IMG/VR virus record: IMGVR_UViG_3300017991_000026
Span: 1-45,295 of that record
From: a virus
Direction: 5' to 3' (one strand)
DNA: 45,295 nt
The notes beneath the pieces are model-generated. The model searched no databases. It saw only the letters and a program-made list of their open reading frames with translations, and had not been told where the DNA came from. The stretch's first letter is position 1, and each line of letters opens with the position of its first letter. Shown one piece after another: positions 1 to 45,295 of this stretch. Position numbers and translations under genes: made by a program.

Positions 1-24
1 CTTTGCCTTATGATTTGTTGAATA

Positions 25-37
25 AAATCAATGATTT
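25..37. promoter_or_regulatory. 13-bp palindrome upstream of promoter P1
   Basis: AAATCA-A-TGATTT is a perfect 6+1+6 dyad that ends 19 bp before the -35 box of P1. The surrounding 20 bp (21-40) recur in inverted orientation with 19/20 identity at 3435-3454, again just upstream of a strong promoter (P2). This suggests an operator or upstream activator site shared by the two early promoters. No binding protein is identified. Confidence 0.55.
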
Positions 38-56
38 ATGAGGGTGAAATAATGTG

Positions 57-85
57 TTGACAACAAAATAACATTATGATAGAAT
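57..85 (+). promoter_or_regulatory. Promoter P1 (sigma70-like, early operon)
   Basis: TTGACA at 57-62 and TAGAAT at 80-85 are separated by 17 bp, an optimal host sigma70 promoter. Transcription would begin near base 92, about 30 bases before the first gene. A TATGAT at 75-80 lies only 12 bp from the -35 box, too close to be used with it. The same promoter appears in the right-hand terminal repeat at 45229-45257. Confidence 0.75.
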
Positions 86-122
86 TTCATCAATTGGATA
101 TGGATTTAACCATTAATAAAAA

Positions 123-332
123 ATGAGAGTGGATAAATCTGAACGGCCATGTCGGTACGTGGTAGGCGGCCAGAATAACGTGATTGAGGTACTGAGACGT
201 TTAATAGATGTTAACAGCGAGACAGAATTTAACCGCTCTTGGGCTGAGGGATATGTGAGCGCCTTAGCGGATAACAGCATGATCAAAGAAAGCGAATTTG
301 ACCAGTTAATTTGGTTTATCAAAAAATTGTAA
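123..332 (+). CDS. Hypothetical early protein, 69 aa
   Basis: This is the first gene after promoter P1, with a leader of about 30 nt. The product is soluble, mixed in charge, with no membrane segment and no family I recognise. The middle (about residues 17-60) is predicted helical. No clear Shine-Dalgarno precedes the ATG, so initiation is weak or leader-dependent. A downstream start would remove most of the protein. Its stop codon lies inside the first copy of the 13-bp palindrome (327-339). Position suggests an early host-takeover protein, but that is inference only. Confidence 0.55.
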   Translation: MRVDKSERPCRYVVGGQNNVIEVLRRLIDVNSETEFNRSWAEGYVSALADNSMIKESEFDQLIWFIKKL

Positions 333-339
333 TTTACAA
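327..339. repeat. Dispersed palindrome, copy 1 (perfect)
   Basis: TTGTAATTTACAA, part of a perfect 17-bp dyad at 325-341. The stop codon of the 123-332 gene (TAA, 330-332) lies within it. The next gene starts at 409. Confidence 0.9.
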
Positions 340-408
340 TTAACGGGATCTGATTTTCTAAACGACCAACGGGAATCAGATCAAGAGTAATTAAAAAGGG
401 GAGGGATT

Positions 409-759
409 ATGGACGGAAACAGAATTAAGATCTATCGGCAAGAAATGTGTAATTTGCAAGAGGCAATCAAGGAAGCCAACGAGGCAATTTGTTGCCTTGA
501 CATTAAGATCAACCGCCTGAAGGATTGGCGGAACGAGTTGAAGGAAGCTTATGGGGTAGTGGATCAGAGACTATTCGACTTAGAAGTCGGAATTACCCAA
601 GTCAAGGCAAAAAGGGAGAAAAAGCCGGCGGAAAAGAAACCAGTCGACCAAGTTCAGAAAGTTATAAAGGGCTTGGATGATTTAGACAAAGAAAGATTAG
701 CTGGGCTGATTGCTCTTCTGCAGGAAAAGGCTAATCGGAAAGGAGAAAAAAATGACTGA
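409..759 (+). CDS. Small coiled-coil protein with conserved C-terminal helix motif, 116 aa
   Basis: A good Shine-Dalgarno (GGGGAGGG) precedes the ATG. Residues about 5-65 have the heptad pattern of a coiled coil. A Lys/Pro-rich linker (about 68-80) leads to a final helix containing LDKERLAGLIALLQEKA. That tail closely matches the C terminus of the proteins at 3704-4132, and more loosely those at 9405-9677 and 43615-43971, suggesting a shared docking or oligomerisation motif. No enzyme family was recognised. It follows palindrome copy 1, and its last codons overlap the next small gene. Confidence 0.8.
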   Translation: MDGNRIKIYRQEMCNLQEAIKEANEAICCLDIKINRLKDWRNELKEAYGVVDQRLFDLEVGITQVKAKREKKPAEKKPVDQVQKVIKGLDDLDKERLAGLIALLQEKANRKGEKND

Positions 760-838
760 TGAAATCTTACGTGGAATAATCTGGTTGGCTATCGTTGCCT
801 ATATCACCATGGGTACAATTATTAATATAATGATTTAG
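752..838 (+). CDS. 28-aa single-pass membrane peptide
   Basis: The start overlaps the end of the upstream gene by 8 nt (ATGACTGA), with GGAAAGGAG in front. The peptide is MTDEILRG followed by about 18 hydrophobic residues to the C terminus, so it is almost entirely one transmembrane helix with a short charged N terminus. This small a reading frame would be easy to miss. The ribosome site, coupling and position directly before the next ribosome site support it. Function unknown; a membrane-active early peptide is possible. Confidence 0.6.
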   Translation: MTDEILRGIIWLAIVAYITMGTIINIMI

Positions 839-849
839 AGGAGGAAAAA

Positions 850-1056
850 ATGACTAGAATCTGCCCACATACCGGAAAAGTCGTAGGTTTTGAAACGGCT
901 AAGTCTATAGCCGATCATATTGAGACTATCCGTCCGAGAAGGGTAAAGGATTGGCCCAAAAGTCGCCAGAAGAATTTGTTCTGGAACCACGTCAGTGGAG
1001 AAAAGGAACCTTATCTTGATTGGCTCAAAAAATGCCAGAAAAGGGCTGAAATTTAA
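850..1056 (+). CDS. Hypothetical basic Trp-rich protein, 68 aa
   Basis: AGAGGAGG sits 7 bp before the ATG. The product is basic with several Trp residues and a CPHTG start, and has no membrane segment. Its size and charge suggest a nucleic-acid or host-protein binding early product, but no family is recognised. Palindrome copy 2 begins 3 bp after its stop. Confidence 0.7.
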   Translation: MTRICPHTGKVVGFETAKSIADHIETIRPRRVKDWPKSRQKNLFWNHVSGEKEPYLDWLKKCQKRAEI

Positions 1057-1058
1057 AC

Positions 1059-1071
1059 TTGTAAATTACAA
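1059..1071. repeat. Dispersed palindrome, copy 2 (perfect)
   Basis: TTGTAAATTACAA, 3 bp after the stop at 1056 and 21 bp before the ATG at 1092. Confidence 0.9.
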
Positions 1072-1091
1072 CACACGAAAGGAGAAAGAGA

Positions 1092-1301
1092 ATGTACAAA
1101 TTGAGGAAATCTAAAGAAATTAGAGGAGAAGCAGATGTCGCTATCAGAGCTGACATGGAGTATGGAACAGTTGTCGAAATTAAGTTAGGCCGATCCGATC
1201 TGGTTTTAAGATTAGGGATAAAGCCTGACTATATTGACAACTGCGAAATTATTGAATATTCAATTGAAAAACTCTACGAGGAGGAAAATGATCATGGATA
1301 G
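1092..1301 (+). CDS. Hypothetical protein, 69 aa
   Basis: AAAGGAG lies 7-8 bp upstream of the ATG. It opens a run of tightly overlapping genes (1092-3404) in which each start lies inside or next to the previous stop, so the block is almost certainly one translationally coupled transcript. The protein mixes beta and helix and ends in an acidic stretch. No cysteine pairs, membrane segment or known family were seen. Confidence 0.7.
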   Translation: MYKLRKSKEIRGEADVAIRADMEYGTVVEIKLGRSDLVLRLGIKPDYIDNCEIIEYSIEKLYEEENDHG

Positions 1302-1512
1302 AGAGATTTTAGATGAACTCATGGGCTATCCACATGAGAAGCCCAAAGAGGTTGACTTGGGCATGAGAGTAAAAATTCTTTGCCCATTCTGTGCGAGTAC
1401 TCTCAATTGTTTCGTTCATTGTCGATACGGATCTGTTGTTGAACTCGGGGTTTATCCCTGCACAAATCCTAACTGTAAACTGAACAAGGAAAAAAAAGAT
1501 GAGAGACATTGA
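1294..1512 (+). CDS. Small zinc-ribbon-like protein, 72 aa
   Basis: GAGGAGG at 1278-1284 gives ideal spacing to the ATG at 1294. An in-frame ATG at 1288 is possible but lies only 3 nt from it. The product has CPFC, a CFVHC segment and CTNPNC, i.e. spaced cysteine pairs typical of a zinc ribbon. The C terminus is Lys-rich. It overlaps both neighbours. Probably a metal-stabilised DNA- or protein-binding module; the target is unknown. Confidence 0.72.
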   Translation: MDREILDELMGYPHEKPKEVDLGMRVKILCPFCASTLNCFVHCRYGSVVELGVYPCTNPNCKLNKEKKDERH

Positions 1513-1864
1513 GTTGAAGGGAAAATATATCCCTACAGGCCACGTACGAACATCAGGATTCTGTTCGTCCCGATGGTACTGGGAAGTACTAAAGACTGAT
1601 GATGAGGGAATAACAGTGAAACTCTTTGATGCTGCATATGCTGAGCCCGAACGTATGTCTTATCGAAAAATAGACGAATTAATCATTTGCTACGGACTCT
1701 GGGATAAAGTTGGAATGGCCGATTTCGTCCGAGCCGATGATCCTGCACTCCAATGGATTAAGTACGCCCATTCTTACCCAGAAGAGGCAGGCCGGAGGAT
1801 TTATAAACTCCAGCGTGAACTGGAAAGAGAAAGGGAGAGAAATAATGGCTCGAAACTCAAGTGA
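1499..1864 (+). CDS. Hypothetical protein, 121 aa
   Basis: AAGGA precedes the ATG, which lies inside the end of the zinc-ribbon gene. The protein is mostly beta with conserved-looking aromatic residues in the first 60 positions. It ends in a highly charged helix (RELERERERNNG). No catalytic motif is recognised. It is coupled to both neighbours. Confidence 0.7.
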   Translation: MRDIELKGKYIPTGHVRTSGFCSSRWYWEVLKTDDEGITVKLFDAAYAEPERMSYRKIDELIICYGLWDKVGMADFVRADDPALQWIKYAHSYPEEAGRRIYKLQRELERERERNNGSKLK

Positions 1865-2006
1865 TTGGCAATTTATTGGTAAATGCGCCCACTGTAATTG
1901 TGCTATCTGGTACGATGAGTGGGAAGATGAGTGGAGATTTAAAAATGCAGATCCAGATTGTAAGCATTTTCATCCGGAACTGAGAGAGGAAGAGGAGGAA
2001 GAATAA
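1845..2006 (+). CDS. Small Cys/His protein, 53 aa
   Basis: The ATG at 1845 follows AAGGGAG. A longer frame opening at 1710 lies wholly inside the upstream gene and was not chosen. The product contains CAHCNC early and CKHFH later, a potential zinc site, followed by a run of Glu residues at the C terminus. It is one of several tiny metal-binding proteins in this operon. Function unknown. Confidence 0.65.
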   Translation: MARNSSDWQFIGKCAHCNCAIWYDEWEDEWRFKNADPDCKHFHPELREEEEEE

Positions 2007-2182
2007 TGCCAATGACATCAACCGAGGCAATTGAAACATATAAAACGTCTCCGACTTTTGCTTCCTTAGTTAAATCTTTTCAGGAAATTCTTGATAAGGG
2101 ATACAGTTCTGACTACGTAATCAGTGCTCTGACCATAGCGTTAATTTTTAATGAAGATAAAAAAGAAAAGGAGGAAGAATGA
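2006..2182 (+). CDS. Hypothetical helical protein, 58 aa
   Basis: The start shares one base with the previous stop (TAATG), with GAGGAGGAAG as ribosome site. Translation begins MPMTSTEAIETYK and ends in DKKEKEEE. It is mainly helical with a Lys/Glu tail. At under 60 residues it is easily missed, but the coupling at both ends and the ribosome site support it. No family recognised. Confidence 0.62.
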   Translation: MPMTSTEAIETYKTSPTFASLVKSFQEILDKGYSSDYVISALTIALIFNEDKKEKEEE

Positions 2183-2367
2183 TGAACCTAAAAAGTTGCA
2201 GAGGATGTGGTGTAGTGCTAGATCATGATGTAGTTGAGTTTCCCAAAGATTGGGAAATTGGATATGATATTGACACTGCAAAGGCTTCATGGTCAAGAGA
2301 GCAAGAAAAATTTGTACCCTATGTTAATTGTCCCGTTTGCAGTGCAGAAATTCTAAAAGGAGAATAA
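2179..2367 (+). CDS. Zinc-ribbon protein, 62 aa
   Basis: Tandem ATGs at 2179 and 2182 follow AAAGGAGGAAG. CRGC near residue 8 and CPVC near residue 52 form the two halves of a four-cysteine zinc ribbon around a beta-rich middle. It resembles the many small phage zinc-ribbon proteins of unknown role. The start overlaps the previous stop. Confidence 0.75.
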   Translation: MMNLKSCRGCGVVLDHDVVEFPKDWEIGYDIDTAKASWSREQEKFVPYVNCPVCSAEILKGE

Positions 2368-2369
2368 AA

Positions 2370-2792
2370 ATGAGACGAAGCAACACCATCATGGTAAATC
2401 TTAGGGTTGACAGTCGAGATGCCGCGACAATTCTACGATTTCTTTCGGAGAAAAAGATGTATCGACCCACGAGTTTAGCCGATCTCATGCGCAAGAGCAT
2501 TGAGGGATTCTCAGATGTAGTTCGGGAGAATTTCTCTGATCTTCACGTTGAATCTGAGACAGAGGCAATTGATTTGCTCAACGCTTATGGGATTCTTAAG
2601 AGTAGGAATATTATTAAAGGGAATCTCACTCGGGGACTAAAGATGAGCGAAAACTCTGTTCTCTCCCCGATTGATTGCTCAACCCAGGCTGGGAACGGTC
2701 TCAACGATCTCCTAGAGAAGGCAGAGGCGCGGGCGAGGAAAGAAAACGCCGATCGAGATCAACTAAATAAAATGAGAGGAGAAAAATTATGA
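2370..2792 (+). CDS. Putative small DNA-binding protein, ribbon-helix-helix-like N terminus, 140 aa
   Basis: The ATG at 2370 follows AAAAGGAG. An in-frame opening at 2328 lies inside the previous gene and lacks a ribosome site. Residues about 7-45 run as a short strand (MVNLRVD) followed by two helices, resembling ribbon-helix-helix repressors. The rest is charged and helical with a central loop. If that fold is right, it is one of three candidate binders for the dispersed palindrome, with the ParB-like protein and the HTH protein at 17026. Low certainty on fold. Confidence 0.55.
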   Translation: MRRSNTIMVNLRVDSRDAATILRFLSEKKMYRPTSLADLMRKSIEGFSDVVRENFSDLHVESETEAIDLLNAYGILKSRNIIKGNLTRGLKMSENSVLSPIDCSTQAGNGLNDLLEKAEARARKENADRDQLNKMRGEKL

Positions 2793-2986
2793 GTTTAAAA
2801 GAATTTCAGGAAGATATGGCCAGGGAATTTTTTGGCATGACAACGAAAGAGGCTAAAGAATCTGGCCATTGTATTAAGTGTCGCCAATTAGCGCTTCCAA
2901 ATTGTTACTCTGAGGCCGGGAGAAAAGAATATAAGATCTCCGGTTTGTGCGAAAAATGTTTTGATGAAATTACGAGAGGAGAATAA
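2789..2986 (+). CDS. Small zinc-binding protein, 65 aa
   Basis: Start and previous stop overlap by 4 nt (ATGA), with AGAGGAG in front. Cysteine pairs CIKC and CEKC flank about 25 residues that contain one more Cys, consistent with a treble-clef or zinc-ribbon fold. The N-terminal 25 residues are helical. Function unknown. Confidence 0.72.
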   Translation: MSLKEFQEDMAREFFGMTTKEAKESGHCIKCRQLALPNCYSEAGRKEYKISGLCEKCFDEITRGE

Positions 2987-2988
2987 AA

Positions 2989-3210
2989 ATGGCTGCGTTT
3001 AGAGGAACTGTCCAGGGGAATCGCGGCGAAGTGTCAAGACTTGGTACTAAGAAGTCTGGAATTACTGCAAGAATTAATGGCCACAAAATAGTGTGCAAGG
3101 TTGAGATGAACTTGAATTCTGAAGGCTTAGAGCAAGTAACAATTACTCTGTACGGTCACAGAATTATCGCAGAGGAAATAGTGAAAACTGAAATGGAAAA
3201 AGGAGAATAA
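2989..3210 (+). CDS. Conserved-type phage protein (VQGxRGExSRLG), 73 aa
   Basis: AGAGGAG precedes the ATG. The N terminus FRGTVQGNRGEVSRLGTKKS is the signature of a widespread small phage protein family of unknown function. The rest is an all-beta segment, so a small beta-barrel is likely. It lies between short zinc-binding and acidic proteins in a coupled early operon. The family likeness is from memory of similar sequences. Confidence 0.72.
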   Translation: MAAFRGTVQGNRGEVSRLGTKKSGITARINGHKIVCKVEMNLNSEGLEQVTITLYGHRIIAEEIVKTEMEKGE

Positions 3211-3212
3211 TC

Positions 3213-3404
3213 ATGATTAAATCCATTAAGTCCGTCATCATGGCCCGAGACGATCTTACTGAAAGTGAGGCAGATGACTTAATAGCCCAGGCTCAGGAAG
3301 CCTTTGACTATTACGTCTCTAATAGTGATCTCGATTCGGCTCAGAACGTCTGTATGGAGTTCTTTGGCCTGGAGCCGGACTATTTAGATGAATTTATGTT
3401 CTAA
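3213..3404 (+). CDS. Acidic conserved-type phage protein, 63 aa
   Basis: AAAAGGAG lies 7-8 bp before the ATG. The protein is acidic and helical (DDLTESEADDLIAQAQEAF) and ends FGLEPDYLDEF, a layout found in many small phage proteins of unknown role. It is the last gene of the early block. A 299-bp non-coding interval with promoter P2 and a leader RNA follows. Confidence 0.7.
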   Translation: MIKSIKSVIMARDDLTESEADDLIAQAQEAFDYYVSNSDLDSAQNVCMEFFGLEPDYLDEFMF

Positions 3405-3434
3405 AGAGGAAATTGTTGCATTGCACAAAAATCC

Positions 3435-3454
3435 CATAAACCATTGATTTTATT
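3435..3454 (-). repeat. Inverted copy of the P1 upstream element
   Basis: The minus strand here matches bases 21-40 at 19 of 20 positions. It lies 14 bp before the -35 box of P2, while the first copy lies 16 bp before the -35 box of P1. The sequence between element and -35 box is also alike in the two promoters. This points to shared regulation or duplication of a promoter region. Confidence 0.6.
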
Positions 3455-3468
3455 GATGAAAATAATTG

Positions 3469-3496
3469 TTGACATTCAATCAAAATCATGTATAAT
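3469..3496 (+). promoter_or_regulatory. Promoter P2 (near-consensus sigma70)
   Basis: TTGACA at 3469-3474 and TATAAT at 3491-3496 are both perfect hexamers with a 16-bp spacer. Transcription would start near 3503. The first gene it serves starts at 3704, leaving a leader of about 200 nt with a long hairpin and palindrome copy 3. It is probably the strongest promoter in the window. Confidence 0.82.
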
Positions 3497-3538
3497 GAGA
3501 TCATCTTTAAATGAGAAATGATTGTTATTTTTCATCTA

Positions 3539-3607
3539 GCGCCAACGGACAGGGCCGGGAAATTAGTTGCGACTATTTCATCCTTTCATCACCCTCTGCG
3601 TTGGCGC
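3539..3607 (+). ncRNA. Structured leader RNA candidate
   Basis: GCGCCAACG (3539-3547) pairs perfectly with CGTTGGCGC (3599-3607). Inside, AGGG can pair with CCCT, and a further hairpin forms around a TGCG loop (TAGT/ACTA plus AAA/TTT with one bulged T). Together they make a rod of about 70 nt starting roughly 35 nt after the predicted P2 start. It is not a canonical tRNA and no T-run follows, so a 5' leader element fits better than a free terminated sRNA. Confidence 0.5.
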
Positions 3608-3659
3608 ACTAAATCTAAACGAAAGGAGGGGAAATTTACTGTTGTTCATTTATTGGAAG

Positions 3660-3672
3660 TTGTAATTTACAA
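3660..3672. repeat. Dispersed palindrome, copy 3 (perfect)
   Basis: TTGTAATTTACAA in the P2 leader, 32 bp before the ATG at 3704. This is one of the few copies not close to a stop codon. It is followed by TTAAC, as is copy 1. Confidence 0.9.
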
Positions 3673-3703
3673 TTAACTGTTAAAATGAAAGGAAAATGAA
3701 AAA

Positions 3704-4132
3704 ATGGCTGAAAAGAAAACTATTTACCAAAACGTCTATCTCGAAGAAGAAGCCGAGGGTCTCGAAATGATCCGTACCCGTGCTCCCAAGGCAGGAACCG
3801 AAACAGAAGAAGAAAAAACAGTCCCCGAGGCGGTCCACTACGTGTCCAAACCCAAAAACTCCAAGGAATGGGGAAAGCGGTTCGGTGAAGAATGGTGCAC
3901 GAGCGCTATGAGCGCCAAGCTTGACGTCGAGTTTCAGAACGCCGTTCGTACTGCCCTTGAGCAGGGCAAACTCGATGAGCTCAGCACCTTTTCTCAGATG
4001 GTTGCCGAAGGAAGAGTGCCCAAGATCACTGCAGATCCCGCTGCCAGGGCAATCGCCGGCGCGGACGATATGACCCCGGAACAGCTGAATGCTCTTATCG
4101 CGGCCCTTCAGGCCAAGGCCTCAGCAAAATAA
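3704..4132 (+). CDS. Probable abundant early protein with C-terminal helix motif, 142 aa
   Basis: It is the first gene behind the strongest promoter (P2), with GAAAGGAAAA before the ATG. Its base composition is visibly more GC-rich than the preceding genes, in line with high expression. The N-terminal 40 residues are acidic and probably flexible. A helical middle follows, and it ends DDMTPEQLNALIAALQAKA. That tail matches the end of the 409-759 product and resembles those of 43615-43971 and 9405-9677. No enzyme motif. A hairpin (4159-4195) follows the stop. Confidence 0.8.
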   Translation: MAEKKTIYQNVYLEEEAEGLEMIRTRAPKAGTETEEEKTVPEAVHYVSKPKNSKEWGKRFGEEWCTSAMSAKLDVEFQNAVRTALEQGKLDELSTFSQMVAEGRVPKITADPAARAIAGADDMTPEQLNALIAALQAKASAK

Positions 4133-4158
4133 AAACGGCATAATCCCTCCTGTGCCAT

Positions 4159-4195
4159 GCCCCGAATTGAGTTTCCTCCATGCTCTTTTCGGGGC
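4159..4195 (+). other. Hairpin after the 3704-4132 gene, no T-run
   Basis: GCCCCGAA (4159-4166) pairs with TTCGGGGC (4188-4195), and GAG/CTC adds inner pairs across a 2x2 internal loop. It is followed by AAAACC, so it is not a standard rho-independent terminator. An mRNA-stabilising 3' hairpin or weak attenuator is more likely. Confidence 0.6.
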
Positions 4196-4223
4196 AAAAC
4201 CATTTAATTAAAAGGATATAATA

Positions 4224-5108
4224 ATGAATAAAAGAGAAGGAATCATGCTATGTTACCCATACGAACCTAAGCGCCTTACTAAATGGGGCTTGGGTAATCT
4301 CTTCGAAGCGGTAATCGTCCAGCCCAAACTGGATGGTGATCGTTGTCGGGCTATTTGGGATAACAATAGAGTTGTTCTTCTCTCATCCGAGCAGAATGAA
4401 ATAAATTCTGTCCCACACATCATCGGTGGGCTTGATTTCTTCTATCGTTCCAGCAAAAATAAACCCGAACTTGATGGAGAACTCTATTCCCATGGACTTT
4501 CCCACCAGGAGATCCATTCAATCGTCTCCAGAACGACTAATCTCCACCCAGACCATCAGAAAATTTCCTTTTGGATCTTCGACGAAGTAGATGAGAAAAA
4601 AACTCAATTCCAACGGTTGGAAAGGGTAAACACAATTTGCTACTTAATAAATAAAAAACCCATTAAGGCTATACCTTATGAGTGGTGCGATTCCCACGAA
4701 TCAATCATTAACTCTATGAACGAAGCCATGGCCGTTGGGTTCGAAGGTGTAGTAATTCGTAATCCACTCAATTTCTACGTCCGCAAAAGATCAACTGAAA
4801 TAATGAAATTTAAACCAAAACAACGAGATATTTATCGAATAATTGACGTAGAAGAAGCCATATCTAAAGATAATGAACCCAAAGGGATTTTAGGCGCCTT
4901 CGTCGTAGTAGACGACGACGACCGAGTATTTAATGTGGGCGCCGGGTGTCTGACTCATGTTGAGAGAGAAGAATTGTGGCAAAAAAGAGAATCTCTCTTC
5001 GGAAAAGCGTTGATCGTCCAGTACCAACACATTAACCCAAGTGGCGTTCCTCGTTTCGCTCTGGCCGAACGAGAACAGCCGTATCTTTTGGAGATAAATG
5101 ATGACTGA
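4224..5108 (+). CDS. ATP-dependent DNA ligase, 294 aa
   Basis: It seals nicks during phage DNA replication and repair. The adenylation motif KLDGDR has its catalytic Lys at about residue 35. ELDGELY (about 82-88), GFEGVVIR (about 172-179) and MKFKPKQ (about 194-200) are the later nucleotidyltransferase motifs. About 90 residues forming an OB-fold follow. Length fits the short phage/bacterial ATP ligases. AAAGGA precedes the ATG at 4224; a second in-frame ATG at 4245 is possible but has a poorer site. The stop overlaps the next gene. Confidence 0.93.
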   Translation: MNKREGIMLCYPYEPKRLTKWGLGNLFEAVIVQPKLDGDRCRAIWDNNRVVLLSSEQNEINSVPHIIGGLDFFYRSSKNKPELDGELYSHGLSHQEIHSIVSRTTNLHPDHQKISFWIFDEVDEKKTQFQRLERVNTICYLINKKPIKAIPYEWCDSHESIINSMNEAMAVGFEGVVIRNPLNFYVRKRSTEIMKFKPKQRDIYRIIDVEEAISKDNEPKGILGAFVVVDDDDRVFNVGAGCLTHVEREELWQKRESLFGKALIVQYQHINPSGVPRFALAEREQPYLLEINDD

Positions 5109-5298
5109 TCGCGCCCTTTGCACGAATAAATACTGCCCCAGTCGTGACAAGTGCTTCTTTCATTGGTCAAATTGGGGCAACCTCACCACGAAAACTCAAT
5201 CTTATTTCGACCCTGGATTTGATAGTGAAACTGAAAAGTGTGGATATTTTTCCAACAAAAATATAACTGAATCAGATGAAGAGAGGGGAATTCTATGA
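5098..5298 (+). CDS. Small Cys-rich protein, 66 aa
   Basis: Tandem ATGs at 5098 and 5101 follow TTGGAG inside the ligase gene end. Cysteines occur as C-x4-C-x5-C with a fourth about 27 residues later, a likely metal site. The same loose order (close trio, distant fourth) appears in the products at 15294 and 44023. Function unknown; position between ligase and nuclease suggests an accessory role in DNA metabolism. Confidence 0.65.
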   Translation: MMTDRALCTNKYCPSRDKCFFHWSNWGNLTTKTQSYFDPGFDSETEKCGYFSNKNITESDEERGIL

Positions 5299-5468
5299 AA
5301 TGGAAAGTAATGGACACTGACGCGTTTTATTGTGTTGACGCTGATGACGAAGAAGAGGCTTGCAGAGAAGTTGCGTGTAGGATTATTCTGAAACTAAAAA
5401 AACAAATCGCGGACAGAACAATAAGTGATTATTTTATCGCTTGGAAGGACGAAGAGTGTGAAGAATGA
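5295..5468 (+). CDS. Hypothetical acidic protein, 57 aa
   Basis: The ATG overlaps the previous stop (ATGA), with GAGAGGGG upstream. It starts MKWKVMDTDAFYC, has a strongly acidic DADDEEEA segment, a basic helix, and an acidic end. It overlaps the next gene by 4 nt. No known family; included because of coupling at both ends. Confidence 0.6.
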   Translation: MKWKVMDTDAFYCVDADDEEEACREVACRIILKLKKQIADRTISDYFIAWKDEECEE

Positions 5469-6469
5469 TTGAAAATTTATCGTTCAATTTCGACATCTCC
5501 CCAGACGTAAACGTAATCGACTCCACGAAATATAAATCCTATATCTCGTGCGAGCGAATGTTCTTTTATGAATACGTTCTAGGCTGGCAACCACAGGGCT
5601 CCTCGATCCATCTGGACTTCGGAACCGCAATGCACAAAGCCTATGAGGTTTTCTGGACAGAAGGCTACGGGGAGATTAAGAACGCTTATCAAGCATTCAT
5701 GGATTCCTTCACCAAAAAGTTCCCCGATTCTGATGAGTGGGAACTTTATCACCCGAAAACACCTTCTCGCGCTCTTATGGCCCTGATCGCCTACTCATAT
5801 TATTATGAGTCAATTGATTCCCAGTACACAGTGGCCCACTGGGATAATCAACCGCTAATTGAAATCGGAGGGAAAATAACCCTAACCGAATCCACCGATC
5901 TTGCGTTTAAAATGGACGTGGTACTAGAAGACTCTTCTGGCCACATCAGAGCAAGGGATCTGAAAACTGGCGCTCCGTTTCGAAATTGGCAAAACCAATT
6001 TGATCTGGCTCCACAGAGTGGAAGTTACTCCCACGTACTATTCTGCACTAACCCTCCAGAAGTAGTCGAGGGTGTGGAGTATGATGGACTGCTGTTTAAA
6101 AAAACTGTCCCGGCAAAAACTCCAACCCATCCAGAGGACTGTCTCCGGCACTTCGAGTTCGTGCGCCACTTGGTGCACTATTCTCGAGAGCAGATGAACC
6201 TTTGGTACCATAAAATGGTTACTCGTTTAAACATGATGAGAGAGGATTTCGAGATTCTTTCTAATGAAAGTGAAAGATCTCCATTCATGACATCTTTCCC
6301 GATGAGGGAGAAGGACTGTCATTCCTTCTATGGCCGGGAATGTATGTGGAAGGACTTTTGTGCCAATTGGATGAACCCATTAAAGCATGTCTCAGAACCC
6401 CCGATTGGCTTCGAAGTTCGCCACTGGAATCCATTGACTGAAGATATTCGAGTAAGATTAACCATATAA
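5465..6469 (+). CDS. Cas4/AddB-like PD-(D/E)XK nuclease with Fe-S cluster motif, 334 aa
   Basis: This is a RecB-family exonuclease likely acting in phage recombination or replication. The core has MDVV with Asp at about 151 and DLK (D165, K167) as the metal and catalytic residues. One Cys near the N terminus (C29) and three near the C terminus (C285, C293, C299) reproduce the four-cysteine iron-sulfur staple of Cas4 and AddB. It starts with an ATGA overlap. The RecA-like ATPase and ssDNA-binding protein downstream complete a recombination set. No Cas1/Cas2 or CRISPR array is present, so a CRISPR role is unlikely. Confidence 0.87.
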   Translation: MIENLSFNFDISPDVNVIDSTKYKSYISCERMFFYEYVLGWQPQGSSIHLDFGTAMHKAYEVFWTEGYGEIKNAYQAFMDSFTKKFPDSDEWELYHPKTPSRALMALIAYSYYYESIDSQYTVAHWDNQPLIEIGGKITLTESTDLAFKMDVVLEDSSGHIRARDLKTGAPFRNWQNQFDLAPQSGSYSHVLFCTNPPEVVEGVEYDGLLFKKTVPAKTPTHPEDCLRHFEFVRHLVHYSREQMNLWYHKMVTRLNMMREDFEILSNESERSPFMTSFPMREKDCHSFYGRECMWKDFCANWMNPLKHVSEPPIGFEVRHWNPLTEDIRVRLTI

Positions 6470-6470
6470 A

Positions 6471-6483
6471 TTGTAATTTACAA
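6471..6483. repeat. Dispersed palindrome, copy 4 (perfect)
   Basis: TTGTAATTTACAA 2 bp after the stop at 6469, within a perfect 17-bp dyad (6469-6485). The next ribosome site (AAGGAGGG) follows at once. Confidence 0.9.
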
Positions 6484-6502
6484 TTCAAAAAGGAGGGAAA
6501 CT

Positions 6503-6757
6503 ATGAAATCAAGAGTATCAATTCGGTTAGATCCAAAAATGGTAGGAGAGGCGTTTGCCCACACAGATGATGAAGCCCAGGCCGAAATGCTAAATGAAAT
6601 GGGCAAAGAATTGAAAGTGGTATGCGGCGGCGCCCCTGGCCCGCAATTGTGTGGTATATCTAATCGCCTAAACCCACAGGGGAAAGAGCTAATCCGGGAA
6701 TTACATGGATTTATAACTCTGCGGGAAGAGGGAGAGGAAAATGCTGGAAAAGATTAA
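6503..6757 (+). CDS. Hypothetical phage protein, 84 aa
   Basis: A strong AAGGAGGG lies 7 bp upstream of the ATG. Sequence such as QAEMLNEMGKEL and CGISNRLNPQGKELIREL is reminiscent of small conserved phage proteins of unknown role encoded beside recombination genes. There is no membrane segment. It heads the block 6503-9175 that holds the ATPase, HIRAN and SSB-like genes. Confidence 0.7.
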   Translation: MKSRVSIRLDPKMVGEAFAHTDDEAQAEMLNEMGKELKVVCGGAPGPQLCGISNRLNPQGKELIRELHGFITLREEGEENAGKD

Positions 6758-6980
6758 GTCCACGTTGGTTCGTCAAGTAATCTTAGATGCACAGCGTGGT
6801 ACTAGAAATTATGAGCTAGCTATATGTATCCATAAATTGGAGACTGTTCGGAACTCACTAAGAAGTATCCTGCACACTGTGACAGATGATTTCACTCATG
6901 TTGAAATTAACAGTATATTAGAAGAGTTAGAAAGGGAAGAGGATGACGAAGAAAATTTTATCAGAGATAGAAAAAGTTAA
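6741..6980 (+). CDS. Hypothetical helical protein, 79 aa
   Basis: The start lies within the last codons of the previous gene after GGGAGAGG. The product is helical, basic at the N terminus and strongly acidic at the C terminus (LEREEDDEENF). It overlaps the ATPase gene by 38 nt. No domain recognised; a small partner of the ATPase is possible. Confidence 0.65.
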   Translation: MLEKIKSTLVRQVILDAQRGTRNYELAICIHKLETVRNSLRSILHTVTDDFTHVEINSILEELEREEDDEENFIRDRKS

Positions 6981-7803
6981 AAAGTTCTATTCCGAGAACC
7001 CGCGAAATACGACTTTAAATGTGATCGTATTTGCCCCAATTAAAACGGGGAAGACTTCTCTGTTTAAAACTGCTCGTCGCCCAGTTTATATCGACTCATT
7101 TGACCCAGGTGGGACTAATGTCCTCCGCAAAGAAATCGAACGAGGAGAGGTTATCGTAAACACCCGATGGGAAGACGAAGATCCCTTTGCTCCGAGTGCT
7201 TTCCGAAAATGGGCTGACGATTTTAAGTATAAAAAATCCATAGGCTTTTTCGATCACGTTGGAACATACGGCCTGGACTCCATGACTACCTGGTCTCAGT
7301 GTATCATGAACGAAGTTGTAAAAGTTGCAGCCCAAAAGAAATCTACCCGGCTGATTGGGGGAACTCCTCAGCAGAATGACTGGATGCAGCAAATGAATCA
7401 CATCGAAAACTTCATGAGAATGTTCGTTTCCCTTCCCTGTGACAGCATCCTCACCGGGCATGAAGACCAACCGACGAAATATGATTCAGAAGGAAACCTC
7501 ATCTGGGAAGGTGACGTCGGATTGATGATCACCGGGAAGCTGAGAAATCGCGTTCCAGCATTATTCGATGAGATCTATAAGCTGGAAATTGACAATTACT
7601 CAACCGGCTCTCGCCGGCTCGTAATTGCCCCACGGAAAAAACTCCAGGTTGGTTCGCGCCTGGCCAGTGATGGAAAGTTAGATAAATTTGAACCTGCTGA
7701 TATAAAAGCGCTGCTGAAAAAGGTAGGGTTCCCGTCGGGGGATAAGTACAAATCTTTCAATGATATTCCAAATGAAGAGGAGGGAAAAGATGCCAAGTCT
7801 TGA
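6943..7803 (+). CDS. RecA-like phage P-loop ATPase (AAA_24/Sak4-type), 286 aa
   Basis: Walker A is APIKTGKT (about residues 31-38), followed by YIDSFDPGG, the usual second motif of phage AAA_24 ATPases. VGTYGLDSMT (about 102-111) is the Walker B strand. Members of this group (Sak4-like) support single-strand annealing or strand exchange with a partner ssDNA-binding protein. One is encoded 0.5 kb downstream and a Cas4-like nuclease upstream, so a three-part recombination module is likely. The start uses AGAGG and overlaps the preceding gene. Confidence 0.85.
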   Translation: MTKKILSEIEKVKKFYSENPRNTTLNVIVFAPIKTGKTSLFKTARRPVYIDSFDPGGTNVLRKEIERGEVIVNTRWEDEDPFAPSAFRKWADDFKYKKSIGFFDHVGTYGLDSMTTWSQCIMNEVVKVAAQKKSTRLIGGTPQQNDWMQQMNHIENFMRMFVSLPCDSILTGHEDQPTKYDSEGNLIWEGDVGLMITGKLRNRVPALFDEIYKLEIDNYSTGSRRLVIAPRKKLQVGSRLASDGKLDKFEPADIKALLKKVGFPSGDKYKSFNDIPNEEEGKDAKS

Positions 7804-7978
7804 TTTTGAAGTCTATTGTAAGAGCTGTGGTGCTGATCTACGCGACGATATTGATGTAAATGGGCTCATTGTTAAGGTAGAACCATGCTTTAAATGCATG
7901 TGTGATGAGTTTGATCGCGGTCTTATTGATGGTTACGAAGAAATTATGGAAAGGATTTTGAAGAAGAGAAAGCAATAG
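7790..7978 (+). CDS. Small zinc-finger protein, 62 aa
   Basis: The ATG at 7790 follows GAGGAGGG. An earlier in-frame opening at 7760 lies inside the ATPase gene. Cysteines form CKSC and CFKC(MC), a four-to-five Cys zinc site, followed by a charged helix. It overlaps the ATPase end by 14 nt. Function unknown. Confidence 0.68.
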   Translation: MPSLDFEVYCKSCGADLRDDIDVNGLIVKVEPCFKCMCDEFDRGLIDGYEEIMERILKKRKQ

Positions 7979-8007
7979 GTAGAAGAATAAAGAAAGGAGA
8001 AAAAACA

Positions 8008-8328
8008 ATGTTCCGATTAATCCGTCGGCTAAATGTCGTGGGACTGTATTTCCGCCCACCTGAAATCAAAACTGCTTTAATAGAAATGGAGGGAAAAACT
8101 TTATCATGCGAGATTGTAGCCGAGCCCGATAACAAACATGATGATTCTGCTCTTAAAGTAATCATTGACGATTCCAGAAAAATGTTCATCGGTTACATTC
8201 CCAAGGAAGTAAACCGCCTCGTCCGAACGGGGATTGAGAGCGGTATCTTAAGCCCTTCGGGTACCGTTGAAATCGAACGTGTCCCGAAGAAAATTTATTT
8301 AAATCTATTTAAAAGAGAGGAGAATTAA
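8008..8328 (+). CDS. HIRAN-domain protein, 106 aa
   Basis: Residues about 7-90 match the HIRAN fold: VVGLYFR at the start, CEIVAEPDNKHDDSAL in the middle and IGYIPKEVNRLV near the end. In host enzymes (HLTF/Rad5) HIRAN binds 3' DNA ends. Here it stands alone with no helicase fused to it. AAAGGAG precedes the ATG. It sits between the RecA-like ATPase and the ssDNA-binding protein, which suggests recognition of DNA ends or damage during phage recombination. Confidence 0.8.
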   Translation: MFRLIRRLNVVGLYFRPPEIKTALIEMEGKTLSCEIVAEPDNKHDDSALKVIIDDSRKMFIGYIPKEVNRLVRTGIESGILSPSGTVEIERVPKKIYLNLFKREEN

Positions 8329-8329
8329 A

Positions 8330-8767
8330 ATGAGTTTTCTACGAATTGACGATGATTTGGCAGAGTTTGTTGAAAATGCTGAAGAATTGATCGCTGCCCC
8401 GGCTGGCGAGTACACCGTTCAGTTCCTCGGTTTTGCCACCAACGAAGAAGGTGGGATTGAAATGACCAACAGGAATGGGGGAGCTTATCTCCGCCCAGAG
8501 TTTGAGATCGTGGATCATCCGGAAGAAGAGAACTTCAAATCATTCAGCGACTATATCGGCTTACCCAACGACGACATGAAGTTGAAGGCCAAGAAACAGG
8601 CCGCGTTCAAACTGAACTCATTCTGCAAAGCCTTCGGGATTGATCTGAAAAATGAGATCGACCCAGAGGAGTACATCGGCAACCGGGCAGAGGTGATTCT
8701 TTCCTGGAAAGATGATCCTGAATATGGAACACAGAATGGGGTTAAGAAGTTCCTGAAGCCGGCCTAA
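8330..8767 (+). CDS. ssDNA-binding protein (DUF669-like), 145 aa
   Basis: Length, the acidic start, and the pattern AGEYTVQFLGF...GAYLRPEFEI...KKQAAFKLNSFCKAFGI...YIGNRAEVIL match the DUF669 family of phage OB-fold ssDNA-binding proteins. GAGGAG precedes the ATG. It begins 2 bp after the HIRAN gene. Its codon use is more GC-rich than its neighbours, as expected for an abundant protein. A very stable 17-bp stem follows its stop. It probably works with the RecA-like ATPase. Confidence 0.8.
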   Translation: MSFLRIDDDLAEFVENAEELIAAPAGEYTVQFLGFATNEEGGIEMTNRNGGAYLRPEFEIVDHPEEENFKSFSDYIGLPNDDMKLKAKKQAAFKLNSFCKAFGIDLKNEIDPEEYIGNRAEVILSWKDDPEYGTQNGVKKFLKPA

Positions 8768-8775
8768 CCATTGAT

Positions 8776-8817
8776 TAATTGGTGTCGGTAGGTGCAAATC
8801 CCTACCGGCATCAATTA
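8776..8817 (+). other. 17-bp hairpin after the SSB-like gene, no T-run
   Basis: Bases 8776-8792 pair with 8801-8817 over 17 bp with two G-U pairs and an 8-nt loop (TGCAAATC). No T-run follows, so it is not a classic terminator. The loop and inner stem resemble a tRNA T-arm, but no other tRNA part is present. Likely an mRNA 3' stabiliser or processing site. Confidence 0.7.
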
Positions 8818-8839
8818 TCTAAATAAAAGGATATAAATT

Positions 8840-9175
8840 ATGTTTAAGGTCACTAAATCAGCAATGCGCCCGGCAAGCAAAGAACAGGAATGTTTTTATT
8901 GCCACCAACCAATAGGAGAGAATCATAAAGAAGATTGTGTTCTCATAAAAAAGAAAGTTAAGATACTTATGAGAGTAGTATATCTCAGAAGTGTACCTGC
9001 TTCTTGGAGCAGAAGTGAGATAGAATTTTATCTTAATGACTCTTCGTGGTGCGCCAATAATGCATTAGATGAGCTTAGTGAAATTTTCGACCGCGAAAAT
9101 GGAGAGTGTATGTGCAGTTCTTCTACATTTGACTATGTGAGCGAAGACTCAGAGCCTTTTCTAGAAGAGAATTAA
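8840..9175 (+). CDS. Conserved-type phage zinc-ribbon protein, 111 aa
   Basis: AAAGGA precedes the ATG. CFYC...HKEDCV near residues 18-33 forms a zinc knuckle. Next come KVKILMRVVYLRSVPASW and later SSWCANNALDEL, a pattern I associate with a widespread small phage protein encoded near replication genes. No function is known to me. Palindrome copy 5 follows 5 bp after the stop. Confidence 0.72.
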   Translation: MFKVTKSAMRPASKEQECFYCHQPIGENHKEDCVLIKKKVKILMRVVYLRSVPASWSRSEIEFYLNDSSWCANNALDELSEIFDRENGECMCSSSTFDYVSEDSEPFLEEN

Positions 9176-9179
9176 TAAT

Positions 9180-9192
9180 TTGTAATTTACAA
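9180..9192. repeat. Dispersed palindrome, copy 5 (perfect)
   Basis: TTGTAATTTACAA, 5 bp after the stop at 9175 and 22 bp before the ATG at 9215. Confidence 0.9.
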
Positions 9193-9214
9193 CTCTAAAT
9201 AAAGGAATTTAACT

Positions 9215-9439
9215 ATGACCGATCCAGTAATTCAACGACTAAATGTAGAAATAACTGATCCCGAGATCAGTAAATTTCTAAACTCCCTGGCCCATGGGCA
9301 GAGAAAGATCCTCATAACCGCGTTGTTAAAAATGGTAGTAGACGGAATAAAAATAGGCGGCTTTGACGTTCTTGCTCTAATCGTAGCTAAACACATGTCC
9401 ATCGGTGATCTTTATGGCCTGTCGATCTCAGATAAATAA
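9215..9439 (+). CDS. Hypothetical helical protein, 74 aa
   Basis: AAAGGAA lies upstream of the ATG. The protein is mainly amphipathic helix (residues about 20-65) with no membrane segment of normal length and no cysteines. It overlaps the next gene by 35 nt. It is first in the block that carries the ParB-methyltransferase gene. Function unknown. Confidence 0.65.
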   Translation: MTDPVIQRLNVEITDPEISKFLNSLAHGQRKILITALLKMVVDGIKIGGFDVLALIVAKHMSIGDLYGLSISDK

Positions 9440-9677
9440 ATCCCTAATCGAATTATCTTTCGAAGAGGGGCTTGCACTAATCCGTACTCTCCGCCAAACC
9501 CGTCGAGAACAAGCCGCTCCACGCCCTAAAAAAGTGAGCGTTAAAAAAAGCTCTTCTTCGAAGGGTAAATCGAAAAAATTAACCAAGTCTGAAAAGATCC
9601 TGTCTGCGGCAGAGAACCTCTCCAAAGAAGATCTTTTAAAAATGATAAATCAATTAAAGGAGAAAGGAAATAACTAA
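9405..9677 (+). CDS. Small basic protein with C-terminal helix motif, 90 aa
   Basis: The frame opens with GTG at 9405 or ATG at 9414 inside the previous gene, so translation is probably coupled; neither has a good ribosome site. The middle is very basic (RPKKVSVKKSSSSKGKSKK), fit for DNA binding. It ends NLSKEDLLKMINQLKEK, a looser version of the C-terminal helix in the 409, 3704 and 43615 products. Its stop shares a base with the start of the ParB-methyltransferase gene. Confidence 0.65.
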   Translation: MIFMACRSQINKSLIELSFEEGLALIRTLRQTRREQAAPRPKKVSVKKSSSSKGKSKKLTKSEKILSAAENLSKEDLLKMINQLKEKGNN

Positions 9678-11050
9678 TGAAAAAGGTCCTCCCCTCAATG
9701 CAGTCCGCAGTCAACGTCCCAATCGAAACTATTAAACTCTCTCAGTTAATCATCGGAGATCGTTTCCGCCGAGACCTGGGCAACTTAGAGATAATGGAAA
9801 ACTCTATCCGCGTTGACGGATTGATGAATCCTATAACCGTGCAGAAAAAAGACGGAGAATATCACCTGATTGCCGGTGGGCGGAGAACTTTGGCCATTCT
9901 CCACGGGTGTAAGAAAGACAAAATTAATCCAGATGATGTGAAGATTAAGGTTCGAGTATATGAAAACATCTCCGAAGAAGAGAAGGTCGTTCTTGAACTG
10001 GCCGAAAATCTCTACCGAAAGAACCTCACCTATAATGAGGATCTCGCGATTAAGGAAAAAGTCCACGCCTTTTTCACCGAGCGCTATGGTCTCGCTCAGC
10101 AGGGCGCCCACGTCGGCGGACACACACTGAAAGATACCGCTTCTCTTCTGGGAATGCCGGCTTCTTCTGTGGGAAACCTTCAGAAGGAACTCGAATTGGC
10201 TAAGTTAATGAAGTCCACTCCTGAAATCGACTGGTCTCAGTTCAAAAATAAATCCCAAGCCCTGAAAACAGTCAACCAGGTAAAGAAAATGGTGGCAGCC
10301 CGGGACGCCGCTAAGAAAGTAACTTCGGTCTCAAAAGAATCTCGGTTCAAAACCTTAGTCGACTCCTACCACATCTCAGACATGATGGAAGGAATGGCAG
10401 AACTTCAATCTCGATCCTTTGATTTCATTGAACTTGACACAGACTACGGTATTGACTTAGCTGATCGTCGGAAGCAAAGGGGCGGAACCCCATTTACTTA
10501 TACTCAAATTGATTCGGAAAATTATCCCAAGGTGAAAATAAAAGTCCTCTCCGAATGTGCTCGGCTCTTGAAGGACAACTCCTGGATCGTGAATTGGATT
10601 GCTTTTCAGTATCTCGAACGCGAAATTAAGTGGATGCGTGATCTGGGATTTAAAATGGTGGACATCCCTGGCATGTGGGTGAAGACTAACTCTTCTGGAG
10701 AAACAGCTTCACCGAAATATAACCTCGGCCCAAAGTGTGAGATCTTCATCTATGGTCGCAAGGGAAATGCTGAGCTTCAAAAGCAGGGTCGATCAAATGT
10801 CTTTGATTATCCCATGATTAAGTCCTCAGTCGAGCGTTATCATGACTGCCCGAAACCAGTAGAGCTTTATAAGGACGTTCTTGAGACCTTCGCGAAACCA
10901 GGTGATTCTGTTCTCGTTCCATGTGCTGGTAGTGGAAGCTCCATGATCGCTTCAGCCTTGCTCAATATGAACCCACTCGGCTTTGATCTCTCCCAAGATC
11001 ATAAGAATGGATATATTCTGTTACTGAATAAGTACGGAATCTCGGCATAG
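9677..11050 (+). CDS. ParB-like / DNA methyltransferase fusion, 457 aa
   Basis: The N-terminal 120 residues are a ParB/Srx-type domain with GGRRTLAI (about 67-74) and ENLYRKNL (about 110-117). A ParB-type helix-turn-helix follows (about 152-175). The C-terminal half is a beta-class methyltransferase: motif IV position DTDYGI (about 254-259), CPKPVEL (about 391-397) and the AdoMet motif VPCAGSGSS (about 414-422). Motif IV normally reads DPPY, so activity or specificity may be altered. Such fusions usually methylate phage DNA. The HTH makes it a candidate binder of the dispersed palindrome. Confidence 0.85.
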   Translation: MKKVLPSMQSAVNVPIETIKLSQLIIGDRFRRDLGNLEIMENSIRVDGLMNPITVQKKDGEYHLIAGGRRTLAILHGCKKDKINPDDVKIKVRVYENISEEEKVVLELAENLYRKNLTYNEDLAIKEKVHAFFTERYGLAQQGAHVGGHTLKDTASLLGMPASSVGNLQKELELAKLMKSTPEIDWSQFKNKSQALKTVNQVKKMVAARDAAKKVTSVSKESRFKTLVDSYHISDMMEGMAELQSRSFDFIELDTDYGIDLADRRKQRGGTPFTYTQIDSENYPKVKIKVLSECARLLKDNSWIVNWIAFQYLEREIKWMRDLGFKMVDIPGMWVKTNSSGETASPKYNLGPKCEIFIYGRKGNAELQKQGRSNVFDYPMIKSSVERYHDCPKPVELYKDVLETFAKPGDSVLVPCAGSGSSMIASALLNMNPLGFDLSQDHKNGYILLLNKYGISA

Positions 11051-11052
11051 AG

Positions 11053-11065
11053 TTGTAAATTACAA
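11053..11065. repeat. Dispersed palindrome, copy 6 (perfect)
   Basis: TTGTAAATTACAA, 3 bp after the methyltransferase stop and 13 bp before the ATG at 11079. Confidence 0.9.
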
Positions 11066-11078
11066 ATTAGGGGAAATT

Positions 11079-11300
11079 ATGAGCAAAATCATTGAACTGA
11101 AAAATCGTTCCAAATCCTTTATAGAAATAGCTCGGCGCTGCCCATCATTATTCCAGGACGATCATCTTGATTATTGCTCAGCTACTGATGATGGAACTGG
11201 TGATTATAAACTATGCGAAGTCAACAACTGTCCTTTTCTGTACTGGCTAAGACTATTACATGAAAAGGAAATAAGTGTAGGTACTCTTTATGAATCTTAA
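11079..11300 (+). CDS. Small Cys-rich protein, 73 aa
   Basis: A weak GGGGAAA site precedes the ATG. Cysteines follow C-x12-C-x12-C-x4-CP (residues about 20-52), the same order as two tandem modules in the 17368-18042 product, which suggests a shared metal-binding unit. The end overlaps the polymerase start by 11 nt, so expression is coupled. Function unknown. Confidence 0.65.
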   Translation: MSKIIELKNRSKSFIEIARRCPSLFQDDHLDYCSATDDGTGDYKLCEVNNCPFLYWLRLLHEKEISVGTLYES

Positions 11301-13809
11301 TCCTCTTAGCGCCCGAACCTTTGTCCCACCCGAAGGTCCAACCACGGCCAAGTTTGTCTTCATTGGCGAACAACCGGGACGCCAGGAAATTGCCACTGCC
11401 CGACGTCGTCCTTTTATCGGCCCAGCCGGACAAGAACTCCGAAACATCCTGACGAAAATGAGCATCCATCCAGACAATTGCTACTTCACCAATGTAATAA
11501 AAGACTTGGATAGACCTCTTGTTCACTATTTCGTCAAGGACGGAAAATATGATCCCGAATGGACAGAGAAAGGAAAAGTTTATCTCGACACTCTTCGAGA
11601 GGAACTCTCATCTCTAGACGCAGAAGTCTTAATCCCCCTTGGTAATATTGGCCTCTGTGCCCTTACTTCCCGTTACGGAATTGAGTCTTGGGCTGGATCA
11701 ATATTGAATTCGACTCTAATCAAGGGAAAGAAAGTTGTTGCAACTCTCCATCCATCGACCGTGATCCGTGGAGTATTCACCAACCGTCGATTAATCATGT
11801 TCGATATTCTCCGTGCTAAAGACATAATCTTTGGCACTTATGTCCCAACCGAGAGGGAGATCTTAATTGCTCCCTCTTATCTTGAAGTCGAAAAATTTCT
11901 CCAATATTGTTTTCAGACTGGAAAATCCGGCTCCCACGTTGCCTACGACATCGAAATTATGGGAAGTGGGACAGAGAAACAAGTTTCGTGTATTTCCTTC
12001 TCCATAAATATGCGCTCCATGTCCATTCCCTTCTGTCGTGGAACTGAACCAATCTTCTCATCAACCGAGGAGTACAACATCTGGTGCCAGATCAACATGA
12101 TCCTTGAAGATGAAGAAATAAAAAAGGTGGGTCAAAATCTTGCCTTTGATTCTCATTTTCTTCTCCGCCGATACGGAATCAAAACTCGCAACATGGAAGA
12201 TACTATGATCGCGCAGAATGTGATCTCTCCTGATTACCCAAAGGGCTTAGATTTTATTACTCGAATTTGGACAGATCATCCTTATTACAAAAAGGACGGG
12301 AAGGATTTCTTTGCTGGAGCATCATCTGATCTGGAGAACTTTTGGAAATATAACGCTACTGATTCAATTATCTGCGACGAAGTCTGGCCGAAACAAGAAC
12401 ATACTATAAAAGAAATGGGAAACCGAGACGTCTATCTTGAACAGCGCAAACTAATCCCTCCCTGCACCTACATGATGGAGCGTGGGATTAAGGTAGATAT
12501 TGAGCGCTTAGTCTCAGCAGGCGATAAATTCCAAGAAGACGAGGAGAAATATCGAGGTCAACTGGAAGAGTTAGTAACTGCTCGGTGCCAAAAAGCCAAT
12601 GACGATATGAGCTGGTACACCAGAAAGATGGCTTCGTCTTCGAAGCAATTGAAAATCTATTTCCACGAAATCTGCCATGCCCCAACGTATAAAACTCTTC
12701 AGAAAAAAATTGGCTTCGATGACATCGTACTAAAGAGGTTAATTCGAAAGGGATTCCAGGAGGCTCATTTAATCCAAGAGATCCGACGTGTTAGAAAGCT
12801 CCGATCAACCTACACTAATCTTGATAAAATCGACGATGATAGTCGTATGAGATGCTCCTATAATCCTGCTGGTACCAGGTTTTCTCGTCTCTCCTCTTCT
12901 GCTTCTCTCTTCGGTAAGGGAATGAACATGCAGAATTGGCCACACGAATTGCTCTCATATCTCGTCCCTGATGAGGGCTATATCTATTACTCTCCCGATC
13001 TCTCACAGGCTGAGAACCGTATCGTCGCCTACGTCGCAGGTTGTCAACCAATGATCGATGCCTTCGAGACTGGGAGGGACGTTCACTCTCGTACAGCCGC
13101 ACTTATCTTAGGCATCAATGAAGATGAAGTCTCTCGTGAAAAAGGCTCCTCACCTTGGCGATCCATGCAAGGGAAGTCTCAACGCGATGAAGGAAAAACT
13201 GCCAATCATGGATTAAATTATGATCTTGGTTATCGCTCTTTCGCTCTTCGTAATGAAATGCAAGAGACAGATGCGAAGAGAATAGTCAATCTCTATCATT
13301 ACGTTTATCCCGAAGTCCGCCAGGTCTTCCATAATTACATAAAAGAATCACTACGCAAGTCTCGAACTGTTACAAATTTAATGGGTCGAAAGACAGTATT
13401 CCATGGTCGCCTCGATGATATGACGTTTAAAGAAGCTTACTCTTGCATTCCACAGGGAACAGTGGGAGATATAATGAACAAGGTCATCAACAGAATCTAC
13501 TACAATCAGAAGTTATTTGGCCCAGTAGAACTCCTCAACCAGCTCCATGATTCTCTGGGCTTTCAGATTCCAATCTCTGTTGGCTGGCAATACCACGCTA
13601 TGGCACTGAAGGAAATTAAAAAATATTTTGAGATTGAACTAACCACTCACGCCGGTCGAACCTTTACGATCCCAATTGACTACTCCATTTCTCTCACGTT
13701 GAACAAGGAAGATGGAGAAGAGATAAAGGCTAAGGATTTTCCAAATGATTTAACTGTTTTGGCTAAAAGATTGGAGGGAATTTATAATGGACTTAAGAAA
13801 CGAGTATGA
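11290..13809 (+). CDS. Uracil-DNA glycosylase / 3'-5' exonuclease / family A DNA polymerase fusion, 839 aa
   Basis: Residues about 15-175 are a family 4/SPO1-type uracil-DNA glycosylase (GEQPGRQE near 26, RPFIGPAGQ near 40, HPSTVIRG near 154) without the N-terminal Fe-S cysteines. A DnaQ-like exonuclease follows (YDIEI near 219, GQNLAFDSHF near 281, YNATD near 354). The polymerase has motif A DLSQAENR (about 570), motif B R-x3-K-x3-HG (about 632-641) and motif C LHDSL (about 752). The O-helix position equal to Phe762 of E. coli Pol I is His. Motif C has HDS instead of HDE. This is the replicative polymerase, with built-in uracil sensing or removal. Confidence 0.93.
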   Translation: MNLNPLSARTFVPPEGPTTAKFVFIGEQPGRQEIATARRRPFIGPAGQELRNILTKMSIHPDNCYFTNVIKDLDRPLVHYFVKDGKYDPEWTEKGKVYLDTLREELSSLDAEVLIPLGNIGLCALTSRYGIESWAGSILNSTLIKGKKVVATLHPSTVIRGVFTNRRLIMFDILRAKDIIFGTYVPTEREILIAPSYLEVEKFLQYCFQTGKSGSHVAYDIEIMGSGTEKQVSCISFSINMRSMSIPFCRGTEPIFSSTEEYNIWCQINMILEDEEIKKVGQNLAFDSHFLLRRYGIKTRNMEDTMIAQNVISPDYPKGLDFITRIWTDHPYYKKDGKDFFAGASSDLENFWKYNATDSIICDEVWPKQEHTIKEMGNRDVYLEQRKLIPPCTYMMERGIKVDIERLVSAGDKFQEDEEKYRGQLEELVTARCQKANDDMSWYTRKMASSSKQLKIYFHEICHAPTYKTLQKKIGFDDIVLKRLIRKGFQEAHLIQEIRRVRKLRSTYTNLDKIDDDSRMRCSYNPAGTRFSRLSSSASLFGKGMNMQNWPHELLSYLVPDEGYIYYSPDLSQAENRIVAYVAGCQPMIDAFETGRDVHSRTAALILGINEDEVSREKGSSPWRSMQGKSQRDEGKTANHGLNYDLGYRSFALRNEMQETDAKRIVNLYHYVYPEVRQVFHNYIKESLRKSRTVTNLMGRKTVFHGRLDDMTFKEAYSCIPQGTVGDIMNKVINRIYYNQKLFGPVELLNQLHDSLGFQIPISVGWQYHAMALKEIKKYFEIELTTHAGRTFTIPIDYSISLTLNKEDGEEIKAKDFPNDLTVLAKRLEGIYNGLKKRV

Positions 13810-13951
13810 ATATGTTGTGGTAACAAATAATCACGGAATCGTATCTGCTACTCTGGTGCCGGAATTATCTGATGCCATTGCCTGTAAAAACTTAGAACAA
13901 TCAGATATAAAAACCTATATAGGAAGAATAGAGTGGATAAAAAATGCGTAA
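13787..13951 (+). CDS. Hypothetical small protein, 54 aa
   Basis: The ATG at 13787 overlaps the end of the polymerase gene, with TGGAGGG upstream. Translation begins MDLRNEYEYVVVTNNHG and ends EWIKNA. It is beta then helix with no cysteine pairs. Its last codons overlap the helicase start. The strong ribosome site and coupling at both sides argue that it is real despite its size. No function assigned. Confidence 0.6.
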   Translation: MDLRNEYEYVVVTNNHGIVSATLVPELSDAIACKNLEQSDIKTYIGRIEWIKNA

Positions 13952-15149
13952 ACTCACCGACTGGATCACTTCATACCTTGAGTATACCCAGGACTGCGAA
14001 GCCCCTACAAAATTCCACGAGTGGTGTGCCATCAGTGTTCTTGCCTCAGCTCTTGAGCGGACCTGCAAACTTGTGTGGGGTTCGTTGGTATTCTACCCCA
14101 ATTTCTACATCGTTCTGGTCGCACCATCTGGTAAAGCACGAAAGTCCACCTCTATGGCTCATGCTCGAAAGTTCATGAGCAATATTGGAGTTCGGCTCTC
14201 TTCTGAAGCCACTACCCGAGAGAAATTAATCTGCCGCATGGAAGAGGCTACTGATTCAATCATGGGAGAAAGCGGAATTCCACTTGTCCATTCGTCAATG
14301 ACCATTCTCTCCTCAGAATTAACTGTCTTCTTAGGCTACAACAATTACGTTCTTATGAGCGATCTAACCGATTGGTACGATTGCCATGATGAGTGGAAGT
14401 ATGAGACTAAGGGAAAGGGATCTAACATAATCACCGGAGTCTATGTGAACTTATTGGGTGGAACTACTCCCTCTCTAATACAATCCGCTCTTCCCTTAGA
14501 TGCAATCGGTGGTGGACTTACATCCAGAATGATTATTGTATTCGAATATTCTCGTAGATTTAAAAAACCCTTTCCATTTTTTCCCAACTCCGACGAAGGT
14601 AAAAAACTCTACGCCGCCCTGATGAACGACTTAACCCAAATTAAGTCCCTCGTGGGGAAGTTCAAAGCCACAAAGGAAATGATGAACACTTACTACGACT
14701 GGTACGATCAAATGCCAGAGGACTGCCCATTTGACGTGAAGTACTTCTCTGGTTACTGGTCTCGCCGTGCCAATCATGTAATGAAATTATCCATGATCTG
14801 CTCAGCCTCGCGCTCCAATGATATGATAATTGATAAAGAAGATTTACTCCGGGCTATAACTCTACTTGAAGAAACCGAAAAGAAAATGCCCTCAGCATTT
14901 CGTGGCGTGGGTCGGTCAGATCTTGCCCAGACTACTGAGGCAATTTTAACTGAGATCGTTCGGCGTGGCGAAGTAACCACATCGGAATTATTGAGCTGTT
15001 TCTACTCCGATGTAACCGCCTGGGAATTGGATCGTATCATTGCCACACTTAATGCAATGAAGGCCATTGATGTAATCGTGGACATGGCACGCCCATCACT
15101 TAAGATCATCCGCTATAAAGGAAGAAAGGAAGAAGATGAAAGTAATTAA
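13944..15149 (+). CDS. DUF3987/YfjI-like P-loop protein, putative replicative helicase, 401 aa
   Basis: A P-loop APSGKARKST (about residues 60-69) follows a hydrophobic strand. MTILSSELTVFLG (about 113-125) fits the Walker B region of DUF3987-type phage proteins, and GGTTPSLIQ is typical of later motifs. The C-terminal 90 residues look like a winged-helix domain. No primase domain is fused and none was recognised elsewhere, so priming is unexplained. It follows the polymerase gene directly. Family from motif pattern, helicase activity from context. Confidence 0.7.
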   Translation: MRKLTDWITSYLEYTQDCEAPTKFHEWCAISVLASALERTCKLVWGSLVFYPNFYIVLVAPSGKARKSTSMAHARKFMSNIGVRLSSEATTREKLICRMEEATDSIMGESGIPLVHSSMTILSSELTVFLGYNNYVLMSDLTDWYDCHDEWKYETKGKGSNIITGVYVNLLGGTTPSLIQSALPLDAIGGGLTSRMIIVFEYSRRFKKPFPFFPNSDEGKKLYAALMNDLTQIKSLVGKFKATKEMMNTYYDWYDQMPEDCPFDVKYFSGYWSRRANHVMKLSMICSASRSNDMIIDKEDLLRAITLLEETEKKMPSAFRGVGRSDLAQTTEAILTEIVRRGEVTTSELLSCFYSDVTAWELDRIIATLNAMKAIDVIVDMARPSLKIIRYKGRKEEDESN

Positions 15150-15297
15150 CTGGATAACAAATATCATGGCTATCTTTACTACTTTTCTTGGGGCATCTCT
15201 ATTAGGATTAGGATATTACCTAAGTCGAGTATCAGATAAATATAGTTTCGAAGAATGGATTACAGCAATAGGTTTAACCAAGAGGGGGAGAAGATGA
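15136..15297 (+). CDS. Small membrane protein, 53 aa
   Basis: The ATG at 15136 lies inside the helicase gene end after AAAGGAAG. Translation begins MKVINWITNIMAIF. Residues about 9-30 are one hydrophobic helix, with a charged C-terminal tail ending KRGRR. It overlaps the next gene by 4 nt. Lysis function (holin) is possible but it is about 1.2 kb from the lysozyme-like gene. Confidence 0.6.
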   Translation: MKVINWITNIMAIFTTFLGASLLGLGYYLSRVSDKYSFEEWITAIGLTKRGRR

Positions 15298-15608
15298 AAC
15301 CTGAAGATTTCTTAAACGCTATCCACATTTGTTTCTGCAAGAAACCTCACTGCACCGATATGTCCGATTGCCTAGAACGCTCAGACGATCATTGCTACTT
15401 CTACGTTGAGGACTCACTTACAGAAGATCAACAATTAGATCGTAAATATTGGACACAATTTGCAGTTGATTTCGTCCACGTCGTCCAGAGTTACGAACTG
15501 GATATTGAAGACACATTGAAGAAGTTCTTATTGTTGAGCTGCTTTTATTACGACGTAATATCTAATAAACAAGAACTTCTGGAATATCTCCAGATAATTG
15601 TAAATTAA
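15294..15608 (+). CDS. Cys-rich small protein, 104 aa
   Basis: The ATG at 15294 follows AGAGGGGGAG. A frame opening at 15255 lies within the previous gene and was not chosen. The N terminus has CFCKKPHC-x6-C-x7-C, a compact metal site. The rest is helical. The stop codon sits in a degenerate palindrome copy (15598-15610). No family recognised. Confidence 0.65.
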   Translation: MKPEDFLNAIHICFCKKPHCTDMSDCLERSDDHCYFYVEDSLTEDQQLDRKYWTQFAVDFVHVVQSYELDIEDTLKKFLLLSCFYYDVISNKQELLEYLQIIVN

Positions 15609-15610
15609 AA
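15598..15610. repeat. Dispersed palindrome, copy 7 (one mismatch)
   Basis: TTGTAAATTAAAA differs from the consensus at one base. The stop codon of the 15294-15608 gene lies inside it, as in copy 1. The next gene starts at 15627. Confidence 0.6.
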
Positions 15611-15626
15611 CTCACAGGAGGGAATT

Positions 15627-15932
15627 ATGCTAATCGTAGATAGAATTGAAAGAAAAGATGGAGCATCTTATCATATAACTAAAGCTAGGGAATCTAAAGG
15701 AACAATCATATTCCGAACATATTATGACTTCTTAGAAGCAATGGAAGATCATCTCGGAGAAGAATTTGATAAGGATAAAATCATATACGATACAGATAAA
15801 AAATATAAAACCCTGACCAAATACTATACAGAAATCGCATTCGACTATGGATGTCTGGTCTGGGATCTTCACGACTACGAAACTGCCTCATTCTGGCAGC
15901 GATTAAAATATCTCTTCACGAAAAAACTCTAA
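15627..15932 (+). CDS. Hypothetical protein, 101 aa
   Basis: CAGGAGGG precedes the ATG. The product is rich in Lys, Asp and Tyr, with mixed beta and helix, and ends in a basic amphipathic helix (QRLKYLFTKKL). There are no cysteine pairs and no signal peptide. It heads the last leftward block before the convergent junction at 18.06 kb. Function unknown. Confidence 0.65.
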   Translation: MLIVDRIERKDGASYHITKARESKGTIIFRTYYDFLEAMEDHLGEEFDKDKIIYDTDKKYKTLTKYYTEIAFDYGCLVWDLHDYETASFWQRLKYLFTKKL

Positions 15933-15953
15933 CCGAAAGGAGGTGATGAAAAC

Positions 15954-16136
15954 ATGGATCTATCAACCCTGCTTGGCGTAGTCATGGCTCTCTTGCCCAA
16001 GATCAACGAGGCCCTGGCTGACGGTGAAGTAACCCTGGGGGAAGTACTCGAAGTCGCAACTGCAACAGTAGAATCCCTGGGGATGGAGTCAACAGTAATT
16101 TATCACAAACCCAAACTGGCGAAAGGAAAGAAGTAA
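15954..16136 (+). CDS. Small hydrophobic-N-terminus protein, 60 aa
   Basis: It has a full Shine-Dalgarno (AAAGGAGGTGAT) upstream, one of the best in the window, and a GC-rich coding region. Residues 1-16 are hydrophobic, followed by PKINEALADGEVTLGEVLEVA and a basic tail. It precedes a lipoprotein and a lysozyme-like gene, so a lysis-related role is conceivable. One short hydrophobic stretch is weak evidence for a holin. Confidence 0.65.
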   Translation: MDLSTLLGVVMALLPKINEALADGEVTLGEVLEVATATVESLGMESTVIYHKPKLAKGKK

Positions 16137-16454
16137 ATGAAAACAATCGTTCAATTATCAATTGTCCTCTTCTGCGTCATCGTGGCTATTGGCTGTGGAC
16201 TAAAATTCACCCCTAATGACGACGGCAAGGTCAACACCGACGACTTCGCAGTTGAAGTGATGATCACCCCGGAAGAATTAAAAGAACTCTTCAACATGGT
16301 CTTCAACACTCGGGCTGTAGGTGAGATTAGATTCCAGCTTGACTCTGGCCAGACAATTATCGTCTCCAAACCAGTCTCCTGTGACGACGATGACGATGAC
16401 GATGACGACCCAGAACCCATGGACGATGACGTAGACACCAAGGCTTTCGGTTAA
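16137..16454 (+). CDS. Putative exported lipoprotein with poly-Asp tract, 105 aa
   Basis: It starts directly after the previous stop. Residues 1-19 are a signal peptide (MKTIVQLSIVLFCVIVAIG) and Cys20 sits where a lipobox cysteine would be; the -3 residue is Ala, so the lipobox is imperfect. Near the C terminus nine consecutive Asp codons (GAC/GAT repeats) give an extreme acidic run. It lies upstream of the lysozyme-like gene. It could be an outer-membrane lysis protein, but it lacks the Pro-rich look of Rz1. A long hairpin follows the stop. Confidence 0.65.
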   Translation: MKTIVQLSIVLFCVIVAIGCGLKFTPNDDGKVNTDDFAVEVMITPEELKELFNMVFNTRAVGEIRFQLDSGQTIIVSKPVSCDDDDDDDDDPEPMDDDVDTKAFG

Positions 16455-16457
16455 ACC

Positions 16458-16495
16458 CTTTCCAGGCCACGGCATTTCGGTGTCGTGGCCGAAAG
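16458..16495 (+). other. Long hairpin after the lipoprotein gene, no T-run
   Basis: GGCCACGGCA (16465-16474) pairs with TGTCGTGGCC (16481-16490) with one G-U pair around a TTTCGG loop. CTTTC/GAAAG extends the stem across a 2-nt bulge. No T-run follows. It is one of four such hairpins right after well-expressed + strand genes. Confidence 0.65.
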
Positions 16496-16505
16496 AAACT
16501 AAATC

Positions 16506-17054
16506 ATGAAAACTCTAATCCTATTCTTATCCATATTAACTTATATCCCAATCCCTAACTATCAACCACTGGAGAACAGAAAGATGTCAATAAACAAAGA
16601 CCAAATGAGAGACTTAATTAAACGAACGATCGAAGATTTTGATAAAGGATTATTGTCTCGTGATGCGATAGAACTTCTAATGCTAACTTTCTCTGTCGAG
16701 TCTAACCTCGGCACATACTTAAAAGGGAATGAGGGAGATGGGATAGGCCAAATGAAGAAGTTAACTTTTAACTGGATAAGAGAAAAATACTCCGATCGCT
16801 GGCCAATTCTCAAATACTGCCATCATGAGCAGCTGGAATATAATCATAAAATTGCAATTATTTTCGCTCGCTTACTTTACCTTACCATTCCTGCTCCACT
16901 TCCAGATCATCGTAATCACGAGGCAATGGCTGAGTATTGGAAAAAATACTACAACACCGAGAAGGGAAAAGGTACTGCTAAAAAAGCTTTGGCAAAATAT
17001 TACATCTACGCACTGGAGGGAAAAAATGGCCATAGCAATCCAGAGCAAGGCTAA
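16506..17054 (+). CDS. Putative exported lysozyme/transglycosylase-like endolysin, 182 aa
   Basis: FSVESNLGTYLKGNEGDGIGQM (within residues about 62-84) resembles the catalytic region of goose-type/SLT lysozymes, with Glu65 as likely acid; GIGQMK matches the G-x-GQM motif. The first 15 residues are hydrophobic (MKTLILFLSILTYIP), suggesting Sec export or a signal-anchor. A second start at 16584 (MSINKDQ, after GGAG) would give a cytoplasmic form that needs a holin. It would cleave peptidoglycan at lysis. Confidence 0.7.
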   Translation: MKTLILFLSILTYIPIPNYQPLENRKMSINKDQMRDLIKRTIEDFDKGLLSRDAIELLMLTFSVESNLGTYLKGNEGDGIGQMKKLTFNWIREKYSDRWPILKYCHHEQLEYNHKIAIIFARLLYLTIPAPLPDHRNHEAMAEYWKKYYNTEKGKGTAKKALAKYYIYALEGKNGHSNPEQG

Positions 17055-17358
17055 TCAGGAAATAGTCGATAGGTTCAATCGTAGATACAAAACAGACTTT
17101 ATTCTGATCGGTGAGATGGTTGAGTATATGTATAAAATCGGCTGGAAGAGAAGAGAAATCGCCAACTACATCGGCAAGAAGCCAAGCTCAGTAGACAACA
17201 TCCGCGCGCAGTTTAAACATAAGATTCTAAATCGACCAAGAGAGTACAACTGCATGAGTTATAAACTCTGCCTAACCAAGGCCGCGAAATCCAACTGTGA
17301 AATGAAGTGCAAAGTTTGCGCTGATTATAAACCAGAAAAATTAACACACCTATCTTAA
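17026..17358 (+). CDS. Helix-turn-helix protein with C-terminal Cys cluster, 110 aa
   Basis: The ATG at 17026 follows GGAGGG and overlaps the lysozyme gene end; the long frame opening at 16825 lies within that gene and is unlikely. KRREIANYIGKKPSSVDNIR (about residues 43-62) is a clear HTH that resembles the one in the small terminase. The C-terminal part has five cysteines (C-x6-C-x8-C-x3-C-x2-C), a probable zinc or Fe-S site. It may be a late regulator and is another candidate binder of the dispersed palindrome. Confidence 0.68.
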   Translation: MAIAIQSKANQEIVDRFNRRYKTDFILIGEMVEYMYKIGWKRREIANYIGKKPSSVDNIRAQFKHKILNRPREYNCMSYKLCLTKAAKSNCEMKCKVCADYKPEKLTHLS

Positions 17359-17367
17359 GGAGGAAAA

Positions 17368-18042
17368 ATGAAAACTAAACCTTATCTTGACTGTAATTTT
17401 TTGAGAATCTCAAACGGCCGCAGCATTTGTATCTTCGACGCGAGAGGAGATCAGATTGATTATTGCACACAACATGGGTGCCCAATCAGGGATAAATCAT
17501 CTGACGAATTTCGAGTAATGGATCTCCAGTGGGCTGATTGGGAAGAGGTTGAATCTGATCCTGATTATGATAGAGTGTTGAGTCCGTCGACTTCAGATAT
17601 AGAGTGGATGATATCTGATTGGGAAGATATAAAAGTCAATACCGATTGCTATTACTATCTTAATAATGAAACTAAAAAGATAACTCGCTGTGGGCATGCG
17701 GAAAACAAAAGCTCAGAGTGTACTTTTAGTTCATGTCCTATAAAAGTAGATGAGCAAACTCCCAAAGAAAATAAAGGAGAATCTATCTCTGAAATCGCAG
17801 GTAAAATCGCCAGACTGGTTGAAGAAAAGCAAATTGCTTATGGCAACTCCTTCAACCTGTCCGGCGAAGTTCTCAAACTGTTATACCCCAATGGTGTCCA
17901 GCCCGCCCAATACTCCGATATGCTCTGTGTTGTCCGAATCATCGACAAACTTTTTAGAATCGCTTCGCAGAAAGAAGCCTTTGAGGAAAATCCCTATAAC
18001 GACATCGTCGGGTATGGATTATTGGGGGCTAAATATTTATAA
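17368..18042 (+). CDS. Two Cys modules fused to a DUF1599-like domain, 224 aa
   Basis: AAGGAGG precedes the ATG. Residues about 7-45 and 90-128 are two related cysteine modules (C-x11/13-C-x9/11-C-x4-CPI), also seen in the 11079-11300 product. From about 140 the sequence has AYGNSFNLSGEVLKLLYPNG, YSDMLCVVRIIDKLFRIA and NPYNDIVGYGLL, the pattern of DUF1599-type all-alpha proteins of phages, which are related to MazG-like or nucleotide-modification factors. It is the last + gene before the convergent junction. Confidence 0.72.
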   Translation: MKTKPYLDCNFLRISNGRSICIFDARGDQIDYCTQHGCPIRDKSSDEFRVMDLQWADWEEVESDPDYDRVLSPSTSDIEWMISDWEDIKVNTDCYYYLNNETKKITRCGHAENKSSECTFSSCPIKVDEQTPKENKGESISEIAGKIARLVEEKQIAYGNSFNLSGEVLKLLYPNGVQPAQYSDMLCVVRIIDKLFRIASQKEAFEENPYNDIVGYGLLGAKYL

Positions 18043-18063
18043 GCGATCCCAATCCATTAAGAG

Positions 18064-18076
18064 TTGTAATTTACAA
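18064..18076. repeat. Dispersed palindrome, copy 8 (perfect), at the convergent junction
   Basis: TTGTAATTTACAA lies between the stops of the two arms, 22 bp after the + gene and 2 bp after the - gene end. It is followed by ATTACTG, as is copy 12. No promoter or U-tract terminator is visible here. Confidence 0.9.
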
Positions 18077-18077
18077 A

Positions 18078-21000
18078 TTACTGTTTAATCCGAAGGGCGG
18101 CTTTGAGAGGATCTTCTCCTTTCTCTTCCGCCCTTATCACTTTATTAGTCGTAGATCCTGCAGGCTGGCCTAAAGCCGTTCCAAGCAACTCATACCATCT
18201 CTCATAAGTATATCTCTCAAATCCCTTATCAACTACGTTTTCTACAAAGTCCCATCCTGCCCCAAGTAAAGATGAATCAAATCTTGCATTAGTCAGAAGA
18301 GGAATAGAAGTCAATTCCATAAACTCTCCTAAAATCTTTATATAATTCCAATCATCTTCACTCCACTGTCTCTTGATTTCTCCTACTGGGTTCCCAACTG
18401 GTGAAGATTGTCCAAGCACATCTTCGAAAAACCATCCGACCATAGAAAGTGTAGTCATAAGAGAACCGAACTTTAACACCCTTCTCATCTGACGATTATT
18501 AAGTCGAGTAATTTCCGGCGCCTTCCCGTGAAGTTCTAAAATATCCTTAGCAATAAAATTCCAGTTCCCGATTACAAATGTTCCCATATTAGTAACAAAT
18601 CGTCCTAACGCATGTTGCTGAATCGGTGATCGACTTAATTTGGTCGGGCCAACTTGTGTGCGTTCTACAATATCATCAGCATATTGGTGAATTCTTTCAT
18701 CACTCCAATTTAACTTTCCCTTCTTCCTCATTGTCTTAGCTTCTGATACTGCTGCATGCCAGGTAATATTCCTTGAAGCAAAATCAGAGGACTTGATCAA
18801 GATATTTAGAACTTGACTCGGTACTATCTTTGCGACTCTATAGATCCCTTTAGTCCCTGCCCATATCTTAGCCAATCTACTTGCATTCGGAATAGTGTAA
18901 AAACTTCCAGCTGTAAGATCCAGAAGTTCTCCACCTACAGATCCATGCCAGGTCTTAAACAATACCTCTGATTTATTAATAGCTTCTGGCATTCCATTTT
19001 TCTTTAGTGCTTTAGCTAAATCTCCTATAGATTTAAACCCTCCCTTAAGTGTGTTAATAGGTCCAACTGCAAACACTGTATTGATCAATGCTAAGGGCTG
19101 AATCTCCGCAGTTCTTGGATTTCCACTGAGATGATAATTAGCAATATTGCTTCTTAGCCCGTCAATATACTCCATGTATTCTGCCATTGGAGCTGTCATA
19201 TCAGTAACGCCGGTAATATCATTAACTAATTTATCCAGTGCTTTCTTAACTCCACTCCTCTGATCTTCCATCTTCCAGATCTTGCCAGTATTTGGATCTC
19301 TAAATTCCTGAGTCTCCTTGATCCACGAAATAACCGGAGTCCAATTAATTGATCTATTAACTGACTGCATATAATTTCTTGCGGCTCTAAACGGATCTAT
19401 ATCCAACGCGGGAATAGCCCCCTTCTTTCTCATGTTCTCGAATCTGGAATGCATCATTTTCGGAGATACCATATTGGGAATATCTTTAGTTAATTTCCCA
19501 TTATTAAACTCCATCATAACATCCGATCCCATCTGACGCATTAGTTCAGCATTGGTAAAGAATGTGGCATAATTCTCAACCTCTGGAATTGGTTCATGCC
19601 CGCTATTAATGAGAGATTCATTCCACTCAGTTAATTTTCTTTTATAAAATTCCCTCAACTTTGTATATGCCTGCTGAGCACTCTTACTTAAATGTTCGAA
19701 CTTAGTCGGTATATCTTTAAACCCGAGCGCAGTTAAGATAGTTACTCCTCTTTCCTGAGCAGCAGCAGCATACTTTCCCAACTGTTTTCGATTATAATTC
19801 CTGGACAATATCTTCCCAGTTCTCGGGTCCATTCGATTTTTCTTACCATAAATTGTAGTAGCTTCTTCTCCACTAAGAGTTCTAATCTTAGTCTCAACTG
19901 CTCCCTTCTGTAAATCGTTTCTGATTTTCCTTAATTCCAATTCGTCAGCCTTATTCATTCTAATTTCTTTATTCTCAGCACTGACCCCTTTTCTCCAAAC
20001 TTCGAATCCAAAATCTCCCAGGCGATCCATAGTATGAATCCGCGTCTCAAGGTGTGAAGTCGCAGTTTTGCCCCTAACTGCTTTCTCCATAAACTTAGGA
20101 GTGTTTCTTTGTTTAGCACCCAGAGTTTTACGCAAAGAAAAATACGAAGGATCTTTGGCTTTCATAATATTTCTAATCGTACCTGCTTCAACAATGGGAG
20201 ATTTGAGAGTAATCTTTTGACCATTAACTTCAACTTCTTTCTCCCATACTTTTCCTATTTCTCCCTCATTAAAAGTAAATTTCTTTTTTTGTTCAGTCTC
20301 CCTTATTTTCTGTGTCTCTTCTGCTACATTCTCAGCTGCTTTCTTCACTGCTGCTCGAGAAACTTTAGCATCAACCTTTCCGAATTCTTTTCGATAAGCG
20401 TTAATCAGTTTTAATTTCTCACTGTCCTTCATCCGCCCAGACATTTTCACGAGATCTTCAAACTTCATCCCTCGAGATTTGGCCAGCTCCTCTAATTTCC
20501 TGACCATCTCCACGTTCCCAAAATTAACCCCAAAGGTATTAGGATCAGCCTTCAAGAGCTTTCCAAACTCTCTCAACTTCGGACTAAGAATATCCATAAA
20601 CTTATCCAGAGGAATTCCAGAATATAACATCGTGGGATTAGCACCAGCCTTCTCGGCTTTTGTCATTTTATCTAATGTCTCCCATGGTGGAATTTTTCTG
20701 ATAGCCTCATCGCTTATGCTCATTCTATGCTCAAAGAGTCTAGCTTCCATTTCTCCAGGATTACGTAAATAAATACTCTCAGCCCCGGTAGGAAACTTTA
20801 ACAAATTTATATCAGATTTAGATAATCCTAATTGATTTTTGTTTCCTTCCATCCATGGAATTAATTCCTTAAGCGCAAATTCTGGATCTACAAATAAACG
20901 ACTTGACCCAGCGTTAGATATTCCAGCCTTTATTTCATCAGCAAACTCCTTATCTTTTATCTTTGGCAATAATTTATCAAGTCTATTAGCTATTACACTT

Positions 21001-23354
21001 CCAGACTCGTTCTCAATAGAGGTTCCCCCAAATGCACCAACTCTTCTATTTATATTATGCTGAAGTTCATGTGACAATGTTCTGACATAGTCCATTTCGG
21101 TACCGCGTAATGGTAGACCTATTGTGTCAGTCGGCTTATCATAATATGGAATCTCGTCAGTGAACTTAACATTAGTATTCCTCAATTCTGGCAATGCTTC
21201 ATATAATTGAGGATATTTTAAAACCTCTTCTAATTTTGCATTCCTTTTTTCACGACGCTGAATATCTTTAAGTTTCTTAAGATCAAACTCAAACTTAGAA
21301 GGACTGATCTCATACCTCCATTTGCCATCTCTTCCAAGCCAAAATCCAGTTTCTTTCCAGAGTTTTTTATTCCTAAATGCCTTTTCAGGATCTAATCCTC
21401 TAAGTCCTATCCATTTCTTAACCGTTTCAGGAATCTTATCTAGAGGAATTCCAGAATATAACTGCGTAATCCCACTAACATCAGTTCCCTTCGCTCTCTC
21501 CTGCATCCCCTGCATGATCTCACTCCACGCAGCGACTTCTTCAGGCTTCAATCTCTCAATAGGTTTTCCACCCTGGGTACTCTCAGACTCTACCCATTTA
21601 TCTAAGTAACTTTTCCTATTCCTCCCTAATTCCTCAACATGATCTACCAGGGCAGAAAGAACTGAAGCCTCCTCAGGCAACACATCGAAGCGTAATTTTG
21701 GATCGTCATTTTCCTTAATATAATCTCTTAACTTCTTAGCCGTGAGTTTTGGATTATCCCTAACCACATCCAGCAATCCATCTTCTTCTGCCAATCGATA
21801 GAGATTCTCCAGATAATTTTGCATTTCCTCGGGATATTCACTTAATCGCTCTCTGACTCCAACCCTTCCGGTAGGTTCAACGGGCTCTCCTGATCCAAGA
21901 GCCTCTTCAAACTCTCTTCCTGTTTCTTCAGCCAGTTTTCTCTCTCCGGCTTCGATAACTCGTTCAACCTCGGGGAGACTCTCTTGGCCAACTTCCTGTC
22001 GAGTTCTGACTGGCTCAGGTTCAACTGGCCGAGTCGGTTCTGTAATCGGAGTTTCTTCCGGTCGAGTAGCTTCTGTCTCATTCTTCACCTCTCTTCTGCC
22101 AAGAGCTTCTTCATAAGCCATTCTTAATCGCTCATCAGGCCGGCCAAATGTCTGTTGTTCTCTCCCAGATAAAAACTCTGCTCCTTCTCTCGCTCGACCT
22201 AACTCAACATTTCTAATCGCCTGACCAGAATCAGTAGTAACCCTATCTCTTCCAAGAAACATTTTCGGTAGCGAGGAAGGATCTACTGGCTTTCCTTCTT
22301 TAACATCCAGAGACTTCCTAATGATATCCTTAACTGCTTCAAGTTTAAAGTTTGGATCCATGGATTGAAAGGCTCTGGACAATTTAATTCCATCCGGGCC
22401 GAGAGTACCCATAGCATTTGGGTCAGAGAATTCATCCATAAGATTAGAGATATCAGCATCGAAATCACCCTTATCAAGATTCTCCCTAAATTCTTCAGCT
22501 TTCTCCGCAGGCTTCTTTTCTTTAGGATCGAAAATCTTTCTCCATCCCTCAGCTATTTTACTATAAGTCTTCCCCTGTTTGAACTCATTTCCCTTAGAGT
22601 GAAGAAGTTTAAACGTAATCACATCAGCCCCATACCCAAGGGCCTGCCCAATATCCCTTCTCCCAATCTTAGCCCACGCATCTTCGATATAATGCCCGGG
22701 CAAAAGAGACATCACCGCGTTAACCGGCTTCATCATCAGTTCGGCAGTTTTGGTTTCGTAGGGTGCGACAGATTCATAGGTTGGCACAAGCGCTTCAGCC
22801 ACGCCGCTAGTAACTTCATCAATGGTCTTGGCTCGTTCTTCTGGAGTTCTATCTCTGGTCTCAATTCCTCTTCTCAAGTCAACAGCCCCTAAAAATCCAG
22901 GGGGAGCTATACGAGGATCAATTCCCCACTTAGCCCATATAGACTGAAGAAGCTCCTCTTGGCCTTTGGGCTTAACAGGCACCGAGCTAAAACCTTCAAT
23001 AAGACCTAAAGGCTTTCCGAACGCAAATTCAGCCGTCCCTCCGGCCATCTTCGTAGCAAACTCCGGCATTCCGCCAGCCAAGTTCCTCAACAGCTCTTCG
23101 TCAACTCCGCTTGGCCCAACCTTTCCAGACCCAAAGTTCTTCGACGCCCAATCGCTAATCGGCTGAGCGATCTTCTCCATAGGCCCTTCAATAAAGTCTG
23201 GAATCCAAGTATCATTCTTCGGCTTCCAGAAAGAATCTCCCTCTACCAAAGCCTGTTCCTGTTGCTGATCTACAAATCCCCAGTCCACTTTAGAGTTTTG
23301 TAAATTAGAATTCTGATTTTCAGGCTCAAGCATTCCCCAATCAACTTTGGCCAT
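18078..23354 (-). CDS. Giant polyvalent internal/ejection protein with metallopeptidase motif, 1758 aa
   Basis: The largest gene of the window ends the virion transcript. The N terminus has two VDWG repeats. Residues about 390-530 are Glu/Pro/Arg-rich and disordered. LYSGIPLDK appears near 630 and again near 908, a linker seen in phage 'polyvalent' proteins. HELQH near 760-765 lies in a region like the polyvalent metallopeptidase. A long Lys-rich coiled part follows. The last 400 residues contain hydrophobic helices and resemble the LPD38-type domain at the end of such proteins. It is likely packed in the head and ejected into the cell. Confidence 0.78.
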   Translation of the reverse strand: MAKVDWGMLEPENQNSNLQNSKVDWGFVDQQQEQALVEGDSFWKPKNDTWIPDFIEGPMEKIAQPISDWASKNFGSGKVGPSGVDEELLRNLAGGMPEFATKMAGGTAEFAFGKPLGLIEGFSSVPVKPKGQEELLQSIWAKWGIDPRIAPPGFLGAVDLRRGIETRDRTPEERAKTIDEVTSGVAEALVPTYESVAPYETKTAELMMKPVNAVMSLLPGHYIEDAWAKIGRRDIGQALGYGADVITFKLLHSKGNEFKQGKTYSKIAEGWRKIFDPKEKKPAEKAEEFRENLDKGDFDADISNLMDEFSDPNAMGTLGPDGIKLSRAFQSMDPNFKLEAVKDIIRKSLDVKEGKPVDPSSLPKMFLGRDRVTTDSGQAIRNVELGRAREGAEFLSGREQQTFGRPDERLRMAYEEALGRREVKNETEATRPEETPITEPTRPVEPEPVRTRQEVGQESLPEVERVIEAGERKLAEETGREFEEALGSGEPVEPTGRVGVRERLSEYPEEMQNYLENLYRLAEEDGLLDVVRDNPKLTAKKLRDYIKENDDPKLRFDVLPEEASVLSALVDHVEELGRNRKSYLDKWVESESTQGGKPIERLKPEEVAAWSEIMQGMQERAKGTDVSGITQLYSGIPLDKIPETVKKWIGLRGLDPEKAFRNKKLWKETGFWLGRDGKWRYEISPSKFEFDLKKLKDIQRREKRNAKLEEVLKYPQLYEALPELRNTNVKFTDEIPYYDKPTDTIGLPLRGTEMDYVRTLSHELQHNINRRVGAFGGTSIENESGSVIANRLDKLLPKIKDKEFADEIKAGISNAGSSRLFVDPEFALKELIPWMEGNKNQLGLSKSDINLLKFPTGAESIYLRNPGEMEARLFEHRMSISDEAIRKIPPWETLDKMTKAEKAGANPTMLYSGIPLDKFMDILSPKLREFGKLLKADPNTFGVNFGNVEMVRKLEELAKSRGMKFEDLVKMSGRMKDSEKLKLINAYRKEFGKVDAKVSRAAVKKAAENVAEETQKIRETEQKKKFTFNEGEIGKVWEKEVEVNGQKITLKSPIVEAGTIRNIMKAKDPSYFSLRKTLGAKQRNTPKFMEKAVRGKTATSHLETRIHTMDRLGDFGFEVWRKGVSAENKEIRMNKADELELRKIRNDLQKGAVETKIRTLSGEEATTIYGKKNRMDPRTGKILSRNYNRKQLGKYAAAAQERGVTILTALGFKDIPTKFEHLSKSAQQAYTKLREFYKRKLTEWNESLINSGHEPIPEVENYATFFTNAELMRQMGSDVMMEFNNGKLTKDIPNMVSPKMMHSRFENMRKKGAIPALDIDPFRAARNYMQSVNRSINWTPVISWIKETQEFRDPNTGKIWKMEDQRSGVKKALDKLVNDITGVTDMTAPMAEYMEYIDGLRSNIANYHLSGNPRTAEIQPLALINTVFAVGPINTLKGGFKSIGDLAKALKKNGMPEAINKSEVLFKTWHGSVGGELLDLTAGSFYTIPNASRLAKIWAGTKGIYRVAKIVPSQVLNILIKSSDFASRNITWHAAVSEAKTMRKKGKLNWSDERIHQYADDIVERTQVGPTKLSRSPIQQHALGRFVTNMGTFVIGNWNFIAKDILELHGKAPEITRLNNRQMRRVLKFGSLMTTLSMVGWFFEDVLGQSSPVGNPVGEIKRQWSEDDWNYIKILGEFMELTSIPLLTNARFDSSLLGAGWDFVENVVDKGFERYTYERWYELLGTALGQPAGSTTNKVIRAEEKGEDPLKAALRIKQ

Positions 23355-23355
23355 C

Positions 23356-24132
23356 TTAGTATCCTTCCATCACTTTATTGATGTACTCTCTATTGGCAGT
23401 AAGTGTATCCATTGCTTCCTTCTTAGAAAATCCTCGACGAATCATCTCGTCATAGATAGCTCTAACATCAAGCTTTTGACCTTTTTGGTACATAACGGGA
23501 AGAGTTATATCTTTATCTCTACCCCAATTGTTAATAAATCTCAGCCTAAATGGTACAGCTTGAAGTCCTTCGTCAGCCGCATACCTGTTGAAAAGATCTA
23601 TTTCAGATGTAGTTGGCTCACGATAGTCTCCCTCTTCGTCCGATGTCATCTTTTGGAATCGATCATTAATCTCTACTGGAAGTTCTGTAATCCACTGGTT
23701 CTTTAGGCTTCCGTCCTCTTCTTTTCCACCTTTCGCTTTCTGGATTTCCCGATTAGCATAATCCAGATACTGCTTCGTTGTAACCTTTAAGGTTTTCTTA
23801 GGATCAAGCGGATCAGGAATTTCCATATACTGATTACCACGTTTCAGCATCTTATCTGCCAGATTGCGGCTCTTGATAAGAGAGTTATAATTTGCCATCT
23901 GCACAGAGTCCATCTCCTCAACTGCAGTCTGTTTTCTCTGATCGAGCTTGAACTTTCTCTTATCCATCTGGCGCTCATACTGCTGCTCTTCAGCTGCCTT
24001 CTGCGCCGCAGCTTTCTGCGCTTCCATTGTTCTCCGTCGCTCATCCAACCAAGTTTGAATCTCTGTACCATAATCAATATTTCTGGAGAACACATCATTA
24101 ATCTGCATTATCTCCTGCGGGCTTAGCCCCAC
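23356..24132 (-). CDS. Coiled-coil virion protein, C-terminal part of a probable frameshift product, 258 aa
   Basis: Residues about 25-90 are Gln/Lys/Arg/Ala-rich coiled coil; the rest is mixed. The only starts are a GTG at 24132 and an ATG at 24108. The open frame continues upstream through PQGPALGSYFNPQDL to a slippery site at 24186-24192, where a -1 shift would join it to the 24183-24725 product (fusion 456 aa). The sequence around the GTG reads as continuous protein (QDLVGLSPQEI), so the fusion may be the main form. It lies between ejection-protein genes. Confidence 0.75.
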   Translation of the reverse strand: MGLSPQEIMQINDVFSRNIDYGTEIQTWLDERRRTMEAQKAAAQKAAEEQQYERQMDKRKFKLDQRKQTAVEEMDSVQMANYNSLIKSRNLADKMLKRGNQYMEIPDPLDPKKTLKVTTKQYLDYANREIQKAKGGKEEDGSLKNQWITELPVEINDRFQKMTSDEEGDYREPTTSEIDLFNRYAADEGLQAVPFRLRFINNWGRDKDITLPVMYQKGQKLDVRAIYDEMIRRGFSKKEAMDTLTANREYINKVMEGY

Positions 24133-24192
24133 AAGGTCCTGGGGATTAAAGTAACTTCCCAGGGCTGGCCCCTGTGGGGAATCTAGAAAGGG
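24127..24192 (-). promoter_or_regulatory. Candidate programmed -1 frameshift signal
   Basis: On the minus strand the heptamer C CCT TTC (24192-24186) fits X XXY YYZ in the zero frame and directly precedes the TAG stop. Both tRNAs can re-pair after slipping (CCU to CCC, UUC to UUU). A 6-nt spacer leads to a stem: CCCCACAGGG (24179-24170) with CCTTGTGGGG (24136-24127), 10 bp with one G-U, stacked on CCTGGG/CCCAGG (24163-24158 with 24143-24138). The -1 frame runs straight into the downstream gene. Confidence 0.75.
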
Positions 24193-24725
24193 TAGGTTCT
24201 GTAATTCTCCCCGCCAGTCAACATGTTACCGAGAGCCGGTGTCTGCTGGACTCTGGGCATCTGCATCGACGTGGGTTGAGGATATCCTCCACCAGCTCCT
24301 CCACCAGCTCCTTCGCTCTGTGCTTCTCCCATCACACTCTTTGGGTCCACAGTAGTTTTAACATTCATCAGATAATTTCCAGTCTTAGGATCACGAGACA
24401 CAGAAAAGTTAGTCGGTCCTTCTGCACCTTGATCGCCTAATCCAGAAAGCAACTGGGCCATAAGAGATTGCTTCTGCTCATTCGCCTGAGCTGCCGCCTG
24501 TGCAGCAATTCTCGATTTACTCCAATCAGCACTCCAGTTTCCAACTCCAGTCTGCCACTGTTTAGGATCATTTGCCACTAAAGCGCTTCCAAGCTGCCCA
24601 AGCATCATAGGCCCTTGTGGTCTCCCCAACCAATCATTAAGAGAAGTCATCCAATTTCCCGCAGTCTGCGGATTGCCTCCCTGAGGGGGATAGTTAATTG
24701 CAAAATCTTCCATATTATAAGCCAT
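24183..24725 (-). CDS. Virion-associated protein, N-terminal part of a probable frameshift product, 180 aa
   Basis: GAAAGGAG precedes the ATG. It is Gln/Ala/Gly-rich, with a helical part (about 60-95), a short beta section, a Gly-rich linker (GAGGGAGGG) near 140 and a final PALGNMLTGGENYRTYPF. It ends at a TAG immediately after a slippery heptamer. Low-complexity composition and neighbours indicate an internal or ejection protein. The 0-frame product and the 456-aa fusion would share this part. Confidence 0.75.
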   Translation of the reverse strand: MAYNMEDFAINYPPQGGNPQTAGNWMTSLNDWLGRPQGPMMLGQLGSALVANDPKQWQTGVGNWSADWSKSRIAAQAAAQANEQKQSLMAQLLSGLGDQGAEGPTNFSVSRDPKTGNYLMNVKTTVDPKSVMGEAQSEGAGGGAGGGYPQPTSMQMPRVQQTPALGNMLTGGENYRTYPF

Positions 24726-24742
24726 TTTATTTCTCCTTTCTG

Positions 24743-25858
24743 TTAATTAGCTGATAAATACCCGCCAACTCCGCCAACTACAGCTCCAATAACTCCACCA
24801 ATTAGAGGCCCATAACCACCAGCTCCGCTTCCAATCTGTGCTCCAGCAGATGCTCCGGTCATCACTCCAGAAGCAACACTTGCAGTAGTACTTGGAGTAT
24901 ACCCACTTTGATATGATGTCCCGCCGCTAATAGCTGCAATCATATTAGCACCATATTGATACACATCAAATAACCATCGAGTTTCAAGATCATCAAATCT
25001 AAGTTGCTTGTCTATCTCTTCTACTTTAGCTTGAATGGCTATACGTCGAGCCTCAATAGTATAATGCGTCACCAGCCTTTGCCACTCAGCTCGACTGAGC
25101 ATAGCACTAAACATTGTCTTAGCCGCGTCCATAATTAATTGATTACGAGTAACTTCCAGATCAAAATTGATCTTATCTCGATGCTCAGCATTGCCCATTT
25201 GAAGCTCATCATCTAATCTGTGAGCTTCCCCCACTTGAGTATTCCTCGTCAACTCATCAGTAGCTCTAATCTGGTCGGCCTGCAGATAAGCCTTAAACCT
25301 GAGGTCTGCGTGAAACTGGGCAATATCCCGATTGTTAAACCCTTCCAGTACTGCCTGTCCAATAACAAAAGACGAAGTCAGACAAGCGTTGGCATTCAAC
25401 ATCCCAGCTTGAAAACGTGGTAAAACTGTAGTAGTTAATCGATCATCCTGAATAGCTTCAAAGGCAGCAGCATCAGCTGCAATAGCAGTATCTGCAGCTG
25501 GATTAGGCTGACGCCAATATGTATCAATGTCATCGTAAGCATCAGGAGCGTAATCGTTGAAAGTAAAAGCCCGCCCAATATCCGCATCGTAACGGGTGAC
25601 TGCGTGGCTAAGATACGTTGTCCAATCCGCATCAGGATCAATAGCATCAACCGCTGCATTCAACGCGCATACTGAGTCCCACATATCCTGGAGCCAGTCA
25701 TCTGGATCGAAAGCAATAATTCCTTCATATGGATTAGGAGTTGTACCAAGATAAGCTGCTCCGACTAGATTATCAATTTCATCAAGCCATTCCTCATGCT
25801 GGCCCTGCAAATATGCAGGATACTCTACTGCTCCAGTACTTCCACCTCCGCCACTCAT
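24743..25858 (-). CDS. Internal virion/ejection protein with glycine-zipper tail, 371 aa
   Basis: The N-terminal half is acidic and Ala/Asp-rich; the middle is helical with repeated Gln and Arg. The last about 50 residues (GAGGYGPLIGGVIGAVVGG and flanks) form a glycine-zipper hydrophobic segment able to insert in membranes. This is typical of podoviral ejection proteins that help build a channel into the cell. The start overlaps the stop of the GNAT-like gene by one base. Confidence 0.72.
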   Translation of the reverse strand: MSGGGGSTGAVEYPAYLQGQHEEWLDEIDNLVGAAYLGTTPNPYEGIIAFDPDDWLQDMWDSVCALNAAVDAIDPDADWTTYLSHAVTRYDADIGRAFTFNDYAPDAYDDIDTYWRQPNPAADTAIAADAAAFEAIQDDRLTTTVLPRFQAGMLNANACLTSSFVIGQAVLEGFNNRDIAQFHADLRFKAYLQADQIRATDELTRNTQVGEAHRLDDELQMGNAEHRDKINFDLEVTRNQLIMDAAKTMFSAMLSRAEWQRLVTHYTIEARRIAIQAKVEEIDKQLRFDDLETRWLFDVYQYGANMIAAISGGTSYQSGYTPSTTASVASGVMTGASAGAQIGSGAGGYGPLIGGVIGAVVGGVGGYLSAN

Positions 25859-26280
25859 TATGCTATCTCCTTCACAATAAAAGATTTATTATGAAAACCA
25901 AACCTCTTACCTAAATTGACCACTAATGGTTCGTCAGTATAAGCAACTATTTTCTGACACTTCATACCCTTGGCAAAATTTTGGATTCCAGTAAATCCTT
26001 CCGCCCATGAATTTTTACTAATCTTATTAAATGCCCTAAGCCCATAGATAATCAAACTCTTCTGATTAACTATCTCATCAAAAGCAAAGGAGGTAATTAT
26101 TACTGCTTCAAATTTACCAGAACTTTTCTCGTAGCTGGAGAAGACATGCATTATTTCTGATATCATAAGTTGTAGAATCTTTATATCTCTAACCTCATCT
26201 TCTCCTAATAGCTCATCTATTACAATTTTTATGAGCGGCCAATTATCAGAAATCTGATCCGGAGTTAATCTAAGAAGCAT
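25858..26280 (-). CDS. GNAT-like small virion-module protein, 140 aa
   Basis: The ATG at 26280 follows AGAGGG; the frame opens earlier at 26346 but only inside the previous gene. IVAYTDEPLVVNLGKRFGF near the C terminus matches the end of acetyltransferase-like (GNAT) proteins that podophages often encode between tail nozzle and ejection genes. The acetyl-CoA loop is not obvious, so it may be structural. It overlaps both neighbours. Confidence 0.62.
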   Translation of the reverse strand: MLLRLTPDQISDNWPLIKIVIDELLGEDEVRDIKILQLMISEIMHVFSSYEKSSGKFEAVIITSFAFDEIVNQKSLIIYGLRAFNKISKNSWAEGFTGIQNFAKGMKCQKIVAYTDEPLVVNLGKRFGFHNKSFIVKEIA

Positions 26281-27307
26281 TATACATCCCTCTAACTGCA
26301 CGTTTGTCTGGAAATTTAAATCTAAGATTGAGATAGTCCATTTCAAAATTAGTTAGATCGTTGCAGTGAACAGCCACTCGATATTCTTGGGAGCTAACTA
26401 CTGGAAACGCCATCCCCTCTGGATTACATGGGATAAAGGTAGACCGGGCAAAGGCATAATTGTGATCTAGATAATCTACCGCAACTGTCATATCACTCTG
26501 ACCTTTTCCGCCCACTTCAACTGCGGTTAGAGTCTTATATCCTCTTTGATTGGAGTCAACTACATCCGTCACCACTCGACCCTCATCGTCTCCAGTATCC
26601 TCGTAGAAGATTTTCTGAACTCCTGCTCTGTTGTAGATAACACCTGTCACTATCTGATCAATCTCACAAAGTCCCCAGCGGGTCATGAGATAACTCTTAG
26701 TCCCGTCGGAGATATAAAACTCCTGCTTTCTCCCGTCATAAACCACGGAGATCTGTGAAAGTGTCATAGACTCAAAGATCCACTGATAACCCTTTCTCTC
26801 AATCTGATAATCTGCCCCAATCATCCACATTACACCATCGTTGTCAATGATTAGATGTTGATTCTCATCTCCCCCAACTGCGCCTTTAAAGGGAATTCCC
26901 CAGTGGACAAGAGTTCTCTCTGAGTATGAAAAGGTTGGCTCTATAATCGGGGTAAGAAGCGAAACTCCGTTATTGGTATATGCCATCACACCATTACCCA
27001 ATTTCATTACCTTCCGAATTTCGCAATCTCCGTGGAGAAGATTTCTTGCTCCGGCTGTATTATCCTGATCAACTGTGAAGTCAGCATTTCCAATCTGACT
27101 CCAACGGACTATACAAGATCCCGTAAATCCATCATTATCTTCATAAACCCATCCGCCAACAATCTGGCCATTAAACATACAAGCCGTGTGCAGGATCGGA
27201 AGAGTAGTCGTAGCGTTCTCATAGTACGAATAAGAACCATCATATTCAACGATCCCATTCTCGGAGAAGAGTAGAAAATATTTCCCAAATAAAACTAAAT
27301 CCCACAT
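26270..27307 (-). CDS. Tail nozzle beta-propeller protein, 345 aa
   Basis: Short beta repeats (LVLFGKYFLLFSENGIVEYDG, VMAYTNNGVSLL, GVMWMIGAD, QEFYISDG) are the propeller blades of podoviral tail tube/nozzle proteins (T7 gp12-like). It starts at ATG 27307 only 6 nt after an in-frame TAA that ends the 27311-28123 gene. In related phages the two parts are normally one chain, so this looks like a split gene expressed by reinitiation (GGGG lies 7 nt before the ATG) or read-through. Confidence 0.75.
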   Translation of the reverse strand: MWDLVLFGKYFLLFSENGIVEYDGSYSYYENATTTLPILHTACMFNGQIVGGWVYEDNDGFTGSCIVRWSQIGNADFTVDQDNTAGARNLLHGDCEIRKVMKLGNGVMAYTNNGVSLLTPIIEPTFSYSERTLVHWGIPFKGAVGGDENQHLIIDNDGVMWMIGADYQIERKGYQWIFESMTLSQISVVYDGRKQEFYISDGTKSYLMTRWGLCEIDQIVTGVIYNRAGVQKIFYEDTGDDEGRVVTDVVDSNQRGYKTLTAVEVGGKGQSDMTVAVDYLDHNYAFARSTFIPCNPEGMAFPVVSSQEYRVAVHCNDLTNFEMDYLNLRFKFPDKRAVRGMYNAS

Positions 27308-27310
27308 GGT

Positions 27311-28123
27311 TTACCCCATTACATAGAGATAAAGAGTTAAAGTCGCATTAGCACCTGAAATCGTTACAGTGTCAGTTGCCGTAGGTCCATCAACTCCATT
27401 CCAATAATTGAGCTTTGCGGCATTGACTGTATATGTTCCGTTAGACAATCCGGTAAAGACGGCCTCTCCAAGAACATCCGTTGTGTCAGAACCTTCTCCA
27501 ATTACTTCTACAGTGACCCCACTTATTGGACTAGAATCATCACCATCAAGAACAGTTACGGTCAGAGAATATCCAGCCACCACCTGACGAAGTCCTATGG
27601 TCACTTCCCCATCAGCGCCGTTTATTACAAGAGTCCCAGATCCAGATTGGTATCCATCAGCAGTTACTCCAACTGGGTATGAATAAGTTTCCAATCCAGT
27701 AAATGCTACCGATCCATTGACTGCTGTATCATCGGATAAAGTCGCACCGGATAAAAGAGTAAGAGTAACTGTGGCCCCATTAATCTCCGCATTACCATCA
27801 TCAAGATCTACAACGTAGACAGTTCCGATATAAGTGTCTACACAGAAATTAAGCACAACATTTCCATCTTGGTCAATTATCGTACAATCTGTCACTCTTA
27901 TATGTGCATCGTCTCCACAACAAGGCTCGAGATTGAACAATTGCGGCTGCGGCCAGTCCATTGTTCCAGAGATCGAAGTTGCAACTGAATGTGGAACAAG
28001 CCCAGCCTCGGTAGGTTTAACATTGAAGCACTCAATCAACGCTTCAACTCCACGTACTGTTCTCCTATGCGGCCGAAGACCCTTTGCTAATCCCTCTCTG
28101 AACTGTGAATAAAATTCGCGCAT
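27311..28123 (-). CDS. N-terminal tail nozzle segment with two Ig/CarboxypepD_reg-like domains, 270 aa
   Basis: Residues 1-65 (EGLAKGLRPH, ALIECFNVKPTEAGLVPH, WPQPQLF) match the usual N terminus of propeller-type tail nozzle proteins. Two tandem beta-sandwich repeats follow (about 95-180 and 185-268), each with a GxxxFTGL turn, of the carboxypeptidase-regulatory/Ig-like kind, probably surface-exposed. It ends in TAA-ACC-ATG in the same frame as the propeller gene. Palindrome copy 9 abuts the start codon, and GGAG lies unusually far upstream. Confidence 0.72.
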   Translation of the reverse strand: MREFYSQFREGLAKGLRPHRRTVRGVEALIECFNVKPTEAGLVPHSVATSISGTMDWPQPQLFNLEPCCGDDAHIRVTDCTIIDQDGNVVLNFCVDTYIGTVYVVDLDDGNAEINGATVTLTLLSGATLSDDTAVNGSVAFTGLETYSYPVGVTADGYQSGSGTLVINGADGEVTIGLRQVVAGYSLTVTVLDGDDSSPISGVTVEVIGEGSDTTDVLGEAVFTGLSNGTYTVNAAKLNYWNGVDGPTATDTVTISGANATLTLYLYVMG

Positions 28124-28135
28124 TGTATTTTACAA
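28123..28135. repeat. Dispersed palindrome, copy 9 (one mismatch)
   Basis: TTGTATTTTACAA; on the - strand it reads TTGTAAAATACAA and its last A is the A of the start codon at 28123. It lies 8 bp after the stop of the 28143 gene. If it folded in mRNA it would bring the distant GGAG close to the ATG. Confidence 0.7.
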
Positions 28136-28142
28136 CTCCAAA

Positions 28143-29978
28143 TTATGGAATAATACCGTCCCATTGATAGGATTTCAATGTAAGCGTATCAGCGGCATGT
28201 TGTCCCTGATCGTGTCTTAACATTAAGTGCCACTCCGCTACTGACTTAACTGCACCTTCAAAAATTACATTATTCGATTCAATTACTTTTTCATCCCCGA
28301 ATCCACCCTCGACATATTCACATCCAGCAACTACTGAGACTTCTGGTGGATCGGTGATATCCTTTATCTGTGCCCATCTTTTACTATAAGATCCAATCTT
28401 TATTGAGCAAGAAGCGTATTTATGGTCAGGATCTACAACGGCCTGACCTAATAAATTCTCATACCCCTGTGCGTATGTACAGTGTAGAACTGGATATTTA
28501 GTATCCGAATTATGCGACCCATATCCACTCTGATAAGAATCTGTAGCATTTTTATGCCAATAATACCCAATTAGATCTATATGCGCAGCCGCTCTAAGAG
28601 TATTAGATCTTACATTTCTCTCTTGACTCCACGTGTCTAATCCATTTTCGTAATTCTCTGTGCCTAATTGCCCAATAGCAACAGTACTCCTCAGTGGAAT
28701 GTTTTCCCAATGCGACCCCATCCAGAGAAATACTGACCAATTTTCTGTTCGAAGAATTTTTTCTCTCATGCTGAAATCATAATATGGAATTATAGAAGTT
28801 ACATAATACTCAGCATACGCGTACCCAGTATCTTCAAACGTTGTTCCGTCTTCTACAATCGGAGCACTCACCACACAATGCCGTTGGATTCTACGAATTA
28901 GATTTTGAGATCCATCAATAGGCTGATAGACTTTAGTACCTCCCATCCAATATGGACTAAGGATCGACATCTTAGATCCTACTCCATATTCAAGATGAGC
29001 ATACTCTAATCCCTCTGCATAGTTGCAATTTATAGGACTGAAATAACAAGGCCCGAGATAATACTCAACATCCCAAAAGTGTTGATTGGTAGGAATGGTC
29101 GGATCGTAAGCTGCTATTTGCGGGGTGACATTATAATTAAATAAAAGAGCTCTTGCTTCACACACATGATCTACAGGGTATCCTGATTGAGCACAATCAG
29201 CACTTCCTGTTTTGTTTTCTGTAAGCCAATCTGACAGACCCACAAACGCGCCCATTTCACCAAATGTATCGTCTACGGTACCGGTATCAACCATTGATCC
29301 AGGCTGAGGCTCAGCCCATCCTGGATAGGATAAGTCTAATGGGTAATTACATTTATAACAATCACCGTCTGGATCAGCACTGTCCCTCCAATTCTTATAC
29401 AAATAAGAAGATCGAAGATTCTCCATCGGAGGATCGCAAACGTACGTGAGAAGATTATACAATGGTTCTGAAGTATCAGTCGCCAATGTGTAGCGAAAGT
29501 AGTCGTAATCAGTAGCAAGATGATTCCCTGTTCCGACCATAGTTCCCGAAACATCCTTCGGTACATCCACATAAGTGTTGTTCTTCGCATCCCACATAAA
29601 TGCATAGACGCCATATTGAACGTAGATATATCGATCATCTGGATAAACTATAGCCGGATCATCTGCTTCTCTTCCGCAGCAAAGAATCGTCCCAATCACA
29701 ACATTCCCACATGAGTCCATTACACTTACATCGACTGTCATATCCTTAGCATCGGTGTCAGCTCTCAACTCATTTGTCTGGCTCCATGTAGCAACTTCAG
29801 TCAGCTCAAAATAATCTGAGTCAGCTCCTGACAGTATCCATTGATAAGGCTGAATTCCACCCTCAACATACATATAGAGAGTCTCACCTGGAAAGATCGG
29901 CTGGAAGTTCTCAGGACTCCACTCGAAACAAAATCTCTTTTCTGAGCACTCGTCCCAAGGTGGAACTGCGATTGTCAT
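28143..29978 (-). CDS. Large tail appendage protein, 611 aa
   Basis: It begins MTIAVPPWDECSEKRFCFEW and continues with an Ig-like beta-sandwich (about 25-105: GETLYMYVEGG, YQWILSG, MTVDVSVMDSCGN). The remainder is Tyr/Trp/Asn-rich beta sequence with many cysteines and no signal peptide. Position between adaptor and nozzle genes suggests a tail-attached receptor-binding or fibre protein. I recognise no catalytic motif. It overlaps the upstream gene by 4 nt. Confidence 0.65.
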   Translation of the reverse strand: MTIAVPPWDECSEKRFCFEWSPENFQPIFPGETLYMYVEGGIQPYQWILSGADSDYFELTEVATWSQTNELRADTDAKDMTVDVSVMDSCGNVVIGTILCCGREADDPAIVYPDDRYIYVQYGVYAFMWDAKNNTYVDVPKDVSGTMVGTGNHLATDYDYFRYTLATDTSEPLYNLLTYVCDPPMENLRSSYLYKNWRDSADPDGDCYKCNYPLDLSYPGWAEPQPGSMVDTGTVDDTFGEMGAFVGLSDWLTENKTGSADCAQSGYPVDHVCEARALLFNYNVTPQIAAYDPTIPTNQHFWDVEYYLGPCYFSPINCNYAEGLEYAHLEYGVGSKMSILSPYWMGGTKVYQPIDGSQNLIRRIQRHCVVSAPIVEDGTTFEDTGYAYAEYYVTSIIPYYDFSMREKILRTENWSVFLWMGSHWENIPLRSTVAIGQLGTENYENGLDTWSQERNVRSNTLRAAAHIDLIGYYWHKNATDSYQSGYGSHNSDTKYPVLHCTYAQGYENLLGQAVVDPDHKYASCSIKIGSYSKRWAQIKDITDPPEVSVVAGCEYVEGGFGDEKVIESNNVIFEGAVKSVAEWHLMLRHDQGQHAADTLTLKSYQWDGIIP

Positions 29979-30433
29979 TCTTTCATTTCCTCAGGAACAA
30001 AAGTCTGGAATTCTTTTGAGCGCCGATCAGGAATGAGTACAAAAGTACACGCAACATCGGAAATATCTAGCACATCTGAGTACACAAATAATTGATCCCC
30101 ACGCTTTAGCGGCCCTGCAATTCTATCCATTGTTTCCATAGCATCAGCATCTATTCTCGCCGCAGATTTCCCACCATACCCAATCCCAATTGTAAACTTT
30201 GGCTTCTGTTCAGAAGCAATATCAATGATCGCATCCTTCAGCCTGCATCGAAAGGGCACATTGAAGAAACACACAATTCCGTCCTTGCCGACTCTGGAAC
30301 AATAATGTGAGAATACAATCGGAGGAAGAATCCCTCTGTTCATCCCATTAGCCTTTTTATAAAGCTTCTTCAGATGTCCGGCAACTTGCCGAAACTTCGA
30401 ATCTGTTGAGGTGCCATTTATTACGATATCCAT
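29975..30433 (-). CDS. Hypothetical virion-module protein, 152 aa
   Basis: A compact alpha/beta protein encoded directly after the head-tail adaptor and overlapping the next gene. IGIGYGGKSAARIDADAMETM is the most distinctive stretch. No signal peptide or membrane segment. It is probably a head-tail joining or tail completion factor by position only. Confidence 0.6.
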   Translation of the reverse strand: MDIVINGTSTDSKFRQVAGHLKKLYKKANGMNRGILPPIVFSHYCSRVGKDGIVCFFNVPFRCRLKDAIIDIASEQKPKFTIGIGYGGKSAARIDADAMETMDRIAGPLKRGDQLFVYSDVLDISDVACTFVLIPDRRSKEFQTFVPEEMKE

Positions 30434-30434
30434 A

Positions 30435-31157
30435 TTAGGCCTCGTTTATTACTGTATTTTCGTAGATCTCTTGCTCTACGATATCCTTGTCAAGATCGGT
30501 TAGCTCAGTCATAAGAGCATTCATCCAATCGTTTGCACCCTCAGTGTTGCGGTAACTAACTTCAAGTTGATAAAGCGCAGCATAAAGAAGCAGGTGAGGA
30601 TGGGTCTCTGACCAATAATTTACGTCGGTGTTATTGACCATATTTGCGTGGTCATAGAGTCCCCAGACTTCAACAGTGTACTCCCCATCTGTAGGAGGGG
30701 CGAACAGGATCATATTGTACAGAGAGGGGGCCGCAACAACATGATCTAAGAACGCCCCCTGATCGTCTTTATCTGTTGACTCTGGAGAACGGACGTACCC
30801 GGGGCACCAGTACTCTGGTTCTCCGGCATCCATGGCAGAGATAAGCTCATTGTAGTCAGCCCACAAACCGTTGATGTTCTTGAACTCCAATTTCCATCTC
30901 TGGTCTGAAGAGTTCTTAGTCACCCACACCTCTTGAATGGCTCGACACAATTGGAAAGTCACATAAAACGACCCCGCTGCAACTGTCTCATAAATCCGAG
31001 ACTGTGATTGCTGAGCATTAATTCTCTTGTCGAGCATCTTTAGCCCAGCGTTAATAAAGAAATCAGCCCCGTTATCAGCCCAAGTTGCTGTAGACGTGAC
31101 TAGATCATATCGGCCAGACATTTTAATGAACTTTTCTCTTATCCCTACAAGATCCAT
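30435..31157 (-). CDS. Head-tail adaptor protein, 240 aa
   Basis: The N terminus (IREKFIKMSGRYDLV...ADFFINAGLKMLD) and FYVTFQLCRAIQEVWV follow the pattern of podoviral head-tail adaptors, which sit under the portal ring. It is mainly helical at both ends with a beta middle. It follows palindrome copy 10 and a short gene for a fibre-like protein. Confidence 0.72.
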   Translation of the reverse strand: MDLVGIREKFIKMSGRYDLVTSTATWADNGADFFINAGLKMLDKRINAQQSQSRIYETVAAGSFYVTFQLCRAIQEVWVTKNSSDQRWKLEFKNINGLWADYNELISAMDAGEPEYWCPGYVRSPESTDKDDQGAFLDHVVAAPSLYNMILFAPPTDGEYTVEVWGLYDHANMVNNTDVNYWSETHPHLLLYAALYQLEVSYRNTEGANDWMNALMTELTDLDKDIVEQEIYENTVINEA

Positions 31158-31177
31158 CCTACACCTGCTTTGTTAAA

Positions 31178-31190
31178 TTGTAAAATACAA
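31178..31190. repeat. Dispersed palindrome, copy 10 (one mismatch)
   Basis: TTGTAAAATACAA, 3 bp after the - strand stop at 31193 and 21 bp before the adaptor start at 31157. It is the exact reverse complement of copy 9. Confidence 0.75.
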
Positions 31191-31192
31191 CT

Positions 31193-31513
31193 TTAAGTGA
31201 TCAAAAGTCCTGTAAGCTGAAAGCTAACTGCATCTGCAGTACCGGCCTGAATACGAACCGTATGGTTGGTGTCCAGGATAATAGGTTCTCTCTTCAGCGT
31301 GTTTGCCGCAAGTGAGTATTCGTAGAGAATCCAATCCTCGCTTGTCGCGGCCCCGCTTGCGTCAGTTACTGCAACACTCACATCTACAGCGGACCCCGTT
31401 TGATTACACATGTATAAAATGCCTTCGAATTCCCCAGAAGTACATTCATAAAGCTCTGCTTCCGAGGTATTTGCCGGCCGACTTGCCGCAATTCTTCCAT
31501 AAGCCTCAGCCAT
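31193..31513 (-). CDS. Small beta-rich virion protein, 106 aa
   Basis: The sequence alternates short strands (EGILYMCNQTGSAVDVSVAV, EPIILDTNHTVRIQAG) and looks like a small beta-sandwich or decoration protein. AGGAGG precedes its ATG. It lies between two other short genes downstream of the capsid gene. Function likely structural; family not recognised. Confidence 0.62.
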   Translation of the reverse strand: MAEAYGRIAASRPANTSEAELYECTSGEFEGILYMCNQTGSAVDVSVAVTDASGAATSEDWILYEYSLAANTLKREPIILDTNHTVRIQAGTADAVSFQLTGLLIT

Positions 31514-31522
31514 TTAATCCTC

Positions 31523-31708
31523 CTATTCCATTTGCATTAGAAAAAAGAGCATTGTCCGGCCAGCCATAGTCTGCTGAACAGGAGCCTCAAGTTCTGCACG
31601 AGTTACTCTCTTATCCACATTGGTTGACGTATCACTCACTGCGAACTCATCATCTGATGCTGGTGAAGTACCAAGCGCAGTAAGATCCTTAATTCGTTTA
31701 TTTGCCAT
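31523..31708 (-). CDS. Short head/tail fibre-like protein, 61 aa
   Basis: IKDLTALGTSPASDDEFAVS followed by DTSTNVDKRVTRAELEA is a motif often found at the N terminus of phage fibre and spike proteins. Here it is nearly the whole protein, so it may be a stub fibre or an anchor for other proteins. It starts 2 bp after the previous stop. Confidence 0.65.
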   Translation of the reverse strand: MANKRIKDLTALGTSPASDDEFAVSDTSTNVDKRVTRAELEAPVQQTMAGRTMLFFLMQME

Positions 31709-31710
31709 TA

Positions 31711-32280
31711 TTATCCTCCGAACACGAGAGCGTTTCCGCTCTCATCTACCATCTGATCATTACTGTCAGTTATCCACTCATCGTACTCTGTCATGTCCTT
31801 AAAATAAAGGGAATTGCCAGACTCATCTACCATTTGATTATCTAACTCATCAACCCATAAAAAATCAATAGAGTCATTAAAGTTCAGATAATAATTATGA
31901 ACCCCGCCAGCAGCAACCCACATTCCCCCATTACCTGGGACTAAAAAGGGCGGATCTGCCAACACATTAGAATCAGCTTCGCACCATAAATATATGGTCA
32001 TCATAGGAACAGTAGCCGTATCCTCATAAACCACTAATTGAGAACCGACATTGCCCCCAGAGAGAGAAGCTAATTCCAGCGAAGGATCATTGATCGACGC
32101 GACGGCAACTGGACTTTGACCGAGTCTCTGGTGAACTCCATATGGAACTGGATTAGTCGGATCAGAAGGATCTTCTGTTAATGAGATTTGTGGGGCCGTA
32201 ATGGCGTAGTTCTTTCTCGCGCCGTAATATAACGGCCCCACATCACCGACATAGAACTGTTTATTAGCTCTAATCGACAT
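31711..32280 (-). CDS. Virion protein with C-terminal tandem repeat, 189 aa
   Basis: Encoded directly after the major capsid gene. The first 140 residues are beta-rich. The C terminus carries two copies of a 19-residue unit (W-x5-NQMVDESGNSLYF and W-x5-DQMVDESGNALVF), with DNA-level repetition in the same places. Capsid-proximal position suggests a head fibre or completion protein. No known family. Confidence 0.65.
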   Translation of the reverse strand: MSIRANKQFYVGDVGPLYYGARKNYAITAPQISLTEDPSDPTNPVPYGVHQRLGQSPVAVASINDPSLELASLSGGNVGSQLVVYEDTATVPMMTIYLWCEADSNVLADPPFLVPGNGGMWVAAGGVHNYYLNFNDSIDFLWVDELDNQMVDESGNSLYFKDMTEYDEWITDSNDQMVDESGNALVFGG

Positions 32281-32290
32281 TCAGATCACC

Positions 32291-33586
32291 TTACGGGGTC
32301 AGTCCATTGTCCACGCCGACGCCGTTCAGATACGCACAGGTCTGGGGATAATGGAACTCAAGACCAACTTCAGTCAGCCATTCTTCCTTCAACCCGTCAA
32401 TGCGGCCGGAGCCAGAGGATTTGTCATCATAATATTTAGTCTGCTGAATGTACCGTTCCTTCAGGTTTTTCGGCTCGAACAAAACCATAGTGTAATTGTT
32501 CGTGTCTTCATAGGTGAAGAGCGGGTGACGTTTCAGATAAATCGTGCCCTGAGGATGAATCCACTCCAGAACACGCAGACCGTACGCGGGGCTAGTCGGC
32601 TGAAGATTGATCGTGCCGCCGGCTTTAGCCAGACGATTAATTGCGTTGATCGCACCGGTGCCGCAAAGGGCCAGGCGCTCACTGGAACCATACTTAAAAA
32701 CATCAGCCAGCTGTTCGTCCAGCCAATCCTCACCACTGGTCGTCCATGCGTCGCCAGCGTAGTCAGTATTCAGTGAATAGTCATCGACCGTTGATCCAGA
32801 AGCCGTAGCTCCTTTAATGAAAGGGACCAATCCCTGGGTAAATCTCTGCGGATGACCATTCTCACCAGTGATCTCAGCCCGCACACCGAACAAAAAACCT
32901 CTTTCCATCTCGACGCCGTGGAGTTTCAATGCCTCCTTTTTTGCTTCCTTCCAGGCCTCCATAGCCCGCAGTTTGGTCTGAATCTGCGTCCGGGTCATCT
33001 CGACAGGAGTTCTGAAGATCTGGGTATAGTTGTAGTATTTCGTGGGCTCGTACGAAATCGCATCCGGCATCACCCCACCTTCGGGATTGGCGTTGCCCAC
33101 GACCAGAATGGTGTCTGCATCAGAAAGATCGGTGCTGGCACCGTTGTCGTCGTCTTCCAGAAGCCGCACGGTCAGTCGCGAACTGGCACCGTTCTTGTCC
33201 ACCTCGGTAATAAGGGCCACAACATCTACGTCGTAGTGGGAAGCATCCCGCAAAAGAACCGCATGACCCTTTCTCATCATATCTGCGGTAGCTTCAGCAA
33301 CCTTGACATAAAGTGTATCGCCAGTTGTGCCACCCGTGGTATATGCCGAGCTCATGGCAAAGTCGGTATAAATGTTAGTAATCGCCCCGGACTGAGTCGG
33401 AAGGGTCTTCGTCCACCAATAGAACTGAGGATCAGTAGCTCGTTCCGAACTCATCATGGACATAATAGCCGTGAGAGGGTAATCTCCATTCGGCTCCATA
33501 TACAACAGTGTTTGGCGCCAGTCCTTCGGCCTGATATTGGAATCATCCCAGGACCCGGTACCGCGCATTCCTAAAAAACCACCCAT
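32291..33586 (-). CDS. Major capsid protein, HK97 fold (SU10/DUF5309-type), 431 aa
   Basis: The start MGGFLGMRGTGSWDDSN, FYWWTKTLP near 55, a central PVEMTRTQIQ with a long charged helix (EAWKEAKKEALKLHGVEMERGFLFG), and a C terminus ending near FHYPQTCAYLNG are features of SU10-like major capsid proteins. GGAG precedes the ATG. It is the most GC-rich structural gene, in keeping with high expression. Decoration and scaffold genes lie directly upstream. Palindrome copy 11 sits 27 bp before its start. Confidence 0.87.
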   Translation of the reverse strand: MGGFLGMRGTGSWDDSNIRPKDWRQTLLYMEPNGDYPLTAIMSMMSSERATDPQFYWWTKTLPTQSGAITNIYTDFAMSSAYTTGGTTGDTLYVKVAEATADMMRKGHAVLLRDASHYDVDVVALITEVDKNGASSRLTVRLLEDDDNGASTDLSDADTILVVGNANPEGGVMPDAISYEPTKYYNYTQIFRTPVEMTRTQIQTKLRAMEAWKEAKKEALKLHGVEMERGFLFGVRAEITGENGHPQRFTQGLVPFIKGATASGSTVDDYSLNTDYAGDAWTTSGEDWLDEQLADVFKYGSSERLALCGTGAINAINRLAKAGGTINLQPTSPAYGLRVLEWIHPQGTIYLKRHPLFTYEDTNNYTMVLFEPKNLKERYIQQTKYYDDKSSGSGRIDGLKEEWLTEVGLEFHYPQTCAYLNGVGVDNGLTP

Positions 33587-33612
33587 TTTATTTCTCCTTT
33601 ATCTTTTATAAA

Positions 33613-33625
33613 TTGTAAATTACAA
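33613..33625. repeat. Dispersed palindrome, copy 11 (perfect)
   Basis: TTGTAAATTACAA inside a perfect 17-bp dyad (33611-33627), 8 bp after the decoration gene stop and 27 bp before the capsid start. Confidence 0.9.
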
Positions 33626-33632
33626 TTTCATG

Positions 33633-33962
33633 TTATGACACAGTGGTATAGATTACTTCCCAGCCGTCGTTTGCCGGAACAATAACAGTAATCTCATTCG
33701 CTGCATCCATGTCACCACCAGCGGCCAGTTCTGATCCACTCTCCTTCACCAGAAGAGATACATCATTGGTAGCTCCGACTGGCGCACTGAACACATAAAT
33801 CCCATATGCATCGCCCAGCGCCGGCAGAGTAACATTCACTGCCGCAGAAGATGAATCCACAATCAAATGATGGTCATGTGGGGTCATAGAATAATGTGCA
33901 CTCACCACTTTTCTCTTCCCATTCCCAGAAGTATTCTGGTATAACACTTCTTCCTGGCTCAT
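33633..33962 (-). CDS. Putative head decoration protein, 109 aa
   Basis: A small beta-rich protein (SSAAVNVTLPALGDAYGIYVF, EITVIVPANDGWEVIYTT) encoded between scaffold and major capsid genes, the usual place of capsid decoration proteins. It starts 2 bp after the scaffold stop. It may bind the capsid surface as trimers. Family by context and shape only. Confidence 0.65.
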   Translation of the reverse strand: MSQEEVLYQNTSGNGKRKVVSAHYSMTPHDHHLIVDSSSAAVNVTLPALGDAYGIYVFSAPVGATNDVSLLVKESGSELAAGGDMDAANEITVIVPANDGWEVIYTTVS

Positions 33963-33963
33963 A

Positions 33964-34776
33964 TTACACTCCTTCCAGCGCGATCATCTCTTGGATGTCA
34001 TGCTGCATTTTTGAAAGTTGATTTGCGTTAGGCTTCATTGCCTTCTTGTTCGATGTTCCCGGAAGTGAAGGGTTCCCACGCTTTGCCCGTTTCATAGCGC
34101 CCTTGGAAATTCCCAACATTTTATACGCCCGTTGAGCAGTCTCCTCCAACTTCTTTTCCATATCCCACTCAGGATGCTCAACATCAACGGTATTGGCAAT
34201 AGCCCCAACCGCCACTCTGGCCTCTTTCAACTGAGGATGTTCACCCCAAAAATTGTCGATAGCCTTTCGAGTGTTGAACTGGCTGTGAACATACTTCATG
34301 GTCATTTGTGGGATAGATTGAAGAACATGCTGAGTTGATTCCGCGATTGCATCTTCCCGCGCTTTCTGGTAGATCGAATTCAACATCTCATTGAACTTCT
34401 GTGGATCGTCGATCAGATCATCCATCGGCGTATCTTTGAGAAAATCAATCGGCTCCGTAGGCGTCCTGGGCTGCGCAGGCTCCTGTTCCTGAACTGGCTG
34501 AGTCTCACTTCTCTGATGCTGAAGATTTTCGTTGATCGAATTCAACTGCTTGATCAAAGCATCATTCTGTTCTTTCAGCGAGGTCAGCTCATCAGGTTCT
34601 TCCTGCTCTTCTTTCTCCTCCGATACATCATCCTCTACTTCTGTCCCTTCTTCTTCCTGAGTTTCCTGTGTACTCTCCACCATATCTTCCACATTATCGA
34701 CATAGTCGTCCTCAGAAATACTATCGTCTGCGTCCAAAAAATCGTCTATCGCGCCTTTCGTAACTTCATCACTCAT
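33964..34776 (-). CDS. Scaffolding-like protein, 270 aa
   Basis: GAGGGAG precedes the ATG. The first 95 residues are extremely acidic (Asp/Glu-rich), followed by coiled coil (LTSLKEQNDALIKQLNSINEN), a Pro/Gln linker and a basic helical C terminus (KGAMKRAKRGN). This charge layout and the position between portal and capsid genes are typical of phage scaffolds that line the prohead and leave before packaging. Confidence 0.75.
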   Translation of the reverse strand: MSDEVTKGAIDDFLDADDSISEDDYVDNVEDMVESTQETQEEEGTEVEDDVSEEKEEQEEPDELTSLKEQNDALIKQLNSINENLQHQRSETQPVQEQEPAQPRTPTEPIDFLKDTPMDDLIDDPQKFNEMLNSIYQKAREDAIAESTQHVLQSIPQMTMKYVHSQFNTRKAIDNFWGEHPQLKEARVAVGAIANTVDVEHPEWDMEKKLEETAQRAYKMLGISKGAMKRAKRGNPSLPGTSNKKAMKPNANQLSKMQHDIQEMIALEGV

Positions 34777-35036
34777 CGTTCGTTCTCCCTCTGATTATAA
34801 AGATCCTGTATTGCGTCCCGTAAAACATACGGGACAGTCATAGCCGCCTTAATTCCTTGAATCCTCCCTTGAAATCTCAGCATCTCTTCATGAGAAGATT
34901 CTTCTTCAAGTCGGATTCTGGTAGAACTAAGCAAGTCCTCCCAGACCGCCAAAAAGTCCTGGAAGAGCACCGTTTCCAGAAAGCTCTCCACCTGAGCCAG
35001 CGTACTGCTGGGCTTGATTTCCATTTCCTGGTCCAT
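34773..35036 (-). CDS. Hypothetical helical protein, 87 aa
   Basis: It begins inside the portal gene (110-nt overlap in another frame) after a GGAG about 10 nt before the ATG. The body (LLSSTRIRLEEESSHEEMLRFQGRIQGIKAA) is a long helix like small phage proteins encoded next to the portal. It ends with a 4-nt overlap into the scaffold gene. Probably minor structural or assembly role. Confidence 0.62.
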   Translation of the reverse strand: MDQEMEIKPSSTLAQVESFLETVLFQDFLAVWEDLLSSTRIRLEEESSHEEMLRFQGRIQGIKAAMTVPYVLRDAIQDLYNQRENER

Positions 35037-36927
35037 TTCCCATATTCTCCAAAGGCTGTAGATTTCCAGATTTAATATGCCTCACTACTGCTTCATCAGG
35101 CATAAACTGCGGCTGCATATTTCCCTGCTGCTGAGGCTGAGGAGCCATTCTAAACTCATCAATATTCTTAGCTCCCGCGCCCATAGCCACATACTCAAAC
35201 AATTTAAACAAATCGAATCTCTGTTGAAGTGCCTGATTCTGCGAAACTACCTCAAACAATTTCAACCAGACATTTGAGAAGTTTCCCTTATTAGATGAAG
35301 CATCATTCACCACTACATCAAAATTAATATCCAATGACTCAGGATATACAGCAAGATGACTCGGAGCCTGTCCCATAAATTGCGCTAATTTCTCTGCCCA
35401 CTCACCAGAAGTTTTAATCATCATCGGCTCAGTCATAAACTGTTGAGCATGAGAAGCAAAGAGATACCCGATATCTCTCATTCCCTGAGCAGAAACCATC
35501 TGGACAATTCTGTTTAATCGAGTTATTGCTCCAATCTGAGTACCTTGAAACTCCAGTCCAGTCAATCTCTCCGGCCCACCTTCCCTGAGTGATCCCATCG
35601 AAGAATCATCAGCTCCAGAAATTTTCTGCATCCACTGTACGATCCATGATGAATCTGCAATGTTATTACGAGTTACATCATCTACCGGCATCTGCATGAG
35701 AACATTTCGAACATCCGTGCCCCAGGCTGGCCGGCGAAGCCTAATCACCCCACCATTCTTTCCCTTAGGATTAGTAATATCGTTAATGTTCACTCGATAA
35801 GGATCAATTACATATGTGCTATTTACTGCCTTTCGCACCGCTGCGATATGCGCATTAAACAACCAATCGAGAATCCCTTGGAGTCCCTTTAATGTTTCAA
35901 TCCGAGAAACAGGAGTCAATGAATATCCATCAAAATCTGGCGCCGCAATTCCTACTGGGAACATATCGTGATCCAGATCCAAGGGCTGAGCCCGGAGAAT
36001 AATTGAATCCCCACCAATCACGAAGTACCATTTCTCTGGGTAATCACTCTCCTCTCCATCAATTCCCCACTCAGATGGGAGAATATTACAATACATATGG
36101 ATCAAATCACAAGGGGTTAGACCACTGGTTTCGTTTCCTCTGGTCCGTCCAGTATTAATTTCCCGAGACGATTCATCTGTATTATAAATTGAAGTTCGAC
36201 CGGAAACATGCTTCAAATATTTTGCGTTAAAAAATTCTCCTGATCTCTCCCGAGAAAGAATATCCATCATATTCGTGTGTTCGACCCATCCAAAGAACTC
36301 AGAACTCTGAACTTCATGAATTGGACAGTTAGGATCAGGAAGACAAGAATATGGATCTATATTAACCAGCCGATTTCCCTCGAAGTTAAACCCTCTCGCT
36401 GAGCTAACTGTTCCCCAAGAAGGAATCGCTGCTCCAAATCCATAGACCAAACAGTCCCTCAGCCAGGTGTGGATATTAACCCCTACCTTAAAGCGATGAC
36501 AATGAAGATCAATCACTTTTTCCATCAACATCGCACCGTAGGTGTCTTCTGGCCCCATACCATCATATCGAAAGATCGGAGAGTTTAAGAAAATCCCAGT
36601 GAGATAAGAAAGCCAAGTCTCAAGAATTGCGTAAGAATATGGAAAGACAACAGATACTGGCTTACGTTCATCATTGTCCTGAACCTTCTCTTCTTCCTCG
36701 TCGATAAATTTATAACAAGTAAGAATTTGATCTAACTCATTCCATGTATCAAATTTATTCGACATCTGAGTCTGCGCTGCGAGAGCTCGGTCCATTACTT
36801 CAGTCAAAATCTTCCCGTGCAAATCCGATGTGGGCTTCAATTTTAGATCATAAGGATAGTCATATTTATAATCCTTATCAATTAATGCCGCATGAACTTT
36901 TTGGCTTCTTATTTCCCGATATCTCAT
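34927..36927 (-). CDS. Portal protein, P22/podovirus type, 666 aa
   Basis: Length and pattern fit podoviral portals: a helical start (DRALAAQTQMSNKFDTWNEL), VVFPYSYAILETWLSYLTG, GVNIHTWLRDCLVYGFGAAIPSW, and a later GILDWLFNAHIAAVRKAVNS helix. The tail of the protein (from about 600) is Gln/Gly/Pro-rich and likely disordered. It forms the dodecameric DNA gate at one capsid vertex. The start overlaps the previous stop. Confidence 0.82.
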   Translation of the reverse strand: MRYREIRSQKVHAALIDKDYKYDYPYDLKLKPTSDLHGKILTEVMDRALAAQTQMSNKFDTWNELDQILTCYKFIDEEEEKVQDNDERKPVSVVFPYSYAILETWLSYLTGIFLNSPIFRYDGMGPEDTYGAMLMEKVIDLHCHRFKVGVNIHTWLRDCLVYGFGAAIPSWGTVSSARGFNFEGNRLVNIDPYSCLPDPNCPIHEVQSSEFFGWVEHTNMMDILSRERSGEFFNAKYLKHVSGRTSIYNTDESSREINTGRTRGNETSGLTPCDLIHMYCNILPSEWGIDGEESDYPEKWYFVIGGDSIILRAQPLDLDHDMFPVGIAAPDFDGYSLTPVSRIETLKGLQGILDWLFNAHIAAVRKAVNSTYVIDPYRVNINDITNPKGKNGGVIRLRRPAWGTDVRNVLMQMPVDDVTRNNIADSSWIVQWMQKISGADDSSMGSLREGGPERLTGLEFQGTQIGAITRLNRIVQMVSAQGMRDIGYLFASHAQQFMTEPMMIKTSGEWAEKLAQFMGQAPSHLAVYPESLDINFDVVVNDASSNKGNFSNVWLKLFEVVSQNQALQQRFDLFKLFEYVAMGAGAKNIDEFRMAPQPQQQGNMQPQFMPDEAVVRHIKSGNLQPLENMGNGPGNGNQAQQYAGSGGELSGNGALPGLFGGLGGLA

Positions 36928-37313
36928 TCAGATTCCTTTTTTCTATGAAGATAACGCTGAGCAACTTCTAACTTAACATATTCAGTCGCGATACTACTAA
37001 CAGAGTCTTGCACTTTGTCTACTTTTGTATCTAATTTGCGAAGATAATCACACAGTTTATCCTGCATATTATCGCGTAAAGTTGCTTGTCTTTTCTTGCA
37101 CTCCTTACAATCCTCTGTCGTAATAAATCTTTCCTGCCTAAGCTCCATCCTGGCAAGGCGATCTGCATTCTCCTCCATCTTGATAAATAGTCTCTCTTGA
37201 TCTTTACTATATTGATCTATCCGTTGAGACAATCTACCAAAGGTTACGATGATCGGCAAGCCTGCAAACAGCAGTGTAACCAACGGGCCTATGATAATTT
37301 TTACGTATTCCAT
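36924..37313 (-). CDS. Membrane-anchored coiled-coil protein, 129 aa
   Basis: Residues about 5-25 are one transmembrane helix (VKIIIGPLVTLLFAGLPIIV). The rest is charged coiled coil with a CKECKKR motif in the middle. This layout resembles haemolysin/XhlA-type holin partners or i-spanin-like proteins, so a lysis or membrane role is possible although it lies in the structural arm. It overlaps the portal start by 4 nt. Confidence 0.62.
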   Translation of the reverse strand: MEYVKIIIGPLVTLLFAGLPIIVTFGRLSQRIDQYSKDQERLFIKMEENADRLARMELRQERFITTEDCKECKKRQATLRDNMQDKLCDYLRKLDTKVDKVQDSVSSIATEYVKLEVAQRYLHRKKESE

Positions 37314-37322
37314 AATTTAAAA

Positions 37323-37335
37323 TTGTAAATTACAA
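37323..37335. repeat. Dispersed palindrome, copy 12 (perfect)
   Basis: TTGTAAATTACAA, 15 bp from the - gene end at 37350 and 10 bp before the start at 37313. It is followed by ATTACTG as in copy 8. Confidence 0.9.
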
Positions 37336-37349
37336 ATTACTGAATCACA

Positions 37350-38315
37350 TCAGTGATCATCCAGATATAAATGAAGACCGCTCATGGTAGACCCACTCAA
37401 CTCACTGGGGAAAATACCTATAAATCGCATATCGCCATTTAATAGATAATTCGCAGTTGTTGTCCCAGAAAATTGTCCAATCGTAACCGGAATAGTAGTA
37501 TTGTGCATGGCAGTGTAAACACCAGTACTACTACGTGTCACATTTGAAATTAGTGATCCGTTGATATAGAAATTTAGACCAGAAGACACACTGGAACCTG
37601 AATATGAAGCAGCTATTGTAGTGTATGAACTCAATGATAGTGCATTATCTATAGCTATTGAGATATTATTGTTACTATTAACATCATATAAGATAAGGCC
37701 AGGTAAATAGTTAACTACTACAAAAGAGTATTCACCAGGATTTGGATTGCTACTGAGATCACGTTTAGCCAATATTGTAGAATAAGTATCTTCTATAGTC
37801 GTATTCGCAACTATAGAAAACGCGCTGTCATCCGTCCCGTCGCCAAAAGAAAGATCGTCGCTGTCAGCAATTGTGAGAAAATCACTACCGCCATCGAAAA
37901 CGATCTTGGGGTATCCGTTAGTCGAGTTCAGCGTCAACCCTGGTTGCTTGGCCTCCGTTGACTGCGTCGCATCATGGCTATTCCCACTTTGATCATACCA
38001 CGTTACAACGTACAGAGTGTCGGTTTCAGCCGTCCAACTTCCGCCCGATGTGTATTTGACTTCATTTGTCCCTGGATTTACGGCCCATATAGGGACTTCA
38101 TCTGCCGCCGTTACGCGTCTGACAAGAAATAAATCTATCCCGATGTCAATACCTGCCATCCGGTGATTGGCAAGTGCAAACGTCGGAGTAAGGTCAAGTG
38201 GATCGACTGGTGTGGAAGCCCCCCTGAAAAATAAAGTTGATCCGGCATAAAGCGGCGTGGAGATAGCCGCTATTAAGATCAGCGCAGCAATTAATGCACA
38301 TCTAAAAATTTTCAT
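37350..38315 (-). CDS. Exported LamG/arabinofuranosidase-like appendage protein, 321 aa
   Basis: Residues 1-24 form a Sec signal peptide (basic MKIFR, hydrophobic core, cleavage after STPLYA). The mature part contains VVTWYDQSGNSHDATQ, GYPKIVFDGGSDFLTI and a LamG-like beta-sandwich, typical of carbohydrate-binding parts of phage tail proteins and of alpha-L-arabinofuranosidase B-like domains. It is the last of four adjacent genes with signal peptides. Probably binds cell-surface glycans, on the virion or the infected cell. Confidence 0.72.
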   Translation of the reverse strand: MKIFRCALIAALILIAAISTPLYAGSTLFFRGASTPVDPLDLTPTFALANHRMAGIDIGIDLFLVRRVTAADEVPIWAVNPGTNEVKYTSGGSWTAETDTLYVVTWYDQSGNSHDATQSTEAKQPGLTLNSTNGYPKIVFDGGSDFLTIADSDDLSFGDGTDDSAFSIVANTTIEDTYSTILAKRDLSSNPNPGEYSFVVVNYLPGLILYDVNSNNNISIAIDNALSLSSYTTIAASYSGSSVSSGLNFYINGSLISNVTRSSTGVYTAMHNTTIPVTIGQFSGTTTANYLLNGDMRFIGIFPSELSGSTMSGLHLYLDDH

Positions 38316-38317
38316 AT

Positions 38318-38716
38318 CTATATCCCATCTGTCTCAGAAAACCACCCATTCGCATCCATAAAAGCTTGATCTTTTAAAAATCCCTTTTCTGCCGCCGTTA
38401 AAATTTCGTCATAAATATTCACAACTTTGCCTCTAAATGTTATATCGGCATTGATCTTCCCTGAAATTGATTGATCTTCCGTGTCGATCCTAACAGCCCA
38501 TTGGCCGGATGAAGGATGTGGAAATGGTTCAAGGGCTGCGCATGTTACTTGTCCGGGATAACAATCGCCGTTCGAGTCCACAAGACCTAACTGAAAATTA
38601 ATCTCTTCAAGCCTGCTTCTTGCCTGATTTTCGTTCGCAAAAATGGCGTAATAAACTGTTGCATTCGCCGATGAAGCCAGAAACAAAAAGCATAAAATTA
38701 AGATTAATTTTTTCAT
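38318..38716 (-). CDS. Exported small appendage/chaperone-like protein, 132 aa
   Basis: A classic signal peptide (MKKLILILCFLFLASSANA, cleavage before TVYYAIF) precedes a small domain with one likely disulfide (CYPGQVTC) and an acidic C-terminal part. It follows a tail-fibre-like gene with a 1-nt overlap, the usual place for a fibre assembly or tip protein. Function unknown. Confidence 0.68.
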   Translation of the reverse strand: MKKLILILCFLFLASSANATVYYAIFANENQARSRLEEINFQLGLVDSNGDCYPGQVTCAALEPFPHPSSGQWAVRIDTEDQSISGKINADITFRGKVVNIYDEILTAAEKGFLKDQAFMDANGWFSETDGI

Positions 38717-40695
38717 CAGTATGACTCCTTTCCTACACCATAAATAGACAATGTCTTTACAGTGCCGGTTACGGTCCCAATGTCTATTTTAATAAAATCC
38801 GATGCGTCCCAGGCACCGTCACTCACAGTCCCGGCTGTCGGCGTGTTGCCACATGTAATAGTGGATGATAACGCTGATGCGCAGTTGTCGCCGTTACTGT
38901 CGCATTCTTGGATGTCTAATACCACGCTTTCCGAACTACCTTCAGGGTCTACAATGCATCCGATTGAAGACAGAGTAAGCGCACGTTGCAACCTGACATA
39001 GTGTATGTCATCGTCTGATGGATCGACAAGAGACCAAGCGACATCATAGGGAAAATCCTGCATTGTGTTATCATCAGCGTCAATTATTTTATTTGTCAAA
39101 GTGTCCGAGCTTGAGGCTGATATATAAGCAGCAGAAGTGTTTTCGGCTTCTGTCCAGACATCAAAACAGCTTTCAGCATTCCCGGAAGCATCGACACCAA
39201 GAGGCGCTGAACCTGATGAGCAATTAGTCCCATTTGCATGTAATGATGTCGCTGTATCGGAATGTAAATTTGATACTTCTGTAGTTGAAGCGATTGTCAT
39301 AGGCGCTGTCCCTGTTGCCACATCGCTCTCGAACGTCTCAGCTCTGATTTCATAAGCCCCGGCATCCCAATCACCAGTGAGTGCCCTTGTACCTGCCGCA
39401 AGAAGATAATTGGATTCCGGGTAGTATGTAGCAGCGCCAGTCCCATCAAATCCGGCGAAGGTTGAGACGGTTCCGGTGTGACCAGCAGATGACCAGGCAA
39501 GAGTGATCAAGTCAGCATGATCCGTTGCAAGAGACGGTGAAAACTGCGATTCAAACGCTGACTCAACTGAAAGAAAATTTGTCGCTCCTTCCTGAACAAT
39601 TATCTTTGCGGCGAGTAGTGCAAATTCCGAGACATGATCTGGAAGAGATGAGGGAGGAAGAGCATCTTCGGCCTCGCTGAGAATGTAATCTCCCTGACCG
39701 TACAGCACCAAAAGTTCGCCATCATTAGCGATATAAATCCAGTGGACTCCATAACGATTAGGAGTTAACGCAACTAATCCAGAAGAAGTGTCATTATAAT
39801 TAGCATTGTCAATTTGCGAAACGTCTGATTCTTGCCAAGCAGCACCGTCATAATAATAGTACTCAAATGTATCCGCCCCAGAGGTGTCTATCGCAGAAAT
39901 CGAAATCGGAGTTAGCCCCACGTCGACCGTGCCACTTTCAACAGCAAGATAACGATTACCAGTTTCTGATACCTTCAATCCACCTGTGTGAACAATCTCT
40001 CCATCTTTTCGAGCTAAGTGACCCTGGATTCGGCTTATAACCTCAGTTAAATCCATCCCGGCTTCGAGGATATGAAGGTCTGTTCCTTCCTTAAACGCCC
40101 TACCTAAATAGAAAGATGTTCGAGAATCTGAGGTTTTAGTAGCTTCAGCAAAGACTTGTGGAGCGCCGGCATTATATTCAACTCCGATATAATTTAATCC
40201 CTCAGCAAGAGCAAGAGCAGAATCCTCAGCCCAGTCAAATGAATAAGTGTTAGAGAGTCCATTATTCGTAGATTTAATAAAGCCAGTTCCTGCAGCCACA
40301 GTCAGTGTTCCATCACCGTTATCAGTAAATCCACCACCAGACATATAACCAGCTGACTGTGTGTTGTTTAGCCAATCTTGGACAGTGAGATAAGTTGCTA
40401 CAGGAATGTTTAGAAGAGAAACATCGGAGATTGGATAATACTCCCAATAAAGCGGGGAAAGATCTGGCTGTTGATTCACTGAGGGCTGAAGTGCGTAGAA
40501 GATTGACCCCTGCCAAGCCACCATATCATCAACGACATAAGATTCAGTCGGAGACCATATTCCCAGTTTGGAACTGTCCGAGCCTGTAAGAGTCCCAGTG
40601 TAAGGTCTGGGGCCAAAAGGACCGTGGGTAAACGGAGTAGCGAAGACCGTAGTGGCAAAAAGAATTGAGAATAAAACAAGGATTAGTTTTTTCAT
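38716..40695 (-). CDS. Exported tail-fibre-like protein, 659 aa
   Basis: It starts with a signal peptide (MKKLILVLFSILFATTVFA). Residues about 45-88 (YVVDDMVAWQGSIFYALQ...WEYY) resemble a family 5/12 carbohydrate-binding module. The long middle is fibre-like (GGGFTDNGDGTLTVAAGTGF, SEAEDALPPSSLPDHV). The C-terminal domain has four cysteines (GC, EC, NC, TC) that could form disulfides in an oxidising compartment. A receptor-binding fibre is the best guess, but the Sec signal is unexpected for a virion protein. Confidence 0.72.
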   Translation of the reverse strand: MKKLILVLFSILFATTVFATPFTHGPFGPRPYTGTLTGSDSSKLGIWSPTESYVVDDMVAWQGSIFYALQPSVNQQPDLSPLYWEYYPISDVSLLNIPVATYLTVQDWLNNTQSAGYMSGGGFTDNGDGTLTVAAGTGFIKSTNNGLSNTYSFDWAEDSALALAEGLNYIGVEYNAGAPQVFAEATKTSDSRTSFYLGRAFKEGTDLHILEAGMDLTEVISRIQGHLARKDGEIVHTGGLKVSETGNRYLAVESGTVDVGLTPISISAIDTSGADTFEYYYYDGAAWQESDVSQIDNANYNDTSSGLVALTPNRYGVHWIYIANDGELLVLYGQGDYILSEAEDALPPSSLPDHVSEFALLAAKIIVQEGATNFLSVESAFESQFSPSLATDHADLITLAWSSAGHTGTVSTFAGFDGTGAATYYPESNYLLAAGTRALTGDWDAGAYEIRAETFESDVATGTAPMTIASTTEVSNLHSDTATSLHANGTNCSSGSAPLGVDASGNAESCFDVWTEAENTSAAYISASSSDTLTNKIIDADDNTMQDFPYDVAWSLVDPSDDDIHYVRLQRALTLSSIGCIVDPEGSSESVVLDIQECDSNGDNCASALSSTITCGNTPTAGTVSDGAWDASDFIKIDIGTVTGTVKTLSIYGVGKESY

Positions 40696-40705
40696 TCTTC
40701 CCTCC

Positions 40706-41110
40706 TTACGGTGTGTACTCTGGAGTAATCATGAGAACCCCAGCAAGTCCAGCTCCAGCGGAGATAATACTCATATTTGCTAGAGTTCCTGGAGATTCAA
40801 TTGCGAGAGACTGACCAACGTAGAGAATATGACCCAGAGGAGTTCCGGACTGGACAGCGTCAGTACCGAAAGCGAATCGAACTGGGTTGTTCTCACAAGT
40901 GATCACACAACGAGAGATTGTTCGTCCACGAGAGTCTGTCCAGACCGCAGTGAGGATGTCATCTTTCATGTTTTGTGCGGCATCGGTGGAAGCTGCACGA
41001 ACTGTAGTCCCCGCTCGGCCCCCGACATAGTGGACCATTTGAACGGTTGCAAAGGCAGTTGAGCAAATAAATAAGACTGCCAGTGAAACCAATAAAATTC
41101 TCTTAGTCAT
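40706..41110 (-). CDS. Exported hypothetical protein, 134 aa
   Basis: Residues 1-21 are a signal peptide (MTKRILLVSLAVLFICSTAFA). The mature part is a small beta-rich domain with a CVITC pair, Gly/Ala-rich near the end. AGGAGG precedes the ATG. It is the first of the four-gene exported cluster, starting just after palindrome copy 13. No family recognised. Confidence 0.68.
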   Translation of the reverse strand: MTKRILLVSLAVLFICSTAFATVQMVHYVGGRAGTTVRAASTDAAQNMKDDILTAVWTDSRGRTISRCVITCENNPVRFAFGTDAVQSGTPLGHILYVGQSLAIESPGTLANMSIISAGAGLAGVLMITPEYTP

Positions 41111-41124
41111 TTTCTCCTCCTAAG

Positions 41125-41137
41125 TTGTAAATTACAA
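41125..41137. repeat. Dispersed palindrome, copy 13 (perfect)
   Basis: TTGTAAATTACAA, 3 bp after the terL stop and 15 bp before the start at 41110. Confidence 0.9.
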
Positions 41138-41139
41138 TT

Positions 41140-42690
41140 TTAAGGGCAAATTCCTGCAAAACTCAGGGCTGGATCATTATCCAGTTCATCAAACTCACTC
41201 TCATCTGGATCAGGCTCAAAGTCCATAGGCTCAAATAACAGCCGTCCCTCTTCGCGATCAATAATCTGGTTGATATAAGCCAGAGCATCCATTACGTCCC
41301 AATATTTAGATCGAGGAAATGAAAGGAGTTGAGTTTCAAGTTTCTGCGTCTGAGGTTTATTATGGAAGATTAGTCCTCTCTCATAATATGGAACAAGTTC
41401 ACGAATTCGAAGGACCTTCCCCTTCTCTGCGTGGCCTTGACGAGCTTTCAATTCAAGAAAGGTAGAAATGATTCCTTTCATTTGCATAATATTGCGGATG
41501 GGCTGGGAAATAAAATCCTCAAGTCCAGTTACTTCAACACCAAAGATCGGCGCGCGAAACCAATTAACCATCTCAAAGAGATTATCGTAGAAATCTGAGG
41601 GAGTGAATTTTCCAGACCGAACTTGACGGACGAATAATTTCTGACTAGAACGATGAACACCAACACAAACAATAGCAGAATCTGCGGACTCCAATTTAGA
41701 AGTCTTCGCAGGGTCAGCAATAATTACGTTTACCATTTCTTTTTCGGAAATTTTCTCATCGCCAATTTTGAGGTAGTCTCCCATTTCGTCGTAATAACGA
41801 AAATAGCCTCCCTTAAATGCCCGATCTATTGTGGAGATAGGGATTGAACGGCGTTCACGAAAGAAAACATCCTCTAACCCCTGGCGTTTATGCTCTTCAT
41901 ATTCAGCGCGGATTTCTTCTGAAGTCATATACGTTGGGTCGAGAGTGTTGAACTCGTCGTCACAAATGTCAAGACGAATACCATGCCAGGAAGGGTCATT
42001 TAGAAGCATCTCAAGAAGAGAATCTTCGTGCTTAATTGTGTCGATGTAAATGAAGATGTAGTCTTTATCATAGGCCGAAACACATTTAAGCGGATCGGAA
42101 TAGAACCACTCACGAAGTTTCCGACGTTGTTCCTCGGATTGGATTAGCTCTTTATCCTCAAGATCATCGAAAATGATAAGATCAGGGCGGTGATTCTTTC
42201 CGTTAAAATTATGAAGAATCCCACGAACTTGCTGGCCAGCGCCACGAGGAAGAACCTTAGTTCCAAAAGAGGAGACCCAGGATTTTTTACTAAAAGATTC
42301 TTTAAACTCCTCGTCGTAGTTGGCGTCGATTCGCCCAAAAACCTCACGAACCAATTCGTTCGCTAAGAGTTCGCGCTTAAGATTTTCCGTCTGAGAAATG
42401 GCCAGATCCGACGATCCAGTAATGTAGACAATGTACTTGGAGAGGTTGAAGAGAATCCGTTTTGACATGAATCCATTTACGATAATCGAAGTCTTTCCAA
42501 ACCCTCTTGGAGCGGCGATGGCTAATCTCTGATGCCCCACATCGATTGCTGTAGTAATTTCCCTATGAAGATTAGAAAACGGTGAGAAGAAAATCTCCGG
42601 AAAGAAAAATCTCCCGTAAATCTCCGTTGAACTAAGGGTCTGCGCTAAAATTTCCTCAACATCCACAATTTTCCCCATTACCGCTTTCAT
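41140..42690 (-). CDS. terL: Terminase large subunit, 516 aa
   Basis: It drives ATP-dependent DNA packaging and cuts the concatemer. Walker A is APRGFGKT (about residues 60-67), Walker B with catalytic acid is LIIFDDLED (about 171-179), and IIADPAKTS with SADSAIVCVGV (about 330-350) is the RNase H-like nuclease start. Start codons at 42690 (ATG), 42693 (GTG) and 42678 (ATG) are all in frame; the 5' end overlaps terS by up to 38 nt. Confidence 0.93.
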   Translation of the reverse strand: MKAVMGKIVDVEEILAQTLSSTEIYGRFFFPEIFFSPFSNLHREITTAIDVGHQRLAIAAPRGFGKTSIIVNGFMSKRILFNLSKYIVYITGSSDLAISQTENLKRELLANELVREVFGRIDANYDEEFKESFSKKSWVSSFGTKVLPRGAGQQVRGILHNFNGKNHRPDLIIFDDLEDKELIQSEEQRRKLREWFYSDPLKCVSAYDKDYIFIYIDTIKHEDSLLEMLLNDPSWHGIRLDICDDEFNTLDPTYMTSEEIRAEYEEHKRQGLEDVFFRERRSIPISTIDRAFKGGYFRYYDEMGDYLKIGDEKISEKEMVNVIIADPAKTSKLESADSAIVCVGVHRSSQKLFVRQVRSGKFTPSDFYDNLFEMVNWFRAPIFGVEVTGLEDFISQPIRNIMQMKGIISTFLELKARQGHAEKGKVLRIRELVPYYERGLIFHNKPQTQKLETQLLSFPRSKYWDVMDALAYINQIIDREEGRLLFEPMDFEPDPDESEFDELDNDPALSFAGICP

Positions 42691-43246
42691 CACTGGTTGC
42701 TATGTATGAGTTCGCTTCGCTCAACGACTCATCAGCAATCAACCCAGAGTCCATTCCGATCTCGACTGCGCGGGATTTTATCTTCTCGATTTGATCCTGG
42801 CTCAACGTAGTGTGGACTGATCGCACGTTTACATTTTTTGGCGCCACGTGACCGGCCAGTCCTAAGAGATAAGTCGCGCCTTTAAACTTCAAATGTGGAC
42901 TTGTGTGCTCATCTTCAAGTTGGGATTTTATAATCTCGATGGCCTTCGGGGCAAGTGCTTGGATCTCAGATCGAACATCTATCGTCCCCCGATCTGCCTC
43001 TGCTCTAATCAATTCGATCAATCGAATAACCATTGGAGAATTTCGGATTTGGCAAATTCTCTCCGGGGATTTCCCCATCATCTGAGCGATTTGCTTATTG
43101 TTGTACCCGAGAACGATTAATCTTGCCACGTTGTGGTGAAACTCCCACACGTGCTCGACCCGAGGGGTCGTCGCCAATGGAACGCGCCGCCCGTCTCGGT
43201 CTTTAGATTTCACATCTAACTTTCTTTCGCCCACATAATATTCCAT
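42656..43246 (-). CDS. terS: Terminase small subunit, 196 aa
   Basis: It recognises phage DNA for packaging. An HTH (NNKQIAQMMGKSPERICQIR) lies about 50-70 residues in, followed by helices and a LAPKAIEIIKSQLED oligomerisation region. The frame stays open to a TTG at 43282, but that TTG is part of a -35 box on this strand. The ATG at 43246 therefore seems to be the first usable start, at or within a base or two of the predicted transcript 5' end, i.e. possibly leaderless. First gene of the virion operon. Confidence 0.8.
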   Translation of the reverse strand: MEYYVGERKLDVKSKDRDGRRVPLATTPRVEHVWEFHHNVARLIVLGYNNKQIAQMMGKSPERICQIRNSPMVIRLIELIRAEADRGTIDVRSEIQALAPKAIEIIKSQLEDEHTSPHLKFKGATYLLGLAGHVAPKNVNVRSVHTTLSQDQIEKIKSRAVEIGMDSGLIADESLSEANSYIATSDESGNGENCGC

Positions 43247-43253
43247 AATGAAT

Positions 43254-43282
43254 AGAATATCATTAGTGAGTGGATTTGTCAA
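43254..43282 (-). promoter_or_regulatory. Candidate promoter of the virion operon
   Basis: On the - strand TTGACA (43282-43277) and TATTCT (43259-43254, 4/6 matches) are separated by 17 bp. The start of transcription would fall near 43247, next to the ATG of terS at 43246. It is the only sigma70-like promoter I find for the leftward arm. Confidence 0.55.
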
Positions 43283-43519
43283 TGATTAATTTTCAACAAA
43301 TGCACAGTAAATTCCGCCACTAAATTGTAAATCACAACTCTCAATTCCAACCCCCGCTAATTGGGATTAGTTGGATTTGATCAAAATTGCTCAATTAGAA
43401 ACTTCAAAAATTATAGATCAATGTCTATCGCGTGTGTGCGGGGACTAGATTCCCCCTTCGAGTCCCGACGTGCTAGGTCTGGGGTTCTAATAAACTCATT
43501 ATAAGAAAGCAGGGGCGGG
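43283..43519. other. Non-coding divergent intergenic region beside terS
   Basis: No gene is evident between the terS promoter and promoter P3. It holds the degenerate palindrome at 43325-43337 and a GC-rich segment at 43431-43470. There GGGGA (43440-43444) can pair with TCCCC (43451-43455), or GGGACT (43441-43446) with AGTCCC (43461-43466), but not both. Place next to terS makes it a candidate packaging (pac/cos) site. This is inference from position. Confidence 0.45.
43325..43337. repeat. Dispersed palindrome, copy 14 (one mismatch)
   Basis: TTGTAAATCACAA upstream of the leftward promoter, with no stop codon nearby. It is one of two copies not next to a gene end. Confidence 0.6.
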
Positions 43520-43548
43520 TTGACAGAATATGGGGATTTGTTTATGAT
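43520..43548 (+). promoter_or_regulatory. Promoter P3 (sigma70-like)
   Basis: TTGACA (43520-43525) and TATGAT (43543-43548) with a 17-bp spacer. Transcription would start near 43555, about 60 nt before the gene at 43615. It drives the four-gene operon that ends at the terminator near 44700. Confidence 0.78.
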
Positions 43549-43614
43549 GAAGTCAATATTAAACAGCGGGCGGAACAAATTGCCTGCATAAACAATCAAC
43601 ACAAGGAGGGTATT

Positions 43615-43971
43615 ATGACAGAGAACACAACGACAACATGGACTTTTGACAAGGGCACGGGCAAAGGCGATGACCGAGTAGTGACTCAGGAATGGACAAT
43701 TACCGATTGTCCGCCCGAAAAGGAAAGACTGGCATGGGCAGTGGACGAGGGAATTCTGACCATGAGCGACCTTGCCGTGGCAAGTAGGTCTAAACTGAAA
43801 ACAGGCGCGACCATGACATGGGAACAGTATACCGCGGCCATGACGGCCGAAGCCAAGCGGGTCGATGCTCAGACCCTGGCAATGGCCAGGGCAATTCAGA
43901 CCGGGGATATCTCGGCGTTAACACCGGAACAATGCGCACAGTTGGCTAAAGCCCTTTCTGCTAAGGCGTAA
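43615..43971 (+). CDS. Probable abundant protein with C-terminal helix motif, 118 aa
   Basis: AAGGAGGG precedes the ATG behind promoter P3, and the coding sequence is GC-rich, so strong expression is likely. The N-terminal third is beta (TTTWTFDKGTGKGDDRVVTQ), the rest helical. It ends ALTPEQCAQLAKALSAKA, related to the tails of the 3704-4132 and 409-759 products. A GNRA-capped hairpin follows. No enzyme motif recognised. Confidence 0.78.
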   Translation: MTENTTTTWTFDKGTGKGDDRVVTQEWTITDCPPEKERLAWAVDEGILTMSDLAVASRSKLKTGATMTWEQYTAAMTAEAKRVDAQTLAMARAIQTGDISALTPEQCAQLAKALSAKA

Positions 43972-43981
43972 TCATTAAACC

Positions 43982-44001
43982 GGGCGGGCGAAAGTCCGCC
44001 C
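43982..44001 (+). other. GAAA-tetraloop hairpin, no T-run
   Basis: GGGCGGGC (43982-43989) and GTCCGCCC (43994-44001) form 8 pairs with one G-U around a GAAA loop closed by C-G. No T-run follows. It stands 10 bp after the stop of the 43615 gene and would protect its mRNA 3' end. Confidence 0.7.
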
Positions 44002-44022
44002 ATTAATCAATCAGGGGGATTT

Positions 44023-44265
44023 ATGAAATATACAAAACGCGATATCACGTGTACGGAGGAATGTGGAAATTTCAATTGTAAATATCATCGAATCCAGCCC
44101 CACGAGAAGTTTGACCCTGTGAATATGTCATCAGGCGAATGTGATTGGGAATTGTTAACGGATGAAAAACATATTGCGTTAATTGCATATTTTATGCGTC
44201 CGGAACAAATCCGCCGATCAATTGAAACGCTAGAGTCATTAATAATAGAAAAAGGGGGTGAATAA
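44023..44265 (+). CDS. Small Cys-rich protein, 80 aa
   Basis: CAGGGGG lies upstream of the ATG. Cysteines follow C-x3-C-x4-C with a fourth about 20 residues later, as in the 5098 product, suggesting a metal site. The C-terminal half is helical (PEQIRRSIETLESLIIEKGG). Its stop shares one base with the next start. Function unknown. Confidence 0.68.
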   Translation: MKYTKRDITCTEECGNFNCKYHRIQPHEKFDPVNMSSGECDWELLTDEKHIALIAYFMRPEQIRRSIETLESLIIEKGGE

Positions 44266-44387
44266 TGCCTAACTCAAAACGGTTTATCCGTTGCTCTCGC
44301 CGGGGATATTCTCTGGCGTGGTATAAGTGCCAGACGCTTTACGCGATTAAGATCATGGTCGCGTATGGGCAACTAGACTTTAATTAA
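44265..44387 (+). CDS. Basic 40-aa protein
   Basis: The start overlaps the previous stop (TAATG), with AAAGGGGGTG as ribosome site. Translation begins MPNSKRFIRCSRRGYS; the peptide is very basic and aromatic in its first half and ends GQLDFN. Coupling and ribosome site support it despite its size. Possibly a nucleic-acid binding peptide. Confidence 0.58.
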   Translation: MPNSKRFIRCSRRGYSLAWYKCQTLYAIKIMVAYGQLDFN

Positions 44388-44402
44388 GAAAGGAAGAATA
44401 TA

Positions 44403-44642
44403 ATGGCAGTTACATTCCAGAACACTGAGACAGGAGAAAAGGTAAGAGCTAGCGGGCTGTTTATTAATAAAGGCGTGAAGAGACCACGCCGGATTTATGC
44501 CTTCGATAATCTTCGCGGTCATGACGCCATTGATGATGGCATAATCGAACATGACGAGAAAATGCCGTTTTCAACAGACAAGTACCGTCAAATATGGCGA
44601 CGGTTCAAGATTTGCAAACCATGGAAAGTTTTAACCCGCTAA
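44403..44642 (+). CDS. Hypothetical basic protein, 79 aa
   Basis: AAAGGAAG precedes the ATG. A beta-rich N terminus (VTFQNTETGEKVRASG) leads to a basic C terminus with several Arg and Trp residues. It is the last gene before the terminator. The palindrome (copy 15) begins 2 bp after its stop. No family recognised. Confidence 0.65.
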   Translation: MAVTFQNTETGEKVRASGLFINKGVKRPRRIYAFDNLRGHDAIDDGIIEHDEKMPFSTDKYRQIWRRFKICKPWKVLTR

Positions 44643-44643
44643 T

Positions 44644-44656
44644 TTGTAAATTACAA
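44644..44656. repeat. Dispersed palindrome, copy 15 (perfect)
   Basis: TTGTAAATTACAA, 2 bp after the stop at 44642 and 12 bp before the terminator stem. Confidence 0.9.
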
Positions 44657-44668
44657 TTCCGATTATCA

Positions 44669-44703
44669 CGCCCTGGTGGGATCATCCTGCCAGGGCGTTT
44701 TTT
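44669..44703 (+). terminator. Rho-independent terminator
   Basis: CGCCCTGG (44669-44676) pairs with CCAGGGCG (44690-44697), with four further inner pairs possible (two G-U), and is followed by six T residues (44698-44703). It ends the P3 operon and shields the origin-like region from transcription. It is the only classic intrinsic terminator I find. Confidence 0.92.
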
Positions 44704-44900
44704 ATTGGCAATTGATGAAATATACATGAGGCCTTCAAATCGGGCCCACAATCAATTTAAAATCAAAACCCATACCCATATAAAGGGTTTATGGTTTGAA
44801 CCCAATATGAGGGCAATTTGATAATGTCACACCCATATTTAACCATTTATATAAGGCGTTTTATGATGGTCGGAATGATCAATTGATATCATGTTATTTT
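44704..44900. other. AT-rich non-coding stretch before the origin-like repeat
   Basis: No gene with a ribosome site is seen. It contains TTTAACCATT near 44838, which recurs near 103-112, and a tandem TGTTATTTTGTTATTTT next to the origin arm. It appears to be part of the replication or regulatory region. Confidence 0.5.
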
Positions 44901-44984
44901 GTTATTTTGCGGTCTCCGTAACCCCCCCCCCTTGTTCGCGCATTTTTACAATTTTACAAAATGATTTTATTATATAGGTTTTAG

Positions 44985-44999
44985 TTATAAAAAAATATT
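44985..44999. repeat. AT-core direct repeat, copy A
   Basis: TTATAAAAAAATATT, identical to 45037-45051, within the AT-rich centre of the origin-like structure. Spacing start to start is 52 bp, about five helical turns. Confidence 0.8.
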
Positions 45000-45036
45000 T
45001 TTAAATATAGTAATATATATATAAGTATATTTATAT

Positions 45037-45051
45037 TTATAAAAAAATATT
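45037..45051. repeat. AT-core direct repeat, copy B
   Basis: Second exact copy of TTATAAAAAAATATT in the AT-rich core (first at 44985-44999). Confidence 0.8.
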
Positions 45052-45172
45052 GTTCTAATAAGATTAGAGTGAAAATGGTTTGTAAAGTTGTAATTTTGCG
45101 CGGAAGAGGGGGGCACGTTACGGAGGTGACATTGATTGCAAAATAACAAGTTGCAAATTACATTGGCATGAT

Positions 45173-45295
45173 CTTTGCCTTATGATTTGTTGAATAAAAT
45201 CAATGATTTATGAGGGTGAAATAATGTGTTGACAACAAAATAACATTATGATAGAATTTCATCAATTGGATATGGATTTAACCATTAATAAAAAA
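45173..45295. repeat. Right copy of 123-bp terminal direct repeat
   Basis: Identical to bases 1-123, including promoter P1 (here 45229-45257). Joining the ends places the origin-like structure directly upstream of P1 and the early operon. Confidence 0.95.

Follow-up and report, generated by a model that had tools for sequence, protein, structure and literature searches.

Known frameshift systems and the genomic setting

In Escherichia coli dnaX, the slippery heptamer A_AAA_AAG is accompanied by a stem, and a -1 slip gives a short form of the product. The phage cases in the consulted parts of a recoding review comprise tail chaperones and extensions of capsid or tail proteins (PMC5009743), and the terms 'ejection' and 'internal virion' are absent from those parts. 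The locus described here lies in a virus record of 45,295 bases (the window, by which we mean the whole stretch of DNA analysed). It resembles the lambda G/GT tail chaperone in that a late gene would give a short and a C-terminally extended form through a conserved -1 slip; tail chaperones are likewise kept among relatives with little sequence similarity, with the direction of the slip varying between phages (PMC5009743). In contrast to a tail chaperone, however, the gene belongs to a short-tailed, SU10-like phage and precedes a gene for a very large protein rather than a tape measure, and in relatives the same element also occurs where the zero frame encodes the long form. The extensions of T7/T3 gene 10, A2 and PSA (PMC5009743) are similar insofar as a fraction of a structural protein gains a C-terminal domain, but the window gene is neither a capsid nor a major tail gene, and its C domain is family-specific, not an Ig-like add-on, and forms part of one protein in uninterrupted homologues. 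The dnaX layout (long product in the zero frame, a heptamer with a downstream stem and a -1 stop a few codons on) was found in 25 relatives, though in another gene and with another heptamer; the window has the opposite layout, an extension.

The late genes of the window, on the minus strand, match those of SU10-type podoviruses, in keeping with an earlier reading made without database searches (the sequence-only reading), which had called the phage podovirus-like. By Pfam profile, the major capsid protein matched SU10_MCP (6.7e-33), the portal SU10_portal (2e-13) and the adaptor SU10_adaptor (4.4e-8). The three final late genes encode, in order, a 371-aa protein (24743..25858, minus strand), the split gene and a 1758-aa protein (18078..23354, minus strand). 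The 371-aa protein is a candidate gp14-like ejection protein; it is predicted to be all-helical, with long helices and a glycine-rich stretch at the C-terminus, and displayed a weak Gly-zipper match below the cut-off, whilst a fold search with it returned nothing significant. The 1758-aa protein is a candidate gp16-like or polyvalent ejection protein on the basis of gene order and a match to the polyvalent-protein domain LPD23 that fell just under the curated cut-off (E 4.5e-6). Its counterpart in the cultured relative L026 carried a sub-threshold LPD38 match, and together these sub-threshold matches suggest a multi-domain protein injected with the DNA.

The ejection cassette of podoviruses runs from a small helical protein through a gp15-like protein to a very large protein (PMC8954989). 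The split gene occupies the slot between the gp14-like and gp16-like genes, neighbours recognized here by order and weak matches, and the cultured Vibrio phage VS-ABTNL-3 displays the same three-gene order, with the first gene annotated as a putative DNA injection protein. In order and gene size the arrangement resembles that of T7 gp15 and P22 gp20, where a small gp14-like gene comes first, then one whose product measures 431-471 aa in P22-like phages, and then a larger gene (PMC8954989). Unlike the order, neither sequence nor fold linked the window protein to T7 gp15 or P22 gp20: PHROG and Pfam searches with the split-gene protein gave no informative match, and the AlphaFold model of a single-gene relative was too poor for comparison with either protein. 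Proteins of the gp15 type diverge fast (PMC8954989). From gene order, the product of the split gene is most likely a gp15-like protein of the ejection core. The sequence-only reading had placed the gene in an internal or ejection-protein region; gene order fits that placement, but neither a sequence nor a fold match stands behind the word 'ejection'. The usual placement of a tail chaperone, directly upstream of the tape measure gene of a long-tailed phage, was not found, as the structural genes are of SU10 type and the next gene is that for the 1758-aa protein.

The sequence-only reading had also known of no described frameshift in such a region. The word 'frameshift' is absent from a review of ejection proteins (PMC8954989) and from the SU10 structure paper (PMC9509320). 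A full-text literature search for frameshifting in ejection proteins, internal virion proteins or DNA injection proteins returned no published case, and a looser search listed three papers that each use the word frameshift once; most subscription papers and bioRxiv lay outside its scope, and such absence is not proof. We regard the site as a probable case of canonical -1 frameshifting, new in its phage gene context and with an outcome that seems to have reversed repeatedly.

Several features of the neighbouring genes were also recorded. In many relatives, a conserved small gene (25858-26346, minus strand, in the window) separates the tail genes from the ejection-type genes, and the gene at its place in Roseobacter phage CRP-810 is annotated as a GNAT acetyltransferase. 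Two adjoining tail genes (27311-28123 and 26270-27307, minus strand) lie in the same frame with the junction GGG TAA ACC ATG (27299-27316). In L026 they form a single 453-aa gene, so the pair in the window represents either two genes or a stop open to readthrough.

The element in the window

On the minus strand, the zero-frame gene of 180 aa (24183..24725), which constitutes the N domain by alignment with the N domains of relatives, ends in ...ACC TAC CCT TTC TAG. The slippery heptamer C_CCU_UUC (24186..24192) is read as CCU UUC in the zero frame and as CCC UUU in the -1 frame, and the TAG stop (24183..24185) stands directly behind it. A 6 nt spacer, TAGATT with the stop included (24180..24185), separates the heptamer from a putative stimulatory hairpin (24127..24179). 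The outer stem of the hairpin comprises 10 bp with one G-U pair (24179-24170 / 24136-24127), the inner stem 6 bp (24163-24158 / 24143-24138), and a 4-bp helix sits on top. From position 24186 the -1 frame reads LDSPQGPALGSYFNPQDL, then V(GTG)GLSPQE..., and stays open to a TAA at 23358-23356, giving a C-domain part of 276 codons plus TAA (23356..24186) and a fusion of 180 + 276 = 456 residues. The sequence-only reading thus described the site accurately: heptamer, adjoining stop, spacer and both stems are present, the additional 4-bp helix aside, and the translations agree with its read-through into the downstream frame, its 456-residue fusion and its 180-residue short form. The sole early start candidate of the -1 frame is a GTG (24130..24132) that falls inside a conserved motif and also inside the 3' stem arm.

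The hairpin alone folds at -26.5 kcal/mol, and a stem at the required position scored z 3.6, a value reached by 0 of 200 shuffles. Folding of the whole 111-nt region was no better than that of shuffles (z -0.48), a comparison that is uninformative, as it takes no account of where the stem lies. No Rfam family matched the element. Heptamers of the form XXXYYYZ are common on this strand of the window (262, including 14 CCCTTTY), and conservation is therefore the decisive test.

We consider a programmed -1 ribosomal frameshift of extension type very probable at this element. From the arrangement we infer slippage, its rate, a role in ejection and a use for the ratio of products, as follows. Ribosomes translating the 180-codon gene would meet the hairpin while on CCU UUC, and a fraction would slip back onto CCC UUU. 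Those that do not slip would stop at UAG and release the 180-residue form, and those that slip would make the 456-residue fused protein, so that the N-terminal part would be common to both forms and the signal would fix their ratio. Short and full-length gp15-like subunits may be needed in unequal numbers in the ejection core. A conserved frameshift in the ejection slot suggests that the internal core, too, depends on a fixed ratio of two forms. Gene callers would report two unrelated hypothetical genes at such a site, and the full protein would accordingly be absent from annotation.

The site in diverged relatives

Direct searches with the N or C part of the window protein found nothing. Since these parts diverge too fast, relatives were reached first through the major capsid protein and, from there, by gene order: capsid-protein matches on hundreds of contigs were collected, the 371-aa gene, which is conserved at the same place in relatives and served as the anchor, was located by profile, and the genes that follow were read. 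Conservation in the alignment of the 371-aa protein was too low for a collection scan. The genome-contig matches were phage-like contigs in MAG bins, without usable host assignment. The first round yielded 27 loci with a 0-to-(-1) split, to which L004, cut at a contig end, adds one, alongside 27 single genes, 7 +1 arrangements, 3 pairs of genes in the same frame and 1 unresolved case. A start codon at or close to the stop makes most of the +1 and same-frame loci, as well as several -1 splits, look like ordinary gene pairs. Six splits with an ATG at or adjoining the stop (L085, L132, L140, L144, L157 and L171) were set aside as ordinary coupled genes. Microcystis phage Mel-JY34 was also rejected as a -1 split, as it carries an ATG at the stop behind AGAAGG and lacks a heptamer, indicating two cistrons.

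Among 92 loci reaching the site, 48 carry an in-phase slippery heptamer with the layout seen in the window. The C domain lies in the -1 frame in 23 of these, the window included (extension type), and in the zero frame in the other 25 (truncation type); slippage would lengthen the protein in the former and shorten it in the latter. Three extension elements that the automatic motif test failed to recognize (L004, L059 and L067) were carried over from the first round, and loci fetched after the pattern had been set contributed three more (L241, L242 and L295) together with 12 truncation elements. The signal is not universal, as a plain single gene or a pair of cistrons is found instead in some relatives, and none of the cultured relatives checked (L026 and L217-L221) carries the element, all being single genes or two cistrons.

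Nineteen of the 23 extension heptamers are CCCUUUY. In the -1 overlaps, in-phase X_XXY_YYZ heptamers occupied 21 of 408 codon positions, compared with 25 of 4021 upstream in the same genes, and CCCTTTN accounted for 17 of the 21 overlap heptamers versus 0 of the 25 upstream. The spacer measures 4-6 nt in 21 of the 23, and the stop directly follows the heptamer in L006, L008, L241 and L242 as well as in the window. DNA similarity among the split elements was detectable in one group of four only (L086, L088, L105 and L107), so they are not close copies of one another. Stronger -1 sites than CCCUUUY are known in E. coli, a species that may not be the host of this phage. Two further loci, L108 (17518-17614) and L126 (14414-14534), split the gene from 0 to -1 with no canonical X_XXY_YYZ heptamer and possibly use a non-canonical slip site. 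In L126 a CCCCGTC/GACGGGG repeat lies just behind the stop, and the motif is upstream of the first start codon.

For the test of stems, the best one with its start 4-9 nt downstream of the heptamer was scored against dinucleotide shuffles. The mean z was 2.83 for 20 extension elements versus 0.07 for 23 in-phase control heptamers elsewhere in the same genes; in the final totals it reached 2.95 for the 23 extension and 2.96 for the 25 truncation elements, with individually significant stems in 16 and 15, respectively. Stems begin mostly 4-6 nt downstream of the heptamer, and no clear simple stem was found behind the heptamers of L067, L105 and L107. Because choosing partners by pairing was to be avoided, a second test used two independent anchors, placing the 5' side by the heptamer and the 3' side by the G codon of the D-L-x-G-L-x-P-E motif. 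Pairing was 0.70-0.71 in two neighbouring registers, 0.47-0.54 in the adjacent two and 0.24-0.40 elsewhere. Compensatory changes were evident at fixed pairs across 46 elements of both types, in a count that permitted one choice between two registers per sequence: position 7 was C-G in 18 and G-C in 12; position 9 C-G in 33, T-A in 7 and A-T in 3; and position 10 A-T in 14, T-A in 8 and G-C in 7.

A profile of the fused protein aligned uninterrupted relatives end to end across the junction (E 1e-36 to 1e-22), spanning positions 17-410 of 414 in L061, 21-409 in L063 and 5-407 in L071. In 13 of the 23 extension elements, the conserved motif that heads the C domain begins before any ATG, GTG or TTG occurs in the corresponding frame, and no in-frame start codon therefore reaches the whole motif there. 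These observations bear on the possibility that the window holds two separate genes, the first ending at TAG and the second starting, through coupling or reinitiation, at the GTG at 24132. This GTG is preceded at a distance of a few bases by an AGGA, and L085, L157, L171, L151 and L055 truly have two cistrons at this place, with an ATG at or near the stop. Against this, the heptamer is absent from the two-cistron relatives, the heptamer and stem would be left without a role, fused single-gene homologues exist, and the motif precedes any start codon in those 13 split relatives with a heptamer. We regard two genes in the window as unlikely.

In favour of programmed -1 frameshifting, as proposed by the sequence-only reading, are the heptamer and stem of diverged relatives, the single-gene homologues and the motifs that no start codon reaches. 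The sequence hallmarks of a canonical -1 site were found, namely an in-phase heptamer, RNA structure within about 5-9 nt downstream, an open and homologous -1 frame, and conservation, albeit not universal. That reading had proposed looking in related phages for either a retained heptamer and stem or one continuous gene, and both occur. It had counted uninterrupted relatives with no heptamer against itself; uninterrupted relatives do exist, but 25 zero-frame loci keep the heptamer, most of them with a stem and with a -1 frame that stops early.

Truncation-type relatives and the capsid phylogeny

An in-phase heptamer is present in many of the uninterrupted genes as well, about 13-20 codons ahead of the motif, and the -1 frame there ends almost immediately. 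The -1 stop follows after 1-2 codons in 21 of the 25 truncation loci. In the first 11 it fell within 3 codons in all 11, against a background of 0.43, and the mean stem z was 3.88 compared with 0.21 in 44 control heptamers. A single clade supplies most of the truncation elements, which use AAACCCT and are less independent. Slippage at these loci would yield the short form, and a programmed frameshift to that end is a probable reading of their layout.

Alternatively, heptamer and stem may be by-products of protein motifs (PF or NP before D-L-x-G-L-x-P-E) and codon choice, with no slippage, an explanation that concerns chiefly the truncation type. In its favour, members of the large truncation clade are related and conserve the peptide N-P-S/F-S-S as such. 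However, background codon choice (third base A 0.28, AAC 0.30, CCT 0.60) would place AAACCCT at N-P in only ~5% of genes, the truncation-type stems reach the mean z given above, and the independent lineages L060 and L071 display the same layout with other heptamers. In many extension loci, moreover, the C domain can be read in no other way than by a shift of frame. The by-product explanation is accordingly improbable.

Transcriptional slippage yields products of this kind in some genes, such as Thermus dnaX on a run of 9 T (PMC5009743), but the runs in the present heptamers are short, and codon phase would be irrelevant to such a process, yet phase is kept (an earlier count in the overlaps gave 0, 7 and 17 heptamers for phases 0, 1 and 2, where 2 is the slippery phase); we consider it highly improbable. 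A sequencing or assembly error or a broken gene, with one base lost or gained in a truly continuous gene, is very unlikely at the window site: uninterrupted homologues do occur in relatives, but the same -1 shift, at the same place and with the same kind of heptamer, recurs in 23 independently assembled contigs, most of them without mutual DNA similarity around the element.

Extension and truncation types were intermingled in the capsid tree. The truncation locus L060 was sister to the extension loci L002 and L006 (support 100/99), L129 (truncation) was sister to L215 (extension; 99/94), and L071 (truncation) grouped with L068 (extension) and L063, a single gene with no element (100/100). With the element retained, the outcome seems to have changed direction at three or more places, a switch that the sequence-only reading could not have seen; horizontal transfer of ejection genes independently of the capsid gene could reduce that number. 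The two-product outcome seems to be what selection keeps. On balance, we favour a two-product scheme for the ejection core, kept across a deep clade by one RNA element, in which the frame of the C domain flipped repeatedly and other members have two genes or a plain gene. If the two-product reading is true, the ejection core would need short and full-length subunits at a set ratio. The repeated alternation of extension and truncation around one and the same RNA element would amount to a natural experiment in which two products are kept and the frame of the C-terminal part is not.

Two further irregularities were seen in the structural genes of relatives. In L010 (8063-8921), L014 (9176-10000) and L025 (10085-10893), inserts of ~0.8 kb split the major capsid gene near residues 31-33 or 55-57. 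Rfam revealed no known intron in these inserts, for which an intein, an unlisted intron or an insertion are possible explanations. A frame change in L017 (1032-1040), seen in that contig only, disrupts the portal gene and is probably a sequencing error.
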